Source of the DNA: Phycisphaerae bacterium
GTDB lineage: Bacteria > Planctomycetota > Phycisphaerae > Phycisphaerales > UBA1924
NCBI GenBank assembly: GCA_002706885.1
Contig: PAKY01000020.1
Span: 1-64,000 of the forward strand
Length of the DNA stretch: 64,000 bases
Direction: 5' to 3'
This document shows positions 1-64,000 of the stretch, in pieces (the first letter of the stretch is position 1; each line of letters begins with the position of its first letter). The position numbers and the translations under genes were made by a program. Under the pieces are notes generated by a model that was not told the DNA's origin, made no database searches, and saw only the letters and a program-made list of their open reading frames with translations.

Positions 1-708
1 CCCCTTGCCGCGGACCGTGCGGATGACCTCGGGCGCCGAGGCGTCGTCCTCCAGCAGCTCACGGAGTCGCGCCACGGCCATGTCCACGGCTCGCATCGAC
101 CCCCCGCGTCCCTCCACGCCCCACACGCGCTGAAACAGCTCCTCGCGCGAGACCGCCCGACCCGCCGCCGAAGCGAGGTACGCGAGCAGCTCGCTCTCGC
201 GCTGCGGGATCGCGTTGATCGCCCCCGACGGCGTCCGCGCCTCTCGCAGCCCCAGGTCGATCGACCGACCCGCGACCCGGAACCGCTCCGTCGGCGCCGA
301 CCGCTCCGCCGAGCGACGCAGCACCGCGTTCACACGCGCGAGCAACTCCGCGACCCCGAACGGCTTGACGATGTAGTCGTCCGCCCCGAGGTCGAGCCCC
401 GCGACCCGCTCCTCGGGCTCACCGCGCGCCGTGACGCAGATCACGGGCAGCGTCGGTCGCGTCCGCCTGATCTCGCGGAGCGCCCCCAGCCCGTCCGCGG
501 GGCCATCGGCCGTCGCCACAGCGGCCGCGGAGGCGGGCAGCATCAGGTCCAGCAGCACGAGATCGACGCCATCGGCGAGGGCCGCGCGGATGCCCGAGGC
601 GACGTCACCCGCCTCGACGCTGGCGTAGCCCGCCGACCGCAGCGCCGCCGCCAACCCCGCGCGGATCGACGCGTCGTCCTCAATGATCGCCACGCGTCCG
701 CGCGCCAT
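1..708 (-). CDS. OmpR/PhoB-type response regulator (3' end cut by window edge)
   Basis: DNA-binding response regulator read leftward from an ATG at 708; the last few codons lie outside the window. The receiver (residues 1-125) has the acidic pair in IIEDD, the phospho-acceptor Asp in LLDLMLP (about D54), the switch Thr in VICVTA and the Lys in IVKPF. The winged helix (about 140-236) ends in VRTVRGKG-like sequence, which normally lies within a few residues of the C-terminus. Odd feature: an Ala-rich stretch of about 12-15 residues sits directly after MLP, where family members usually continue with the next helix. The partner kinase is not visible. Two GC-rich palindromes separate it from the gene to its right. 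Confidence 0.9.
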   Translation of the reverse strand, partial: MARGRVAIIEDDASIRAGLAAALRSAGYASVEAGDVASGIRAALADGVDLVLLDLMLPASAAAVATADGPADGLGALREIRRTRPTLPVICVTARGEPEERVAGLDLGADDYIVKPFGVAELLARVNAVLRRSAERSAPTERFRVAGRSIDLGLREARTPSGAINAIPQRESELLAYLASAAGRAVSREELFQRVWGVEGRGGSMRAVDMAVARLRELLEDDASAPEVIRTVRGKG

Positions 709-721
709 GCAGAAATACAAG

Positions 722-769
722 GCCCGGGCCTTCGCCCGGGCAATGTCCATCGATCGGGCCTCGGCCCGA
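722..769. repeat. Two GC-rich palindromes between genes
   Basis: GCCCGGGC at 722-729 pairs with the same sequence at 734-741 across a CTTC loop. TCGGGCC at 754-760 pairs with GGCCCGA at 763-769. They lie between the stop of the DUF1801 gene and the start of the response regulator, both read leftward, and may terminate or attenuate transcription. There is no T run. Confidence 0.5.
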
Positions 770-775
770 CCGCGA

Positions 776-1549
776 TCACGCCCGCTTCGTCGTCCGACGC
801 GGCGGCTTCTTGGTCATCTTCTTGGTCGCGGCCTTCTTGCCGACCTTCTTCGCGGCCTTCTTCGCCGTCTTCTTTGTCGCCTTCTTGGCGGTCTTCTTCG
901 TGGCCTTCTTGGCCGTCTTCTTGGTGGCCTTCTTCGCGGTCTTCTTGGCCGCCTTCTTCGCCCCCGCCTTCTTGGCGGCCTTCTTGCGGGTCTTCTTTGC
1001 GACCGGGGCCGCGGGGGTCTCCACCATCGTCATGGTCGGAGCTTCCGAATCACCTTCGAGCCGAGCTTTGAGCTTCATGTGCTTCTCCCGGATCTTCGGC
1101 GGCAGGTTGGCCTCGTACGTTTCGATGAAGGTGGCCACCGGAACCCGCCGCACGCACTCGCCGACAACTTCCAGCGGCACGTCCACGAGCCGCTTGAATC
1201 GAACACAACCCTTGCCCATATCGAGCGGCTTGCCCGTCGAGGTCCATTTATCGCGGAACCACGATGCCTCGTCCTCGCTCGCGTAGGTGCAGAACAGATA
1301 CAACGCCATGTGATTCTTCTGCGACGCGAGCGAAGCGAACGGCAGCGGCTGCTTCGGGTCGCAGTGGTACCCAGGCGCATAGAGACGGTGGGGCACGTAG
1401 TACCCGATCATGCGGTACTGGATCCCCTCCTCGTACCCCTCGGGAAGATTCGCCCGGATCACCCCGCGCACGGCCTCGATCGCCTCGCGCCGATCGGGGG
1501 CGAGCGAGTCGAGGTAGGCGTCGATCGATTCCGGCGGCGGCGCGGGCAT
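776..1549 (-). CDS. DUF1801 (YdhG-like) protein with lysine/alanine-rich H1-like tail
   Basis: 257 residues. Residues 1 to about 150 look like a DUF1801 domain (YdhG/YjbR-like fold; iron-chaperone or small-molecule roles have been proposed for relatives), with SIDAYLDSLAPDRREAI near the start and a conserved hydrophobic core with HMALYLFC. Residues about 170-257 are a different kind of sequence: repeated AKKTAKKATKK units of the type seen in histone H1 C-termini and bacterial Hc1/HU extensions. That tail should bind nucleic acid or be disordered. The DNA of the tail is itself a near-repeat, so its length may vary between strains. Function of the combination is unknown; the domain call is good, the role is not. 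Confidence 0.8.
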   Translation of the reverse strand: MPAPPPESIDAYLDSLAPDRREAIEAVRGVIRANLPEGYEEGIQYRMIGYYVPHRLYAPGYHCDPKQPLPFASLASQKNHMALYLFCTYASEDEASWFRDKWTSTGKPLDMGKGCVRFKRLVDVPLEVVGECVRRVPVATFIETYEANLPPKIREKHMKLKARLEGDSEAPTMTMVETPAAPVAKKTRKKAAKKAGAKKAAKKTAKKATKKTAKKATKKTAKKATKKTAKKAAKKVGKKAATKKMTKKPPRRTTKRA

Positions 1550-1657
1550 GCGGGCAATCTACCACGCCAGGCGCGAACGCCAAATCATTCCGGCGCTTTG
1601 ATGCGTTCACGGACGACAATCAGCGAGCCGCGGAAGCCCGCGTCTTGCTCGATCGTC

Positions 1658-2485
1658 TCACATCGCGGGAGACGCGAAGCTCCAACCACCGAGCTCGAAG
1701 CGCTGGCGCCACGCGTTGATGAACCGCGTGACCTCGCCGGCGCGCATCCCCGCCGGGAAACCCAGCGACGTCAGACCGACGCCATCGAACGCCGTCGTCA
1801 CCCGGTCGATCGACAGGTTGAGAAGCTGCACCCTCGCCCCACAACTCCGGCAGTCGTGGAAGAACGCCCGCACCGGGGCGAGCTTCGGCAGCTCATCGTC
1901 GCCGTCCGCCCTCGCGTGCAGCGCGAAGACCCGCGTCGAGCGGCTTTGCGATTCCTCCGACGAAGGCGCGGCCGCGTCGACGTCGCTCAAGGGCGATAGC
2001 CGGCCGAAGATTCGATCGATCTCCACGCCCGTCTCGCCCGTCAGCTTCCCGCGAACGTCGATATCAACCCCCGCCCCAACGCGACGCGATTGGATGTCTA
2101 CCACGCCTGGTCGATCGGCAAGCAGCGCCGCCATGTCCACGATCACATCCGTGCTGTCCGGGTCGTTCGTGAGCGCCGCGACCTGCCGCGATCGCTCGAA
2201 GGGCCTGAGTTCCGCCGCCCGCCGCTGATCGAACGACAATGCCTGCATCGCGATCGGCTCTTCGGCGTCGTCCAGTGCCGCGGGCGCCACGACCTGCGAT
2301 GTCGACCGAGCGTGCTCTCGCCAGGCCCACGCCGACGTGGCGATCAGCAACCCGCCCGCGACCCCCGCGATGCCCACCGCCTCATACGACGTGTGCGTGA
2401 TCGCATAGGTCGCGGTGACACCCGTCACCCCCGCGGCCGCGGCGGTCCAGATGTGGCTGCTCGCCGGTTGCATGCGTACCTCCAC
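1658..2485 (-). CDS. Membrane-anchored protein of unknown function
   Basis: 275 residues, not recognised. Two hydrophobic segments (about 12-32 and 36-55) are followed by a long soluble part. That part has a region resembling a degenerate repeat or BON-like fold around VDIQSRRVGAGVDIDVRGKL and a Cys pair in HDCRSCG near residue 215. No catalytic motif is visible. ATG at 2473 is an alternative start four codons in. The codon and GC pattern match the neighbours. Confidence 0.6.
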   Translation of the reverse strand: MEVRMQPASSHIWTAAAAGVTGVTATYAITHTSYEAVGIAGVAGGLLIATSAWAWREHARSTSQVVAPAALDDAEEPIAMQALSFDQRRAAELRPFERSRQVAALTNDPDSTDVIVDMAALLADRPGVVDIQSRRVGAGVDIDVRGKLTGETGVEIDRIFGRLSPLSDVDAAAPSSEESQSRSTRVFALHARADGDDELPKLAPVRAFFHDCRSCGARVQLLNLSIDRVTTAFDGVGLTSLGFPAGMRAGEVTRFINAWRQRFELGGWSFASPAM

Positions 2486-2519
2486 CCTGTATCAGGTGGT
2501 CCCAAACCCTCGCATCATC

Positions 2520-3194
2520 CTAGCGGCGGATGGCGCGTAGAGCAAGAATCAAACTTAGCAGTCCTACAATGACCACTAACATCGACACATAAGCCGTCCA
2601 CGTTTCAATGAAAGCGCCGATCGCGACCCCGATGAACAGCATCAAGGTTGCCGTCGCTCGGACCCCGGTCCTGCTGTAGACCGCGGTGAATACCCCGAAC
2701 AAGGCGCTCTCGACAGGCGATAGCAGCGACAGCTGACGACCCCATCGCCCAAGCAGCGGACGGACCGCGCGCCATCCCGCTTCGTTCGCCTCGTACTCCC
2801 AGCGGACGAGTCGCGGAGAGCTGACACCGCTGCCCGACGCGCCATCCTGATCGCAGTACCGCTGTCTTTCGTGCTCCATCTCATGACGAATCACGAAGAG
2901 GATCCGGATCTCCGAGCCCGATTCGAGCACGTCCCGACGACACCCGACGAACGAGATCCGCTTGACGTCCGTCACCCCCGGGATCAACGGGTCGCGCTCG
3001 TGATCATGCGACCAGCCCGCGGGCCCCTTCTCGTAGTGGCAGTAGCGCCGCCCGGGCGGATACGCATGACATAGCTCACCGGCGCCATCCGAGTACCGCC
3101 AGCATGCCCGTCCTCCGCCGCACGGACGGGCGAGCGTGCTGGCGTAGCCCTCAATCTCGTCGGAGCGACGAATAAGCCCAGTCGGATAGTGCAT
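2520..3194 (-). CDS. Membrane protein with HExEH motif, possible metalloprotease-like
   Basis: 224 residues from the ATG at 3194. Read leftward, it contains RHEMEHERQRY near residue 105, a HExxH-type arrangement. It is followed about 25 residues later by EYEANEAG, which resembles the third-ligand helix of gluzincin-like proteins. Two hydrophobic helices fill the last 60 residues. The frame stays open to 3494 with GTG candidates at 3350 and 3332. The far upstream part, however, runs through a hairpin and a palindromic repeat, so I chose the first ATG downstream of those. Base use is slightly less biased than in the neighbours. Family not recognised; protease activity is a guess from the motif. 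Confidence 0.55.
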   Translation of the reverse strand: MHYPTGLIRRSDEIEGYASTLARPCGGGRACWRYSDGAGELCHAYPPGRRYCHYEKGPAGWSHDHERDPLIPGVTDVKRISFVGCRRDVLESGSEIRILFVIRHEMEHERQRYCDQDGASGSGVSSPRLVRWEYEANEAGWRAVRPLLGRWGRQLSLLSPVESALFGVFTAVYSRTGVRATATLMLFIGVAIGAFIETWTAYVSMLVVIVGLLSLILALRAIRR

Positions 3195-3394
3195 GCGCGA
3201 ACGGTCCCAGAATCCAATGCGAGACGCTGCGTCCGCGTCGGTTTGGGAGACTATCGGAAGATGATCGTCATGACAACGTCTGGTCCGCGACGCCGCGGTC
3301 GCGACGCGCGGCCCGGTCCTCCAGCGTGTCACGCGCGGCAGTTCGCACACGCCGACGAGATCGCCGCGTTCGTCGCTGACTGATGGCCAGCCGT

Positions 3395-3414
3395 GCAGGG
3401 GAGGTGTCCCCTGC
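3395..3414. terminator. Hairpin, possible terminator
   Basis: GCAGGGGA at 3395-3402 and TCCCCTGC at 3407-3414 enclose a GGTG loop. No strong T run follows on either strand, so it may be a plain hairpin. Confidence 0.4.
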
Positions 3415-3465
3415 AACCCCTCTTCCGGAGTGTGGGAGTCGGGGTTGGGGCGGACGCCAGGCGCA

Positions 3466-3497
3466 CGCCCGCGCTTCGCGTGGGCGTGGCACACCGG
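3466..3497. repeat. Single arm of GGTGTGCCA palindromic repeat family
   Basis: A 32-base stretch ending GTGGGCGTGGCACACCGG. It matches, with a few changes, one arm of the perfect 30-bp inverted repeat at 13739-13823. This suggests a dispersed family in this genome. Confidence 0.6.
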
Positions 3498-3528
3498 AGG
3501 GGAGGCGCCGCGCGGGCGGCGGTCCTGC

Positions 3529-3560
3529 TTGGTCAGTTGGTCAGTCGGTCAGTTGGTCAG
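3529..3560. repeat. Four tandem copies of an 8-bp unit across a stop codon
   Basis: TTGGTCAG, TTGGTCAG, TCGGTCAG, TTGGTCAG follow one another. The stop codon of the leftward secreted-protein gene (3549-3551) lies in the third unit. Slippage here would change the last residues of that protein or its stop. Confidence 0.85.
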
Positions 3561-4886
3561 GCGGGCTATGGCTTCGAGGAGGTCGGCCTGGGTCACGATG
3601 CCGCTTGGAGCGGTCAGGTCGGCGGCGATCGAGCCGGCGTCGTACTCCCGCAGGTAGCGGAGCGCGTCGAAGGCGTCGAGCTGGTTGAAGGGGGGCTCGA
3701 GGTCGACGGTCGCGCCAACGAAGATCGGCGCCGAGGTTTGCGTGTCGCCGTAGTGGTCGGTGATGGTCGCCTGGAGCACGCGGTTGGCGATCGCGGCGGG
3801 GGTGGTCACCTCGAACGCCCCCGTCGGCGTCACGGCGATCTGGACGAACGGCTCGAAGATCGACCCCGCCGACCACGCTACGCTCGAGATGTACTGCCCC
3901 GTGTCCGCGTCCGGGTCGGCGGTGAAGCGGACGTGGTAGGCGTCGGCGACGCCCCCTCGGTCCGCGCCCGCGCGGAGGCTCGCCCCGCTCGGCGCGGGCG
4001 CGGGCGTCGCGACCCCCGCGGGCTGGATCTCGTTGACGATCCGTATCGAGACGCTCCAGTCCGTAACAGCCGAGACGTCGATGATCCGGTGCGGCTCGCC
4101 GCAGAGGCTGATGCAGCTTCGGTAGGCCTGCCCGCCGATCTCGGGGATGAAGTCGCGGTCGACCTCGCCGCTCGCGTACTCGAGCAGGACGACGCGGGTG
4201 TACTTCACGCCCGGGTACTCCGCGAACTCGCGCACCTCTCCCGAGAGCGTGATCGGCGCCTCGGGGAAGCCGAAGTCGAACGCGGTCCCCGTGTTGCGGT
4301 CGGGCGACCCGGCGTCGGCGCTGAGCCAATTGCGGAACTGGCTCAGGCCGATGAAGCCGTCGTAGATGTACCGATCGGCGCTGCCGAAGCTCGCGTTCCA
4401 GCGGGTCGTCCGCTCGATCTCGGTGCCGGGCTGGCCACGGACCCACGCGCGGACGCGGGTCTCGTTGAGGAGGTCCTCGAAGGCGATGAACTGGATGTCC
4501 CAGTTCCAGGTCATGTCGAACGCGCCCGAGGCCGAGGTCGGCGTGAAGGCGCCGCGGTTGACCATCATCGATCGCTGCGGGTTGCCCGTCCGGCTCGAGA
4601 TGAAGCCCATCTCGTCGGCCAGTCGCCACGCCCCGAAGGCGGTCTGGAGGCTCGAGCCGATGCTCAGCCGATCGCTGTCGCTGTAATAGGTGGTCTGCCA
4701 CCCCGTGTGCTCGACGACGGGCTGGAGGTCCCAGACGACGGGCGGGGCGACCTCGGGCACGACGGGCGTCCCATCGACGATCTTGAACGTCGCGGGGGCG
4801 GCGGGCTGGGCGAGCGCGAGCGGCGCCGCGAACAGGCACGCGCCCACGGCGCAGGCGTCGATGTGTGTGTGGTTTCGGTGTCCCAA
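3549..4886 (-). CDS. Secreted protein with divergent dockerin-like C-terminus
   Basis: 445 residues with a signal peptide (hydrophobic run ACAVGACLFAAPLALA, cleavage near AQPAA). The body is a beta-rich exported protein rich in W, Y and D and containing a few Cys; I do not recognise it. The last 45 residues (from NQLDAFDALRYLREYDAG to the end) contain two helix-like segments separated by LTAPSG. They resemble, in a weakened form, the paired repeats of the GC-type dockerins elsewhere in the window. The 3' end sits in an 8-bp tandem repeat. The gene is transcribed divergently from the next one. Confidence 0.7.
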   Translation of the reverse strand: MGHRNHTHIDACAVGACLFAAPLALAQPAAPATFKIVDGTPVVPEVAPPVVWDLQPVVEHTGWQTTYYSDSDRLSIGSSLQTAFGAWRLADEMGFISSRTGNPQRSMMVNRGAFTPTSASGAFDMTWNWDIQFIAFEDLLNETRVRAWVRGQPGTEIERTTRWNASFGSADRYIYDGFIGLSQFRNWLSADAGSPDRNTGTAFDFGFPEAPITLSGEVREFAEYPGVKYTRVVLLEYASGEVDRDFIPEIGGQAYRSCISLCGEPHRIIDVSAVTDWSVSIRIVNEIQPAGVATPAPAPSGASLRAGADRGGVADAYHVRFTADPDADTGQYISSVAWSAGSIFEPFVQIAVTPTGAFEVTTPAAIANRVLQATITDHYGDTQTSAPIFVGATVDLEPPFNQLDAFDALRYLREYDAGSIAADLTAPSGIVTQADLLEAIARLTN

Positions 4887-5200
4887 GGTTCTCTCCCCGT
4901 GTTGTGGCTTGCGGTGGTCCTCAGGAGGGCAAGCGAGAACGGGGGGCGGGGGCGGCGCCGGGTTGGGAGAGGAATTGGCGGAAGCGGCACTCTGCCCGAT
5001 CCTGCGTCATGGGCGGCCAAAGGGGCGACGGAAATCGTCGATGGGACGGGAGGTGTGGCTAGATCAGTAGCGAACACCAGGGCTTTGACGTCTCAAGGCC
5101 GGGCTGTAGCTCTTCTGAGTCGAAATCTCCCTGTCGCGAGACGTCGTCGTCTTAGTTATCATGTTTGCGATGAATTAACAGTGAGTAGGAGCGATGCCAT
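4887..5200. other. Divergent intergenic region, no gene seen
   Basis: Separates two divergently read secreted-protein genes and must hold both promoters. The right half is less GC-rich than the left and includes TTATCATGTTTGCGATG just before the rightward gene. I see no clear -35/-10 pair, operator or RNA structure. Confidence 0.4.
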
Positions 5201-5944
5201 ATGAAAGTACGTCTCGCAGCAGCGATCTGCGTTCTTCACTCGAATGCGGTCGCATCGATCGTCGTCACAGATCGGTTTGTCGAAGTGGCTGGAGGCGGCA
5301 CGCCATTGGCCAAGCTCGGGCGCTTCACGCAGCTCGAAATTGACGCGCCTGAGTTGCCGGGATCGGCCGGCGTGTTTTCGGGAGTCATCCGCGTCGCAAC
5401 GGTTCGTGATCCATTTGCGGCAAGCTTCGGTATTCAGCGAGACATTACCCCGTGGCTCCTGCTGAATGCCAATGTCGACGACGGTGTCACCGCCGAACTC
5501 TCCGGATCGATTCCGGTTTCGTTCACGATTGAAGTGCTGTCGAACGGATCTGTTGCCAACCGTTCTGGTAGCGACTCATTCAGCGGCACGCCGACACTCA
5601 TCTCTGGACCGCATAGTGGTTCCAATTGGTATCCGGCCGACGGAGAAGCAAGCGGGATCGGAATCGATGGCTTTACGTCGCTCGATCCCGCCGCGTTTGA
5701 TCGACTATTCGGACGATTCGTCGACGTCCGAATTTCCGTTGCCATTACAGCGAACTGGAGCCTACTCAATGGCGATGGGGAGCCTGTAGCGGTCACATTT
5801 GGACCGACGCGGTCTCGGTCTGGCATTGTTGCCGCCGATATTCAGATCTTCGGAGCGGTCCCGTCGTCGGCATCAGCGACGCCGCTTGCTGGAGCGATGG
5901 CCTTTGCGTCTCGACGTCGCCGGGATGGCATCGTGGAGGCGTAG
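5201..5944 (+). CDS. Secreted protein with degenerate PEP-CTERM-like tail
   Basis: 247 residues, signal peptide at 1-18 (MKVRLAAAICVLHSNAVAS). The body is Ser/Thr/Gly-rich and beta-strand-like, with no recognised domain. The end (VPSSASATPLAGAMAFASRRRR plus a short tail) has the outline of the sorting signals in the window: small-residue motif, hydrophobic stretch, Arg cluster. It lacks the PxP motif and carries six extra residues after the Arg cluster, so sorting by exosortase is uncertain. GC content is visibly lower than in the surrounding genes, which may mean recent acquisition. Confidence 0.65.
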   Translation: MKVRLAAAICVLHSNAVASIVVTDRFVEVAGGGTPLAKLGRFTQLEIDAPELPGSAGVFSGVIRVATVRDPFAASFGIQRDITPWLLLNANVDDGVTAELSGSIPVSFTIEVLSNGSVANRSGSDSFSGTPTLISGPHSGSNWYPADGEASGIGIDGFTSLDPAAFDRLFGRFVDVRISVAITANWSLLNGDGEPVAVTFGPTRSRSGIVAADIQIFGAVPSSASATPLAGAMAFASRRRRDGIVEA

Positions 5945-5982
5945 GTGGTCTTCTTAAGACAGGGGCTCTGATTAGCTCGACG

Positions 5983-6531
5983 TCAGAAGCCCAGGGACTC
6001 GGGTCCCTGGGTTTTCGGGGTGCGGGTGGTGGCGTCGCGGTTGGCGTGGGCGAGGATGTAGCGGTAGGCGGTCACCTGGTGATCGCGATCGCGGACCGGC
6101 TGGGCGTGTGAGCGGACGGCCCAGACCTTGCCTCGCGGGACGATGCCGGCGTCTGTGATCGCTCGGGCGCTGTGCTTCTTCGCGAGGCCGACCCAATGCC
6201 TCGGGCGATCGTCTTCGAAGCGGGCGAGCAGGTGGGCGTGGTGGTCGTCGATCGCGAGCGCGATCATCTGGATCGCGTGACGCTCGAACGTGCTCACGAC
6301 CGCGTCCGCCGCTAGCTCCCGGGCCTCTGGCGAGAGACGCACGGGCGGGCGTGACATCAGGCGTTCAGACTGAACAAGCAGTTCATGACCATCCTCGGGC
6401 GGGGGCGGATGGCTCATATCGCCGTCGACGTGCTCTCGATGATGCCGCGTGTGCCAGCTCCTTACGTCGCCCCGCAGCCATGTCCCATGGGTGCTGAAGG
6501 TGACGTGGTACCAAGAGCGCCAAGCGATCAT
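5983..6531 (-). CDS. REP-associated tyrosine transposase (RAYT, Y1_Tnp/IS200-like)
   Basis: 182 residues from ATG 6531; the frame is open further upstream, but that part runs through hairpin repeats. WYHVTFSTHGTWLRGD near the start is typical of the family. The HUH pair is H98-A-H100 in DDHHAHLL, and the catalytic Tyr should be Y156 or Y158 in TAYRYILAH. RAYTs are single-domain nickases thought to move short palindromic repeats. Here one hairpin (5990-6011) lies inside the last codons, and two more (6583-6604, 6631-6654) lie just upstream. The final residues TQGPESLGF are therefore encoded by repeat DNA. It sits downstream of groEL in the same orientation. Confidence 0.85.
   Translation of the reverse strand: MIAWRSWYHVTFSTHGTWLRGDVRSWHTRHHREHVDGDMSHPPPPEDGHELLVQSERLMSRPPVRLSPEARELAADAVVSTFERHAIQMIALAIDDHHAHLLARFEDDRPRHWVGLAKKHSARAITDAGIVPRGKVWAVRSHAQPVRDRDHQVTAYRYILAHANRDATTRTPKTQGPESLGF
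5990..6011. repeat. RAYT-linked palindrome, copy 1
   Basis: Arms CCCAGGGAC (5990-5998) and GTCCCTGGG (6003-6011) around TCGG. It lies inside the 3' end of the transposase gene and is identical to the copy at 6632-6653. Confidence 0.9.
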
Positions 6532-6582
6532 GTTCGGAGCATACACGGCTACCCCGTGCACCCAAACACCGCGCAGAAAAAA

Positions 6583-6604
6583 CCCAGGGATCCAAATCCC
6601 TGGG
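6583..6604. repeat. RAYT-linked palindrome, variant copy 2
   Basis: Arms CCCAGGGAT (6583-6591) and ATCCCTGGG (6596-6604) around CCAA. The arms differ from the other two copies by a compensated base pair (C-G to T-A), which suggests that the structure is under selection. Confidence 0.9.
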
Positions 6605-6630
6605 CTCTGTGAGCATCGGATGTCCAACAG

Positions 6631-6654
6631 GCCCAGGGACTCGGGTCCCTGGGC
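6631..6654. repeat. RAYT-linked palindrome, copy 3, just after groEL
   Basis: Arms GCCCAGGGAC (6631-6640) and GTCCCTGGGC (6645-6654). It begins 6 bases after the groEL stop codon in the direction of transcription, so it may also act as the groEL terminator or as a 3'-end stabiliser. Confidence 0.9.
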
Positions 6655-6660
6655 TTTCAC

Positions 6661-8380
<1,720 letters not shown>

Positions 8381-8381
8381 C

Positions 8382-8603
8382 TCATTCCGTACCGATTCGG
8401 ACGTATGCGACGCGGTCGGCGTCGATGATGAAAATGCTCTGGCCGTCCGTGAGCTTGAGCAGGTGGTCGGGCTCGTCGGGGACGAGCATGGCGTTGCGGA
8501 TGGTGAGCGTGGTGTGCGGCTCGTAGACGTTGTCGAAGACGAACGTCGCCGTGCGTTGACCCTTGAGCTCTTCGAGGGCTTTGCGGAGGGTTTCGGGGGT
8601 CAT
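8382..8603 (-). CDS. Small unknown protein inside the groE operon
   Basis: 73 residues, not recognised: MTPETLRKALEELKGQ followed by beta-strand-like sequence ending YVRIGTE. It is predicted soluble and has no Cys. Its start overlaps the end of the gene before it by 4 bases (ATGA), which makes translational coupling likely and supports it being real. Coding bias (G/C in third positions) matches the neighbours. Confidence 0.65.
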   Translation of the reverse strand: MTPETLRKALEELKGQRTATFVFDNVYEPHTTLTIRNAMLVPDEPDHLLKLTDGQSIFIIDADRVAYVRIGTE

Positions 8604-8920
8604 GTCAGGTTCACAGTTTCAAGCAATACGATCGCCGATGGCTCGAACCTCATTCGCAGGCCGATTCCATGACTCCAGCCCTCCTGCTCCGGCGCATTAA
8701 TCCGCCCGGACGAGAGGGCGTACATCTCATCGTGACCAGGATTCCAAAAGTAGATCTCGGCGGTAAGCTCGATCCGGCCGTCGGTTGTCCACTTTGCACT
8801 ACCGCTTCGAGCGGCGCTGTTCGTAATTCCGATCAAGCGACCGTTCAGAAGTGCGAAGATCGGTCGCTCCTGATCGATCGCCTCCGCAAGCTCTCGTGCT
8901 ATCGCCTCGCCGTAACTCAT
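8600..8920 (-). CDS. Small unknown protein directly after groES
   Basis: 106 residues, not recognised. An N-terminal helix (SYGEAIARELAEAIDQE) precedes a beta-rich part with ITNSAARSGSAKW and EIYFWNPGHDEMYAL. Its ATG overlaps the groES stop (TGATG) and its own stop overlaps the next start. It is therefore in a tightly coupled operon with groES. Less GC-biased than groES. Confidence 0.65.
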   Translation of the reverse strand: MSYGEAIARELAEAIDQERPIFALLNGRLIGITNSAARSGSAKWTTDGRIELTAEIYFWNPGHDEMYALSSGRINAPEQEGWSHGIGLRMRFEPSAIVLLETVNLT

Positions 8921-9234
8921 CAGTCGATCACCGCGAGGATGTCGTCCTCGCTCATGATCAGCAGCTCGTCGCCGTCGAGCTTGAGCTCGGTGCCGGCGTA
9001 GCTGGTGAAGATGATCTTGTCGCCCTTCTTGACGGTGAGCGGGGTGCGCTCGCCGGTCTCGGTGTTGAGCTTGCCGTCGCCGACGGCTTCGATGACGCCG
9101 GTCTTGGGGCGCTCCTTCGAGCCTTCCGGGAGGAAGATGCCCGACGCGGTCTGCGTCTCGGCCTCGTCGCGGCGGACGATCACTTTGTCGTGGAGGGGGC
9201 GGATCGCGGTCTTCTTGGCGGTAGCGGTTGCCAT
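8920..9234 (-). CDS. groES: Co-chaperonin GroES (10 kDa)
   Basis: 104 residues. It caps the GroEL chamber. It starts IRPLHDKVIVRRDEAETQTASG; the mobile loop SGIFLPEGSKERP and the GDKIIFTSYAGTELKLDG beta region are typical. It is slightly longer than most GroES because of an N-terminal TATAKK extension. It is the first gene of the operon. A GC hairpin lies about 20 bases upstream of its start in the leader. Confidence 0.97.
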   Translation of the reverse strand: MATATAKKTAIRPLHDKVIVRRDEAETQTASGIFLPEGSKERPKTGVIEAVGDGKLNTETGERTPLTVKKGDKIIFTSYAGTELKLDGDELLIMSEDDILAVID

Positions 9235-9252
9235 CTTCTTTTCTCCATCAGG

Positions 9253-9271
9253 CCGGCGGACGTCGCCGGCT
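9253..9271 (-). promoter_or_regulatory. Hairpin in the groES leader
   Basis: GCCGGCG (9253-9259) and CGCCGGC (9265-9271) around GACGT, 19 bases upstream of the groES ATG. Further upstream is a TTGACC hexamer on the minus strand (about 9288-9293) that could be a -35. A role in heat control is possible but unproven. Confidence 0.35.
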
Positions 9272-9300
9272 CGTTCCCACCTGTTTCAGGTCAATTCCAA

Positions 9301-9327
9301 GGGACCCAATCCTGTGGCCGGGGTCCC
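9301..9327 (-). terminator. Hairpin between receiver gene and groES
   Basis: GGGACCC (9301-9307) and GGGTCCC (9321-9327) flank 13 bases. It lies just downstream of the receiver-like gene (stop at 9340), so it could end that transcript. No T run follows. Confidence 0.35.
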
Positions 9328-9339
9328 GTCGGCCGTTGG

Positions 9340-9789
9340 TCAGCTTTGCGTCGGCCATGCTCCGCGGTAGTGGCGTTGGAGCACGCGCCGGAGGACTTCG
9401 AGCAGCAGCTCGAGGTCGCTGTCGCCCCGCGGGCGGTCGAGGACGGCGAACGCGCCGGCGCGGAGGGCGGCGGAGAGCTCCTGATGATCGTCCCGCGCGG
9501 TCCGCGAACGCTTGATGACGAGCGTCGGGGGGCGGGTGGCGAGCTTGCTCAGGAGCTCGAGGAGGCGGGCGCCGGCTTCGGCCTCGCGGGCGGCGGCGCC
9601 GGGCTCGTTATCAAAAGGAAGGGCGAGGTCGACGACGGCCACATGAATAGGGGTGGCCTTGATGACCTCGGAGGCGTTGCGGGCGGAGGTCGCGCGGACG
9701 GAGTTGATGCCCATCGGCTCAAGGAGGCGGGGGAGGCGATCGACCCAGGGGTCGGTTTCCCACCCGGCGTAGGACAGGAGCATGTTCAT
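9340..9789 (-). CDS. Degenerate receiver-domain protein
   Basis: 149 residues from ATG 9789; the frame is open to 9870, but the extra residues look non-coding. The fold outline of a CheY-like receiver is visible: MLLSYAGWETDPWV first strand, VAVVDLALPF carrying a candidate phospho-Asp, then PPTLVIKR and AFAVLDRPRG. The usual switch Thr/Ser is not obvious and the conserved Lys is replaced around LDRP. It may be a pseudo-receiver. It stands alone upstream of groES in the same direction. Confidence 0.65.
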   Translation of the reverse strand: MNMLLSYAGWETDPWVDRLPRLLEPMGINSVRATSARNASEVIKATPIHVAVVDLALPFDNEPGAAAREAEAGARLLELLSKLATRPPTLVIKRSRTARDDHQELSAALRAGAFAVLDRPRGDSDLELLLEVLRRVLQRHYRGAWPTQS

Positions 9790-10003
9790 CCGCCCGCCGG
9801 AAGCGGGGGAGCCATGCCCTGCGTGGCCGGGTTCGCCGGCGTCTCGAGATGGACCGTGCGCGTAGCGCATGGAGAGGTTGCAGGCAAAGAGCGTGCCTAT
9901 CGGGCGCGGTCGATTTCGGGGCGTGAAGCGTGGTTCACGCGACAGAATGGCAGCCGTGGGGCGGAAGGCGTGATGTCAGGAGCACGATCGGGTACACTAC
10001 GGC

Positions 10004-11434
10004 ATGACGACGGTCCTCGGGATTGTGGCGGGCGCTCTCGCGCTGGTGGTGATGGTCCTCCTGTGGGACCGTGGGCGGCTCCAGCGCCAGGCGGCGGGGT
10101 CGAAATCGCTCGAAGCCGAGTTGGAACGGCGGCGGACCGAGCATGAGCGCGACCTCGGCATGGCGCGGCAGATGGCTGACAACTTCCGCGCCGAGTCGGA
10201 AGAGCGCCGGATCGAGCTGACGCGGGCGACCGAGCAGGCGGCCGCGGACCGGCGGGCGTTCGCGGATCGTGAGCAGCGGCTCCAGGATGAGCAGACGCGG
10301 CTTCAGAACTGGATCCGCGAGCGCGAGGTCGAGCTGAAGGACTCGTTCGAGGCCCTTTCAACCAAGACGCTCGACGCCTCGGCGAAGCGTTTCGTGGAGA
10401 TGGCCCAGGCCCGGTTTGAGGCCCACCGGAAGGAGGCGGAGGCCGAGCTCGAGAAGCGTCGCGAGGCTCTCGACCGCCTCGTGAAGCCGATCGGCGAGAC
10501 GCTCGACCAGACGAAGGAGAAGCTCGAGGCGATCGAGAAGGCGCGCGTCGAGCACTTCGCGAAGATCGGCGAGCAACTCACGGCGGTGACGAGCGCGAGC
10601 GCGAGCCTCCGGGAGGAGACCGGTCGCCTGACCTCGGCGCTGAGCCGTCCGGAGGTTCGCGGGCAGTACGGCGAGATCCAGCTTCGGCGGGTGGCCGAGC
10701 TTGCGGGGATGACGAGCTACTGCGACTTCTCGGAGCAGGCGACGTCGCGCGACAGCGAGGGGGCGGCGCTGCGGCCCGACATGATCGTGCAGTTGCCGAA
10801 TGCGCGGGTGATCGCGGTGGACGCGAAGACGAACACGTACGCATACCTCGAAGCAGTGAACGCCCGCGACGCGGAGGAGCGCGAGCGGCACATGGAGCGG
10901 TTTGCGAAGCACGTCGCGGACCAGGCGAAGAAGCTGGCGGCGAAGAAGTACTGGGCGGCGTGGGACGGGAGCCCGGAGTTCACAGTGATGTTCGTGCCGG
11001 GGGATCATTTCATCGATGCCGCCCTGTCACGGCGCCCCGACCTGCTCGATACCGCGGCGGGTCACGGGGTGATTCTGGCGAGCCCGTCCACCTTGATCGG
11101 GCTGCTGCGGGCGGTCGCGGTGGGGTGGCGTGAGCAGACGCTGGCGGACGAGGCGCGGGAGTTGTTCGAGCTTGGGCGTGAGTTGCACGAGCGGGCGGCC
11201 GTGGCGTTCGGGCACATCTCGCAGCTCGGGGACTCGCTGCGTCAGGCGACAGAGCGGTACAACCGCGCGGTGGGCTCGATCGATTCGCGGCTCGTGCCGA
11301 CGCTCCGGAAGTTCGAGGAGGCGGGCGCCAAGAGCTCGAAAGACCTGAAGGAGCTGCCCGAGGTTGAGGTGGTGGCGAAGTCCGCGCCGGCGCTGGAGGC
11401 GCCGAAGGTGGAGTCGGACGGGCAGGGGATGTAG
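10004..11434 (+). CDS. rmuC: DNA recombination protein RmuC
   Basis: 476 residues. A single N-terminal membrane helix (TTVLGIVAGALALVVMVLL) is followed by a long coiled coil (about 30-190), then the RmuC domain with SRPEVRGQYGEIQLRRVAELAGM and FVPGDHFIDAAL. It is a PD-(D/E)XK-related family thought to limit DNA inversions at short inverted repeats, which is noteworthy in a genome with many palindromes. ATG at 10004. A palindromic repeat follows downstream. Confidence 0.95.
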   Translation: MTTVLGIVAGALALVVMVLLWDRGRLQRQAAGSKSLEAELERRRTEHERDLGMARQMADNFRAESEERRIELTRATEQAAADRRAFADREQRLQDEQTRLQNWIREREVELKDSFEALSTKTLDASAKRFVEMAQARFEAHRKEAEAELEKRREALDRLVKPIGETLDQTKEKLEAIEKARVEHFAKIGEQLTAVTSASASLREETGRLTSALSRPEVRGQYGEIQLRRVAELAGMTSYCDFSEQATSRDSEGAALRPDMIVQLPNARVIAVDAKTNTYAYLEAVNARDAEERERHMERFAKHVADQAKKLAAKKYWAAWDGSPEFTVMFVPGDHFIDAALSRRPDLLDTAAGHGVILASPSTLIGLLRAVAVGWREQTLADEARELFELGRELHERAAVAFGHISQLGDSLRQATERYNRAVGSIDSRLVPTLRKFEEAGAKSSKDLKELPEVEVVAKSAPALEAPKVESDGQGM

Positions 11435-11488
11435 GGCGGGTCCGGTTTCGATAGACAGGGTGTGAGCGTTGGGGATGGGGCTTGGTTT

Positions 11489-11510
11489 GCCCCAGGCTTG
11501 CGCCAGGGGC
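11489..11510. repeat. GCCCCAGGC palindrome, copy 1
   Basis: GCCCCAGGC (11489-11497), loop TTGC, then GCCAGGGGC (11502-11510): an imperfect stem with one A-A mismatch. Identical copies lie at 17038-17059 and 19357-19378. It is downstream of rmuC. Confidence 0.9.
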
Positions 11511-11579
11511 TTGTAGGCGAGTTTGGCGGGTTGGGTGGGAGTCGACCTAGGCTGCGGGTTCCACGCGACGGAGGAAGAC

Positions 11580-13178
11580 ATGGCCGAGCAGAACATCGAG
11601 CTGGGGCGCGACACGAATCAGGCCCTCGGGCTGGCGCATTACGCGATCGGGTTCCTCTCCGATGAGGAGGGCGCCAGGGGCGAGCCGGACGAGTCTGTGC
11701 TCAAGCACACGAACCGGTTTCTGACCGACGCCGCGATCTGCGGGGCGAGCGCCCTGGCGCTCGGCACGAACGCGCCGGTGCTGCTCCGTGAGGAGGCGCT
11801 CGAGTACCCGATCCGAGACGGCGAACGCGGCGCGACCGTGTTCGGCTCGACGGCCCGTCTCAAGGCCGAGAAGGCGATCCTTGCGAACTGCGCCGCGGTG
11901 CGGGAGTGGGACAGCAACGGCACGAACTTCGGCTACAACCCCAAGCAGGGGAACACGGCGGGCGAGTTCGGGCACAACGACTTCTACTCGGTCGCGATCG
12001 CGGCGGCGCAGATGACGGGCGCCGACGGCCGCAAGGCGCTGCTCGCGTGCGTGCTGCACGATGAGATCCGCGGGCGTCTGGCCGAGGTGTTCAGTCTCAA
12101 GACGTACAAGGTCGACCACGTCGTGCACGGCGCGATCGCGTCGGCGGCGGTGTTCGGGGCGATGCTTGGGGCGACGGCGGAGCAGATCGAGAGCGCGATC
12201 GGCATGACGGTCGCGCACTTCATCCCGTTCCGAGCGATCCGCGCGGGCAAGCAGCTCAGCGACTCCAAGGGCTCGAGCGCCGCGATCTCGACCGAGGCCG
12301 CATGCATGAGCGTGCTCCGCTCGATGCGCGGCTTCCTCGGCCCGCGTGACATCTTCCGCAACCCCGAGGCGATCTTCCGGATCTTCGAGGGGCCCGGGCA
12401 GATGTTCCAGGCCGTCGGCGGCGGGAAGCCGAACACGCGCAAGAGCGACGAGGCGCCGTTCGATCTGCGACTGAGCCGCGCCGGGACCGACTTTGCGGTG
12501 ATGGGCATGCACTTCAAGCTCGGCCTGTATGAGCATCAGTCGGCGGGGGCGATCCAGGCCGTGATCGACCTGCTGCACAAGGCGCCGCACCTGATCGACG
12601 ACGCCACGGGCGACAGCATCAAGAAGATCACGATCAAGGCCTACGAGCCGGCGTTCGGGATCATCGGCGACCCCGCGAAGCGCGACCCGAGCACGCGACA
12701 GTCGGCGGACCACTCGATGGTCTACATCATCGCCACGCTCCTGCGCAAGGCGTTGCACGGGCGGAGCGAGGGCCGCGAGCCGACCTGGGAGAACCTGATC
12801 CTCACGCCGAAGGACTACAACCAGGCGTCCATCAACAACACCGTCACGCGCGAGATCATGGAGAAGATCGCGTTCGAGCACGGCGGCGAGGATTACGACA
12901 AGCGCTACCCCGACGGCATCCCGACGAGTGTCTCGGTGCAGGACGCGGACGGCGCGGCCTACGACAGCGGCATGGTCATGTACCCCGCGGGCCACGCGCG
13001 GAACACCACCGCGAATCTCGACGCCCTGCTTGCGAACAAGTGGAAGACACTCGGCGAGCTCATCGCGGAGGACGCGGCGGCGGTCGTGAACAAGTTCAAC
13101 GATCTCGGCTCGCGCTCGGCGGCCGATATCGACGCGATCAACGACTTCGCGATCGACTTCAAGGGCGCGTTCGAGTGA
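11580..13178 (+). CDS. prpD: 2-methylcitrate dehydratase (MmgE/PrpD family)
   Basis: 532 residues from ATG 11580, which has GGAGGAAG just upstream. It dehydrates 2-methylcitrate to 2-methyl-cis-aconitate in propionate breakdown. MmgE/PrpD signatures are present, including AGKQLSDSKGSSAAISTEAA near residue 225 and the C-terminal half with DYNQASINNT. Its stop overlaps the GTG start of the next gene by 4 bases. The other methylcitrate-cycle genes (prpB, prpC) lie 2 and 4 kb downstream, supporting the PrpD rather than a generic MmgE role. Confidence 0.9.
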   Translation: MAEQNIELGRDTNQALGLAHYAIGFLSDEEGARGEPDESVLKHTNRFLTDAAICGASALALGTNAPVLLREEALEYPIRDGERGATVFGSTARLKAEKAILANCAAVREWDSNGTNFGYNPKQGNTAGEFGHNDFYSVAIAAAQMTGADGRKALLACVLHDEIRGRLAEVFSLKTYKVDHVVHGAIASAAVFGAMLGATAEQIESAIGMTVAHFIPFRAIRAGKQLSDSKGSSAAISTEAACMSVLRSMRGFLGPRDIFRNPEAIFRIFEGPGQMFQAVGGGKPNTRKSDEAPFDLRLSRAGTDFAVMGMHFKLGLYEHQSAGAIQAVIDLLHKAPHLIDDATGDSIKKITIKAYEPAFGIIGDPAKRDPSTRQSADHSMVYIIATLLRKALHGRSEGREPTWENLILTPKDYNQASINNTVTREIMEKIAFEHGGEDYDKRYPDGIPTSVSVQDADGAAYDSGMVMYPAGHARNTTANLDALLANKWKTLGELIAEDAAAVVNKFNDLGSRSAADIDAINDFAIDFKGAFE

Positions 13179-13732
13179 GCGAGGGCGCGGACGGCGTCGC
13201 GGTCTTCTGCGGGTCGAACGTCGGCGTGCGCGAGGACTACGCGGCGCTGGCGAAGACCGTTGGGCGCGAGCTCGCGCGCCGTGGGCGTCCGCTGGTCTAC
13301 GGCGGCGGACGGCTCGGGCTGATGGGCGTGGTCGCCGACGCGACGCTCGAGGCGGGCGGCCAGGTCATCGGCGTCATCCCCGACTTCATGGTCAGGAAAG
13401 AGCACGCCCACGAGGGCGCGACCGAGCTGATCGTCGTGGAATCGATGCACGAGCGCAAAGCGATCATGGCCGAGCGGGCGGGCGCGGGGCTCACCATGCC
13501 TGGGGGCGTTGGCACCTTCGACGAGCTGTTCGAGGCGATCACCTGGAACCAGCTCGGCCTCCAAGCCAAGCCGATCGGCGTGTTGAGCGTGAGCGGGTAC
13601 TACGAGCCCCTGCGTGACCTGCTCAACGCGGCCGAGCTTGAGGGGTTCCTGCCGTCATCGACGCGCGAGAGTATTCGCTTCGGCGACGACGCCGTGGCGT
13701 TGCTCGACGCGCTGCTCGGTGGATCTTCTTAG
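13175..13732 (+). CDS. LOG-family nucleotide 5'-monophosphate phosphoribohydrolase
   Basis: 185 residues from GTG 13175, chosen because it overlaps the prpD stop by 4 bases and gives the normal family length. LOG proteins (TIGR00730) split adenosine-type monophosphates into base and ribose phosphate; plant relatives activate cytokinins. Motifs: AVFCGSNVG at the start, YGGGRLGLMG, SMHERKA and PGGVGTFDE, the catalytic PGGxGTxxE. All key residues are present. Coupling to prpD looks like operon convenience, not a shared pathway. Confidence 0.92.
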   Translation: MSEGADGVAVFCGSNVGVREDYAALAKTVGRELARRGRPLVYGGGRLGLMGVVADATLEAGGQVIGVIPDFMVRKEHAHEGATELIVVESMHERKAIMAERAGAGLTMPGGVGTFDELFEAITWNQLGLQAKPIGVLSVSGYYEPLRDLLNAAELEGFLPSSTRESIRFGDDAVALLDALLGGSS

Positions 13733-13738
13733 ACCGCT

Positions 13739-13823
13739 GGTGTGCCATGCCCACGCGCAGCGCGGGCACGCTTCGCCACCGGCCGTCCACGCATGCCCGC
13801 GCTGCGCGTGGGCATGGCACACC
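13739..13823. repeat. Perfect 30-bp inverted repeat between convergent genes
   Basis: Left arm 13739-13768 starts GGTGTGCCATGCCCACGCGC. The right arm 13794-13823 is its exact reverse complement; 25 bases lie between. It is positioned between the LOG gene (rightward) and a leftward lipoprotein gene, where it could stop both transcripts. Each arm also contains internal palindromic parts, and a related single arm is at 3466-3497. Confidence 0.93.
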
Positions 13824-13841
13824 GGATGCGCGTTGTTCGTG

Positions 13842-14474
13842 TTAGTCGTTGTTCAGCGTGGATTGTTCGCGTGCGACGGCTCGGATGGCGTGTTCGCCGG
13901 CTTCCCATCCGTCGCCTTTGCGCATCCATCGCGCCCATTCGATGGCCTGGTTGGGTGACCACGTGCCCTTGCGGACGCGTTCGATGGCGAGGGCGTAGAG
14001 GGCTCGGCCGCTGGCCTGGCAGTGGATCATGACGCCGCCTTCATGGGTGGCGGCTTCTTCCATCGCAGCGTGGAATCGGGCGGCGGACTCGGGGCCCATT
14101 TCTTCCGGGGCGGTGGGGACGTGGATGTAGGTGAGGCCGCGCTGCTCGACTTCATCGGCGAAGCCTGGGTGCACGAGCATTTCTTCGTTTGTCTTGAGGT
14201 TCAGGACGACCTCGCCGCCGCGCGCTTTGAACTCGTCGAGGGCGTCGGCGCTCGGCTGGCCGCCGACCCACATCTTGCGGCGGTCTCCCGCGGGAAGGAA
14301 GGAGGTCCAGTCCTGTTCATCGGAGGCATCGAAGCCGGGGGGGGCTTCTCGGTCGGCGCGAGCGATCGTCGGGTGATCGGGTGATGACTCAGGTTGCGTC
14401 GGCGGCGTGGCGCAGGCGCTGAGGGTCGCGGTGAGGGCGAGGAGGGCAAGGCGGTTAGCTGTCTTCGTTTGCAT
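13842..14474 (-). CDS. Lipoprotein with DUF442/dual-specificity-phosphatase-like domain (copy 1)
   Basis: 210 residues from ATG 14474. Signal peptide with lipobox LTATLSAC, so a lipid-anchored exported protein. The domain (about 60-190) has WVGGQPSADALDEF, VVLNLKTNEE and the Cys loop MIHCQASGRA, a C-x4-R arrangement like that of the BLH/DUF442 phosphatases. An Asp is found near DEFKARGG. Substrate unknown. It overlaps the end of its upstream paralogue by about 20 bases, so the pair is one operon from a tandem duplication. Confidence 0.8.
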   Translation of the reverse strand: MQTKTANRLALLALTATLSACATPPTQPESSPDHPTIARADREAPPGFDASDEQDWTSFLPAGDRRKMWVGGQPSADALDEFKARGGEVVLNLKTNEEMLVHPGFADEVEQRGLTYIHVPTAPEEMGPESAARFHAAMEEAATHEGGVMIHCQASGRALYALAIERVRKGTWSPNQAIEWARWMRKGDGWEAGEHAIRAVAREQSTLNND

Positions 14475-15102
14475 CGGTCTCATTGTTTGCGCCGTCGTCG
14501 GCGGCATCCGGCGTCTCGGGCTGGCCGAAAGTCATGAGGGCCTTGTCGCCCGTTTCCCAGGCAGATCCGCGGCGAGCGTGGCACCACTCGATGGCGGTCT
14601 GGGGGGTGGAGCGGCCGTCGTCGATGAGGCGCATGCCCCACATGTAGGTCGCGCGGCCGCCGCTGGCGCAGTGGAGGAGGACTGGGCCGCTCGCGCTGTC
14701 GATCGCGTCGCTGACCAGTTGGTAGCGTTCGGCGTCGAGGGTGGCGCCGCTGACGGGGACGTGGACGTAGTTCATGCCACGGGCGCGGACGGCGTCGGCG
14801 TAGCCCGGGAGGGGTTCCATCTCGCCGTCGGTGCGGAGGTTGATGACGGTGGCGCCGTGGTGGGCGGCGAAGTCGTCGAGGGCCTGTTCGCTCGGCTGGC
14901 CGCCGATCCAGACGTCGGAGCGGGTGGCGCGTTCGAAGGTGTTCCACTCCATCGTGCGGGGTGGCGGGGTGGGGGCGGGGGCTGTCGCGGCCGCGGGGTC
15001 GGCCATGGTGACGTGGTCGGTGTTGGCGCAGCCGCCGAGGAGGCCGAGGACCGGGGCGAGGAGGAGGGCGAGCGGCGTGAGGGCGGGGAGGGATCGGGTC
15101 AT
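14455..15102 (-). CDS. Lipoprotein with DUF442/dual-specificity-phosphatase-like domain (copy 2)
   Basis: 215 residues. Lipobox GLLGGC after a hydrophobic signal; Ala/Pro-rich linker to about residue 50. Then comes the same domain as the neighbour: WIGGQPSEQALDDF, VINLRTDGEM and the Cys loop LLHCASGGRA. The C-terminal tail is acidic and low-complexity. The two copies share layout but only partial identity, so the duplication is old. Start ATG 15102, only about 20 bases from the divergent prpB start. Confidence 0.8.
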   Translation of the reverse strand: MTRSLPALTPLALLLAPVLGLLGGCANTDHVTMADPAAATAPAPTPPPRTMEWNTFERATRSDVWIGGQPSEQALDDFAAHHGATVINLRTDGEMEPLPGYADAVRARGMNYVHVPVSGATLDAERYQLVSDAIDSASGPVLLHCASGGRATYMWGMRLIDDGRSTPQTAIEWCHARRGSAWETGDKALMTFGQPETPDAADDGANNETDANEDS

Positions 15103-15123
15103 GTCCTTATTCTAAACTGCATC

Positions 15124-16104
15124 ATGAGCCAGACACCAGCGCAACCGTCGAAGTCGCCCGGCCGCACGCTCCGAGACCTGATGGCGAAGGGGGTGGTGGC
15201 GGCGCCCGGCGCGTTCAACGGGCTGGTGGCGCGGGCGGTGGCGCGGGCGGGGTTCGACGCGGCGTACGTCTCGGGCGGGGCGACGAGCGTGGCGGCGGGC
15301 GTGCCGGACGTCGGGATTCTGAGCCTCGACCACTTCGCGCGGGTGGTTCGGGAGGTGTCGTCGAACGCGGTGCGGGAGGACGGGTCTCGGCTTCCAGTGA
15401 TCGCGGACGCGGACACGGGGTTCGGCGAGCAGGAGATGATCCGGCGGACGGTGATCGACTACGCGCACGCAGGGGCGGCGGGGCTGCACCTCGAGGACCA
15501 GGTGTTCCCGAAGCGCTGCGGTCACCTCGACGGGAAGACGTGCGTGCCTGTTGACCTGATGGTGGACAACGTGCGCTGGGCGAAGAAGGCGGCGCTCGAC
15601 TCGCGCGACCCGGACTTCATCGTGTGCGCACGGACGGACGCGGTGGGGGTGGAGGGGTTCGATGCTGCTGTCGATCGGGCGGCGGCGTACGTCGAGGCGG
15701 GGGCGGACATGATCTTTCCGGAGGGGTTGCACAGCGAGGATGAGTTTGCGCGCTTCGCGGAGGCTGTGGGTAGGTCGGCTCTCCGAGCTGGCGCGGGGGA
15801 GGCCGGCTCGGAGAGCCGACGTACCCAAGGCCCTTATATGCTGGCGAACATGACCGAGTTCGGGAAGACGCCGCTGATTCCGCTGGAGCGTTTCGGGGCG
15901 ATGGGGTACGACATCGTGATCTTCCCGGTGACGACGATGCGCGTGGCGATGGGGGCGGTGACGCGGGCGTTGGCGGCGTTGAAGGACGAGGGGACGGTGG
16001 CGTCGTTCCTCGACGGCATGCAGACGCGGGACGAGTTGTACGGGCTGGTGGGGTATCGGCCCGGGACACCGTGGGAACTGCCGGGGGCGCATGCACGCAG
16101 GTGA
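15124..16104 (+). CDS. prpB: Methylisocitrate lyase, with in-frame palindromic insertion
   Basis: 326 residues from ATG 15124. It splits 2-methylisocitrate into pyruvate and succinate (ICL/PEP-mutase superfamily). Active-site loop KRCGH at 130-134; ADADTGFG and HLEDQVFPK are typical. Between FAEAV and MLANMTEFGKTP, where relatives have only a few residues, there is an Arg/Ser/Gly-rich insert (about residues 214-235). It is encoded by a 61-base palindrome (15767-15827), and the reading frame is intact. The insert probably forms a surface loop. Pathway partners prpD and prpC are nearby. Confidence 0.93.
   Translation: MSQTPAQPSKSPGRTLRDLMAKGVVAAPGAFNGLVARAVARAGFDAAYVSGGATSVAAGVPDVGILSLDHFARVVREVSSNAVREDGSRLPVIADADTGFGEQEMIRRTVIDYAHAGAAGLHLEDQVFPKRCGHLDGKTCVPVDLMVDNVRWAKKAALDSRDPDFIVCARTDAVGVEGFDAAVDRAAAYVEAGADMIFPEGLHSEDEFARFAEAVGRSALRAGAGEAGSESRRTQGPYMLANMTEFGKTPLIPLERFGAMGYDIVIFPVTTMRVAMGAVTRALAALKDEGTVASFLDGMQTRDELYGLVGYRPGTPWELPGAHARR
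15767..15827. repeat. Palindromic element inserted in frame in prpB
   Basis: Left arm 15767-15788 (TGGGTAGGTCGGCTCTCC...) and right arm 15806-15827 are complementary at 21 of 22 positions around a 17-base loop. It adds about 20 codons without a stop or frameshift. This resembles the protein-coding palindromic elements described in Rickettsia. No second copy of this sequence is visible in the window. Confidence 0.9.
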
Positions 16105-16182
16105 CCATGACGCGGACGGCGAGCGGCGTGACGAATCGGGCGGATGTGGCAAGCGTCGGTGGGGGCCGAAGGGTGGCGTGAC

Positions 16183-17019
16183 ATGAAGGCTCTCCTGCGG
16201 ATCGCGCGGCGGGTGGTGGTGTACGGGGCGATGGGGCTCGTCACGGCTATCGCGGTCGCGTGGTTCGGGGCGACGGGGAACCCGGGGGCGCGTTCGGGGG
16301 CGGAGTTCGTGCTTCGGTGGGCGCGGGTCGTGCCTTCGACGGGTGAGGTGATTCACTTTCGCTCGGACGCGACCCGGCTCTGCGTGGTTCGGCGTTGGGG
16401 CGATCATCCGTCGCCGAGGTTCGTGGAGATGGGGTGGGCGTTGCAGCCGACGGGTGGGATCGAGGAAGGATCGCCGGCGCCCGGGGGACCGATGGGCGTG
16501 CCGCATCGCGCGGAGCGGTGGGGCGTGGTCGGCGACGAGTTGGCGCGGGAGTGGGCGCGCATCGAGGCGGCGGGGGTCGAGCCTGAGCCGTGGGTTCAAC
16601 GGCCGCTGTCGGACGAATGGAAGTGGATGTCGGGGGTGGAGTACGCGAGCGGGTGGCCTCGGCTGGCGCTGCGCGGCGGGCTCTACTGGAACGACGCCAC
16701 GGGTGAGGTCGATCGGCGGCATCAGGGCAGCGCGGAGCGGTGGGCGTGGGCGAGGCGTTGGGAACAGAAGCTGCCCGAGCGGCTGCGGGCGAGTGTGAGC
16801 GACGGGTATCCGTTGACGCCGATCTGGTCGGGGCTGTTGTTCAACGCGGCGTTCTTCGGCGTGGCGTGGTGGGCGCCGGTCGCGCTATTCGGCGTCGCGC
16901 GGACGCATCGACGGTATCGGCATGGTCGTTGTCCGCGGTGTGGGTATGCCCTGCGGCGGGACTATTCGGGGGGGTGCTCGGAGTGTGGGTGGGGGACGCG
17001 GGGTTTGGAGCGGGCGTGA
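16183..17019 (+). CDS. Membrane protein with C-terminal zinc ribbon
   Basis: 278 residues from ATG 16183. One hydrophobic helix near the N-terminus (about 8-30), a Trp/Arg-rich middle part likely outside the cytoplasm, a second helix (about 218-240), then a short zinc ribbon with CPRCGYAL and CSECGWG. This CxxCGY...CxxCG tail is common in planctomycete membrane proteins of unknown function. No enzyme motif seen. The gene follows prpB by 78 bases. Confidence 0.7.
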   Translation: MKALLRIARRVVVYGAMGLVTAIAVAWFGATGNPGARSGAEFVLRWARVVPSTGEVIHFRSDATRLCVVRRWGDHPSPRFVEMGWALQPTGGIEEGSPAPGGPMGVPHRAERWGVVGDELAREWARIEAAGVEPEPWVQRPLSDEWKWMSGVEYASGWPRLALRGGLYWNDATGEVDRRHQGSAERWAWARRWEQKLPERLRASVSDGYPLTPIWSGLLFNAAFFGVAWWAPVALFGVARTHRRYRHGRCPRCGYALRRDYSGGCSECGWGTRGLERA

Positions 17020-17037
17020 GGGCGTCTGGGGTGGTTT

Positions 17038-17059
17038 GCCCCAGGCTTGCGCCAGGGGC
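17038..17059. repeat. GCCCCAGGC palindrome, copy 2
   Basis: Same 22-base imperfect hairpin as 11489-11510, again preceded by GGTTT and followed by TTGT. It sits between the zinc-ribbon membrane protein gene and prpC. Confidence 0.9.
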
Positions 17060-17124
17060 TTGTTTCGCGCTAGCATCGGCTTGGTACTGTGTTGACTCAG
17101 TCTGCAGACGCGAAGGGGACGGAC

Positions 17125-18273
17125 ATGGCGAAGGGCGCTGGGCTCGAGGGGCTGGTCGCGGGTGAGACCTCGATCTGTCAGGTGCGGCAGGATGACCTGC
17201 TTTACCGCGGGTATTCGGTCAACGACCTCGCCGCCAACGCCACGTTCGAGGAGGTCGCGTTCCTGCTGCTCGTCGGGCACAAGCCGACGGCGGGCGAGCT
17301 GAAGCACTTCAAGGACGAGCTGGTCGCGGAGCGGTCGCTGGCGCCGCGCGTGATCGACTACCTGCGCTCGATCGGGCCGGAACTCAAGAACGGGCACGCG
17401 GTGCCGATGGACGTGGTGCGGACGGCGGTGAGCCTGATCGGGAACATCGATCCGGAGTCGCAGAGCCTCGATCCGGAGGCGGAGCTGCGCAAGGCGAAGC
17501 GGCTGCTCGCGAAGATTCCGACGATCATCGGTCACATGCAGAACGTGATCGACGGGCGGGACCTCGTCGCGCCCGAGACGGGCGGGAACCATGATCTGTC
17601 GCACGCGGCGAACCTGCTGTACCTGATCTCGGGGCAGACGCCGCCGCCCGAGTACGCGAAGACGATGGACGTGAGCCTGATCCTCTACGCGGAGCACGAC
17701 TTCAACGCGTCGACGTTCACGAGCCGGGTGATCTCGGCAACCCTGAGCGACATGCACGGCGCGGTGACGGGCGCCATCGCGGCGCTGAAGGGGGCGCTGC
17801 ACGGCGGGGCGAACGAGGCGGCGATGGAGATGATCAAGGAGGTCCGGGAGCACGTGGATCGGGGCGGGTCGGTCCAGTCGTTCATGGACCGCGCGTTCGA
17901 CGAGAAGCGCAAGCTCATGGGCTTCGGGCACCGCGTCTACAAGAACGGCGACCACAGGGCCCCGATCCTGCACGACCTCGGTCGCGAGATCGCGCAGGGC
18001 AAGGGCGGGGACGCGATGAAGTGGTTCGAGATCGGCGAGCAGATCCAGCAGATCATGCTCGAGCAGAAGTCGATCCATCCGAACGTCGACTTCCCGTGCG
18101 GGCTGACGTACTTCACGATGGGGATCCCGGTGCCGCAGTACACCCCGATCTTCGTGGCCGCCCGGGTGAGTGGGTGGGCGGCGCACATCATGGAGCAGCA
18201 CCAGAACAACCGCCTTATCCGTCCGCTCGCGGACTACCAGGGGCCGGACCTTCGCAAGTGGGCCGACGGCTGA
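17125..18273 (+). CDS. prpC: Citrate/2-methylcitrate synthase
   Basis: 382 residues from ATG 17125 (GGGACGGAC upstream). Condenses propionyl-CoA (or acetyl-CoA) with oxaloacetate. Citrate synthase signatures: GALHGGANEAAMEM with the first catalytic His, MGFGHRVYKNGDHRAPIL with the second, and an Asp near NVDFPCG. The short length and GLEGLVAGETSICQV start fit the PrpC/type II group. Because prpD and prpB are close, 2-methylcitrate synthase is the likelier role; sequence alone cannot exclude a main citrate synthase. Confidence 0.9.
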   Translation: MAKGAGLEGLVAGETSICQVRQDDLLYRGYSVNDLAANATFEEVAFLLLVGHKPTAGELKHFKDELVAERSLAPRVIDYLRSIGPELKNGHAVPMDVVRTAVSLIGNIDPESQSLDPEAELRKAKRLLAKIPTIIGHMQNVIDGRDLVAPETGGNHDLSHAANLLYLISGQTPPPEYAKTMDVSLILYAEHDFNASTFTSRVISATLSDMHGAVTGAIAALKGALHGGANEAAMEMIKEVREHVDRGGSVQSFMDRAFDEKRKLMGFGHRVYKNGDHRAPILHDLGREIAQGKGGDAMKWFEIGEQIQQIMLEQKSIHPNVDFPCGLTYFTMGIPVPQYTPIFVAARVSGWAAHIMEQHQNNRLIRPLADYQGPDLRKWADG

Positions 18274-18331
18274 TTCGACGATCGGCTGGGGCGTGGGGAA
18301 GGGCGTAGCATCGGCCCCCGCTCCCCACCGC

Positions 18332-18631
18332 ATGGAGATTCCGCCCGTGACCTGGTTCCACCGACTCCGTCTCCGCGTGCTCGCGATCGTTCTCGCGGGC
18401 GGGCTGGCCGTGTTCGCGATGATCTCGTGGCTCGCGCTCCCGGCGTTGCCCGTGATCGGTGTCGCGGTGATCACGGTCGCGGCGGTGGTGAACACGGTGA
18501 CGCACCGCCTCGCGAGCCCCGTATGCTGGCAGTGCGGCGAGGACATCGGCGAGGCGCCGAAGGGCGTGCATGGCGCGATGTGCCGGGGGTGCGGGGCGGT
18601 GAATCAGCAGGTGGGGACGAAGCGGGCGTAG
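18332..18631 (+). CDS. Small membrane protein with zinc ribbon
   Basis: 99 residues from ATG 18332. Two hydrophobic segments (about 14-32 and 35-52) are followed by CWQCGEDIGEAPKGVHGAMCRGCGA, two CxxC pairs that should bind one zinc. Function unknown. It lies 58 bases after prpC and just before another membrane protein, possibly co-transcribed with both. Confidence 0.65.
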   Translation: MEIPPVTWFHRLRLRVLAIVLAGGLAVFAMISWLALPALPVIGVAVITVAAVVNTVTHRLASPVCWQCGEDIGEAPKGVHGAMCRGCGAVNQQVGTKRA

Positions 18632-18643
18632 GGTGCGTCGGGC

Positions 18644-19282
18644 GTGGGCTTCCGAGACGAGTACGGCTTCGTCAGGCTGCCTCGGTGGACGTCGGACTAC
18701 AGCGTTCGGACGCGAGCGCGTATCGAGCCGCTTGGCGATGAGATCTTGTGCGTGACGCCGGGCGTCGCGTCACGGTCGATCGTGATGCTCTTCTTCTACG
18801 GTGTGGTCTCCGTTGGGCTGCTGCTGCTGCTGTGGCAGGCGATTGACTTGTTCGGCGCGGGCACGCCGCTCACGCTCTTGTGCGTGGTTTCGCTCGGGTT
18901 CTGCCTGACGCGAATCGTCTTCCTTGCGTTCGAGGTGGCCAATCCGCCGTGCGTTGTGTTCCGGGGATCAGACGGCGCGGCGTGCGAGACGCGCCTGCGG
19001 GATGCCCGATCCGGAATGTACCTCCTCGTGAATGAGGGTCAGGCTCGACTGGTGATCGGGCAGTTCAGCGTGATGGTGGCGTACACGAACTGGAAGATCT
19101 ATTCGAGCGACCGTGTCGCGGTCTGCCTGCACTTCGGCTCGACTTGTTTTCCGTTGTCGATGCTCGGCTCGCGCGACGAAGCGGCGGTGGACGAAGAGGG
19201 GGCGCGGTTGTCGGCGGCGCTCGGAGGGTTGGCCGTGAAGCGCATTCCGATGGTTGTTGCGCCGTGGCGTGTGCCGTGGTAG
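18644..19282 (+). CDS. Two-helix membrane protein of unknown function
   Basis: 212 residues from GTG 18644, 12 bases after the previous stop. Membrane helices at about 46-66 and 74-97. The C-terminal half is soluble and beta-strand-like, with no recognised motif (the whole layout resembles a PH-like bacterial membrane domain, but this is only an impression). Likely in one operon with the zinc-ribbon gene before it. Confidence 0.55.
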   Translation: MGFRDEYGFVRLPRWTSDYSVRTRARIEPLGDEILCVTPGVASRSIVMLFFYGVVSVGLLLLLWQAIDLFGAGTPLTLLCVVSLGFCLTRIVFLAFEVANPPCVVFRGSDGAACETRLRDARSGMYLLVNEGQARLVIGQFSVMVAYTNWKIYSSDRVAVCLHFGSTCFPLSMLGSRDEAAVDEEGARLSAALGGLAVKRIPMVVAPWRVPW

Positions 19283-19351
19283 CGCGGAGGCCCATCGCTG
19301 ACGCTCAGGGCTAGCGGTGCAAGCGTGGTGTGTTGATGTAGACGGCGCGTG

Positions 19352-19380
19352 AAAAAGCCCCAGGCTTGCGCCAGGGGCTT
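19352..19380 (-). terminator. GCCCCAGGC palindrome, copy 3, serving as terminator of trigger factor
   Basis: The same palindrome (19357-19378), extended by A-T pairs. On the minus strand it is followed by TTTTT (19356-19352). It begins 26 bases after the trigger-factor stop, so it has the form of an intrinsic terminator built from a repeat element. Confidence 0.7.
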
Positions 19381-19406
19381 GTAGGAGTCAGGCTTGTCTT
19401 TGTGCG

Positions 19407-20810
19407 TCAGGCGCTGGCGTGTTCGGCTTCGGCCTGTTCCTTGGCGAGCTTCTCGAACTCTTCGGCGGAGACCTCTTCGACGTTCGCCTTGGCGATGATG
19501 GCGTCGATGGTCTTGTGCTCGCGGATCTGGACGACGATCTGCTGGGCCTGGCCGCTCTGGATGAGGTGCTGGCGGAGCTCTTCGGGGCGCTGGCCCTGCT
19601 CGGCGGCCATCTGGGCGATGCGCCCGTTGACCTCCTGCTCGGTGACGCCGACCTTGAGGTCCTGCGCCGCCTGGTTGATGATGAAGAAGAGCTTGAGCTC
19701 GCGCTGGGCGCGGTCGGAGCTGCTCGAGCGGAACTCGGCGACGCGGCGCTCGATCTCCTGCTGGTCGACGCCGCGATACATAAGCTCGTAGCGGTAGCGC
19801 TCGATCGCGCGCATCGCCTGGACGGCGGTGAGGCGCTCGGGGAGCTCCATCTCCGTGTTGTCGAGGAGGTGGCGGGCGATCTGGTGACGCATGACCGTCT
19901 GCTGCTCGACGATGCCGCGCTGGTTGAGGCGGCTCTTGACGGCGTCCTTGAGCTGGTCCTCGGACTCCATGCCGTAGCGGGCGACGACGTCGGGGACCTC
20001 GGCGGGGATGATGCGGTCGACGCGGGTGACCTCGAAGGCCACGGTGAGGTCGACGCCTCGGAGGTCCTCGTTCTCGTGGTGCTCCGGGCCCTTGGCCTTG
20101 ATGGTGACGCTCTCGCCCGGCTTGGGGAGTCCGAGCTGGCTCGAGAAGTCGTCGACGACGACGCCGAGGATCATGCCGCGGCCGTTGTCCTCGGTGAGGG
20201 GGACGCGGACGACGCAGCCCTCGATGTTGTAGAACTCGGTCCCGTCGGGGCCGGTCATGACGCCGTTGCCCGTGAGGTAGTCGCCCGGTTCGGGCTCGTC
20301 GCGCTGCTCGAGGTCGCCCTCGTTGATGGCGATTTTGCCGATCTCCTCGTTGATGCGCTCGTCGGTGACTTCGAACTTGGGCTTCTTGATCTCGATGCCT
20401 TCGAGGCTGGGCATCTCGAATTCGGGCTGAACCTCGACCTCGACCTCGAAGCTGAGGGCCTTGCCGTCCTCGACCTCGATCTTGTCGATCATCTCGCTGG
20501 TGGGCTCACCGATGACCTTGAGCTCCTTCTCCTCGATCGCCTTGGAGTAAGCAGCGGAGATGAGCTGCTTCTTGGCCTCGTCGCGGATCGTCGAGCCGAA
20601 CTTCTTCTCGACGAGGCGCTTGGGTGCGCGGCCCTTGCGGAAGCCCGGGAGCTCGACCTCGGCGACGAGGGTGTCGAGCGAATCGACGAGGCGGGCGGAG
20701 ACGACGTCCGCGGGCACCTCGATGTTCAGTTTCTTACGGCTGGGGCCCGAGTCCTCGACTTTCACGTCGATGTTGAGGTCCTCGTGGGCTTCTGTGGTCT
20801 TCTTCGCCAT
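19407..20810 (-). CDS. tig: Trigger factor (ribosome-bound chaperone)
   Basis: 467 residues. Binds ribosomal protein uL23 at the exit tunnel and shields nascent chains. The signature GFRKGRAPKRL is at 56-66. The middle PPIase-like domain (about 165-265) is divergent, with EPEPGDYLTGNG and GCVVRVPL. The C-terminal helical chaperone arms fill 270-455. The tail is Glu/Ala-rich. Single gene with its own terminator on the left. Confidence 0.95.
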   Translation of the reverse strand: MAKKTTEAHEDLNIDVKVEDSGPSRKKLNIEVPADVVSARLVDSLDTLVAEVELPGFRKGRAPKRLVEKKFGSTIRDEAKKQLISAAYSKAIEEKELKVIGEPTSEMIDKIEVEDGKALSFEVEVEVQPEFEMPSLEGIEIKKPKFEVTDERINEEIGKIAINEGDLEQRDEPEPGDYLTGNGVMTGPDGTEFYNIEGCVVRVPLTEDNGRGMILGVVVDDFSSQLGLPKPGESVTIKAKGPEHHENEDLRGVDLTVAFEVTRVDRIIPAEVPDVVARYGMESEDQLKDAVKSRLNQRGIVEQQTVMRHQIARHLLDNTEMELPERLTAVQAMRAIERYRYELMYRGVDQQEIERRVAEFRSSSSDRAQRELKLFFIINQAAQDLKVGVTEQEVNGRIAQMAAEQGQRPEELRQHLIQSGQAQQIVVQIREHKTIDAIIAKANVEEVSAEEFEKLAKEQAEAEHASA

Positions 20811-20985
20811 CGGTCGTTCTCCGCGCGTAAAGGCCCCGCTCCGCCGGGACGCGCGTGCCGACCCGGAGCGGGAAACGAGCCGGAAGTGTAGATCCCCCGG
20901 GTCGCGTGGGATGGAAATCGAGAACAGCCGACCGATTGGCCGGCTGCTCTCCGGGAGAGTGGGATGCGTTTGGGACGAGCCGCGA

Positions 20986-21591
20986 TCAGGCGCGGCGGCG
21001 GCGGGCGACGACGCCGAGGCCCAGCGCCATCAAGGCGTTCGAGCCAGGGGCGGGTACCAGGTCGCCCGACACGAGAATCGTGTCGATGCCGAAGCGATCG
21101 CCCGATCCGACGACGCGGGTGATGAACCCGAAGTCGATGGCGTCGACCGAGGTGAGGTTGATCGTCAGGCTCTCCCAGTCGTCCGTGCTGTCGGTACCGG
21201 TGGGGAGACCGGTGAACGCGCGCTCACGGAGGCCGTTGAGCGTGTAGTCGATGTAGTCGCCGGTCTCGAAGCCGAACGCGTTGAACGCGAACGTGATCGA
21301 GACGTTCTCGTAGTTGGAGATGTCGAGGTCGTCGAAGCTCACGACATACTCGGCCGATCCGGTGTTGCGGCCGCCGAGGAAGTTGTCGCCCTCGTAGGCG
21401 CCCGTGATCTGGCCGTTCTCAGAGAGGATGTCCCAGATGCGCGTGCCGTCGACGCCGTAGAACTCGGGGTTCGTGGTGAACGCCCAGGTGTCGGTCGAGG
21501 CGCCCTCGAAGTCCTGGAACGCGATGACGTCGGCGTTGGCGGTGGACGCAACGATCGCGCCCGCCACGAGGGCGATGGTCCGGTGCTGCAT
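20986..21591 (-). CDS. Exported protein with PEP-CTERM-like sorting tail
   Basis: 201 residues; signal peptide 1-20 (ALVAGAIVASTANA). Beta-rich body with FQDFEGASTDTWAF near the start, typical of PEP-CTERM proteins with a jelly-roll-like domain. C-terminus VPAPGSNALMALGLGVVARRRRA: a PxP motif, hydrophobic helix and Arg cluster, expected to be cut by an exosortase. No exosortase is in the window. Biological role unknown. Confidence 0.8.
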   Translation of the reverse strand: MQHRTIALVAGAIVASTANADVIAFQDFEGASTDTWAFTTNPEFYGVDGTRIWDILSENGQITGAYEGDNFLGGRNTGSAEYVVSFDDLDISNYENVSITFAFNAFGFETGDYIDYTLNGLRERAFTGLPTGTDSTDDWESLTINLTSVDAIDFGFITRVVGSGDRFGIDTILVSGDLVPAPGSNALMALGLGVVARRRRA

Positions 21592-21901
21592 GTCTTTGCT
21601 CTCGCTTTCTCTCTCGGTCGCCGTTTCGGGCGAGCCAGATCCTCACACAAGCGTGGTCTCATGATCACGCCGGGCAAGGTTAGACCCGACTCCAGGGGGT
21701 AACGTTCACGCGGCGTGCAGTGTTGATGAAGACTTGGCGAAGGTCCATGTCACGCGCATCGAGTTGCGGCGTTCGGCGTCCGAGGCGCGGCGATCGGCGC
21801 GCAAGAAAGAACAACGCGGCCCACGGATCGAGGTCGATCCGGGGCCGCGTTGCTGGTCCTGCGATGGAGGGGAGAACCGCAGCGACTGTCTGAGATCGTG
21901 A
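21592..21901. other. Intergenic region with a terminator; no gene seen
   Basis: Holds the promoter region of the leftward gene at 20986-21591 and the terminator of the gene at 21902. No ORF with coding character. Confidence 0.6.
21797..21851 (-). terminator. Intrinsic terminator of the 21902 gene
   Basis: AACGCGGCC (21813-21821) pairs with GGCCGCGTT (21843-21851), with an inner stem GGATCG/CGATCC. On the minus strand it is followed by TGTTCTTTCTT. A terminator with the same outer stem follows the paralogue at 28080. Confidence 0.8.
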
Positions 21902-22549
21902 TCAGGCGCGGCGGCGGCGGGCGACGATCAGTCCGCCCGCGGCGAGGAGGCTGAGGGTTCCGGGCGAGGGGACGAAGGCGATGACCTCGAGATCGGCCTG
22001 GCCGTCGAAGCCGCTCGCGTTGGGGCGGTATTCGAACGCGCGGAAGAGGCCGTCAACGCCGCCCGCGAGATCGAAGCTGCTGACGTCGAGGCCGGCAAAG
22101 GTGTCGTTGCTGAACACGCCCTGATCGGTGGCGGCCGACAGCGAGAACGGCGCCCCGCCTCGCAGGCCTTCGCGGATCGCTGCGCCCGGAATGAGTGAGG
22201 CGGTATAGATGTCCGAGCCGCTGGTCAGCGTCAGGTCGCCTCCCGTCACGATGCCCTCGAGCAGTTCGATGGACAGCGTGAACATGAAGTCGTTCATCTC
22301 ACCGAGGCCGAGTTCGGCGGTCGGGAGTCCTGAGCGGTCTTCGGTGACGTCGAGGGTGGCGCCGAGCATGCCGCCGCCCGTGACGTTCAGGAAGCCGGTG
22401 TGGAGCTGGCCGCCGAACGCGCTGTTGACGCCCGACGCGTTCTGAGCCTGGATGTCGATGCCCTGGAAGTCGAACTGGATCTCCTGATCCGCGGCGAACG
22501 CGGCTCCGGAGGCCATCAGCAATGTGGCGGTGACAATGGTGCGTCTCAT
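21902..22549 (-). CDS. Exported protein with PEP-CTERM-like sorting tail (paralogue of 28080-28730)
   Basis: 215 residues; signal peptide ends AAFAADQ. Body starts EIQFDFQGIDIQAQN and has LDVTEDRSGLPTAELGLG and FRAFEYRPNASGFDG. The tail VPSPGTLSLLAAGGLIVARRRRA is of the sorting type. The protein at 28080-28730 shares these motifs along its whole length, so the two are paralogues about 6 kb apart, both leftward, with matching terminators. Function unknown. Confidence 0.8.
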   Translation of the reverse strand: MRRTIVTATLLMASGAAFAADQEIQFDFQGIDIQAQNASGVNSAFGGQLHTGFLNVTGGGMLGATLDVTEDRSGLPTAELGLGEMNDFMFTLSIELLEGIVTGGDLTLTSGSDIYTASLIPGAAIREGLRGGAPFSLSAATDQGVFSNDTFAGLDVSSFDLAGGVDGLFRAFEYRPNASGFDGQADLEVIAFVPSPGTLSLLAAGGLIVARRRRA

Positions 22550-22804
22550 CTGCGTCTCCCCGTCTAGCGAACGGACGACTTACGGCGAACAGATGGCCGT
22601 CAAGTCAGTGTCTATACGATACTTGGAGCGACAGCAGATGACATAAAATCACGCTTGATTCGGGGGATTTTCTCTGGCGGGCCGATGGATCAATGCTTTG
22701 TACGGCGTTGTTCCGGGGCGAATGCCCCCAGATTGCCGCGAATGGAAGCGTTATCAGCGTCGAATTCTGATCGGCGCGAAGGGCGGATATCATGTCGGCC
22801 CGTC

Positions 22805-22888
22805 GCCGGAGTGGCGGAATTGGCAGACGCGGTGGATTCAAAATCCACTTGGGTAAAACCAGTGCGGGTTCGAGTCCCGCCTCCGGCA
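22805..22888 (+). tRNA. tRNA-Leu (anticodon CAA)
   Basis: Acceptor GCCGGAG (22805-22811) pairs with CTCCGGC (22881-22887), discriminator A. Anticodon loop TTCAAAA gives CAA (reads UUG). Long variable arm as in class II tRNAs; T arm GCGGGTTCGAGTCCCGC. No CCA encoded. Confidence 0.97.
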
Positions 22889-22905
22889 TTCTGCGCGAGG
22901 GGTTC

Positions 22906-23667
22906 TCAGTCGGTCTGGACGGGCGTGAGGTCGTTCAGCCACTGGTCGAACCCGGTCTGTCCGCGGGCGAAGGCTGCTGAGGGAACAAGGGATTGATCGT
23001 CGAGCTTCGAGCCGAAATAGCGGCTGTCGGGGTCGGCGACGATCTCGCGGGCGTCGCCTCGGGCGCTGAGGTAGCGCCGGGCGAAGTCGGTCATGCGGAT
23101 TGGCTCCGGCCCGGCCAGGTCGATGGTCTCGTTGCGGGGCGGTTCGAGCGCGACACTCACGAGGTGCGCGGCGACGTCGTTCGCGGCGATGGGCCGCATC
23201 ATCGCGGGGGAGAGGCGGGCCTTGCCGTCGCTCGTCGAGGCGTCGGCTATGGCGCCCGCGAACTCGAAGAACTGCGTGGCGCGGACGATGGTGTAGGGAA
23301 GGGCGTTGTCGGTGATGAGGCGTTCCTGTGCGGCCTTGGCGCTGAGGTAGCCGTTCTCGGGCAGGCGGTCGGCGCCGACGATCGAGAGCAGGACGACGTG
23401 CGACACGTCTGCTTTTTCCGCGGCGGCGAGGATGTTGCTCGTCGACGTCTCGAAGAAGCGTCGGACGGCGTCGGGCTCGAAGGTCGGCGCGTTGGAGACG
23501 TCGATGACGACCGACGCGCCGCTGAGCGACTCCGCGAGTCCCTCGGCGGTGACGGTGTTGACGCCCGTTGACGGCGACGCGGCGATCGCCTCGTGTCTTT
23601 GCTCGGAGAGCAGTGACACCACGCGCGATCCGATCAGGCCTGTTCCGCCGATGACGACGATCTTCAT
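22906..23667 (-). CDS. NmrA-like NAD(P)-binding epimerase/reductase
   Basis: 253 residues. Rossmann start MKIVVIGGTGLIGSRVV, then VVIDVSNAPTFEP and IVRATQFFEF, typical of atypical short-chain dehydrogenases (NmrA/YwnB group). The active-site Tyr-Lys pair may be YLSAKAAQERL. Substrate unknown. It lies 87 bases downstream of the alpha/beta hydrolase in the same direction and so is probably under the same HxlR control. Confidence 0.85.
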   Translation of the reverse strand: MKIVVIGGTGLIGSRVVSLLSEQRHEAIAASPSTGVNTVTAEGLAESLSGASVVIDVSNAPTFEPDAVRRFFETSTSNILAAAEKADVSHVVLLSIVGADRLPENGYLSAKAAQERLITDNALPYTIVRATQFFEFAGAIADASTSDGKARLSPAMMRPIAANDVAAHLVSVALEPPRNETIDLAGPEPIRMTDFARRYLSARGDAREIVADPDSRYFGSKLDDQSLVPSAAFARGQTGFDQWLNDLTPVQTD

Positions 23668-23754
23668 GGCGTTTCTCCCTCCCGCGCGAGCGGCGCGGTT
23701 TGCGAACCGAAGAAACCGATCGTTGCGCGGCAGCGCGGCGATCGGCGGTGAGCG

Positions 23755-24714
23755 TTACGCGTTTGCGAACGCCCGCTTCAGGTGATCGATGGCCAGCGCG
23801 ATCGCGCTGCGGACGGCGGGCGTCTCGCGGATCGGGTTGAGCATGACGAAGTCGTGGATCGTCCCGAGGAATCGGACGGCCGAGACGTTCACGCCTGCGT
23901 CGGCGAGCTTGCGGGCGTAGCTCTCGCCCTCGTCGCGGAGGATGTCGTCGTCGGTGATGATCAGGGCGTCGGGAAGGCCCGCGAGTTGATCGGCGGTGGC
24001 GCGGTTCGGGAAGGCGATGTGGTCTTCAGAGCCGTCGAGGCCCTGCGCCTCGAACATCCAGCGCATGGTCGGGGCGGTGAGCCACGGGCCGTCGGCGAAC
24101 TCGCGCCACGAGCCGGTGTCGGTCGCGAAGTCGGTCACAGGGTAGAAGAGGACCTGGTAGCCGATGCGCGGTCCGCCGCGTTCCTTCGCGAGCAGGGTCA
24201 CCGCGGCGGCGATCTCACCGCCGACACTGTCGCCGACGATCGCGACGCGGTCCGGGTCGATCCCGACCTCGGAGGCGTGGTCGACGAGATACTCGAGGGC
24301 GCCGTAGGACTGCTCGATCTGAGTGGGGTGCTTGGCCTCGGGGGCGTTGATGTAGTCCACGAAGACGACGGCGGCGTTCGCGCCGACCGCGAGCTCGCGG
24401 ACGAGGCGGTCGTGGGTGACCTTGTCGCCGAGGATCCAGCCGCCGCCGTGTGTATACAGGATGGCGGGGAGGGGGAGGCTCTTGCTGTTGGGCGGACGGA
24501 CGACGCGGATGCGGGTCGTGCCGGTCGGGCCAACGGGCCACTCGGCGTCGAGGATGTCGGCTTCGGGCAGCTCGATCGGCTGGGCCTGGAGACCGGTCAG
24601 GACGGCGTGGGCGGCGTCGTAGTCGAGCGTATGGAGGGGCGGCGCGCCTTCGAGCGAGTCGAGGAAGGCCCGCGTGCGGGGTTCGACGGTGGGGTTGGCG
24701 AGTTGGGTGGTCAT
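23755..24714 (-). CDS. Alpha/beta hydrolase (hormone-sensitive-lipase type)
   Basis: 319 residues from ATG 24714. Oxyanion motif THGGGW, nucleophile elbow GDSVGG (usual GDSAGG), acid Asp near ITDDDILRDEG and His in LGTIHDFVML. These match the HSL/family IV esterases that act on short acyl esters. It is divergent from an HxlR regulator, with two palindromic operators in between, and probably forms an operon with the NmrA-like gene. Confidence 0.9.
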   Translation of the reverse strand: MTTQLANPTVEPRTRAFLDSLEGAPPLHTLDYDAAHAVLTGLQAQPIELPEADILDAEWPVGPTGTTRIRVVRPPNSKSLPLPAILYTHGGGWILGDKVTHDRLVRELAVGANAAVVFVDYINAPEAKHPTQIEQSYGALEYLVDHASEVGIDPDRVAIVGDSVGGEIAAAVTLLAKERGGPRIGYQVLFYPVTDFATDTGSWREFADGPWLTAPTMRWMFEAQGLDGSEDHIAFPNRATADQLAGLPDALIITDDDILRDEGESYARKLADAGVNVSAVRFLGTIHDFVMLNPIRETPAVRSAIALAIDHLKRAFANA

Positions 24715-24794
24715 GATCGGGCTCCTTGTGGCTTGCGGGCGTTCGGCCCGCGACCCGAACTCTCTTTCCGCCTCGGCTTCGGCCGTTGGCTTTG

Positions 24795-24809
24795 GTTGCA
24801 AATTGCAAC
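24795..24809. promoter_or_regulatory. HxlR operator, site 1
   Basis: GTTGCAA-A-TTGCAAC, a perfect palindrome. An identical 15-base site lies 38 bases away. It is in the divergent region between the hydrolase and HxlR genes. Confidence 0.8.
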
Positions 24810-24832
24810 CAAGAGAAGAATATTGCTCATCG

Positions 24833-24847
24833 GTTGCAAATTGCAAC
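24833..24847. promoter_or_regulatory. HxlR operator, site 2
   Basis: Second identical copy, 31 bases before the HxlR start. Centre-to-centre distance of 38 bases is not a whole number of helical turns of 10.5, so the two dimers would sit on partly different faces. Confidence 0.8.
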
Positions 24848-24878
24848 TAATGGACAAAGAATTTCTCGAGGTACACCC

Positions 24879-25343
24879 ATGAAGCGCTCTTCGCTCGCCG
24901 ACGCTCCGTGCCCGATCGCCCGTGGATACAACGCGATCGGTGACTGGTGGTCACTCCTGGTCGTTACGCACGTGGTCCTGCTCGGGCGCGGGCGGTTCAG
25001 TCAGATCCAGGATGAGCTGGGCATCGCCAAGAACATCCTGAGCAGTCGGTTGCGCAAGCTCGTGGACGAGGGGATCCTCGAGCGGGAGGCGGTCGCCGAG
25101 GGTGGGAATCGCCAGGTCTACGTCGCGACGGAGAAGGGGCGGGAGCTGTACAAGGTGCTGGTGCCGCTGATGCAATGGGGGCAGACCTACTTCTTCGAAG
25201 CGGACGACTGCCCGCGCGAGTTGGTCGACCGATCGACCGGGCTGGCGGTCGCGGAGGTGTCGATCCGGTCGGCGGACGGGCGCGAGCTGACGCTGGATGA
25301 TCTGCGGGTGCTGATGCACGACGGCGCGGATTCGAGCGCCTGA
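24879..25343 (+). CDS. HxlR-family transcriptional regulator
   Basis: 154 residues from ATG 24879. Winged helix with CPIARGYNAIGDWWSLLVV and IAKNILSSRLRKLVDEGIL, then a wing (VYVATEKGREL). The Cys at residue 11 is the position used for redox or electrophile sensing in some HxlR members (HypR, YodB). It probably represses itself and the divergent hydrolase-reductase pair through the two GTTGCAA palindromes. Confidence 0.93.
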   Translation: MKRSSLADAPCPIARGYNAIGDWWSLLVVTHVVLLGRGRFSQIQDELGIAKNILSSRLRKLVDEGILEREAVAEGGNRQVYVATEKGRELYKVLVPLMQWGQTYFFEADDCPRELVDRSTGLAVAEVSIRSADGRELTLDDLRVLMHDGADSSA

Positions 25344-25486
25344 TCGGCGGTCGTGGGCGGGCGTCGATCAGGTCCGGTTGACGCAAATGACGGCCGATTT
25401 GCGGATTGCGTGTCCGCTCGAGCTTCTGAATCTCGGACGGCATCTACAGGAATCGTCCAGTCCGTCAGATTCGGAAGGGTTTTGTC

Positions 25487-27931
25487 ATGTCTACTTCGTT
25501 CCGCCGTCTTGCCGCGCCGTTCGGTCGATCAGGTCTCGGGTTGGCCGTCGTCGCGGGTCTTGCGGTGGCGGCGGGGGAGGCGTCGGGTCAGACCGTGTTC
25601 CTGCCGTTGATCAACAACTTCATGTGGAACGGCGTGCGGGTGACGACGACCGGGACCGGCGACGGCGTGAAGCGGTACTACGTGCACGGCGATCTGATCC
25701 TGATGCCGGGGCAGGGGTTCCTGACCGCACGCACGTTCACGTCGCCGAACGACGGCGTGGACGGGGAGTTGAGCGAGCATCCGGCGGTCGAGATCGTGGT
25801 CGGCAACGACGTGATCATCCATAAGGGGGCGACCATCGACTTCTCCGCGGACGGCTCGGGCGCCGCCGCCGGGGGCGGCGAGGGCGGTCCGCGCGGACTT
25901 GGGGCCGATCGGCCGAGCAACGCGGGGCTGGATACGCCACTGGGCGGGCCGGGGGCGAACGCGGGCGGCTTTGGCGGTGATCCCGGGGGCGGAGGCAGCT
26001 CGGCGCAGAACGGGGAGAACGGCGACGCGGGATTCCCGGGGATGCAGGGTTTTCCGGGCACCCCGGGGCTCGTCGGCCGCGTGGGTGTCGTTGGCGACGC
26101 GGGCTTCAACGGCGGACCTGGGTTCAACAGCTTGTTGGTCGCCGAGGGCGGCGCGGGCGGACTCGGGGGCGCCGCGGGCGACGCTGGGAACGACCTCGTG
26201 CCCGCTGGCGCCGCGGGTAACGGGGGGGTTCGCGGGACCGGGGGCGGCCGGAGTGGGAACAGCTCCGGTCGGTCGGACGGCGGCGGCGGCGGTGGCGGTG
26301 GTGGTCGCGGCGGTGAAGGCGGGGCGGGGTACGTGGGCAACGCCGGCGGGACCGGCGTGACCGGCGGCGCCGGAGCGGGCGGGCAGAACGGCGGCTCGGG
26401 CAACGTGTTGACCGGGGGCGGCGGTGGAGGCGGAGGCGGCGGCGGTGGTTCGGGCGGTGTGGGCGGGAGTGGAGCGAGCGGGGGTGGCGGCGGCTCGGGC
26501 GGGGGTGGCGGTGGAGGCGGAGGCGGCGAAGGTGGGTCGGGGTTGTTCGGCAGCGGGGGTACGCGCGGTGGTCCCGGCGGAGTGGGTGGTGGCGGTGGTC
26601 GGGGTCAGCGCGGTGGCGTCGGCGGCATCGGCGGCTTTGGCGGCGGCGGCGGCATTGGGGGCGGCGGTGGTGGCGCGCTCGACATCTATGCGTACGGACG
26701 CGTGATCTTCGAAGGTTCGATGACGGCGAAGGGCGGGGCCAGCGTCAGCGGCGTCGGTGGGACCGGGGGATCGATTGGCGAGATTGGCTCAGGGAACTTC
26801 GTCGGATCGCCCGGGACGCAGGGCGAGAACGGGAACGGCGGCGGTTCGAGCAGCGGGCCCGGCGGGGGTGGTGGAGCGCCCAACAACAATGGTGCGCCCG
26901 GCGGGCAGGGCGACACGCGGGGTGACAACAGCAGCGGCCGTGGCGGCGGCGGCGGTGGCGGAGGGGGCGGCGGGAACGGCGGCATCGGGGGTCGCGGAGG
27001 CCCGGGTGGAAGCGGCGGTATCGGTGGTGACGGAGGAGGAGGCGGCGGCGGGACAATCCGTCTCCGCGGCGCGACCCTTGAGGGAACTGGATCGTTCGAT
27101 CTTGCTGGCGGCGTTGGCGGTGGCGCAGGCGACAACGATGGCGAGGACGGGCGGGTGATCTTCGGAACGAACGCGCTGCCGCCGTCGGGGTTTGCGGTCT
27201 CGAATATCTCGGAGTACCTGGTGGTGAGCGGGGTCCGCTCACCGAATCCGTATGCGGGCGGCGCCGAGACGCCGAATCTCCCCGGGCTTCCGAGCGGGGC
27301 GGAGGCGTTCGGGCCGTCTCAGTTCGTGGCGGAGGACTTTCGATCGCTGCTCGATCTTGAAGCGGACATCAGTGACGACGCGATCGCGGTGGTCGTGGAG
27401 CCGTCGGCGTTTCGCTACGGCGACCTGATCGGAGGGCACCTCGCGGTCTTCGTGATCAACGGTGGTGACTCTGAACTCGATCGGGTCACGGACGTGCGCT
27501 TCAGCTTTGATGGGGACGTCCGTCCGCTGATGGTCGGCGGATACACCCGTGAGGCCGCGTTCGGCGGCGATGGCGACGAGGTCGACGACACACTCGGGCC
27601 GGGCGCGGTGTATGCGACGATGATCCCTGATTCGTTCGACATCTCTGACCTGACGCTGGCGTTCACTGACGCGAGCGGGCTGACGTACTCGACGTCGATC
27701 GACGCGACCATCACGGCGACGGCGCTCGAGTCGACGATCCTGTTTGTCGTACCGATGTACGAAGCCGCGGACTACAACGAGGATCGGCTCGTGGATCAGG
27801 ACGATCTGCTCGACTTCCTGTCGGACGTCGACGCTGGTGTGCAGAACGCGGACGTGACGCGGGACAACGAGGTCGACGCGTTCGACGTCATCGCGTTCCT
27901 GATCGAGTTCCGCGACGCGATGGATGGATGA
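25487..27931 (+). CDS. Giant glycine-rich secreted protein with EF-hand dockerin-like end
   Basis: 814 residues. Signal peptide (GLAVVAGLAVAAGEASG). Residues about 35-120 are a beta-rich exported domain. About 125-560 is overwhelmingly Gly with Ala, Ser and Asn, in runs such as GGGGGGGGSGG, similar in texture to PE_PGRS or plant glycine-rich wall proteins. About 600-755 is a second globular domain. The end carries two Ca-binding-like loops, DYNEDRLVDQDDL and DVTRDNEVDAFDV, each followed by a helix: a type I dockerin pattern. Probably a surface or matrix protein. The repeat DNA is prone to indels. Confidence 0.8.
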   Translation: MSTSFRRLAAPFGRSGLGLAVVAGLAVAAGEASGQTVFLPLINNFMWNGVRVTTTGTGDGVKRYYVHGDLILMPGQGFLTARTFTSPNDGVDGELSEHPAVEIVVGNDVIIHKGATIDFSADGSGAAAGGGEGGPRGLGADRPSNAGLDTPLGGPGANAGGFGGDPGGGGSSAQNGENGDAGFPGMQGFPGTPGLVGRVGVVGDAGFNGGPGFNSLLVAEGGAGGLGGAAGDAGNDLVPAGAAGNGGVRGTGGGRSGNSSGRSDGGGGGGGGGRGGEGGAGYVGNAGGTGVTGGAGAGGQNGGSGNVLTGGGGGGGGGGGGSGGVGGSGASGGGGGSGGGGGGGGGGEGGSGLFGSGGTRGGPGGVGGGGGRGQRGGVGGIGGFGGGGGIGGGGGGALDIYAYGRVIFEGSMTAKGGASVSGVGGTGGSIGEIGSGNFVGSPGTQGENGNGGGSSSGPGGGGGAPNNNGAPGGQGDTRGDNSSGRGGGGGGGGGGGNGGIGGRGGPGGSGGIGGDGGGGGGGTIRLRGATLEGTGSFDLAGGVGGGAGDNDGEDGRVIFGTNALPPSGFAVSNISEYLVVSGVRSPNPYAGGAETPNLPGLPSGAEAFGPSQFVAEDFRSLLDLEADISDDAIAVVVEPSAFRYGDLIGGHLAVFVINGGDSELDRVTDVRFSFDGDVRPLMVGGYTREAAFGGDGDEVDDTLGPGAVYATMIPDSFDISDLTLAFTDASGLTYSTSIDATITATALESTILFVVPMYEAADYNEDRLVDQDDLLDFLSDVDAGVQNADVTRDNEVDAFDVIAFLIEFRDAMDG

Positions 27932-27958
27932 CCGGGTCTGGCGGCTCGAGGAACCGCC

Positions 27959-28006
27959 CAAAAAAACAACGCGGCCTCTGGACCGGTGAAGGTCCGAGGC
28001 CGCGTT
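27959..28006 (-). terminator. Intrinsic terminator of the 28080 gene
   Basis: Arms 27968-27984 and 27991-28006 (outer AACGCGGCC/GGCCGCGTT), followed on the minus strand by TTTTTTT. The outer stem is the same as at 21813-21851. Confidence 0.88.
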
Positions 28007-28079
28007 GGGTCGCGTGACTTGGTTGTCGCCCCGAAGGACGGCTGACGCGTCGATCGCGGCCTTCTGTCAGGCGCGGCGA

Positions 28080-28730
28080 TTAGGCGCGGCGGCGACGGGT
28101 CGCGGCGAGAGCGCCGACGGCCATGATCGTCATCGCTCCGGGTGTCGGAACGAACGCGAAGACCTCGGCGTCGGTACCGCCGTCGAAGCCGGAGCCGTTG
28201 GGGCGGAACTCGAAGAGGCGGATGCTCCCGACGATGCCGCCCGGCGCGGTGAAGCGGGAGATGTCGATCCCGGAGAAGGTCGCGTTGTTGAACACGCCAC
28301 CGCTCGAGAGGGCTTCGACCATGAAGGGAGCGCCGCGGCCGAAGCTGTCGCGGACCTGACCGACGCCGTTGTCAATGTCGGCGGCGTAGGTGTCGGCGCC
28401 GCTGGAAATCGTCAGGTCGCCGCCCGTGATCGCGCCCCCCGAGAGCTCGAGGGTCATGGTGAAGAGGAAGTCGCCCACCTGACCAGCGCCGAGCTCGGCG
28501 CTCACCAGACCCGAACGATCCTCGGTGATGTCAAGGCTGGAGATCAGAGCGCCGCTGCCGTTGACGGTGAGCGAACCGGTGTGGGTCGTTCCCCCGAAAG
28601 CGGTGGCGAGGCCCATGGTGTCGAAGGCCTGAACTTTCAGACCCTGAAAATCGAACTGCACTTCCGACAGAGCGGCGCTAGCGCCACTGGCGGCAATCAG
28701 GCCCGTGCAGACAGCTATCAAACTTCTCAT
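28080..28730 (-). CDS. Exported protein with PEP-CTERM-like sorting tail (paralogue of 21902-22549)
   Basis: 216 residues from ATG 28730; signal peptide LIAVCTGLIAASGASA. Shares VQFDFQGLKVQAFD, LDITEDRSGLVSAELGAG and LFEFRPNGSGFDGG with its paralogue. Tail VPTPGAMTIMAVGALAATRRRRA. Function unknown. Confidence 0.8.
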   Translation of the reverse strand: MRSLIAVCTGLIAASGASAALSEVQFDFQGLKVQAFDTMGLATAFGGTTHTGSLTVNGSGALISSLDITEDRSGLVSAELGAGQVGDFLFTMTLELSGGAITGGDLTISSGADTYAADIDNGVGQVRDSFGRGAPFMVEALSSGGVFNNATFSGIDISRFTAPGGIVGSIRLFEFRPNGSGFDGGTDAEVFAFVPTPGAMTIMAVGALAATRRRRA

Positions 28731-29091
28731 CTCGCGTCCTTCCAGTGCACGCTCACGCGACGACAACGCCTCCGCGGAGCGCAGATCACCCTAAATGGAG
28801 CCGCGCAATCGCCCTGTGCCACCGAACTTCCGGTTTTTTGGGCGCCTTGTTGTCGTGGGGTGGCTCCCCCGGTTCGGTTATCGCGAGAACGTTGAACCAG
28901 CGGAATCTGGGTGACCCTTGCGGGGGATGTCGGTTAGAGAAATCCGGCTGTGCAGGCTCTTTCTGCGGGTGTCTTCGTGTCGATCTTCCGAAGGCTGACA
29001 AAGAACTCCGAAGTAGTCACCGCGGTTGTGAACGGTGGGCGGCCCGCGTTGGCAGGGCGTTGGCTCTCCATTTCTTTGTGAGGAGACGAAG
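28731..29091. other. Divergent intergenic region upstream of the CsrA-receiver gene
   Basis: About 360 bases between two divergent genes. The only sites I can point to are a sigma-54-like promoter (29049-29065) and GAGGAGACG just before the ATG of the rightward gene. The rest shows no ORF or conserved RNA structure that I recognise. Confidence 0.5.
29049..29065 (+). promoter_or_regulatory. Candidate sigma-54 (-24/-12) promoter
   Basis: TTGGCAGGGCGTTGGCT matches YTGGCACGRNNNTTGCW at 15 of 17 positions, with the invariant GG (29051-29052) and GC (29063-29064) at the correct 12-base spacing. It would start transcription near 29076, 16 bases before the ATG. No enhancer site or sigma-54 activator is seen in the window. 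Confidence 0.35.
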
Positions 29092-29820
29092 ATGCTTGTT
29101 CTGGAACGTCGAGTGGGCACCAAGATCTCGGTGGCCGACCTGGTCGAGGTGGAGGTGCTCGAGGTTCGGACCCGCAACCGCGTCAAGCTTGGGATCACCG
29201 CGCCCCGGACCCTGGAGGTCCGTCGGGGCGAGCACTGCGACAACGACGCGTCCGAACGGACCCCTGGTGAGGCGCCTCGGGCGACGATCATCGAGGACGA
29301 CCCGGCGTTCGCGAGGCTCCTCTCTATGGCGTTCGCCCGGGCCGGCGTGGAGTCGTGCAGGAGTGTCCGTGGGTACGCGGACGCGATGGCGATGATCGAT
29401 GCCGCGGAGAACGAGGCGGCGCCGGCGCTGATCCTGTGTGACCAGGAGCTCGGCGACGGGTGGGGGACGGATGTCGTCCGTCGAATCCGCGAGACGCCGG
29501 CGCTTCGTCGGACGCCCGTGGTCATGCTCTCGTCGCACACGGAGGCGTCGTTCGTCGACGCCTCGCTCGACGCGGGCGCGAACGCGTATATGGACAAGAG
29601 CGTGGCGGTCGATCGCCTGACGTACATGGTGCGGCAGTTGCTCAGCTTCTGGTGCAACGACGCGATGGTGCGCGAGGGCGTCGAGGACGATGCTTCGGCG
29701 GACGACGGGCTCGACGAGGGCGGCGAGATCGTCGTCAACGCTGCCGCGATCCCCGAGCTCGCGGAGTCAGGGACGGTCGGCCTCGAGGGAGGTCAGGGGC
29801 AGCCCGCGCCGAAGGACTGA
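29092..29820 (+). CDS. CsrA-receiver fusion: RNA-binding regulator with phospho-acceptor domain
   Basis: 242 residues from ATG 29092 (GAGGAG 8 bases upstream). Residues 1-48 read as CsrA/RsmA: MLVLERRVGTKISVAD, then VEVLEVRTRNRVKLGITAP and LEVRRGEH. The known RNA-contact positions L4, R6, R7 and R44 of CsrA are all kept; position 5 is Glu. Residues 64-187 are a full receiver: acidic D69/D70 in IIEDD, phospho-acceptor D117 in LILCDQEL, S147/S148 in VVMLSS and K169 in YMDKS. An acidic tail follows. CsrA normally dimerises by strand swapping, so a receiver could switch dimerisation or RNA binding. The 3' end overlaps the convergent gene by 28 bases. Confidence 0.88.
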   Translation: MLVLERRVGTKISVADLVEVEVLEVRTRNRVKLGITAPRTLEVRRGEHCDNDASERTPGEAPRATIIEDDPAFARLLSMAFARAGVESCRSVRGYADAMAMIDAAENEAAPALILCDQELGDGWGTDVVRRIRETPALRRTPVVMLSSHTEASFVDASLDAGANAYMDKSVAVDRLTYMVRQLLSFWCNDAMVREGVEDDASADDGLDEGGEIVVNAAAIPELAESGTVGLEGGQGQPAPKD

Positions 29821-31442
29821 AGGAACGCGACGACATCAGCGATGTCGAGGTCGCCCGTGGGGGGCGCGAAGTCGGCCGCGGGGTCGGCCTGGCCGAACAG
29901 CTCGAGGTAGCGCACGACGTCGGCGATGTCGTGCGTGCCGAAGGGCTCGGCGAGGTCGGCCTCGTTGCACATGGTCGGCGCGAGGGTCGCGGTGGCGAGC
30001 GGGTCACCGATGACGACCTGCACCCAACCCAACGCTGGGATCGATGACCAGGCGGCTTCGGCCCAGGTGAGCTCGCCGAGCACGAAGTTGCGGACAAGCA
30101 TCTCGATGTCGGCGACCGAGTCGGCGAGCGGCTCGAATACGTTCCCGACGGCGAAGGCGCCGCCTTCGGCGATGAAGTCGGCCGCCTGTTCCTGATTGAC
30201 CAGCGTGGAGATGCCGTTGAAGGCCCGCGCGTTGAAGCTCTCAAGGGTGCTGAAGACGGCGGCGGGGCCGATGTTGAAGCTCTCGGCGAGGCGGCGCGCG
30301 GTGGAGCGACCGCCGGGCTGTCCGCCGCCGTGGTTGGCGCCGTAGGACGCGAGCAGGATCACGGGGTCGGTGACGATCTGGTCGGGGACGAGGTCGGGCA
30401 GGTCTCGACGCGGGCCGACCAGGAAATTGGCCTCGCCCGCGAGTGCGTCGTAGCGGATGAGCTCCGGGGCGAACCTGCCGTCGGCCAGGAGGAGGTCTCG
30501 GGTGGCCTCGTAGTCGTCGGAGACGTTGAGGGCGGACGGGGCGTTGTCGAGTTCGTCGTCAGCGCCCGAGAGGTCCTGGGCGCCTTCGCTCCCGCTCTCG
30601 TCGAGGACGATTGCGTGCGCCGCGGGGTCGTACACCACGTTGGCGGCGCGATCGATCAGGGCCTTCACGTTGCTGACGCTGTGGCCGTCGAGGCGGGTGA
30701 CGAGGAGGAAGTCGCCCGCGGTGAATCGGGCGGCGCCCGTGGCGGCGGGATCGGCGCCGATGGTGAACCAATCCTCCACGGTCGTGAACGCCTTGGCGGC
30801 GAGGATGTTGGCGTTGGAGAACGCGTTGATGGAGGTCGTTTCGCGGTGGTAGGGGTTGATGAGCGCGCCGTCGGCGATGCTGTCGCCCGGTTCGCCCGCT
30901 TCGGTGTCGAGCGTGTCCTGCCAGAGCAAGGTGAGCTCGCTGTCGACGGACGCGAGGCTGGCGTCACCCTCCACACGCTCATCGAGGAGATCACGCGGCC
31001 GATCACCGATGGGGCGTGTCGCGTCGTCAGGGTCGAGGTCGGTCTGGGGGTCGTCGAAGTCGAGGATGCGGTGGGGCATGCCCATACAAAGGACGAGGCA
31101 TCGGATGTCGAGCTCGAGGCCGGTCGCGATCAAGTGTTGACGCAACGGGTCGCGGAGCTCGGACAGGTAGGTGGCGACAGCGATGTCGGGACCGCTGAGC
31201 GGCGCGGCGCCGAGATCCGCCAGGTCGACGGCGCGGACGTTGGGCTGGGCGCCAGGCTCGTCCCCGGAGGGGCCTCCGGTAACGGTCGCGGAACCTGCGT
31301 AGTACTCGGCGACCTCGATCGACGAAGGAATGCGCGCGTCGTAGACCACGAGGACCTGTTCAGGGGTGAGCTGTGCGTCGGCGGAGGTCGCGTGGATCGA
31401 GAGCGTGAGGGCGGCGAAGGAACGTAAGGTCGCGCATCTCAT
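29793..31442 (-). CDS. Secreted TIGR03790-type protein with GC-type dockerin
   Basis: 549 residues from ATG 31442; signal peptide ends TSADAQ. The body has VLVVYDARIPSSIEVAEYYA, IRCLVLCMGMPHRI and VILLASYGANHGGG, which I associate with the uncharacterised TIGR03790 family of planctomycetes and Verrucomicrobia. The end has two dockerin repeats, EPFGTHDIADVVRYLELFG and PPTGDLDIADVVAFLQSFG, closing with GCP. Likely anchored to or assembled on a surface partner. Its 3' end overlaps the convergent CsrA-receiver gene. Confidence 0.8.
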   Translation of the reverse strand: MRCATLRSFAALTLSIHATSADAQLTPEQVLVVYDARIPSSIEVAEYYAGSATVTGGPSGDEPGAQPNVRAVDLADLGAAPLSGPDIAVATYLSELRDPLRQHLIATGLELDIRCLVLCMGMPHRILDFDDPQTDLDPDDATRPIGDRPRDLLDERVEGDASLASVDSELTLLWQDTLDTEAGEPGDSIADGALINPYHRETTSINAFSNANILAAKAFTTVEDWFTIGADPAATGAARFTAGDFLLVTRLDGHSVSNVKALIDRAANVVYDPAAHAIVLDESGSEGAQDLSGADDELDNAPSALNVSDDYEATRDLLLADGRFAPELIRYDALAGEANFLVGPRRDLPDLVPDQIVTDPVILLASYGANHGGGQPGGRSTARRLAESFNIGPAAVFSTLESFNARAFNGISTLVNQEQAADFIAEGGAFAVGNVFEPLADSVADIEMLVRNFVLGELTWAEAAWSSIPALGWVQVVIGDPLATATLAPTMCNEADLAEPFGTHDIADVVRYLELFGQADPAADFAPPTGDLDIADVVAFLQSFGAGCP

Positions 31443-31607
31443 GTCGAACGATAGGGGTGTCGCGGAGACCAACGAATAGGGGGGTATCCGGCATCGACCG
31501 CGGATCCCTAGGTCGAGATCGGGCGATTCCTGATTGGGAAAATGCGGTTCACCTGCACCGGTGTCGTTCGGGCTTCATGTGTCCCCGTTCGGCTAAGCTA
31601 GGGGCCT

Positions 31608-34600
31608 ATGGGGCAGGGCAAGGACAGTTCCGTCAACGGCGACCGAGCGTCGGGCGGCGTCCCGGTCGTTGGCGTGGGAGCGTCGGCCGGCGGGCTTGAC
31701 GCGTTCCGGCGGTTTCTGGAAGCGCTACCTGTTCAGACGGGCGCGGCGTTCGTTCTCGTGCAGCACCTCGACCCGACGCACGAAAGCCTGATGGCCGGGC
31801 TTCTGTCGCGATCGACATCGATGACGGTGAAAGAGATCACCGACGGGGAAGCGATCGAGGCGAACACCGTGTTTGTGATTCCGCCTGATCGCTACGTGAC
31901 GGTGAAGGATGGTCGGCTCGTCCTGACGCATCCGTCGCAGGCGCGTGGAAAGAGGATGGCGGTCGATGAGCTGTTCCGGTCGATCGCGGAGGAACTCGGT
32001 CGTCGGGCGATCGGCGTGGTGCTGAGCGGCACGGGCACCGACGGCACGATGGGCCTGCGGGCGATCAAGGCTGCGGGCGGGCTGGCGATCGCGCAGGACC
32101 CGGCGACGGCCGCGCACCCAGGGATGCCGCGGAGCGCGACGGATCAGAACCTGGCGGACCTGACGCTCGAGATCGCTGCGATGCCGGCGGCGATCGCGCG
32201 GTTCATCGCGCATCCGTACAGCCGAGGGGAGTCGAACGCGGGGTTGGTCGCTTTCGAGATCGACGAGCGGGACGAGGCTGAGGAGGCGGATCCGGCGGAG
32301 ATCGGTGAGGTGATCTCGATCGTTCGAGATCGGATCGGTCTGGATCTCGACGCGTACAAGCGTTCGACGCTGGTTCGGCGGGTGCATCGTCGGATGGGCC
32401 TTCGACACGCGGACTCGCTCGGGGACTATGTCGCGCTTCTGAATGGGCCGGAGGGCCAGGAAGAGCTCGAGGAACTCGCTCGCGACGTTCACATCAATGT
32501 CACGGATTTCTTCCGAGATACCGAGGCGTTTGCGTCGCTGGAGAAGAACGTGATCCCGCGGTTGTATGAGGCGGCGGTGACGCGCCCCGCGGGGGATCGA
32601 ACCATTCGGGTCTGGACGCCTGGGTGTGCGAGCGGCGAGGAGGCGTACTCGATCGCTATATCGTTGCTCGAGGGGAAGCGGAAGCACGCGGGCGGGGATG
32701 CTTCGATCACGCTTCAACTTTTCGCGACCGACATCGATGACGAGGCGGTCCAGGCGGCACGGGAGGGTGTATTCAGCGAGAGCAGCGTCGCGCACCTCGG
32801 CGAAGCTCGGCGGGATCGATACTTCTTCGAGATGGATGAGTTAGGGTTATACCGCGTCAGGCCGTTCGTGCGGGACATGATCACGTTCGCGTCGCACGAT
32901 CTGCTCGGTGATCCGCCGTTCTCAAAGATCGACCTTGTGAGCTGCCGCAATCTGCTGATTTACCTCAGGCAGGAGGGGCAGCGGCGCGCGATGCAGGTCT
33001 TTCACTTCGCGTTGCGTCAGAACGGGTATCTGTTCCTCGGCACGTCTGAAGGGATCTCGAGCCAGACGCGGCTGTTCCGAACGGTCGACAAGAAGTGGCG
33101 CATCTATCAACGCCTCGACAACAAGCCGCAGAGGACGCTTCCGCAGTTTCAGCAGCGCGAGGCGAGGACGGAGCGGTCTGGTCGGGATGAGCGATCGAGC
33201 GCCCGGTCATCGCCGCCGCCCATCGAGGCGCTGATCGCGGCGAAGTGCGCGCCACCGACGGCGGGGACGGATCACGATCACCGCGTGCTGTATCTCAGCG
33301 GCGACCTGATCGAGTTCCTGGACCTGCCGCGGGGGAGCGCTGAACCGCTGCTGACGGAGATGCTTCGGGAGGAGCTCCGGACGCGTGTTCGATCGGCGAT
33401 GTATCGGGCGGCGCGGGAGGACGAAGAGGTCGTGGCGCACGGGCGTGCGACGGCGCGCGATGGGACGCCGATGTCGTACGAGGCAACGGTGCGTCGGGCG
33501 TCGTCGGCGGATCTTGGCGACAGCCTGCTTCTGGTGAGCTTCCGTCGGCTGGTGGAGACGCCGAGCGACGATCAGCCGGTGAACCAGGAGCTGGCGCAAG
33601 AGCTCGAGGCGACGCGCGCTGACCTGCAAGCAACTGTGGCAGAGCTTGAGAACGCGAACGAGGAGCTCCGCGCAAGCAACGAAGAAGCCAGCACGATGAA
33701 CGAGGAGCTCCAGTCCTCGAACGAGGAGCTGGAGACGCAGTCGGAGGAGCTTCGGAGCGTCAACGAGGAGTTGACGACGCTGAACCAGCAGCTCCGCGAG
33801 AAGATCGACGAGGTGCAGGAGGCGCACGCGGATATCGCGAACCTCTTCGCGAGTGTAAAGCTGCCCGCGATCTTCCTCGACAAGGGGTTCTGCATCAGGC
33901 GCTACACGCCCGAGGCGCGGAAGCTTCTCAACGTCATCGAGGCGGACATCGGTCGTCCGCTGCGGCACCTGACGGGCGAGTGCATCGACGACGGGCTGCA
34001 CGAGGCGGCGGCGGAGGTGCTCGACACGCTGGCGCCGCTCGAGGCTGAGGTGCGCACGTCGGAAGGCGCGTGGTACCTGCGGCGGATCCTGCCGTACCGC
34101 ACGGAGGACGATCGGATCGCGGGCGTGGTGGTGACGTTCGCGGACGTGACGAGGCTGCGGCAGCTCTCCGAGTCGCTCTCACGGCAGCAGCAGCAGCAGG
34201 CGCAGGTCATCGATCTGGGACTGGCGGCGCTGCGTGAGCAAAGCATCAAGACGATCGCGTTGCAGGCCTCCCGCTCACTCTCGGCGAAGCTGGGCGCCCC
34301 GCTGGTCAAGGTGCTCCAGATGGAGGAGGGCGGAGCGTTCAGCATCCTCGCGGGGGTCGGGTGGGACGATCGCGCGATGGCGGGCGAGGTTGTTCCCGGT
34401 TCGCGCGACTCGCAGGCGGGGTACACGCTCGAGCGGAACGAGCCGGTGGTGGTCCAGGACCTTCCCAACGAGCCACGATTCCGCGGGCCGGAACTGCTTC
34501 TTCGCCACGGCGTGAAGAGCGGCGTGAGTGTTGTGCTGCACGGTCCGGAGGGGAGAGCGTTCGGCGTTCTCGGCGTTCACGATACCGAGCGTCGCAAGTT

Positions 34601-36452
34601 CGACCAGAACGACGTGAACTTCGTGCAGCAGGTCGCGAACGTGCTCGCGGGCGCTATCCAGCGTCGTCATGCGGAGCAGGAGGTCGCGGAGCGCGAGGAT
34701 CGGTTCCGAGCGATGGCGGACAACATCGCCCAACTCGCGTGGATGGCGGACGAGTCGGGGTGGATCTTCTGGTACAACCGCCGGTGGTTCGACTTCACGG
34801 GCACGACGCTCGACGCGATGGAGGGGTGGGGGTGGCAGAGCGTCCATCATCCCGAGCACCTCGAGCGTGTTCTCAAGCGGTTCCGGGGGTGTGTCGAGGC
34901 GGGCGTCGAGTGGGAAGACACCTTCCCGCTCCGCGGCGCGGACGGAGCGTACCGGTGGTTCCTGTCGCGGGCGCGTCCGATCCGAAACGCGAACGGCAAG
35001 ATCCGACTCTGGTTCGGAACGAACACGGACATCACCGAGCAGCTCGAGACGGAGCGCAAGCTGCACGAAAGCCGGGAGACGCTCCAGGCGATCATCGACA
35101 ACGCGCCCGCGGCGGTGTATGCGAAGGACTTCGACGGGCGGTACGTTCTGAGCAACACGCGTCACGCCGAAGTGCTCGGATCGGTCCCCGAGAAGGTCAT
35201 CGGCATGACGGACGCGGACTTCGCGACGTCTGCCGCGGGCGCGGCGGAGTATCAGGCGAACGATCGGCGCGTCTGGGAGTCGGGTCGTTCGATCGAGGTC
35301 GAGGAGCTGGTCCCGGCGCCTGACGGCGATCGCGTGTTCCTGACGCTCAAGTTCCCGCTTCGCGCCTCGGACGGATCGATCTACGCGGTGTGCGGTGTGT
35401 CACCCGAGATCACGCAGCGGAAGCGCGACGAGCGGCATCTGCAGACGGTGATGGGGGAGTTGAATCATCGCGTGAAGAACACGCTCGCGGTGATTCAATC
35501 GATCACGACGCAGACGGCGAAGCACGCGACGACAGTCGACGGGTTCACCGCGAATCTCGTTGAACGGCTGCGATCGATGGGCGATGCCCACGCGCTGCTC
35601 ACCAAGTCGGATTGGTACGGCGCCGAGCTGCGATCGATCCTTGAGGCCGAGCTGCTTCCCCGGATCGGCGAGCCCGGACAACTCGCGCTTGAGGGCCCGT
35701 CGATCACGCTCCGTCCGAAGACGGCGCTCGCGCTCCACATGGTCATCCACGAACTGGCGACAAACGCCTCGAAGTACGGGGCGCTCGCGACCACGGATGG
35801 GAGGCTGCGGATCCGTTGGCGGTTCGACACGAGCGACACGCCAGACGACACCGCGCGGATCGAATGGGTCGAACGCGGGGTTCCGAACATCGATCGCGAG
35901 AAGCACGAGGGGTTCGGGCTACGGATGATTCACGAGGTCCTCGAGTACGAGCTCGGGGGTTCGATCGAACGGAGGTTCGAGGCGAAGGGGTTCGAGTGTT
36001 CGATCCGTCTGCCACTCCGGCGGATCGCGGCCGCGGGCGTCCTGAGCGGCGAGGCGAACGCAAACAGCGCAGGAGGCGTGCTCATCGTCGAGGATTCGCT
36101 ACCGCTCGCGACGCAGCTTGTCGATCGTGTCCGCGACGCGGGATATCCGGTCGTTGGCCCGGTCGCCACCGTTGACGCGGCGCTGCGGCTCCTCGAGAAC
36201 TCGACGTGCACCGCGGCGTTGCTCGATGTCGATCTGGATGGCGACCGCGTCTTCCCGGTGGCGAGGCGGGTCGAAGAGCTCGGGGCACCGTACGCGTTCG
36301 TGACCGGCTACGACACGAGCGATCTGCCTCCGGAGTTCCGGGACGTCACGTTCTTTTCGAAGCCGATGGACTTCGATCGGGTCCGGCAGTGGCTCGACGA
36401 GCAGGTCGACGGACTCGAAGGAGGCGATTCGGAGGAGGCGGCGCGTGAGTAG
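31608..36452 (+). CDS. Hybrid CheB-CheR-PAS-GAF-HWE histidine kinase with receiver
   Basis: 1614 residues. CheB methylesterase (about 18-205) with S26 in GASAGG, H53 in VQHLDP and D145 in GTGTDGT. CheR methyltransferase (about 235-505) with WTPGCASGEE and FATDIDDEAV. A PAS-like part is followed by a coiled coil (about 665-745, heptads of NEEL and SEEL type). Then PAS, GAF (about 885-1035) and two PAS domains. The HWE dimerisation region has LNHRVKNTLAVIQS, with the ATPase HELATNASKYGAL and the WxE motif in IEWVERG. A C-terminal receiver has phospho-Asp in LLDVDLD and Lys in FSKPMD. All catalytic sets look intact. Soluble. The stop overlaps the next gene by 8 bases. Confidence 0.93.
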   Translation: MGQGKDSSVNGDRASGGVPVVGVGASAGGLDAFRRFLEALPVQTGAAFVLVQHLDPTHESLMAGLLSRSTSMTVKEITDGEAIEANTVFVIPPDRYVTVKDGRLVLTHPSQARGKRMAVDELFRSIAEELGRRAIGVVLSGTGTDGTMGLRAIKAAGGLAIAQDPATAAHPGMPRSATDQNLADLTLEIAAMPAAIARFIAHPYSRGESNAGLVAFEIDERDEAEEADPAEIGEVISIVRDRIGLDLDAYKRSTLVRRVHRRMGLRHADSLGDYVALLNGPEGQEELEELARDVHINVTDFFRDTEAFASLEKNVIPRLYEAAVTRPAGDRTIRVWTPGCASGEEAYSIAISLLEGKRKHAGGDASITLQLFATDIDDEAVQAAREGVFSESSVAHLGEARRDRYFFEMDELGLYRVRPFVRDMITFASHDLLGDPPFSKIDLVSCRNLLIYLRQEGQRRAMQVFHFALRQNGYLFLGTSEGISSQTRLFRTVDKKWRIYQRLDNKPQRTLPQFQQREARTERSGRDERSSARSSPPPIEALIAAKCAPPTAGTDHDHRVLYLSGDLIEFLDLPRGSAEPLLTEMLREELRTRVRSAMYRAAREDEEVVAHGRATARDGTPMSYEATVRRASSADLGDSLLLVSFRRLVETPSDDQPVNQELAQELEATRADLQATVAELENANEELRASNEEASTMNEELQSSNEELETQSEELRSVNEELTTLNQQLREKIDEVQEAHADIANLFASVKLPAIFLDKGFCIRRYTPEARKLLNVIEADIGRPLRHLTGECIDDGLHEAAAEVLDTLAPLEAEVRTSEGAWYLRRILPYRTEDDRIAGVVVTFADVTRLRQLSESLSRQQQQQAQVIDLGLAALREQSIKTIALQASRSLSAKLGAPLVKVLQMEEGGAFSILAGVGWDDRAMAGEVVPGSRDSQAGYTLERNEPVVVQDLPNEPRFRGPELLLRHGVKSGVSVVLHGPEGRAFGVLGVHDTERRKFDQNDVNFVQQVANVLAGAIQRRHAEQEVAEREDRFRAMADNIAQLAWMADESGWIFWYNRRWFDFTGTTLDAMEGWGWQSVHHPEHLERVLKRFRGCVEAGVEWEDTFPLRGADGAYRWFLSRARPIRNANGKIRLWFGTNTDITEQLETERKLHESRETLQAIIDNAPAAVYAKDFDGRYVLSNTRHAEVLGSVPEKVIGMTDADFATSAAGAAEYQANDRRVWESGRSIEVEELVPAPDGDRVFLTLKFPLRASDGSIYAVCGVSPEITQRKRDERHLQTVMGELNHRVKNTLAVIQSITTQTAKHATTVDGFTANLVERLRSMGDAHALLTKSDWYGAELRSILEAELLPRIGEPGQLALEGPSITLRPKTALALHMVIHELATNASKYGALATTDGRLRIRWRFDTSDTPDDTARIEWVERGVPNIDREKHEGFGLRMIHEVLEYELGGSIERRFEAKGFECSIRLPLRRIAAAGVLSGEANANSAGGVLIVEDSLPLATQLVDRVRDAGYPVVGPVATVDAALRLLENSTCTAALLDVDLDGDRVFPVARRVEELGAPYAFVTGYDTSDLPPEFRDVTFFSKPMDFDRVRQWLDEQVDGLEGGDSEEAARE

Positions 36453-37095
36453 CGATCGGACGTTGTCGATTGATGAGGCGGTGACCGATCGGGTGAGCGT
36501 GCTCTGTCGCGTGGCGGGGATCGTGCGTCACGACATGGGCAACTTTCTGTATCCCAGCGCATCCGCGGGTCGGGAGGCGCAGGAGGGCGGTGTGAGCGAT
36601 CGGTTCCGGCGCTATGCCCGCGACTGTCAGTTGCTCGTGGACACCGTGGACGAGATGCGGGAGGCGTTGCGGTGCTTCCGGCTGGAGCCGTCCCCGGGCG
36701 AGGCGAAGACGATCGAGCTTCGGGAGTGGTGGCCCCGGTTCAATCGGCTCGGCAACACGCTGCTCGACCGTGAACGGCGGTGCTCGCTCGACGCGGAGTC
36801 GCCCGACGTCGAGATCGGAGTTCCGGCGAGCGTCGTGAGCGTGATCGTCGCCGCGGTCTTTGCGGCGATCGAGCTTCGGGCAGAGGAGCGTGCGGTGGGC
36901 TCGGTCGGTCTCTCGGCGTCGCCGGTGGACGGGAGATTAACGCTTCGCGTGCTCGCGACCGAGGAGGGCGGCGACGGTCCGATGCCCGTGCCGTCGCTCG
37001 CCAGTCGGATCGCGGCGTCGCACGGGGGAAGCGTGTCTTCCAGGCTGGGCGGAAAAGGAACGCTGTTCGAGGTGTCGCTGCCGCGCCCCGATTAG
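36445..37095 (+). CDS. Small histidine-kinase/phosphotransferase-like protein
   Basis: 216 residues from GTG 36445. The gene overlaps the hybrid kinase by 8 bases, so it is translationally coupled to it. Near residue 29 is VRHDMGNFLYP, which looks like the H box (H-D-x-x-N) of a kinase or of a ChpT-like phosphotransferase, in a helical region (about 1-90). The C-terminal part (about 120-216) has the outline of a GHKL ATPase fold ending GGKGTLFEVSLP. However, the N box and G1 box are not recognisable, so it may not bind ATP. It could relay phosphate from the hybrid kinase to a separate receiver. Confidence 0.6.
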   Translation: MSSDRTLSIDEAVTDRVSVLCRVAGIVRHDMGNFLYPSASAGREAQEGGVSDRFRRYARDCQLLVDTVDEMREALRCFRLEPSPGEAKTIELREWWPRFNRLGNTLLDRERRCSLDAESPDVEIGVPASVVSVIVAAVFAAIELRAEERAVGSVGLSASPVDGRLTLRVLATEEGGDGPMPVPSLASRIAASHGGSVSSRLGGKGTLFEVSLPRPD

Positions 37096-37101
37096 GGTCG
37101 C

Positions 37102-37126
37102 TTGACTGTCGCAAATTGCGATGAAA
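37102..37126 (+). promoter_or_regulatory. Palindrome in a promoter-like region upstream of the PEP-CTERM gene
   Basis: TCGCAA-A-TTGCGA at 37109-37121 follows TTGACT (37102-37107). The core GCAAATTGC is the same as in the two HxlR operators at 24795 and 24833. It would lie between the -35 and -10 of a promoter reading right. No convincing -10 follows. Confidence 0.4.
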
Positions 37127-37342
37127 TGTACCGTTGCGGCGTGAACGCGCGAGTGGAACAGTTTCCAGATGCCGCTCGCCGCCAGTCGAGTCTCCGTGAA
37201 GATTTGATGAGTTCGCTTGTTGGGTGCTCCGGCCGACCAGCGTGTCCACTAGCGTTTGCTCCATAGGACACGAGCGGCGGTGGGGTGTGGGCCCTGCCGT
37301 CGGAGAGACACGGGCGAATTCGCCAGAGAGAGAGGACAGGAC

Positions 37343-37981
37343 ATGAAGTGCGCGATTGGTATCGCCGCGTTCATCGCCTCCGCCGCGACGGCGGGGACGG
37401 TGACCGTTTACGACGCCGACTTCTCGGTTGACGGGATCGGCTTCGACCACACCAGCAACGGCAACGCGCTCGAGGCGTCGCCGGCCGTTGGCCCGAACTT
37501 CACGCTCTCCTACCCGAGCATCCCCTCGAGCGACACGACGCTCAACTTCTTCATCACGGGTGGTGGCACGCTCACCTCGAGCGACTTCGGTGGCGCTCAC
37601 TCGTTCGAGAGCTTCGATATCGACGTCTCGCAGTACGACGAGGTCTCGATCAGCTTCATCAACGACTTCCTCGGAACCGATTCGTTCAACAACGCGCCGG
37701 CCGAGTTCATCGAGTACTACTACACGCTCGATGGCGGCGCCCAGACCCAGTTCTTCTTCTTCACCGACGATCCAAATGGCCCGGACCTCAACGCTTCGAC
37801 CTTCGTGAACGTCGCGGGCGTCAGCACCCTCCGCGTTGGCCTGAACGCCAACGTCGATGGCGCCGGCGATGGCTTCGACCTCTCGTCGGTCACGGTCACC
37901 GGCACGCCGGTCCCGGCGCCGGCCACGATCGCGCTGACCGGCCTCGCGGGACTCGCCGCGGCCCGTCGTCGTCGCGCCTGA
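37343..37981 (+). CDS. Exported protein with PEP-CTERM-like sorting tail
   Basis: 212 residues from ATG 37343 (GGACAGG upstream). Signal peptide IGIAAFIASAATAG. Beta-rich body rich in Asp, Phe and Thr, with FDIDVSQYDEVSISFIND. Tail VPAPATIALTGLAGLAAARRRRA, the clearest sorting signal of the five in the window. A terminator follows. Function unknown. Confidence 0.8.
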   Translation: MKCAIGIAAFIASAATAGTVTVYDADFSVDGIGFDHTSNGNALEASPAVGPNFTLSYPSIPSSDTTLNFFITGGGTLTSSDFGGAHSFESFDIDVSQYDEVSISFINDFLGTDSFNNAPAEFIEYYYTLDGGAQTQFFFFTDDPNGPDLNASTFVNVAGVSTLRVGLNANVDGAGDGFDLSSVTVTGTPVPAPATIALTGLAGLAAARRRRA

Positions 37982-38012
37982 TCGCGAGCCGATGATTCGA
38001 TCAGATCCTGGG

Positions 38013-38047
38013 AAGGGCGGGGGCAAAGGCTCCCGCCCTTCTTGTCT
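38013..38047 (+). terminator. Intrinsic terminator of the 37343 gene
   Basis: AAGGGCGGG (38013-38021) and CCCGCCCTT (38032-38040) with a 10-base loop, followed by CTTGTCTT. It starts 32 bases after the stop. Confidence 0.75.
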
Positions 38048-38098
38048 TGATAGTGGCGCCTGATCGAATGACGGCGGATCGCCTCGCCCGTTTCGCGC

Positions 38099-38905
38099 TC
38101 AACAGCCCTCCCCGAAGATCTCGAGGAACGCGGTGACGTCCGCAATATCAAGTTCGCCGAACGGCTCGGCAAGGTCGGCCGGGCTGCACGGCTCGGGCGG
38201 GGCGGAGCGTTCGGCGGTGACGTCGAATCCGCCGGAGCCGTTGGGTGTAAAGACCACGTTCCGATCGCCGAGCGGGAACCCGGTTTCGTTCTCTTCGAAA
38301 GACTGGAAGACCGTTGGCGACGAGGTCGAAAACGGTGTCTGCGTTGAGAACGACCATTCGGACCCCGGGGTCTCCGCGTCCGTTACGCCGACGACGAGTT
38401 CGGCGTTGAGCGCGTCGTCGCCAAGAGGAAGGCTGCGATCAAACCCGAACACGATCGTTCCGTCGCTCAGGAGCTGTGCCTGGAAGGCATAGCCCTGATC
38501 CTCGTTCGAGTCGGATCGGACGTCCGACCATGTGACGACAAGCCGATCGTTTTCGACCAGCGCGAAGATCGCTCCTCCGTCCTCGGTTGAGAGGTCGGTC
38601 CAGAACGGTCCGATGACCGGCGGTTCTGCGTCGAGCAGGTCGGACGGTTCGGGGCAGCACGCGAGCTCATCGTCCGAGCCGAGCGTGACTTTGCCGCCGA
38701 CGTAGACGAAGACCCGGTCGTAGGTCTCGCCGGCGAATGCGAACGGCGTCGGAAGCTTCACGGCGACCCGCTCGCTCTCGGAACTGTCCTGAAGCTCGAA
38801 GAGCTGGCTTCCGAGATCGCTTTCCCAGATCGGTGGAAGGGCGTCGGCCTGTCCGGCGGCGACGATGAGGGCGGCGGAGATCGACGTGGCTATCGGTGTC
38901 TTCAT
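38099..38905 (-). CDS. Secreted protein, nidogen-like fold, single dockerin repeat
   Basis: 268 residues from ATG 38905; signal peptide SISAALIVAAGQADA. The body has YDRVFVYVGGKVTLGSDDE, IGPFWTDLSTEDGGAIF, VVTWSDV and QAQLLSDGTIVFGF, a pattern like the extracellular NIDO domain. The end has only one half of a GC-type dockerin (AEPFGELDIADVTAFLEIFG) and stops at EGC, so it may be truncated or a half-dockerin. The gene runs toward the rightward PEP-CTERM gene. Confidence 0.7.
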   Translation of the reverse strand: MKTPIATSISAALIVAAGQADALPPIWESDLGSQLFELQDSSESERVAVKLPTPFAFAGETYDRVFVYVGGKVTLGSDDELACCPEPSDLLDAEPPVIGPFWTDLSTEDGGAIFALVENDRLVVTWSDVRSDSNEDQGYAFQAQLLSDGTIVFGFDRSLPLGDDALNAELVVGVTDAETPGSEWSFSTQTPFSTSSPTVFQSFEENETGFPLGDRNVVFTPNGSGGFDVTAERSAPPEPCSPADLAEPFGELDIADVTAFLEIFGEGC

Positions 38906-39042
38906 GTCTTGACCGTGCCACGACGATCGCGCGCCCGCCACTAAGAGGCGGCTCAGATACCTGAGCGATTGCTCACTTGAAGTGTTTTTCGCGGAATTCC
39001 CCGTGCAGCGCCTCAATACGACGCGATAGGGCGGAGCGAAAA

Positions 39043-39124
39043 TGGGCGCGGCAGGATTCGAACCTGCGAAGGCATCGCCAGCAGATTTACAGTCTGCCCC
39101 CTTTGGCCACTTGGGTACACGCCC
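39043..39124 (-). tRNA. tRNA-Tyr (anticodon GTA)
   Basis: On the minus strand the acceptor GGGCGTG (39124-39118) pairs with CGCGCCC (39050-39044), discriminator A at 39043. Anticodon loop CTGTAAA gives GTA. Long variable arm; T arm GCAGGTTCGAATCCTGC. No CCA encoded. Confidence 0.97.
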
Positions 39125-39223
39125 GGCCACCGAATTGTCGGTCCCGCGAGACCTCCCGATCCCGCAGGCCGCGATTCTAGACCGCCTCCTTGTCGGCGGT
39201 CGAGTCCGCGTCCTGCCGGGGGG

Positions 39224-40579
39224 TCAGGCGTTGCGCCATGGGCCGGTAATGGCGATCGTTTCGCCCGTGTGCTGGACGTTGACGAACATGGTCGAGCCGT
39301 CCGGGCTGAAGCAGGCGCCCGCGAACTCGCTCGTGTTGGCGGCGTTACGGGCGAACTTGAACAGCTCCCCCTCGGGCGTCACGCCGACCACGAACTGCTC
39401 GCCGGAACCGTCCTCGCAGAGGAACAGGTCTCCGTTCGGCGCCACCGTCGCGTTGTCGGGCATATCGAGAACGTCCCCGTCGTGGGACTCGACAAAGAGC
39501 TTGATCCTGTCGGCCTTGTCACCCTCGGTCGCGGGCGAGAGCTTCCAGACCTGCCCCTTCCGAGCCGGGCCGCCGCTCGTGCACACGACGTAGACGCCCT
39601 CGTTGCCCCAGAAGATGCCTTCGCCACGGGCGAAGCGGGTCGCCCCGCCGTCGAACCCTCGCTGCCGCAGATCGTCCGCGGGGGCGTCGATGTCCTCCAG
39701 CGCAATCCACTCGGCGTCGAGCTCATCGCAGATCTCGACGGTTGTCTGTCGCCAGTTCCGGCTGTCGAAGCTCGGTCGATCCTTGATCGCGAGGGCCTCG
39801 AGCCGGCCGCCGTCGTGCATCTTCTCGCGGGTGTTGGGGACGTAGCGGTAGAGCAGGCCGTCGCCGCGGTCCTCAGTCAGATAGACGACGCCCGTCCGAG
39901 GGTCGATGGCGACCGCCTCGTGGTTGAATCGCCCCATGCCCGTGATCGGCTTCGGCTTCGCGAGTCCGCCCTCGACGGTCGCGGGAACTTCGAAGACGTA
40001 TCCGTGGTCCTTCGCTCGGCCCTGGGCGCCCTTCGTGGTCACGTCCTCCTCGCATGTGAGCCAGGACCCCCACGGCGTCGGCCCGCCCGCGCAGTTTCGG
40101 ATCGTGCCCGCGAGCGAGAGATACTGCCGCTCGAGCTTCCCGGTCTTGGTGTTGTAGACGAGCGTCGTCGTGCCGCCGTATGACGGCTCGCCGTCGGCGC
40201 CCGCGTCGTAGATGTCATCACGATCCACATGGTCGAGGAGCGCGTTCGAAGGGCCGAAAGCGCCATTCAACGGGTCGGCTGTCGAGACCTCGTGGTTCCG
40301 GACCAGCACCGTCAGGCCGTTCCCTGCGTCGAACGCCGCCATGCCGTCGGCCTTGCCCGGCACGCGAAGGCCGTCGTCCATGGTCTGGCCAACTCGGCTG
40401 AGGGCCGTGTACGTGAATCCCGCGGGGAGATCGAGCAAGCCCTTCGGATCGGGCGAAAGCGGGCCGTACGGAGAACTCGACTTCCGCGCGACGGCTCTGC
40501 CCGCGATGAGCTTCGACACACCGACGAACCCGAGCGACACACCACCCGCTGCGGCGAGGAACTCTCGACGTGACTGCAT
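39224..40579 (-). CDS. PhoX-like (DUF839) protein with Tat signal
   Basis: 451 residues. Twin-arginine signal SRREFLAAAGG. The rest is a beta-propeller-like PhoX/DUF839 protein: TVLVRNHE, WGSWLTCEED, MGRFNHEAVAIDP, YLTEDRGDGLLYRY and NEGVYVV. PhoX enzymes are Ca/Fe-dependent alkaline phosphatases. The acidic and Asn-His-Glu residues expected for metal binding appear to be present, but this shorter form is often annotated only as DUF839. Exported folded, probably periplasmic. Confidence 0.85.
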   Translation of the reverse strand: MQSRREFLAAAGGVSLGFVGVSKLIAGRAVARKSSSPYGPLSPDPKGLLDLPAGFTYTALSRVGQTMDDGLRVPGKADGMAAFDAGNGLTVLVRNHEVSTADPLNGAFGPSNALLDHVDRDDIYDAGADGEPSYGGTTTLVYNTKTGKLERQYLSLAGTIRNCAGGPTPWGSWLTCEEDVTTKGAQGRAKDHGYVFEVPATVEGGLAKPKPITGMGRFNHEAVAIDPRTGVVYLTEDRGDGLLYRYVPNTREKMHDGGRLEALAIKDRPSFDSRNWRQTTVEICDELDAEWIALEDIDAPADDLRQRGFDGGATRFARGEGIFWGNEGVYVVCTSGGPARKGQVWKLSPATEGDKADRIKLFVESHDGDVLDMPDNATVAPNGDLFLCEDGSGEQFVVGVTPEGELFKFARNAANTSEFAGACFSPDGSTMFVNVQHTGETIAITGPWRNA

Positions 40580-40724
40580 CCTGATCTCCGTTTCATCCGT
40601 TGAGACCGCACGGCCGAAACCGGGTCGATCCCGATGCGTTCCCCCGCCGCCAAGCCGGATCAGCCTCCGCGCAGATCCGTCGCGACGCCACGAACCGAAT
40701 CGTACGGGTCCGTCTCTGCGCTCG

Positions 40725-41234
40725 CTACCGATCGGGGATTGTCCCGAGCATCGGAAGGCGCCTCATGCGGACGCCGTCGATCCCCGCTCCGTAGTAGTCC
40801 GGTAGCGGCTCGACCACGCCGAACCCGATCGAGGTGTACAGCGACAGCGCAGCGGTATTCGACGCACGGGCCTCGAGATACACGCGTTCGACGCCCTCAG
40901 ACGCGAGCGAATCGAGCGTCGTGGTCACGAGCGTTCGCCCGATGCCGAGCCCGCCCATCGCCGGATCGACGGCGAGGCTGTAGACCCGACCGGATCGCCA
41001 GTTGGCGTGTGCGCGGACCAGCGCGACGCACCAGCCGACCGAGTTCCCGCCCGATTCGGCGACGATCGACCGCGCACGCGGGTTCGCGAGCAGCGCTCGG
41101 ATACGCGCAATCGGGAACCGCTCGTTGGGATTGGCGAACGCCGCCGCCTCGATACGCTCGATCGACGGCGCATCGGCCATGAATGCGCCGCGGAGTTTCA
41201 CTCCAGAACACCGCTCTGCCGTATCAAGCGTCAT
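40725..41234 (-). CDS. GNAT N-acetyltransferase (RimI-like)
   Basis: 169 residues from ATG 41234, chosen because VKLRGAFMADAPSIERIE is the usual GNAT first strand and helix. The acetyl-CoA loop GGLGIGRTLV is a good Q/RxxGxG/A motif, followed by YLEARASNTAALSLYTSIGF, typical of RimI. May acetylate a ribosomal or other protein N-terminus; substrate not certain. Confidence 0.85.
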   Translation of the reverse strand: MTLDTAERCSGVKLRGAFMADAPSIERIEAAAFANPNERFPIARIRALLANPRARSIVAESGGNSVGWCVALVRAHANWRSGRVYSLAVDPAMGGLGIGRTLVTTTLDSLASEGVERVYLEARASNTAALSLYTSIGFGVVEPLPDYYGAGIDGVRMRRLPMLGTIPDR

Positions 41235-41668
41235 CGTTCGGCCGACCGGCCCGGTCCTTCTTGAGGCGGTCGTTGCCGCTTCGCCGCGACTCGACGCCTT
41301 CCGCGGCGGTCCGAGCGCGGGAGATTGAATCACCACCCCCGACCGGGGGTCAAGTGGCGGCGTCCTGTCGAGTCGCGTTCGGAAGGAAAGTGGAAAAAAA
41401 CCTACATCGCATCAGGTGTTGTTCTTGCGTCGGACCCACTCTGTCTGCTACATAGGTTTGAAGTGGACTGGAAAGGTCCGCTGTCCCGAGGCCACTCGGG
41501 TCGCCACCCGGACGAACGGCGCCAAGCCCCCCGGCGCCGCCGAGAGATGGCACAGGCTTGGTTGAACCCGAACAGGACCGACGGTTCGACCTCAAACCAA
41601 GGCGACGGCTGTAGCAAAGGAACGCCGGGGCGAGGATCGCATCCACTGCCCGCGCCGCAGGAAAGGGA
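41235..41668. other. Divergent intergenic region before the protease array
   Basis: No gene seen. A weak promoter pair reads right: TTGCGT (41425-41430), 18 bases, TACATA (41449-41454). This would give a leader of about 210 bases before the first protease gene. The rest is GC-rich and featureless to me. Confidence 0.35.
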
Positions 41669-43927
41669 ATGAGCATGTTGCATCGTGCGTTCGCCGGCGT
41701 TGCGCCGGCTGTGGTGATCTCATGCGCGCTCGCGGCGCCCCAAGTCACGCCGACCGTGCTCGGCAACGCGACGGCCGAGCGGTACGCCCTCATCGAATGG
41801 TCCGTTCAGACGCCCGTGGCGCACGACGTCGTCGACGGAGGCGTCATGCTCGACCTGGAGCTCGGCGGCGCAACCCGCCGCCTCGCGCTTCGTCCGTTCG
41901 CGGGTCGGCGCGACGACTTCAAGGTGCTCGTGACCGACAGCGATGGGACGTTCAAGCAGGTAATGCCTCCACCGAGTGAGTTGATGATCGGAGCGACGGA
42001 GCGTGGCGGCGTTGTCGTCGCAAGCAACTCGAACGGCAATTGGAACGCCATGGTGCTGGAGGACGGGAAGCAGTGGTTCGTTGAGCCGCTCGCGAGCTTC
42101 GAGCCCGGCGCGCCCGCGGGGTCGGTGGTCGTGTACGACGCGGCGGACATCGCCGGTGGCGGCGGCGTATGCGGTATCGAGGACGACGCGGCGCTGCACC
42201 ACATGGCGAGGGCTGCGGCGGAACACGCGAGCCTCCCGGCGGCCACTACGCCCGCCGGCGTCATCGGTGAGGACGAGGTCTACGTCGCCGATGTCGGCGT
42301 CGACTGCGACTTCCAGTTCTTCACCCAGAACGGGTCGAGCGTGGCGCAAACGATCGCTCGCGCGGAGCTGCTCGTCGCGATGGTCAGCGCGGTCTATGAA
42401 CGGGATGCCAACGTCATTATGGAGCTGAGAGGCGTCGTTGTGCGAACGTCGCTGGAAGAGAATCCGTACAGCGGAACGGACTCGAGCGACCTCCTCTGCC
42501 AGCTGCGGGAGAACTGGCGATTTGGCCAGACCGGGATCGAGCACGATCTTGCGCACCTCTTCAGCGGCGTCGACTTCGATGGGAACGTCATCGGGCGTGC
42601 GTATCTGAGCAGTCTTTGTAGCGTCTCCCGGTACGGCGTCAACGATCTTCGATTCTCAACGAGCCTTGGTCAACTGACCGGTCTGATCGCGCACGAGATG
42701 GGGCACAACTTCGCGCTGGGTCACTGCGATGGGCTCGACGACTGCCACATCATGTGCTCGACACTCGGCGCGTGCGGGGGCCTCGGCGGGCTTCGATTCG
42801 GGGAGTTCCAAGGGCGTCGAGCAATGTACGAAGCGCGCGATCTCGAGTGCATCGGGATCACGCGTGCTCGCACGGCAGTGTTGCCACTCGAAGACACGTT
42901 TGACGCCGGCACGATCACCGACGCGGTCTGGAACACCGATACCAGCGCGACGGTCGCGAGCGTTCCCGACGCCCCGACCGCTCCCTTCGCCCTCGAACTC
43001 GACGGCAGCGACGCGATCGAGACGCGCGTCTTCAACGGCGAGGAAAACGGCGACCAGCTCACCCTGAGCTTCTACGCGAGATCTATTGGCGCTGAGCCCG
43101 TCGCGCCGCTCGTCTCCGAGTACTTCTCGGCGAACCGCGGCGAGTGGCGTTCGATCACCAGCTTCTCGCCCGAAGCCTTCGGCGATCGCTTCCTCTGGCG
43201 CGACGCCGTCCTGCCGTCGGCCGCGACGTACTTCGGGACACGAATCCGACTCCGCGCTACCGGTGACGCCGCGAGCGAAGGCTGGCATGTTGACAACTTC
43301 CGCGTCGGACCGTTCGCAGGTTTCGGCGCCCCCTTCGAGGAACGCTTCGATGGCCCGCTCGACGAAGCGCTCCGATGGGACACGGTCGCGAACGCGCCGC
43401 TCGTCGACGATTTCATGCCGGGATCGCTCGCGATCATGGTCGATGGTTCAAGCCGGCTCGAATCACACGGCATCGACCTCCGCTACCTGCTCGAGGGCGA
43501 CAAGGTGTTCGTGCACGCGAGGCCGACCGGTCCGATAGCGGGGAACCTCATCGTTCAGATCCGGGACGACGCCGGCATATGGCGGTCGGTTGTCACGCTC
43601 GAACCGATCGGCGGCGCCTACCGCGTCGGCCAGTCGGAGATTTCATCGAATCTTCGCACAGCCGCCGCGGCGCTCCGGGTGGTGGTCGAAGGTGATGATG
43701 GTGGGGCATGGTTAATCGATCGTCTCGGCGTCGCGGTCGAACCGCCGACAACGTGCCCGGCGGACCTCGCGGCTCCCTCAGGAACGCTCGATATCGCTGA
43801 TGTCGTTGAGTTTCTGAGCCTCTTCGGCGCGAACGAACCGTCGTCAGATCTAGGCGATCCGCGAGGTGTCTACGACATCGCGGACGTCATCGCATTCCTC
43901 GCCGCATTCGGCGCCGGGTGTCCGTAG
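41669..43927 (+). CDS. Secreted metzincin metalloprotease with GC-type dockerin (array copy 1)
   Basis: 752 residues (ATG at 41675 is equally possible and aligns better with copy 3). Signal peptide, then a propeptide-like region to about 205. The catalytic domain (about 205-400) has HEMGHNFALGH at 342-352, with the three zinc His and catalytic Glu, and the Met-turn CHIMC. This is the M12/reprolysin pattern, but with Ala instead of Gly at the eighth position. Two beta-sandwich-like modules follow (about 405-690), then the dockerin pair APSGTLDIADVVEFLSLFG and GVYDIADVIAFLAAFGAGCP. Probably surface-assembled proteolysis. Confidence 0.9.
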   Translation: MSMLHRAFAGVAPAVVISCALAAPQVTPTVLGNATAERYALIEWSVQTPVAHDVVDGGVMLDLELGGATRRLALRPFAGRRDDFKVLVTDSDGTFKQVMPPPSELMIGATERGGVVVASNSNGNWNAMVLEDGKQWFVEPLASFEPGAPAGSVVVYDAADIAGGGGVCGIEDDAALHHMARAAAEHASLPAATTPAGVIGEDEVYVADVGVDCDFQFFTQNGSSVAQTIARAELLVAMVSAVYERDANVIMELRGVVVRTSLEENPYSGTDSSDLLCQLRENWRFGQTGIEHDLAHLFSGVDFDGNVIGRAYLSSLCSVSRYGVNDLRFSTSLGQLTGLIAHEMGHNFALGHCDGLDDCHIMCSTLGACGGLGGLRFGEFQGRRAMYEARDLECIGITRARTAVLPLEDTFDAGTITDAVWNTDTSATVASVPDAPTAPFALELDGSDAIETRVFNGEENGDQLTLSFYARSIGAEPVAPLVSEYFSANRGEWRSITSFSPEAFGDRFLWRDAVLPSAATYFGTRIRLRATGDAASEGWHVDNFRVGPFAGFGAPFEERFDGPLDEALRWDTVANAPLVDDFMPGSLAIMVDGSSRLESHGIDLRYLLEGDKVFVHARPTGPIAGNLIVQIRDDAGIWRSVVTLEPIGGAYRVGQSEISSNLRTAAAALRVVVEGDDGGAWLIDRLGVAVEPPTTCPADLAAPSGTLDIADVVEFLSLFGANEPSSDLGDPRGVYDIADVIAFLAAFGAGCP

Positions 43928-44012
43928 TTCGCGCAAACCCGTGCTGATTCCGCTTTCGGATGAGGCGTCCTCCGGCGCGGATCGATACCGTTCCGCCCGG
44001 AGGAGTTTCGAC

Positions 44013-45374
44013 ATGACAAAGACCGTGTGCGGCGTACTCGCGTCGATCGTGATCTGTCCGACCATCATCACCGCGGGCGCCACCGCCCAGCCGCTTCCCG
44101 GCGCGAGCGCCTTCGTCCCGCCATCGGCGCAGCAAGCGCCCGAAGGCGATGTAATGCTCGAGGTCATGATCGACGGGGAGCCGCGCCTGATCGATCTGCG
44201 CCCGTCGAACATCCGTCGTGACGGTTTCAAGCTGCTGATGGGCGTGAACACAGGCGACTTCACCAACGATCGCGGCCGCGTCATGCCCGTCGACCCCGCC
44301 CCGAGCGGCGTGTACCGCGGGACGACGGATCTCGGCGAACTCGTTGCGGCAGACCGTGACGAGACAGGATGGAACATCTTCATCTCTGCTCGGGGTGTCT
44401 ACCGCGTCGACGACACGGCGGGGAGGCGAGCAGGCCCGCCGCCGGTCGCCACGCTCGTCGAGTCGATGTCGAACGGCCTGCCGGCGGGCGCGGTGTGCGG
44501 CGCCGACGACCTCGACGCGCCGGTACACCGTTTCGTCGGCGAGGCAGTGGACCGCGCGAACCTACCCGAGCGAGCCAGCGCCGCCGCCACCGACCTCCGC
44601 CCGGGCGAGTACCGCGTGGTCGAGCTGGGTATCGACTGCGACCTCTACTTCTACGAGCGGCACGCGTCGTCGATCGATCTCGCGCTCGCGGAGGTCGAGC
44701 GGGTCATCAACGCGGTTAATCTGGTCTACGAGCGCGATGTCAACATCTCGTTCCGTCTCACGGGTGTGGTGGTTCGAGTCTCGATCAACGACGATCCGTA
44801 CATCATCGACCGCCCGCTCCAGCGCGCCATCCGTGTGATGGAGGATGTCTGGCAATCGGGCGACATCGATATCCCCCACGACATCGGGCACCTCTTCGTC
44901 GGACGAAACTTCAACGGCCCCGCCATCGCGGTGGGCGTCACGACTTCCGTCTGCACGCCTCGCGCGTACGGCGCGACCCAGGTCGTCTATGACTTCGTCG
45001 AGAACTTCAAGCTCGTCTCGCACGAGTTCGCCCACAACTTCAGCGCGCCGCACTGCATGGGCGACGAGTGCTACATCATGTGTTACAGCCTCAACGCGTG
45101 CGCCGGCATTGGCGACCCGCACTTCGGCGAGTCCACGAAGGAATACATCCGCAACTTCACCGCGACGCTCGACTGCCTCGATATCGAGGGCGGGCCCTCC
45201 TGCCCCGCCGACATCGGCGAGCCGCAGGGCGTTCTGGACATCGCCGACGTCGTCGCGTTCCTCACCGCCTTCGGCCAGGGCGACCCCATCGCCGACCTCG
45301 GCGCCCCCCAGGGCGTGTTCGACATCGCCGACGTCGTCGCGTTCACATCCTTCTTCGGTCAGGGGTGCCCCTGA
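44013..45374 (+). CDS. Secreted metzincin metalloprotease with GC-type dockerin (array copy 2, short)
   Basis: 453 residues from ATG 44013 (GGAGGAG upstream). Same signal, propeptide-like part and catalytic domain as its neighbours: HEFAHNFSAPH and Met-turn CYIMC. It lacks the two C-terminal modules and goes straight to the dockerin pair (GVLDIADVVAFLTAFGQG, GVFDIADVVAFTSFFGQGCP). Zinc ligands and Glu are intact. The module loss suggests a different substrate range or location. Confidence 0.9.
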   Translation: MTKTVCGVLASIVICPTIITAGATAQPLPGASAFVPPSAQQAPEGDVMLEVMIDGEPRLIDLRPSNIRRDGFKLLMGVNTGDFTNDRGRVMPVDPAPSGVYRGTTDLGELVAADRDETGWNIFISARGVYRVDDTAGRRAGPPPVATLVESMSNGLPAGAVCGADDLDAPVHRFVGEAVDRANLPERASAAATDLRPGEYRVVELGIDCDLYFYERHASSIDLALAEVERVINAVNLVYERDVNISFRLTGVVVRVSINDDPYIIDRPLQRAIRVMEDVWQSGDIDIPHDIGHLFVGRNFNGPAIAVGVTTSVCTPRAYGATQVVYDFVENFKLVSHEFAHNFSAPHCMGDECYIMCYSLNACAGIGDPHFGESTKEYIRNFTATLDCLDIEGGPSCPADIGEPQGVLDIADVVAFLTAFGQGDPIADLGAPQGVFDIADVVAFTSFFGQGCP

Positions 45375-45530
45375 CACGCGTATTCAGCAGGGAGACCGGT
45401 CGCCTCGACGATCGGCCCGCGCCAATCCAGCGTTGATCGGGCATCCGCTTTGTGGTACACCCGTTTCACGCCTCGCTCCCCAGGGGGTGAGCCAGGTGTT
45501 CAATCGCCCATAGGGAACGCTGGAGGAAAG

Positions 45531-47825
45531 ATGTTGATGAACCGTGCGCTCGCCGGCGTGATGTCGGCCTTTGTTGGAGCCGGAGCCATCGCCCACCCGG
45601 CGGGTCAGCCGGTCGACCAGGCCGCGGGCCAGGGCGCCGTTCGCCCGATCGGCGATGTCGCCGCCGAGCAGCTCGCGCTGATCGATTGGACGGTTCAGAC
45701 CCCCGCCGAGCAGCGACTCGAGGACGGCGCCATCGCCGTCGGGCTCACGCTCGACGATGAAGCGCGCACCTTCGATCTCCGCCCGTACCGCCTCCGGGGT
45801 GACGGCTTCAAGATCATGACCAGCGACGGCGCAGGCGGGCTCGTCCAGGTCGACGCGGCCCCGAGCATGCTCTATCGAGGCACGACCGAATCGGGCGGCG
45901 TCGTCTTCGGCAGCCGCGGCGAAGCGGGATGGAGCCTGATGGTCGCCGAGGGCGCCAAACGCTGGTTCGCCGAGCCAGTGGCCGACTTCGAGCCCGCCGC
46001 CCCGAACGGCGCGGTTGTTGTCTACGACGGAGCGGACGTCGTGACGTTCGGTGGCGACTGCGGAACCGCCGATGAGGCGCCCCTGCATGGCTTCGTTCGC
46101 AACGCGATCGATCACGCCGAGCTCCCCGAGCAGACGACCGCCGAGGGCGGACTGCTGCCGGGCGAGGTCTTCGTGGCGCAGGTGGGCATCGACTGCGACT
46201 TCCCCTTCTTCCAGCGCAACGGCTCGTCGATCGATGACACCGTCGAGCGTTCCGAGCTGCTCCTCGGTCTCGTCAGCGCGATCTACGAACGCGACGTGCA
46301 GGTCGTCCTCGAGATGAGCGGCATTGTGGTCCGGACCTCCGAAGGCGAGAACCCGTACAGCGGCTCGTCGGGCGGAGGCCTGCTCTCCCAGATGCGGGCC
46401 AACTGGCGGGACGGCCAGACCGGCATCGAGCACGATCTCGCCCACCTCTTCAGCGGCGTGAACTTCGACGGCTCCACGATCGGTGTGGCCTACCTCAACA
46501 CCGTCTGCACCGGCTCTCGATACGGCGTGAACGACCTGCGATTCTCGACCAACCTTGGTAGCCTCAGCGGCCTGATCTCGCACGAGATGGGCCACAACTT
46601 CAGCGCCCCGCATTGCAACGGCGTGAACCCGTGCCAGATCATGTGCTCGGGCATCAACGGCTGCAACGGTCTCAGCGGCCCGTCGTTTGCGCCAGTCTCC
46701 ATCGGGGCGATCCGCGCCCACGCCGCGAGCCGCAACTGCCTGACCGTCGATACCGGCTCAACGCTCCTGCTCCCGGTCCTCGACGGCTTCGCGGGCGGGT
46801 CGCTCGACGACGACAATTGGGAGACCGATACGACCGCCAACGTCGAGGTCGTTCTGGGCGCCCCGTCTGCCCCGTTCGCGCTCCGCCTCGATCGTGACGA
46901 CGAGATCATCACCGGTCACATCGATCCGCTCATCGCCGCCCCGCTCGTGAGCGTCGGCTTCTTCGCCCGCGAGACCGACCTGGAGGCAGGCGACGGCCTT
47001 CGACTCGAGCACCGCACGACCGCCACCGGGCGCGAAGCATGGAGCACGATCAAGACCTTCGAAGCGACCGGATCGAGCGACGGCCGTTTCGCTTGGCTCG
47101 ACGCGCCGCTGCCTCTCTCGGCAACGTTCCGCGGCGTCAAACTCCGCCTCCGACCGCTCAGCGCAGACGCCGACGACGTCTGGCACATCGATGACTTCCG
47201 CGTCGGCGCCTTCGAAGGCTTCGGCGCTCCGTTCGAAGAACTCTTTGACGCAGCGCTCGACGAGCAGACCCGATGGCTCGCCGTCGGTGGAACCCGACTT
47301 GTCGAGTCGGGTGACGCCGGATCGCTCGCCGCCGAGATCGACGGCGCGAGCGCCCTCGAGACCTTCAACGTCGATCTCCGCTTCCTGATCGATGGCGACG
47401 CGGCCTACGTCCGCGCCAGGCCGACCGGCCCCGCCGCAGGCGACATGCTCCTGCAGTTCCGCGATGGCGCGGGCGTCTGGACCACGCTCGTCTCGCTCGC
47501 GCCGAGTGGCGCGAACTACCGGGTCGGTGTCGCCGAAGTGCCCGCGTCGTTGCAGGTCCAGAACTCGGCGATGCGTGTCGTGGTCGATGGCGGCGGCGAC
47601 GACAACTGGCTCGTCGACGCCCTCGGTGTCGCCGTGACGCCGCCGGCTTCCTGCCGCGCCGATCTCGCCGCCCCCGCGGGGACGCTCGATATCGCCGATG
47701 TTGTTGCTTTCCTCTCGCTCTTCGGAGCGGGTGACCCCACGGCCGACTTCGCGGCGCCGGACGGCGTGTTCGATATCGCCGACGTCGTCGCCTTCCTCAG
47801 CGCCTTCGGCACGGGTTGCCCCTGA
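45531..47825 (+). CDS. Secreted metzincin metalloprotease with GC-type dockerin (array copy 3)
   Basis: 764 residues from ATG 45531, preceded by GGAGGAAAG. Closest to copy 1 along the whole length: propeptide with WTVQTPAEQRLEDG, YRGTTESGGVV, catalytic HEMGHNFSAPH, Met-turn CQIMC, two beta modules and the dockerin pair ending FGTGCP. Ser replaces the family Gly after the second zinc His, as in copy 2. The three genes lie head to tail, separated by 85 and 156 bases. Confidence 0.92.
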   Translation: MLMNRALAGVMSAFVGAGAIAHPAGQPVDQAAGQGAVRPIGDVAAEQLALIDWTVQTPAEQRLEDGAIAVGLTLDDEARTFDLRPYRLRGDGFKIMTSDGAGGLVQVDAAPSMLYRGTTESGGVVFGSRGEAGWSLMVAEGAKRWFAEPVADFEPAAPNGAVVVYDGADVVTFGGDCGTADEAPLHGFVRNAIDHAELPEQTTAEGGLLPGEVFVAQVGIDCDFPFFQRNGSSIDDTVERSELLLGLVSAIYERDVQVVLEMSGIVVRTSEGENPYSGSSGGGLLSQMRANWRDGQTGIEHDLAHLFSGVNFDGSTIGVAYLNTVCTGSRYGVNDLRFSTNLGSLSGLISHEMGHNFSAPHCNGVNPCQIMCSGINGCNGLSGPSFAPVSIGAIRAHAASRNCLTVDTGSTLLLPVLDGFAGGSLDDDNWETDTTANVEVVLGAPSAPFALRLDRDDEIITGHIDPLIAAPLVSVGFFARETDLEAGDGLRLEHRTTATGREAWSTIKTFEATGSSDGRFAWLDAPLPLSATFRGVKLRLRPLSADADDVWHIDDFRVGAFEGFGAPFEELFDAALDEQTRWLAVGGTRLVESGDAGSLAAEIDGASALETFNVDLRFLIDGDAAYVRARPTGPAAGDMLLQFRDGAGVWTTLVSLAPSGANYRVGVAEVPASLQVQNSAMRVVVDGGGDDNWLVDALGVAVTPPASCRADLAAPAGTLDIADVVAFLSLFGAGDPTADFAAPDGVFDIADVVAFLSAFGTGCP

Positions 47826-47873
47826 TCTGTCGATCAGTGCTCAGTATTCGATGTCGCGGAGCCCGTGCGTGAG

Positions 47874-48572
47874 TTACCGCTCGCGCGCGTCTTCCCATCG
47901 CGTCTTGAGCGCGTGCTCGAGGCCGAGCAGGTCAAGGACCTTCCCGACGACGAAGTCGATAACGTCGTGCAGGCTCGTCGGTCGGAGGTAGAACCCCGGA
48001 TTCGGGCTGCACATCGTCGCGCCGGCGAGCGTGAGCGATCGCATGTTCTCGATATCGATAAGGCTCAGCGGCATCTCGCGGTGGCACACGATGAGCGGCC
48101 GACGCTCCTTCAGCGTCACCGCCGCCGCGCGCGACAGCAGGTTGCTCCCCGAACCCGTCGCGATCGCCCCGAGGCTCGTCGAACTGCACGGGACGATCAC
48201 CATGCCGCGGTGCAGGAAGCTCCCGCTCGCGATCACCGCGCCAACGTCCTTGTTCGGGTGGGCGATGAACCGCGATCGAAGCGTCTCTCCCGCCACGCTG
48301 CCCGCCAGATGAGGGCAGAAGCTCTCGAGGTCCACCCGCTTGATGTCGAGTTCGTCGTGCAGCAGCCGCTGGCCGTACTCGCTCACGACGACGTGCAGCT
48401 CATGCCCCCCGAGGAGAAGCTGTTCGACGAGCCGCAGGGTATAGGCCGCCCCGCTTGCCCCGCTCACGCCGACGACGAACCGGGCGCCCGAGGCCTTGGG
48501 CGCTTCCGCGGGCGGCGGATCAGTCGGGACCATCGCTGATCGGGAATCGCTCACATCGCCACCTTTCACCAT
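47874..48572 (-). CDS. ubiX: Flavin prenyltransferase UbiX
   Basis: 232 residues from ATG 48572; ATG 48533 would also work. Makes prenylated FMN for UbiD-type decarboxylases. FMN-binding FVVGVSGASGAAY near the start, VIVPCSSTSLGAIATG and LIVCHREMPLSLIDIENM are the family signatures. No ubiD is in the window. Divergent from the lipoprotein gene, sharing a gap of about 90 bases. Confidence 0.92.
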   Translation of the reverse strand: MVKGGDVSDSRSAMVPTDPPPAEAPKASGARFVVGVSGASGAAYTLRLVEQLLLGGHELHVVVSEYGQRLLHDELDIKRVDLESFCPHLAGSVAGETLRSRFIAHPNKDVGAVIASGSFLHRGMVIVPCSSTSLGAIATGSGSNLLSRAAAVTLKERRPLIVCHREMPLSLIDIENMRSLTLAGATMCSPNPGFYLRPTSLHDVIDFVVGKVLDLLGLEHALKTRWEDARER

Positions 48573-48661
48573 CGTCGGCCCGCTCCCAGCTCCGCTCGTC
48601 GTCGCGTCGGGCTCCGCTGTATCATGTCGCTCCGAAACGGGTTTTCGATGCGGAGCAGCGG

Positions 48662-49210
48662 ATGAACCGAACACGCGGCGACAAGACGAATCAGACGATT
48701 GTTGCCGCCGCCTCAGGCATCTGCCTGATCACCGCGGTCATCGCGGGTGGCTGTGTGGGCTATGGCACCTATCCCCGCTCGAACGAGGTCCTCCCGACGA
48801 CCGCGGTGAATTCGGAGGCGGGCGAGGAGATCACCGTCGCCGCGATCGAGTGGATGCTCGACCGCGACGAGGTCGTTCCCCCGGTCGTCGTCTCCCTTCC
48901 CGAAATCGTCAAGCCCTACCGCGCCCACCGGATTTCGGACAAGATCGGTCGTCAGATGATCCTCCCGATCGAGGGCAAGCCCCTCGGCGGCTACCCGATC
49001 TATCACATCGGACGCCTCGCGATCCGTGGCGACGAGGCCGAGATCGACGTCTACCGCCCTGTTTTCCAGACCGAGGGCGCCGACCCTGTCTACCAGGTCA
49101 TCACCCTCGATATGAAGGGCGGTCTGAAGCCCTGGAGGGTTGAGCGGACACGCCCCTGGGCCCTCGGCGCCTTCGATCCGCCGCCCGTGTACACGGTCGT
49201 CGATGAGTAG
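48662..49210 (+). CDS. Lipoprotein of unknown function
   Basis: 182 residues from ATG 48662. Lipobox AVIAGGC. The middle part (WMLDRDEVVPPVVVSLP, YRAHRISDKIGRQM) is unfamiliar. The end has a beta-strand pattern like a small outer-membrane-associated protein. Its stop overlaps the proposed pyrB start by 8 bases, so the two may be co-transcribed. Confidence 0.65.
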   Translation: MNRTRGDKTNQTIVAAASGICLITAVIAGGCVGYGTYPRSNEVLPTTAVNSEAGEEITVAAIEWMLDRDEVVPPVVVSLPEIVKPYRAHRISDKIGRQMILPIEGKPLGGYPIYHIGRLAIRGDEAEIDVYRPVFQTEGADPVYQVITLDMKGGLKPWRVERTRPWALGAFDPPPVYTVVDE

Positions 49211-50201
49211 CGCGGCGCCCCCAAGCTACAGTCCGACGATGGTTGTCGATCGCGCCGAGAACAAGGCCGCTGCGCCGCGCCGAAACGTCCTCACGATCCG
49301 TGAACTCGGTCACGAGCGATTGGTCCGGATCCTCCGCGCCGCGAACGGTTACCTGGACACCCCTCCCGAGGGCGACGAGCTCCGTGGCCGCTCGGTCGGC
49401 CTCCTCTTCTTCGAGGACTCCACCCGCACCCGAGTCAGCTTCACCGCCGCCGCTCAGCGCCTCGGCGCCCACGTCCTCGATCTCGCCTCGGGCGGCAGCT
49501 CGATGAGCAAGGGTGAGACCATCGCCGATACCGCGCGCACCGTCGCCGCCATCGGCGTCGATGCGATGGTCGTCCGTTCCCGTCAGGCGGGCGGCCCCGG
49601 AGTCGCGGCCGCTGCGGTGTCCTCTCCCGTGATCAGCGCAGGCGATGGACGCCACGCCCACCCCACGCAGGGGATGATCGATGTCCTCGCCTTCGCCAGG
49701 TTCGTCGGGCGTGCGGACGCGTTCGATCTCGCTGGGCTGCGCGTCGCGATCGTCGGCGATGTGCTCAATTCGCGCGTCGCCCGCTCGGCCGTCGAAGCGT
49801 TCTCGCTCCTCGGCGCCTCGGTCGTCGTCGTCGGGCCGCCGGCGTTCGCTCCACCGAAGCTCGCGGCGCTCGGCTGCGACGTCTCGAACGATCTCGACGC
49901 CGAGCTCGCCTCGTGCGACTCCCTGATGATGCTTCGTGTCCAAGTCGAACGCCACGGCGGCGCGGGCGCCCCGCCCGGCTACCGCCGCGGATACGCCCTC
50001 ACGAGCGACCGCCTCGCCAAGCTCCGCCCGTCGACCGTGGTGATGCACCCCGGGCCCATGAACCGCGGCGTGGAGATCGACGGCGAAGCCGCGGACGGCG
50101 CCCGCAGCCTCATCACCGAGCAGGTCCGCTGCGGCGTCGCGACCCGCATGGCGACGCTAGTAGACGTGATCAACGGCGCCTCCGAGGGAGGCGCCCCGTG
50201 A
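49203..50201 (+). CDS. pyrB: Aspartate carbamoyltransferase, catalytic chain
   Basis: 332 residues from ATG 49203 (ATG 49239 gives a start closer to family length). Joins carbamoyl phosphate and aspartate in pyrimidine synthesis. Carbamoyl phosphate site FFEDSTRTRVSF, GGSSMSKGE loop, HAHPTQGMIDV and VVMHPGPMNRGVEI are all there. No regulatory pyrI is adjacent. The stop overlaps the gmk GTG start by 4 bases. Confidence 0.95.
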   Translation: MSSAAPPSYSPTMVVDRAENKAAAPRRNVLTIRELGHERLVRILRAANGYLDTPPEGDELRGRSVGLLFFEDSTRTRVSFTAAAQRLGAHVLDLASGGSSMSKGETIADTARTVAAIGVDAMVVRSRQAGGPGVAAAAVSSPVISAGDGRHAHPTQGMIDVLAFARFVGRADAFDLAGLRVAIVGDVLNSRVARSAVEAFSLLGASVVVVGPPAFAPPKLAALGCDVSNDLDAELASCDSLMMLRVQVERHGGAGAPPGYRRGYALTSDRLAKLRPSTVVMHPGPMNRGVEIDGEAADGARSLITEQVRCGVATRMATLVDVINGASEGGAP

Positions 50202-50809
50202 CCCCGCACGACGAGCACCATCGGCTTCCGACCGATACCGATGACGGCGTGCTGCTCATCATCAGCGGCCCCTCAGGCGTCGGGAAGACCACCATCACCC
50301 GTGGCGTCGAGCGCACGATCCCCGACGCGATCTTCAGCGTGTCGGTCACGACGCGTCAGAAGACCGAGCACGAGGTCGACGGCGTCGACTACTGGTTCAT
50401 CGACGAGGAAGAGTTCAAACGCCTCCGCGATGACGGTGATCTCCTCGAGCACGCGGAGGTCTTCGGGTCCTTCTACGGCACCCCACAGGAATGGGTGGAC
50501 GCTCAGCTCGAGCGCGGACGTGTCGTCATCCTGGAGATCGATGTGCAGGGCGCGACGGTCGTCAAGGAGCGCATGCCCGACGCGCTCGCGCTGTTCATCC
50601 TCCCGCCCGACGAGCCCACGCTTCTCGAACGCCTCCGTTCCCGCGACCGCGAGGACGAGTCCAAGATCCAGCGCCGCTTCGGCGAGGCGAAGCGAGAAAT
50701 CGAGTACGCGCGGTCGAGCGGCGCGTACGACCATTTCATCGTGAACGACGAGGTCGATAGAGCGATCAGCGAAGCGGTCGAAATCGTGCGTGCCAGACGC
50801 GGCCGTTGA
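50198..50809 (+). CDS. gmk: Guanylate kinase
   Basis: 203 residues from GTG 50198, which overlaps the pyrB stop. Phosphorylates GMP to GDP. P-loop SGPSGVGKTT, GMP-binding SVSVTTRQKTEHEVDGVDYWF and EVFGSFYGTP, and the lid DREDESKIQRRF. Shares a nucleotide theme with pyrB in a probable operon. Confidence 0.97.
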   Translation: MTPHDEHHRLPTDTDDGVLLIISGPSGVGKTTITRGVERTIPDAIFSVSVTTRQKTEHEVDGVDYWFIDEEEFKRLRDDGDLLEHAEVFGSFYGTPQEWVDAQLERGRVVILEIDVQGATVVKERMPDALALFILPPDEPTLLERLRSRDREDESKIQRRFGEAKREIEYARSSGAYDHFIVNDEVDRAISEAVEIVRARRGR

Positions 50810-50827
50810 ACGGATCCGTACGCCCCA

Positions 50828-51226
50828 TCAGTCGCGCGGCGCGTTGAAGAACTGCTCTCGCACGACCTTGCCATCGGCGACGGTGTAGAGACCGATCTCG
50901 CTCATCGATATGCGCGGCATCGAGCCGTCATTGGCCTCGATCTCCATCTCGATCTTCACCGCGAACGCGTCGTTCGTGACGTACGGGCCCTCAGCCTTGC
51001 AGTTGTGCACCGTGAACGCGGCGTACCACTCCGCGTGCTTCTTGCGCACCTCGTCGATCCCCTTCCAGGACTGCCCATCTCCCTCGACCGACTCGAATCC
51101 CGCGTCCCAGTAGGCGGCCCAGAGCGGCTCGTCGCTCTTCTCTCCCGCGTTCAGATGATTGACGACGGCGCGACCGATCTCGGTCGTCTTCTTCGTGGCC
51201 TCGGCGAAGCTGTCAGCGTTCGGCAT
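50828..51226 (-). CDS. SnoaL-like (NTF2-fold) protein
   Basis: 132 residues. N-terminal helix EIGRAVVNHLNAGEKSDEPLWAAYW, then WKGIDEVRKKHAEWY and a beta sheet (VKIEMEIEAN, MSEIGLYTV) ending EQFFNAPRD. This is the NTF2/SnoaL cone fold used by ketosteroid-isomerase-like and polyketide-cyclase enzymes or as a binding module. No specific substrate can be named. Convergent with gmk (18-base gap). Confidence 0.8.
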   Translation of the reverse strand: MPNADSFAEATKKTTEIGRAVVNHLNAGEKSDEPLWAAYWDAGFESVEGDGQSWKGIDEVRKKHAEWYAAFTVHNCKAEGPYVTNDAFAVKIEMEIEANDGSMPRISMSEIGLYTVADGKVVREQFFNAPRD

Positions 51227-51300
51227 CGATGGGTCTCCTCAGATCTGATCGGCGCATGGTACAGCCGCGCGAAGCGACCACCGACGGTCGAGCGCCTGCT

Positions 51301-52470
51301 TCAACTGATTGTGAGCTTCGGTTTCGCGGACCCCGTGCGCAGCCTCGCGAGCGCGAGCTGGCTCTCGAGGTTGCCGACCACCTGCTCAAGTGCTTTCGGC
51401 AACTGCTCCCCGCCAGCGGTCTCCGGATCGAAGTTCCGAAGCGGCTCGCCCGCGTCGCCGTTCTTCCGCAGGGCCGTGTTGATCGGGATCGCGCCGAGGA
51501 ACGGGAGCCCGAGCCGCTGAGCCATGATCTCGGCGCCGCCCCGCCCAAACAGGTCATACGTTTTCCCGTCGTCCCCGACGAAGTAGCTCATGTTCTCGAC
51601 CACACCCAGGATTTCGACCCCGAGCTGCTGGAACATCCGCGTCGCCCGGACCGCGTCGTCCTGAGCGACGCGCTGCGGCGTGCAGACGATCACCGCGCCG
51701 GACAACTGGAGCGACTGTGCCATCGTCAACGGGATATCACCTGTTCCAGGAGGAAGATCGATGACCAAGCGATCGAGCTCACCCCAGTTCGTGCGGGTCG
51801 TGAGCTGCTGGAAGGCGCCGTGCGCCATTGGGCCACGCCAGATCAGGGGTTTCTCCGGATCGACGAGCTTGCCGATCGTCACCGCCTTCACCCCGTGGAC
51901 GAGAAACGGTTGCAGCTTGCCCTCGTGAGCGATCTGCTCCATGGCGCCGAGGCCGAGCATTGTCGGCAGGCTTGGGCCGTAGATATCGCCATCGAGCAGC
52001 CCGGTCCCGAGCCGCCTGCGGGCCAGCCCCACCGCGAGATTCACCGCCACGGTGCTCTTCCCGACCCCGCCCTTGCCCGCGCCGACCGCGATGACGTGGT
52101 CCACGCCCGGCAGCGACGACGCCTTGGCGTTCGCCGCGGCTTCGGGCGGCTGCTCGCGCACGGGCGGGCTGCCGGCGCTTGGAGTACGGGTTTCGTACAG
52201 AAGTGAGCCGTCTTCGTCCACAAACTGGACGAGCAGGGAGACGTTCGACACGCCGTCCCGCTTGGCCTCCCGCGTTACCGCAGCAGCACAGGCGGTCGCG
52301 AGCGAGGCAAACTGCTCGCGACCCGGCGTCGGCTCAACACTGAGCTTCACCGATGCGTCCGCTTCGCAGACCGCGATCCACTCCACAGCCCCCGAGGTGA
52401 CCAGATCGATGCCGTCGGGACCGTCCACACCTGTGAGCGCGCGGCGGACGAGATCCTTTGTCAGGGCCAT
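51301..52470 (-). CDS. Mrp/ApbC-type P-loop ATPase lacking the CxxC motif
   Basis: 389 residues from ATG 52470. N-terminal DUF59-like part, then deviant Walker A GKGGVGKST, LLDGDIYGPSLP, WRGPMAHGAF and LPPGTGDIPLT. The family loads Fe-S clusters onto apoproteins. In most members the segment after ENMSYF carries CPxC for the bridging cluster. Here it reads ENMSYFVGDDGKTYDLFG with no Cys, so this copy may not hold a cluster that way. No other iron-sulfur gene is nearby. Confidence 0.92.
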   Translation of the reverse strand: MALTKDLVRRALTGVDGPDGIDLVTSGAVEWIAVCEADASVKLSVEPTPGREQFASLATACAAAVTREAKRDGVSNVSLLVQFVDEDGSLLYETRTPSAGSPPVREQPPEAAANAKASSLPGVDHVIAVGAGKGGVGKSTVAVNLAVGLARRRLGTGLLDGDIYGPSLPTMLGLGAMEQIAHEGKLQPFLVHGVKAVTIGKLVDPEKPLIWRGPMAHGAFQQLTTRTNWGELDRLVIDLPPGTGDIPLTMAQSLQLSGAVIVCTPQRVAQDDAVRATRMFQQLGVEILGVVENMSYFVGDDGKTYDLFGRGGAEIMAQRLGLPFLGAIPINTALRKNGDAGEPLRNFDPETAGGEQLPKALEQVVGNLESQLALARLRTGSAKPKLTIS

Positions 52471-52698
52471 AACGAGCACTCCTCAAGAACAGTGGGGGCG
52501 AACAAAGACATCGTAGGTGGCCGTCAGGACGTCTTGAATCCGTAGGGATTATGATGCTGTATCATAGATTGTGTCAATGAAGCGGCGGTTGACCCCATGT
52601 TTCGGTGGAGAATTTTCCCAGACGCCCGTCAGAATCGTGGCAAACTGGCGAAACTTGAAAGAATTGTAAATAGTCAGCGAGCCAATATGAAGGGTTGC

Positions 52699-52707
52699 TG
52701 GTATAGT
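52699..52707 (+). promoter_or_regulatory. Extended -10 promoter
   Basis: TGGTATAGT, a TGn plus TATAGT extended -10 element. Start expected near 52714. No good -35 is needed for this class. The transcript would begin with CT-rich sequence. Confidence 0.45.
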
Positions 52708-52713
52708 GCGAGC

Positions 52714-52770
52714 GATCTCTCTCTCCTCCAGCGGGGCGCCATCCACTGATGGCGCCTCGCTTGTTTTTTG
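52714..52770 (+). ncRNA. Candidate 55-nt small RNA with CU-rich 5' end
   Basis: From the expected start the RNA would read GATCTCTCTCTCCTCC, then the terminator hairpin, then the U run. CUCUCCUCC could pair with ribosome-binding sites (GGAG), which is typical of short regulatory RNAs. An attenuator leader of the next gene is the main alternative. Only sequence evidence. Confidence 0.4.
52730..52769 (+). terminator. Strong intrinsic terminator
   Basis: A 14-bp stem (52730-52743 with 52748-52761, one G-U pair), CACT tetraloop, then TGTTTTTT. It has no annotated gene upstream on this strand. The ATG at 52749 lies inside the hairpin and so is a poor start for the next gene. Confidence 0.88.
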
Positions 52771-52817
52771 TCCTCCGTCCACTCTTGGCAGAGCCCGGGC
52801 GGGCCGCGGACGATGTT

Positions 52818-53873
52818 GTGAACGTCGTGGAACGCTTGGGCGCTCACATCTCTCCCCGCTCTCGAGACCGCCGCCGTCGACACCGACGGAGGTCGGTGAT
52901 CACGCCGCTCGCCGCGATCGCAACGATAGCAGGATGTTCGGCATGGGCGGTCGCTGCGGAAGGTTGGGTGCTCGACCTCGCCGCAAGTTTGACGGCGCAG
53001 GCGGTTCTTATGGCGGGCGTCGTGCTTCTGGTTGCGGCCGTTCGTGGTCGATGGCTCTCAGCGGTCGGCTGTGTCGTGGCGCTCGGAATCGGCCTTGGCG
53101 GGCTGAGCCAGGGGCGCCGACTGACCCCGTATCCGACAGACGCCTCGTCGTCACCTGACGTCCGGGTGCTGGTGTGGAACGGGCTCGCGGCGAACGATGC
53201 CGACCACGACGAGGTGTTCGATGCGATCCGTGACGTCGACGCGGACATCGTCTGCCTGCTCGAGACGCCCGCCTGGCTCGTCGAAGCTTTCAAGGAAGGT
53301 GGGCAGCTTCGGGACGAATGGCCCCACGGATGGGTGTCCCCCCGCGCCGGCGCCGGGGTGAAGCTCATGCTCAGCCGCTGGCCGCAGCGATCGGCGGTCG
53401 ATGGCGCGGACGCCGACCGCACAACCATGGCCGACGGCCTCCGCGAGGCGGTCGTCGATCGTCCCGGCGGCGCATTCACGATGATTCTGTTCGACGCAAC
53501 GAGTCCTCGGTCGCCGAAGGCGTGGTCGCAGGGGAACGCGATTCCGAGGATCATCGCTGGTCGAGATCCGGAGCGGACCGCCGCGGTCGGTCTTCCGCTG
53601 ATCGCGGCGGGTGATCTCAACGGCGGGCCCGCGTCGCATCGCAGCCGCGCGCTCGCGGGCGGGCTGGGTCTGACCCGCTCCAAGCCGCTCGCGCATGTCG
53701 GCGGTACGTTTCCACGCGCTTCGGTGTGGCCGTTCGATGTCGCGGTGGACGACGTGTTCACCGGACGTGGCGCAGAGGCGTTGTCGTGGAAGACCGTTGC
53801 GCTTCCGGGGAGCGATCACTACGGCGTCGTGGTCGATCTCGCTCTGCCCGATGTCGCTCAGGCGTCGCGGTAG
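52818..53873 (+). CDS. Membrane-anchored endonuclease/exonuclease/phosphatase-family protein
   Basis: 351 residues from GTG 52818; an ATG at 52749 is open but sits in a terminator hairpin, and GTG 52896 is also possible. An Arg-rich start is followed by two hydrophobic segments, then an EEP domain: VWNGLAAND, VCLLETPAW (catalytic Glu), AAGDLNGGPAS (Asp, Asn) and GSDHYGV (Asp, His). The metal-dependent catalytic set looks complete. Could cleave nucleic acid or phospholipid head groups. A paralogue lies at 61763. The 3' end overlaps the convergent sulfotransferase gene by 16 bases. Confidence 0.78.
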   Translation: MNVVERLGAHISPRSRDRRRRHRRRSVITPLAAIATIAGCSAWAVAAEGWVLDLAASLTAQAVLMAGVVLLVAAVRGRWLSAVGCVVALGIGLGGLSQGRRLTPYPTDASSSPDVRVLVWNGLAANDADHDEVFDAIRDVDADIVCLLETPAWLVEAFKEGGQLRDEWPHGWVSPRAGAGVKLMLSRWPQRSAVDGADADRTTMADGLREAVVDRPGGAFTMILFDATSPRSPKAWSQGNAIPRIIAGRDPERTAAVGLPLIAAGDLNGGPASHRSRALAGGLGLTRSKPLAHVGGTFPRASVWPFDVAVDDVFTGRGAEALSWKTVALPGSDHYGVVVDLALPDVAQASR

Positions 53874-54733
53874 CGGGCAAGCGTCGTTTCGCGGTTCCAC
53901 ACCGGTCCGTCGGAGCCCATGATCCCCGCCAGCGCTTCCAGATCGCCCTCGAGCGCGTCGTAGACCCTGTGGATGATGTCGGCGCTCACCCTCGCGCGTT
54001 CGCTCTTGCTCTTTGGGAGAATCAACGCGCGGACCCGATCGCGAACCGCCTGCGACATCAGCGGGCGGACCACGGCGCGGTAGACGGCGTTGCCTTGTAT
54101 CAAGCGCCATCGACCCGTGACGACGGGCTTGGCCTCGCTCTTGTTGTAGACGCGGTCTTCCTGAACGAGCTCGGGCTTCGGATCGATTCCGATGAAGCGA
54201 GAGAGCTCGGCGGCAGTCTCGGCGCGCGCCTTGGTGTAGTCCTCGAAGCGAACGATGCGGATAGCGTCGGCGCCGAACGCCTCGATCCACGGCGCGACCT
54301 GCGTCGCGTATCGGGTGTAATTGAGCAACTCCGGGCTGGAATCGAGCGCCGCGAGGAGGTCGTCGGGCATGTCCGCGCCGCCGCTCCGCGCATGGTGATG
54401 GTGACTGACGATCCGCGCCACGGGCTCGCGCACGACGTAGATGGCTCGGAGGTCGGCGCCGATGAGTTCGCGAGCGCGGCGAGCCGCCCCCGTGATGTCG
54501 GGGAGCTTGGTGTAGCCGGTCGACGCCTCGGCGCAGAGCTGGTGATCCGCGGCCTTCGCGAACAGCGCGCCGTAGGCGGCGCGGCCCTCTTCCGTGAGGA
54601 CGTGATCGGAGCCGAGGCTCTCCGGCTCTTTGTCGATTGGGAAGAACACGTCCGGATGGGTCATGAGGTCGCGGTAGAGCGTGGTGCTCCCGCATTTCAT
54701 ACCGCCGATGATGAGGAAATCCGGGAGCCTCAC
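53858..54733 (-). CDS. PAPS-dependent sulfotransferase
   Basis: 291 residues from GTG 54733, which overlaps the stop of the glycosyltransferase before it by 4 bases. The 5'-phosphosulfate loop is IIGGMKCGSTTLYRDL. The 3'-phosphate region has VVREPVARIVSHHHH. The length and both signatures fit the heparan-sulfate-type sulfotransferase fold. Likely adds sulfate to the polysaccharide made by the neighbouring enzymes. No PAPS synthesis gene in the window. Confidence 0.9.
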   Translation of the reverse strand: MRLPDFLIIGGMKCGSTTLYRDLMTHPDVFFPIDKEPESLGSDHVLTEEGRAAYGALFAKAADHQLCAEASTGYTKLPDITGAARRARELIGADLRAIYVVREPVARIVSHHHHARSGGADMPDDLLAALDSSPELLNYTRYATQVAPWIEAFGADAIRIVRFEDYTKARAETAAELSRFIGIDPKPELVQEDRVYNKSEAKPVVTGRWRLIQGNAVYRAVVRPLMSQAVRDRVRALILPKSKSERARVSADIIHRVYDALEGDLEALAGIMGSDGPVWNRETTLARYRDA

Positions 54734-56028
54734 GCGGGCCCTCGCTCGACGCCACGTCGTTCACGCTGCGCAAGCGCGTTGACGCCCTCCTGGACGTCCG
54801 GCTTCCAGTCCTCGTAGGGGTCACCGGTCGGCTTGACGCCCGAGGCGGGCGCGAGCAGACCGGAGAACTCGAGCGCCCGTCGTACGCCGTCGACCGGATC
54901 GCTCCGCTCGCGCCATCGGCGGAGAACATCGGCTGAGCCGCGTCGGAGGCGATCGATGTTCGCGTCGTCGGTGATGCGCAGCAGCTTCTCCGCGAGGTCG
55001 GCGCCGTCGCCAGATCGGAAGGTGTAGCCGTTGACGTCTTCCTCGATCAGGTCGGCGGTGGCGCCGACGACATGCGAACTGACGATGGCGCACCCCGTCG
55101 CCATCGACTCGGGGATGACGGCCGCCCATGCCTCGAACGCGCTCGCAAGGACCAGCGCCTCCGCGCATCGATAGACCGCGGTGACCTCCTTCGCGCCGTC
55201 GAGGAATCCGGTGAGCACGAAGCGGTGGCGGAGATCATCGGGGATCCGCGAAGTGATCTCGGACATCAGCTCGCCGTCACCCGCGAGGATGAGATCCCAA
55301 TCCGGGCGGTCGGCGGCGATCGAGGCGAACGCGTCGACGAGGAGGTCGATGCGTTTGACCGGGTCGAAGCGTCCGCAGAAGACGAGGTAGCGTCGGTCTT
55401 CGCGCAACCCGTGCTTCTCGCGGCAGCGGCGGATGTCTTCGTCGGTGACGCTCGCGATCGCATCGTAGTTGGCGTCGCAGGGCAGGAAGAACGTCGGTTT
55501 GCCGGCGCCGCCCGGGTAGCGTTGATAGTACTTGACCCCGTTGGTTCCGTTCGGCATGAGCGCGGTCAGCTTGGAAAGGATCCACCCGATGTAGGCCTTC
55601 TTGACCGCGAGCTTCAAGCCCGCGGCTGAATCGCGGTGGACGTTGGAGTCGTTGAGCATCAGGACCGGCATCCGCCGAGACGCCCACGTCATGACGCGCA
55701 GCGAGGCGAGGTCGTTGAATCCCGCGTTGATGATCGCGTCGATCCGTTCGCGCTTCATCCAGTCGATGATCTCGCCGCCGCGGCGCCACATCCGCAATCG
55801 GTTCATGCCCCTGTGTTTGTTCACGACGTACTCGCCCTTGCCGAAGACCACCGGGTTGATCTCGTCGGGGAACGGCGTCGTCCACGGGGAGTTGTTGTGT
55901 TCGAACTTGTAGACGCTGAACAGCTCGACATCGGACAGTTCGCGTGCGATGCGTGACTGCTGAGCAATCCGATACGGCGCCGGGGCGTTGACGATGAATG
56001 CGAGGCGGACGGGTCGCTTCTCGGTCAC
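54730..56028 (-). CDS. Glycosyltransferase (GT4 type)
   Basis: 432 residues from GTG 56028, overlapping the stop of the upstream gene by 4 bases. N-terminal acceptor domain LAFIVNAPAPYRI. The C-terminal donor domain has YLVFCGRFDPVKRIDLLVDAF, LILAGDGELM and EAWAAVIPESMATGCAIV, with the E-x7-E motif. Uses a nucleotide sugar to extend a polymer. Second gene of the overlapping trio. Confidence 0.92.
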   Translation of the reverse strand: MTEKRPVRLAFIVNAPAPYRIAQQSRIARELSDVELFSVYKFEHNNSPWTTPFPDEINPVVFGKGEYVVNKHRGMNRLRMWRRGGEIIDWMKRERIDAIINAGFNDLASLRVMTWASRRMPVLMLNDSNVHRDSAAGLKLAVKKAYIGWILSKLTALMPNGTNGVKYYQRYPGGAGKPTFFLPCDANYDAIASVTDEDIRRCREKHGLREDRRYLVFCGRFDPVKRIDLLVDAFASIAADRPDWDLILAGDGELMSEITSRIPDDLRHRFVLTGFLDGAKEVTAVYRCAEALVLASAFEAWAAVIPESMATGCAIVSSHVVGATADLIEEDVNGYTFRSGDGADLAEKLLRITDDANIDRLRRGSADVLRRWRERSDPVDGVRRALEFSGLLAPASGVKPTGDPYEDWKPDVQEGVNALAQRERRGVERGPA

Positions 56029-57212
56029 GCGGCGCCTCCCTCTTCGGCCAGAAGCGTTCGGTACATGACAACGTATCGATCGGTGGTCCGATCGACCTCG
56101 AGCCACTCGAAGACGTGTCGGCGGCCCTCTTCGCCGCGTCGCTTCAAGGCGTCACGGTCAGAGACGAGACGCGCGATCGCGTCGGCGAACGCTTCGGGAG
56201 TCGCGTCGGCGATCTCGGCCGCGCCCGAGGATTGGAGCTCCTGCCAGATATCGGTGCCCTTCGTCGCGACGATGGGCGTCCCGCAGGCGAGCGACTCGGT
56301 GTAAACGAGGCCGAAGTTCTCCTGGCTCGTCGGCAGCGCGAACACGTCCGCCGCCTGGTAGAGCGAGAGCTTCAGGGAGCCCTTGACCATCCCGAGGAGG
56401 CGGCACCGATCGGCGAGGCCGAGGCTCTGAATCAGGTCGCGCAGCGAACTCGTGTAGGCGTCGTCGCCGACACCTGCGAGGAGCGTGACACAGGCGGTTC
56501 CGCGCTCAGCGAGAACGGCGGTCGCGCGGATGAGGGTTTCCGGCTGTTTCTTGTAGTGCAGGCGGCTGAGGAAGAGCACCACGGGTGGGGCGTCCGCTGC
56601 GGGGTCGGGCAGGCCGAAGCTCTCGCGGGCGAGACCGGGACCCGGCAGGTCCGTGAACGCCGAAAGGTCGGTGATGTTGGGCGCGACGAACCCAGCCTCG
56701 GCGTTGGAGCCAAGCCACCTCTTCGCCTGAGCGAGTTCGGCGTCGGCCGTGCAATGGACGGCGGCCGCTCCCTCGATGGTGGCGCTGCCGCCCATCAAGA
56801 GGTAGAGCCGCTTCTTCAGTCTGCTCTGCGACATCGACCAGTCGTCCAGCATGCCGTGCGCTGAGAGCACGTAGGGAACGCGTCGTTCGCGGCATCGACG
56901 GGCGATCTGGTTGTTCGCCAGCTTCCAGGCGCCGTGGAGGTGGACCACGGTGTCGCCCGTGAGCAGCTTCTCCACGGTCGCGAGCTGATCGCGTGACAGG
57001 CGCCGCCCGCGACCGCCGATCGGTCCGAGGTTGACGACGTGCGGGACCCCAGTCGCTCCGGGCTTCCAGCCGTCCGGGCGATCACGCTCATCGTGGGTGA
57101 GAACGACGACGTCGAGCCCCGCCGCGGCGAGCGCGGAGGCCGTGTCGAGGACCGCACGGACGACGCCGCCCTGCTCGAGGTTCATTTCCTGAAGGAAATG
57201 AATGATTTGCAC
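56025..57212 (-). CDS. Glycosyltransferase (GT4 type)
   Basis: 395 residues. Starts IIHFLQEMNLEQGGVVRAVL. Donor half with VVLFLSRLHYKKQPETLI, LLAGVGDD and ENFGLVYTESLACGTPIVAT, the E-x7-E motif. Probably the first gene of the overlapping trio. A GT2 gene lies 10 bases upstream in the same direction, so the real operon may have four genes. Confidence 0.92.
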   Translation of the reverse strand: MQIIHFLQEMNLEQGGVVRAVLDTASALAAAGLDVVVLTHDERDRPDGWKPGATGVPHVVNLGPIGGRGRRLSRDQLATVEKLLTGDTVVHLHGAWKLANNQIARRCRERRVPYVLSAHGMLDDWSMSQSRLKKRLYLLMGGSATIEGAAAVHCTADAELAQAKRWLGSNAEAGFVAPNITDLSAFTDLPGPGLARESFGLPDPAADAPPVVLFLSRLHYKKQPETLIRATAVLAERGTACVTLLAGVGDDAYTSSLRDLIQSLGLADRCRLLGMVKGSLKLSLYQAADVFALPTSQENFGLVYTESLACGTPIVATKGTDIWQELQSSGAAEIADATPEAFADAIARLVSDRDALKRRGEEGRRHVFEWLEVDRTTDRYVVMYRTLLAEEGGAA

Positions 57213-57222
57213 CGCGCCGCTC

Positions 57223-58137
57223 CTAGCTCGGGATGAGCCCGCGCTCGACGCGGCGCATCTCGTGGACCTTGAGGACGATCTGGTACTCGTAGATCGCCTG
57301 AAGCATGCAGTACGTCAGGCCCGGCGCGCCGTCGAGGATCCCGCCCTGCCCGAGGTACATGTAGAAGAATTTGAGCACCGGACGCAGAGGCATCCGGAAG
57401 CTCAGGTTCTTGAGCTCAAGTCGGCGGGTGTTGCGGTCGGCGCTGAGCAGGTTGCCGAGTCGGACGGGGCTGTCCGAGAGAGCCTTGATCGTCTCCTGCG
57501 CCTCGTAGGTGCTGTACCGGTTGTGGCGTGTGAACCACTCGGTCAGCCCCTTCGAGAAGTTGTAGTGGATGAACATCTCGCGGAGGTAGCCGATCTCGCC
57601 GTCCACCGTCGGCGCGGGGTTGGCGAGGCGCGCGAAGCGGATGTGGGGCGGCTGAAAGAACCGCATGATGTTCCCGGGGGGCATCGCGTGCTTGAGCCAC
57701 CGATCGCGGAAGTAGTTCTTTCTTCCGCAGTAGTAAGCGACCGGATCGCCGTTGTCGCGGGTGCGGGTTCCGTTCTCCCAGTCTGCCGCGATCGATTCGA
57801 TCTCTGTCCGGAGCTCCGGGGTCATCCGCTCGTCGGCGTCGAGGTAGAACACCCAGCGGTGCTTGAACTCGATGTTCTCCATCGCCCAGTTCTGGTGCGG
57901 GCCGCGGCCGTCGTAGGCCCGTTCGAACCACCGGGCGCCGCCCGCCTCGGCGATCTCGCGGGTCCGGTCGGTGGAGAGCGAGTCGAGCACGACGACGTCG
58001 TCGGCCCACGAGACGGACTCAAGCAGACCCGGGAGGTTGTCCTGCTCGTTCAGCGTCTGGATGAAGATCGAGACCGTCAGAGGTGGCTCCCGGCGTCCTG
58101 GCGTCCAAATCGTGCAAACGGGGTCAGACGATAGCAC
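57223..58137 (-). CDS. Glycosyltransferase family 2
   Basis: 304 residues from ATG 58137 (a shorter CTG start near 58080 would remove an atypical N-terminus). VSIFIQTLNEQDNLPGLLES, DDVVVLDSLSTDRT and the metal-binding YLDADERM are the GT-A fold signatures, like those of WaaE/KdtX-type lipopolysaccharide core enzymes. Later NWAMENIEFKHRW and HYNFSKGLTEW match that group. Same strand and close spacing as the next three genes. Confidence 0.9.
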   Translation of the reverse strand: MLSSDPVCTIWTPGRREPPLTVSIFIQTLNEQDNLPGLLESVSWADDVVVLDSLSTDRTREIAEAGGARWFERAYDGRGPHQNWAMENIEFKHRWVFYLDADERMTPELRTEIESIAADWENGTRTRDNGDPVAYYCGRKNYFRDRWLKHAMPPGNIMRFFQPPHIRFARLANPAPTVDGEIGYLREMFIHYNFSKGLTEWFTRHNRYSTYEAQETIKALSDSPVRLGNLLSADRNTRRLELKNLSFRMPLRPVLKFFYMYLGQGGILDGAPGLTYCMLQAIYEYQIVLKVHEMRRVERGLIPS

Positions 58138-58442
58138 CGAACCCCCTCAAACGCCGATGAGGCGTGCGTTCGGCACAGCCCGAATCTTCGGCCTGCTACC
58201 ATCGATCGATCAGCGGAAACGGTCGAGCGGGCCCGAACTCCGTTTTCGGCTTGTGACGTACGAACGTTTGTGAGGGGTGTCGCGCCGGTCCGAGAAGTGA
58301 GCGATCGCTCGGCGTTCTCGGTCGCGGGTTGACACGGGGCCGCGGTGAGCCGACTTCCGATCGGAACGATCGGCGGGTGGTCGATAGCCGAGGCGAAGGT
58401 GTCGGTCGTTGTCGCCGGCGGAAGGACCGAGGACGGGACAGA
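58138..58442. other. Divergent intergenic region, no gene seen
   Basis: Lies between the GT2 gene and the polymerase-like gene and must hold both promoters. I see no clear promoter, operator or RNA. An open frame continues upstream of the polymerase start but has no coding character. Confidence 0.4.
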
Positions 58443-59861
58443 ATGGTCACACTGCTCACCCTTCTTGCGTACGCGATGACCGTGTTCATCCTCGGGTTCA
58501 TGGCCTGGGAGCACCTGCGCGGCAAGACCGATGCTCTCTCGATCCGGAACTTCGGCCTTCTCGGCTACGTCATGTTCATGATCGTGTCCGCCCCGATGGC
58601 GTTCACACAGTTCCCGGGCAACCCCTACAACCTGAGCAACCCGCAAAGCACGGGCGCCAAGTACATGGCATGGGCCGTCGTGTTCCTCGGCGTGTTCCTC
58701 ATTACGTATCGGATGGGCTTCGGCGTGCCGCGGCTCGTGAAGCTCCTTCCGAAGCCCAAGAGCAGGCCGGGCGACGCGACGGTGTTCGCGATGGCCGTGG
58801 TCATGTCGGGCATCGCGTTCCCGATGCTCTTCAGCGTGATGGTCCCGTACATCGGGACGTTGAGCGGCTGGGTCGGCACCTCCCTGTGCGCGGTGTCGGC
58901 GGGAATGGTCGGCTGGGTCTGGTCGAAGCGGCTGTTCAACCCGGTCATCGCCATTCCGGCGATCATCATCGTCGCCTTCGACTTCGTCCTCGCGCAGTGG
59001 GGCGAGTTCGGACGTCGCTCGATGGTGACGGTCGGCGCGGCGTTCATCTGGGGCATGTACTACGGCAATTTCCGCTACCTCGCCCCTACGCAGCAGGCCC
59101 TCCGTGTCGCCCTCTTCACGATCCCGCCCGTGCTCGTCATCGGGCTCTACTCCAGCGTGCGCGACTCGACCGAGGCGAAGGCGGGCAAGACGTTCTCGAA
59201 GGCCTTCGCGCAGGGCAACGCCCTCGATGGCCTCTCCGAAGCAACGGCGCAGAACGCGGCGAACATCGGGATGTGGGTGATGGAGCAGCAGTCGCTCGAC
59301 CGCATCGAACATCGCCATCTGTTCTCCATCCAGTATTTCTTCCTGCACCCCGTTCCGCGGGCGCTGTTCCCCAGAGTCGGCCTCGAAAAGCCATGGCCGC
59401 TCAGCACGATGACCGCGGACCTCGCAAACCGTCGAGGCGTGAAGAGCGGACGCCTCGGAATCACGAATCCAGCCGGGGTCATCGGCAACGCGTCGGTAGA
59501 GGGGGGGTTCTACGCGCTGATCGTGTATGCGTTCGTCGGAGCCTTGCTCCTTCGCTTCCTCGATGACCTGGTACAAAGCGATGTCCTCAACCCGCTTCTT
59601 GTCCTTCCGCCCGCGTCGGCGTTGGGACAGACGCTCGGGCTTGCTCGAGGAGAAGTGCCGGTGTTCGCGTTCATGATGGTGTTCAGCACCGTCGCGACCA
59701 TCATCGTGATGGTGTTCGTGGGCAAGGTCATCGACCGCGTGGCGCCGCAACTCGCGAACACCGATCTCGACGGGGCATCGGACGATTGGGGCGATGAGTT
59801 CGAGGACTACGGCGACTGGGACGCGGGCCATCACGAGCGCGCCGACCGCTCGCACGCCTGA
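58443..59861 (+). CDS. Multi-pass membrane protein, Wzy-like polysaccharide polymerase
   Basis: 472 residues from ATG 58443. About 10-12 hydrophobic helices, with FGLLGYVMFMIVSAPMAF and ATVFAMAVVMSGIAFPMLF among them. A long extracytoplasmic stretch (about 240-340) contains HLFSIQYFFLHPVPRALFPR and an Arg/Asn-rich region. The PRALFPR region resembles one found in oligosaccharide-repeat polymerases (Wzy). An acidic tail follows. Sequence gives only the class; the glycosyltransferase neighbours support a polymerase or ligase role. Confidence 0.7.
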   Translation: MVTLLTLLAYAMTVFILGFMAWEHLRGKTDALSIRNFGLLGYVMFMIVSAPMAFTQFPGNPYNLSNPQSTGAKYMAWAVVFLGVFLITYRMGFGVPRLVKLLPKPKSRPGDATVFAMAVVMSGIAFPMLFSVMVPYIGTLSGWVGTSLCAVSAGMVGWVWSKRLFNPVIAIPAIIIVAFDFVLAQWGEFGRRSMVTVGAAFIWGMYYGNFRYLAPTQQALRVALFTIPPVLVIGLYSSVRDSTEAKAGKTFSKAFAQGNALDGLSEATAQNAANIGMWVMEQQSLDRIEHRHLFSIQYFFLHPVPRALFPRVGLEKPWPLSTMTADLANRRGVKSGRLGITNPAGVIGNASVEGGFYALIVYAFVGALLLRFLDDLVQSDVLNPLLVLPPASALGQTLGLARGEVPVFAFMMVFSTVATIIVMVFVGKVIDRVAPQLANTDLDGASDDWGDEFEDYGDWDAGHHERADRSHA

Positions 59862-59985
59862 CCAGCGAGTCCTCGACCCCCGCTGTGGGTGCAACGCTTT
59901 GCGTTTTCAGGCGTATACGACTCCGGAACATCGTGTGCCCAAGGCGATCGGCAAGGCGCCTGAGGGTCGATGAAAGGAGTCCCCC

Positions 59986-60582
59986 GTGCCCCTTGGAACC
60001 ACGCTCGGTCTGAAGTCGCTCCTCGCCATCGGTGTCTCGGCCCTCGCGGGCTTCGGAGCTGCCGAAGCCTCAGCGTCCGGTCCCTGTGGCCCCTCAGGCG
60101 GTCGCAGCGTCGTCATCGTCGAGCGGAGTTCGCCGGTCGTCATTGTTGATTCGCATCACAGCCATCGACATCATCTAGCGAGCCGCGGCGATCGGTACCG
60201 CCACGTTCACACCCCTGCTCGCCACAGCTACCGCCACCACAGCCATCATCACCACCACGCCCCGCATCACGTCGGATCGAGCGTCGGTGCGTCGATCTCG
60301 ATCGGCGGCGGAAGCACCCATGTCGTCATCGGGTCATCGACGCACGACGTGGGTCACTACCGCGCGAGCGCCGAGTGCTACACCCCGCCGAGCCGTTCCT
60401 ATCACCGCGGTTCCGGGCGCGTCTACGAGCGGACCTATGAGCGCCACTACGAGCGCGGGTACGACAGCGGTCGAAGCGTCTCTCGTCGAACATACACCCG
60501 CGGCTATCGCCCGGTCACATCGTGCAACACGCGATCCACGCACAACTCGACCGTCTATAGCTTCAACCACTACCGGCGCTGA
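59986..60582 (+). CDS. Histidine-rich exported protein
   Basis: 198 residues from GTG 59986, preceded by AAAGGAG. Signal peptide LLAIGVSALAGFGAAEASAS, then VVIVERSSPVVIVDSHHSHRHH and a His cluster (HHSHHHHHAPHH) near residue 85. The second half is Tyr/Arg/Ser-rich with ERTYERHYERGYD. It could bind metal in the periplasm or wall; there is no recognised domain. A strong terminator follows. Confidence 0.7.
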   Translation: MPLGTTLGLKSLLAIGVSALAGFGAAEASASGPCGPSGGRSVVIVERSSPVVIVDSHHSHRHHLASRGDRYRHVHTPARHSYRHHSHHHHHAPHHVGSSVGASISIGGGSTHVVIGSSTHDVGHYRASAECYTPPSRSYHRGSGRVYERTYERHYERGYDSGRSVSRRTYTRGYRPVTSCNTRSTHNSTVYSFNHYRR

Positions 60583-60607
60583 AGCCGACCCGATTCGCAG
60601 CACGCTC

Positions 60608-60636
60608 AACGCCGCGCAGCCCGCGGCGTTTTTTCT
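60608..60636 (+). terminator. Intrinsic terminator
   Basis: AACGCCGCG (60608-60616), loop CAGCC, CGCGGCGTT (60622-60630), then TTTTTT overlapping the arm end. It starts 25 bases after the His-rich gene. Confidence 0.92.
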
Positions 60637-60661
60637 TGGTCCGTCGGCGGCGGTCGACGCC

Positions 60662-61681
60662 TCAGAGGCGGGCGTCGGCGTCCTCGCGGTGCGTCCGGAA
60701 CCAGTCGATGGTCCGCTGGAGCCCTTCCTCAAACCCGACCTTGGCGCGCCAATCCATCCGCTCGATCGCCCGCTGCACGTCGAGGCACCGCCGCGGCTGA
60801 CCGTCGGGCTTCGTCGCGTCCCAGCGGATCCGCTCCTCGATCGTGTCCTCGCTCGCGAATCCGGTGAGCTTCGCGATGAGGTGGACGAGGTCGCGGATCG
60901 TGATCTCGAAGTTCGTACCCAAGTTCACGGGCGTCGGATCGTCGAGCTTCTCCGCTGCGGTCAGGATGCCGTCCGCCGCGTCCTCGACGAACAGGAACTC
61001 CCGGCTCGCCGACCCCGTCCCCCAGACCTCGAGGCTCTCGTCCCCACGGTCCATCGCCTCGACGCACTTGCGGATCAGCGCCGGGATCACGTGTGAGCTG
61101 TGCAGGTTGAAGTTGTCCCACGGCCCGTACAGGTTCACGGGGAGCAGGTAGGAACTCCTCATCCCGTACTGCAGTCGGTACGCGTCGAGCATCTGCCACG
61201 CCGCCTTCTTCGCGACGCCGTACGGCGCGTTCGTCTCCTCGGGATACCCGTTCCAGAGCTCCTCCTCCTTGAACGGGACCGGGGTGAACTTGGGGTACGC
61301 GCAGATCGTCCCGACCTGGACGAACTTCCCGCCGCGATCGATGAGTCCGGTCTCGCGCGCCTGTTCGATCAGGTGCAGGGCCATCGCCATGTTCGCATAG
61401 AAGTAGCGACCCGGATTTTCGCGGTTCGCGCCGATGCCACCGACCTCCGCCGCGAGGTGGAGCACGAGCGTCGGCTCATCCCCGCCGAACGCGTCGGCGT
61501 ACAGCCGAGCGCAGTCGTCCTTCTCGGTAAGGTCGTAGTCTTTGCGACGCGGGATGAAGATCCGCTCGTCGCCGACGCCTCTCGCGTGAAGCCCCTCAAC
61601 GATGTGCCGTCCGAGGAAACCGGCCCCGCCCGTCACGATCACCCGTTGCGAACCCCAATCGATGCCCGTTTGCCCAGCCAC
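60662..61681 (-). CDS. fcl: GDP-L-fucose synthase-like epimerase/reductase
   Basis: 339 residues from GTG 61681 with GGAGG upstream; the open frame beyond it belongs to the opposite-strand gene. Rossmann [14 protein letters not shown], catalytic Tyr-Lys in [25 protein letters not shown] and [21 protein letters not shown]. These fit Fcl (WcaG), which turns GDP-4-keto-6-deoxymannose into GDP-fucose. No gmd is in the window. A fucose-containing exopolymer is a reasonable inference. Confidence 0.9.
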
Positions 61682-61762
61682 GCCCGTACCTCCGATGTCT
61701 TCGCCGAACCCGTCGGACGCGACCGTTCCGTCCCTCGAGATCGATGATAGAGGGCGCGCGGG

Positions 61763-62920
61763 ATGAGTCGCCCCCGACGCCGCCATCGCGGAATCTGGAG
61801 CCTCAAACGCGGTCTGATCCCGCTCGTCGGACGCGCCGCCGCGGTCGTCGCCCTGCTCATCCTTCTCGCATGGGGCGTCGGTCGTGTCGCCAACGACCGC
61901 TGGTACTGGTCGCAGTTCCTCTGGTGGATCCCTACGGGCCTTGTCGCCCTGGTCGCCTGGTCCTGCTGGACCATCTCGATCATCGCCGAACGGCTCGGCT
62001 CCCGAATGGCCGGCGCCCGCGCCAGACCCCTCGTCCTCATCGGCGCCGCGCTCGCGACCGCCTGGTTCGTCGCCTCGCTCCGTCCGCTGAACCTGCTCAA
62101 AGAGCGTGCGGACGGCCCCGTGCGGATCGTCTATTGGAACGCCGCGTGGTCGACACCGACCGACATCACCGAGGTCTTTGAGCCTCTCGACGCCGACATC
62201 ATCATCCTCGCGAACCCTCATCCCGGCGAATCCACCCGCGAGGTCGACGCATGGCTCGTCGATCTCGAACGCCGCTTCCGTCTCGGATCGCCCTTGCAGT
62301 CCGAACGCTCCCACCGGGCGCGCGTCAGAAAGATCTCAGTCGTCTCTCGCTGGCCCGTCGCCCTCCGCGACGAGGTCGCCATCGAGCCCCCTCCCACCGC
62401 GTGGTCCCGCTCAACACTCGCCAAGCTCCAGACCGGCCTCGGCTACCTGGAGATCAACGTCCCGACCACTGACGAACCCGAGGAGACGACGCCGCTCCGT
62501 GTCGTTGTCGTCGACCTCCCCAGCGATCCGCTCCTCGCCCGTCGAGACGTCATCGCGGAAGCGCACGACATGATCGGCGACGCGGGTTGGACATCGCCCG
62601 ATGTCGTTCTCGGCGACTTCAACACGCCGCGCGGCTCGGCGTCGCTCACGCCGCTCAAACACGATCGCAGCGAGACGTTCGCCGCGGTCGGCGCGGGCTT
62701 CGGCGCGACATGGCCCCGTCCGATCGAACAACTCTCGATCGATCTCGCGTTCGTCGGGAACGCCTGGAGACCCACGCGCCACCGAACGGTCGACACGGGC
62801 GTCGGGCTCCACCGCGCGCTCGTCATCGATATCGCCGCCAAGCCGGGCATATCGCCCGTTTCCGAGGAACAACCGGCCGACGACGCAGACGCCCCGCTCG
62901 ACGAACCCGTTCGCCCCTAG
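61763..62920 (+). CDS. Membrane-anchored EEP-fold protein with lost catalytic residues
   Basis: 385 residues from ATG 61763. Arg-rich start, three hydrophobic helices in the first 110 residues, then an EEP-like domain. VYWNAAWST and [12 protein letters not shown] are kept. However, the place of the catalytic Glu reads IIILANPHP, and the SDH motif reads GLHRALVI (paralogue at 52818: LLETP and SDHYGV). It is therefore likely inactive as a phosphodiesterase or uses altered chemistry. Acidic tail. Convergent 4-base overlap with the next gene. Confidence 0.75.
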
Positions 62921-63378
62921 CGGCTCGGGTTCACCGGAGGAATGTCGAGGTTGCGGTTCCGCGCGTACGGGTCGTCAGGAATCGCGTTCCGATCATCGTA
63001 CGCCGCGTTCGTCCGGCTGATCGTCAGGTTCGCCGCGTCCGGCCCGTTGATCCGCAGGCGGTAGGGGCCCGGGCCCGCCATCGTCGCCGCGTAAGGCACG
63101 ATGCCAGGGTTCGGCATCGGAACGATCTCGATCGCGACGCCGCCCGCGTCGTCCGCCTCGCCGAGGTTGTTGACCATCTGCTCGCCGGCGCGCACCACGA
63201 ACGAGGCGCGGGTCGACGGCGCCCCCGTCCCGTCCAGTGCCTGCGCGCGTGCTTCGACGTCAACCGACGAAAGGTTGAGCACACCGACCGAAACGGTCGA
63301 GGGACCACCGCAGCCGACCCCGAGGGCCCCGGCGGCGCAGCTGGCGATGAGCAGGGTTTGCTTGATCGAACGGGTCAT
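62917..63378 (-). CDS. Lipoprotein of unknown function
   Basis: 153 residues from ATG 63378 (ATG 63384 also possible). Signal peptide with lipobox ALGVGC. The body is one beta-sandwich-like domain starting VSVGVLNLSSVDVEARAQAL; the tail is disordered ([19 protein letters not shown]). No recognised motif. Confidence 0.7.
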   Translation of the reverse strand: MTRSIKQTLLIASCAAGALGVGCGGPSTVSVGVLNLSSVDVEARAQALDGTGAPSTRASFVVRAGEQMVNNLGEADDAGGVAIEIVPMPNPGIVPYAATMAGPGPYRLRINGPDAANLTISRTNAAYDDRNAIPDDPYARNRNLDIPPVNPSR

Positions 63379-63431
63379 GGCCATCCTCCGTGCGCGGGTC
63401 GCTCCCGCGCCGTGAACCTTCTCCGCCGCGC

Positions 63432-64000
63432 TCAGCGCCGGCGAAGCTCGCGTTCCTTCCGCTCGGCCTCCGCGGCCTGACGCTCATATCGGGCCTTGTT
63501 GGCCCTGTGGTCCATCAGCAGGAGCACGCGGCTCGCCAGCTCCGGCCCGCAGACCTCTTCGATCCGCTTGATCGCGTAGCTGATGTGCGTGCGTCGCGAC
63601 ACGTGCCCGAGCACCATCGACTGGCACGTCGAGACACGCAGCCATTCGGCGATGTCGTCGATGTGCATGTGCATGCCCACCGTCGCCCGCTCCTTGTGCT
63701 CCGGCTCGAAGAACGTGCACTCGGTGATGATCACCTGCGCGTTCATCACGAGTGGGTTGAGCAGGTGCGCCCCGGGCAGGGTGTCGCCCGTGTAGGCCAC
63801 CAGCGGCACCTCGAGGTGGTTGACGATCTCCTCGCCCCGCTCTTTGAGCTCCCTCAGCTTCTCCTGAGGCATCCCCATCAGCTCGGGCTTGAGCTTCGTC
63901 CGCTTCTCCACCACGACGTACCCGATCGAAGGGCACGTGTGCTCGGTCTCGAAGCAGCGGAGGACGTGGTTGTTCTTGATCTCGATCTCGTCGCCGGGTG
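63432..64000 (-). CDS. MBL-fold hydrolase, ribonuclease Z-like (5' end outside window)
   Basis: Only the C-terminal 189 residues are here; the frame is open at the right edge. YTGDTLPG, VIITECTFFEPEHKERA, MHMHIDDIAEW and LGHVSRRTHI carry metal-binding Asp and His positions of metallo-beta-lactamase-fold RNase Z. The last 25 residues are a charged helix. tRNA 3'-processing is one option, but the C-terminal motifs alone do not separate RNase Z from related hydrolases. Confidence 0.75.
   Translation of the reverse strand, partial: PGDEIEIKNNHVLRCFETEHTCPSIGYVVVEKRTKLKPELMGMPQEKLRELKERGEEIVNHLEVPLVAYTGDTLPGAHLLNPLVMNAQVIITECTFFEPEHKERATVGMHMHIDDIAEWLRVSTCQSMVLGHVSRRTHISYAIKRIEEVCGPELASRVLLLMDHRANKARYERQAAEAERKERELRRR

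Follow-up and report, generated by a model that had tools for sequence, protein, structure and literature searches.

Introduction

REPs owe their name to an extragenic location. Two of them in inverted orientation form a small unit, the REPIN (PMC8049555), and the S. maltophilia REPtron has a perfect palindrome, split by 3 nt, with GTAG immediately in front of it (PMC8266576). REPINs and REPtrons are mainly intergenic, and their RAYTs are described as single-copy, vertically inherited and domesticated (PMC8049555, PMC8266576, PMC6006769); unusually long TnpA-Y1 proteins have been discarded as products of gene fusion or faulty annotation (PMC6006769). One survey places GTAG REPs within genes, tRNA synthetases included, often as dimers coding for 20-30 residues and with Opitutus terrae of the PVC group among the genomes, and also reports GTAG repeats in Planctomycetes (PMC3733652, Di Nocera et al. 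2013).

The locus considered here is a palindrome in the prpB gene of a planctomycete. Very probably, it is a non-autonomous GTAG-type REP doublet, REPIN-like, which was copied into prpB by a RAYT and kept as an in-frame loop, with an autonomous form of the element present in relatives.

A palindrome read through in prpB

The window, by which we mean the whole 64,000-nucleotide stretch of DNA that was analysed, comes from contig 20 of an assembly of 3.57 Mb in 127 contigs that is 91% complete. A sequence-only reading of this DNA had described two 22-base arms, complementary at 21 of 22 positions, around a 17-base loop at 15767-15827, inserted in frame and with no stop in a gene for methylisocitrate lyase. 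The rescan returned exactly this structure, with arms TGGGTAGGTCGGCTCTCCGAGC (15767-15788) and GCTCGGAGAGCCGACGTACCCA (15806-15827), and the frame is open from end to end, with profile matches on either side of the insert. The inverted repeat can be extended to 31+31 nt at 87% around a 9-nt loop, and dissection of the element reveals two GTAG-headed REP units, inverted relative to each other and separated by a 9-nt spacer. The features are as follows.

15124..16104, + strand: prpB, methylisocitrate lyase of 326 aa, host of the insert, through which its frame stays open; TIGR02317/PRK11320 matching on both sides
15767..15827, no strand: whole palindromic element, a doublet of inverted REPs whose in-frame reading is V-GRSALRAGAGEAGSESRRTQ
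15768..15773, + strand: left REP unit, head GGGTAG (GTAG at 15770-15773); the GTAG head is common to most genome copies
15774..15792, + strand: left REP unit, stem-loop GTCGGCTC-TCC-GAGCtGgC, with two changes relative to the genome consensus GTCGGCTCTCCGAGCCGAC
15793..15801, no strand: spacer between the units, GCGGGGGAG; a RAYT gene occupies the equivalent place in the leucyl-tRNA synthetase (LeuRS) genes of G012, G102 and G119
15802..15820, - strand: right REP unit, inverted stem-loop, with one change, which pairs with a change in the left unit
15821..15826, - strand: right REP unit, head GGGTAC (GTAC rather than GTAG); GTAC heads are known from other genome copies

As single-stranded DNA, positions 15755-15840 fold at -35.5 kcal/mol, against -17.3 +/- 2.4 for shuffled sequences (z -7.6, 0/200). 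When the full 64 kb was scanned for inverted repeats whose 22-nt arms differ at no more than 1 position and whose loop measures 3-40, two places emerged, 15767-15827 and 13740-13822, the latter a perfect inverted repeat with 29-bp arms and a 25-bp loop. The PrpB copy looks worn, with one GTAC head and altered stem bases, and may be immobile. An A to G change in its left unit is matched by T to C in the right unit, replacing an A-T pair with G-C and preserving the long hairpin; as a single event, this is weak evidence.

The REP unit and its copies

Most copies in the window genome read GGGTAG followed by GTCGGCTC-TCC-GAGCCGAC, that is, a head and then a perfect stem of 8 bp and a TCC loop. At a tolerance of 2 mismatches, the 15-nt core of the arm has 75 matches in this genome compared to 31 for the reversed control, and the 24-nt unit GGTAGGTCGGCTCTCCGAGCCGAC has 26 compared to 0. 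The 24-nt unit is also present in 24 of 200 related genomes, all from the same family, at 1 to 74 copies per genome. Inverted doublets, sought with a gapped pattern in the 200 relatives, number 5 in the window genome, 7 in G092 and 1 in G095. A GTAG-type head in front of a palindrome, many copies, and inverted pairs with a short spacer are the marks of GTAG REPs and REPINs, and it is with these that the PrpB insert belongs, as an inverted doublet of the REPIN/BIME type.

The genome-wide search for the arm, which the earlier reading had called for, thus recovered further copies, including two more doublets lying in frame within genes. These and the doublets of the two relatives are listed below.

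C67:9689-9768, window genome: REP doublet in frame in a valyl-tRNA synthetase (ValRS), host assigned by Pfam
C85:16409-16481, window genome: REP doublet in frame in a glutamyl-tRNA synthetase (GluRS), host assigned by Pfam
G092: doublets in frame in CysRS, asparagine synthase (AsnB), MetH, GluRS, MnmG and a MiaB/RimO-type radical-SAM protein
G095: doublet in frame in an aldehyde dehydrogenase

At least 6 of the 7 doublets in G092 are intragenic. For three doublets (L193 in G092, C105 and C118 in the window genome) the host frame has no family match, and ORFs spanning the unit at other copies in the window genome gave no family match across it. The positions of the ValRS and GluRS inserts are visible against the solved structures 1gax and 5h4v. 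The encoded peptides are much alike from host to host, for instance GRSALRAD...VGSESRPTQ or VGRLSEP...VGSESRPTQ. Read alone, the REP unit carries a stop, the TAG of its head, in only one of six frames, which suits the retention of in-frame insertions, and the phase that reads the GTAG head as a TAG stop is used by none of the 10 in-frame doublets ((2/3)^10 = 0.017). The GluRS doublets of the window genome (L012) and of G092 (L190) occupy the same place, between WDEGP and GGDPR.VGPF, in two genera and with different spacers, reflecting either common ancestry or a repeated hit.

Occurrence in many genes bears on a possible role for the hairpin as an RNA element of the prpB transcript, governing attenuation or stability and kept for that role. 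The hairpin is highly stable, its long stem holds one compensating A-T to G-C change, and REPs can act on mRNA (PMC3733652). However, the same doublet is found in unrelated genes with no obvious common regulation, and the PrpB loop accepts inserts of other kinds (see below), so that retention as an RNA element is highly improbable.

The insertion site in PrpB

The closest named PrpB relatives come from Phycisphaerales and Phycisphaeraceae MAGs. Among relatives of the same family, the loop between helix FA.A and strand YLLANMTEF is variable in length, and the stretch from IFPEG to the end of the strand spans 43 to 62 residues, mostly free of palindromes. Because loop length already varied in the family, only part of the extra length of this PrpB can be assigned to the element; the palindrome itself apparently adds about 20 residues that are translated and tolerated. 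In the AlphaFold2 model of PrpB (36 sequences, mean pLDDT 91.4), whose fold matches that of E. coli PrpB (1xg4, E 1.7e-29), the insert is predicted to fall between helix 205-223 and strand 238-242, in a region of low confidence (block means of 60 and 75, with residues 229-231 below 50). The model therefore agrees with the suggestion, made from the sequence, that the insert sits in a tolerant loop.

Two relatives have other DNA at this position. G014 carries an unrelated palindrome, GGATGTCCCCCCGCTTGCGCGGGGGGC, in frame in the same loop (L063, G014:C60), with 44 copies in that genome at up to 3 mismatches, and in G025 a tandem repeat of the GCGCACA type extends the loop (L088/L200). Since relatives vary here, since this palindrome and this repeat occupy the loop, and since model confidence is low around it, the PrpB loop tolerates foreign sequence.

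The same variability, with 43 to 62 residues from IFPEG to the end of the strand in relatives, might be read as a sign that a native loop of PrpB had drifted into a palindrome with no insertion at all. Such drift is contradicted by the recurrence of the same 24-nt unit, head included, 26 times in the genome and, in other genes, at unrelated sites. When PrpB was aligned across relatives, as had been proposed from the sequence, the insert DNA proved absent: none of the other same-family genomes examined, all from outside the genus, has REP-doublet DNA at prpB. Native drift is accordingly given almost no credence, and insertion of a REP doublet is the reading followed below.

A RAYT between inverted REPs inside leucyl-tRNA synthetase

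In G102, G012 and G119, inverted copies of this same REP unit, with 0-2 mismatches, stand about 650-690 bp apart on both sides of a RAYT, and the whole REP-RAYT-REP lies in frame in LeuRS, between AEIEF and LRVFTTRPDT. An ordinary intergenic REPtron was ruled out for these three genomes, because the arrangement sits within LeuRS. Eleven of the embedded RAYTs share one LeuRS loop, and in G107 and G072 variant REPs surround RAYTs at a second LeuRS site, between AYWM and GVDLY. The embedded proteins match NCBIfam NF047646 (REP_Tyr_transpos) at E 1e-20 to 1e-29, and all 10 sequences aligned keep H-V-H and Y..NPV unchanged; with an HUH motif, a catalytic Y, the REP_Tyr_transpos profile and flanking REPs, they are RAYTs (TnpA-REP).

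With a RAYT of the LeuRS type as query, matches were found in 70 of the 200 relatives, and about 45 of the matches lie within open frames of 500-1690 aa. L348 and some other long frames, being unconfirmed, are excluded from the cases counted. Profile-confirmed hosts include LeuRS, ValRS, MiaA, KBL and RdgB, and most RAYTs of the other type stand alone. The RAYTs resident in ValRS (L173, L175, L178, L181) are flanked by the peptide GTGVSPV and by GRDARPT-like peptides, which resemble the translated ends of additional REP families. Across 392 genomes sampled from the whole phylum, RAYTs are mostly standalone, with in-frame cases recurring in AlaRS, PurH and a salicylyl-CoA hydroxylase/oxidoreductase. 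RAYT frames were also seen within DNA methylase-like defence proteins (PglX-like, DUF1156) in other planctomycete orders (L363, L365, L367, L345).

Chance open frames of GC-rich DNA around the RAYTs were rejected as a source of these chimeras, as representative hosts show matches to named families on either side of the RAYT. Some hosts come from genomes assembled as one contig (G090, G165), evidence against assembly chimeras. In 12 of 27 parsed embedded RAYTs the stretch from host to RAYT core holds no ATG, although GTG and TTG codons do occur, a pattern compatible with translation that begins at the start of the host. For G012, G072, G008, G073, G028, G024 and G033, no LeuRS match is better than the interrupted gene, which is probably the only LeuRS of these genomes.

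The presence of a transposase between the repeats also bears on the idea that the insert is a palindromic element of the Rickettsia type (RPE), a selfish palindrome that spreads through coding genes with no transposase of its own. The behaviour is similar, with some 20-30 coded residues added in frame to unrelated housekeeping genes, and PMC3733652 classes RPE-4 and RPE-6 with the REP-like CGTC repeats. Against this, the head is GTAG and not CGTC, each unit is a short perfect hairpin, the units come in inverted pairs and flank a RAYT in relatives, and CGTC repeats are reported as having no association with a transposase gene. An RPE proper is therefore very unlikely. The sequence-only reading, which had likened the insert to an RPE, was right that this is a repeated, mobile-looking palindrome in frame, and its identity is instead that of a GTAG REP doublet. 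In-gene REPs of this superfamily have been published before, among others from the PVC bacterium Opitutus terrae (PMC3733652).

Gain or exchange, and constraint, of embedded RAYTs

Filled and empty sites occur within single genera. G080 (empty) and G119 (filled) have LeuRS proteins that are 93% identical, with loops of 29 aa and 256 aa, and a few loop codons differ at the junction, so that it is not a clean insertion; G002 and G098 (genus g3) are likewise empty and filled. In genus g70, the LeuRS proteins of G073 and G137 are 77% identical and the RAYTs at the same site only 49%, with different ends. Across 78 pairs, which are not independent and for which the p value is only indicative, host and RAYT identities are uncorrelated (Spearman 0.15, p 0.19), pointing to repeated insertion. 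From these comparisons it would seem that RAYTs were gained repeatedly at the LeuRS loop, or else swapped there. With pN of 0.24-0.26 and pS of 0.60-0.74, and dN below dS in 3 of 3 pairs compared (dS being near saturation), the embedded transposase frame is, on its substitution pattern, under constraint.

Low dN/dS, together with the sharing of one LeuRS loop by eleven embedded RAYTs, would also be expected if these were ancient domesticated domains inherited with LeuRS and not the products of repeated insertion. The empty and filled sites of G080 and G119, in one genus and in hosts that are 93% identical, argue otherwise, as do the divergent RAYTs of G073 and G137, the missing correlation between host and RAYT, and the existence of a second LeuRS site and of other host genes. 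Inheritance as a domesticated domain is thus unlikely, and repeated gain or exchange is preferred.

RAYTs of the window genome

The RAYT type resident in LeuRS was sought in the window genome and is absent from this 91%-complete assembly, whose own LeuRS (C90:8532) has an empty site. Two standalone RAYTs are present (C69:29920, L060 1344-2032; C90:5958, L061 1113-1782), each carrying a different REP of its own, GGGTGCCGTGGAGA and GGGTGCCACGGAGGAGC, and the genome thus has at least three REP families. Both RAYTs were rejected as cognate candidates, their REPs being of other types. The RAYTs examined in G092 and G095, the genomes with the highest copy numbers, do not have the PrpB-type REP at their flanks, and not all of those examined in G092, G095, G107 and G008 are flanked by it.

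A model for in-frame REP insertion

The repeat, its copies, frames and host genes, the REP-RAYT-REP units, the empty and filled sites and the conserved catalytic motifs are all directly seen, and the following steps most likely account for them. A RAYT, an HUH/Y1 tyrosine transposase, would recognize the GTAG-headed hairpin in single-stranded DNA, cleave it, and transfer either a doublet or a complete REP-RAYT-REP to a new site, after which selection would retain those insertions that preserve the reading frame and land in loops. The prpB doublet would have been copied by a RAYT as single-stranded hairpin DNA, and would have survived as a flexible, translated segment of the helix-to-strand loop. 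In relatives, the autonomous REP - RAYT - inverted REP would be translated along with the host enzyme, its transposase forming a domain within that enzyme. We infer movement of these REPs by the RAYT, an origin of the window genome's doublet from a RAYT of this kind, and the production of chimeric proteins that work. More broadly, we lean slightly towards the view that Planctomycetota REP-RAYTs are gene-dwelling elements, in frame in essential single-copy enzymes and translated as an internal domain, that shed doublets such as the one in PrpB, in the manner of inteins that do not splice.

The arrangement matters for several reasons. Doublets lie in core enzymes, and a whole RAYT lies in what is, in the genomes checked, apparently the sole full LeuRS, with gain or loss between congeneric species. 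The embedded RAYTs make RAYT movement and expression directly testable, the inserts map, by natural experiment, which loops of aminoacyl-tRNA synthetases tolerate insertion, and in-frame RAYTs explain over-long annotated synthetases of planctomycetes.

Comparison with known systems

Inteins and homing endonucleases are selfish enzymes read as part of conserved essential genes, and several genomes may carry them at one and the same site. The likeness of the embedded RAYT to an intein is a functional analogy only: the RAYT is an HUH transposase bounded by REPs, splicing motifs were not noted, and the host protein apparently keeps the insert. Rickettsia RPEs have in common with the present elements the in-frame placement of palindromes in unrelated protein-coding genes, ten in-frame doublets in our case, and differ in sequence and head and, for the RPE-4/6 type as described in PMC3733652, in having no linked transposase.

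REPINs and REPtrons share the inverted REP pair and an HUH/Y1 transposase flanked by the same REPs (PMC8049555, PMC8266576, PMC6006769), and the present REP unit, with its perfect stem, 3-nt interruption and GTAG in front, resembles that of the S. maltophilia REPtron (PMC8266576). Unlike in those systems, the RAYT here lies in frame within other genes and was apparently acquired repeatedly. The literature searched, which included few subscription journals, yielded no account of RAYTs lodged in frame in other genes or of a transposase inside a synthetase.

A close likeness is to the intragenic GTAG REPs of PMC3733652, which are GTAG-headed palindromes, often inverted dimers, in housekeeping genes; relative to these, the REP sequence in Phycisphaerales is new, as are the hosts prpB, valS, gltX, cysS, metH and mnmG. 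REPs in genes are listed there, and the parts consulted mention no complete RAYT within the coding gene of another protein. The PrpB insert is thus a further member of a published class of in-gene GTAG repeats, and the new part is the autonomous form, a RAYT carried in frame.
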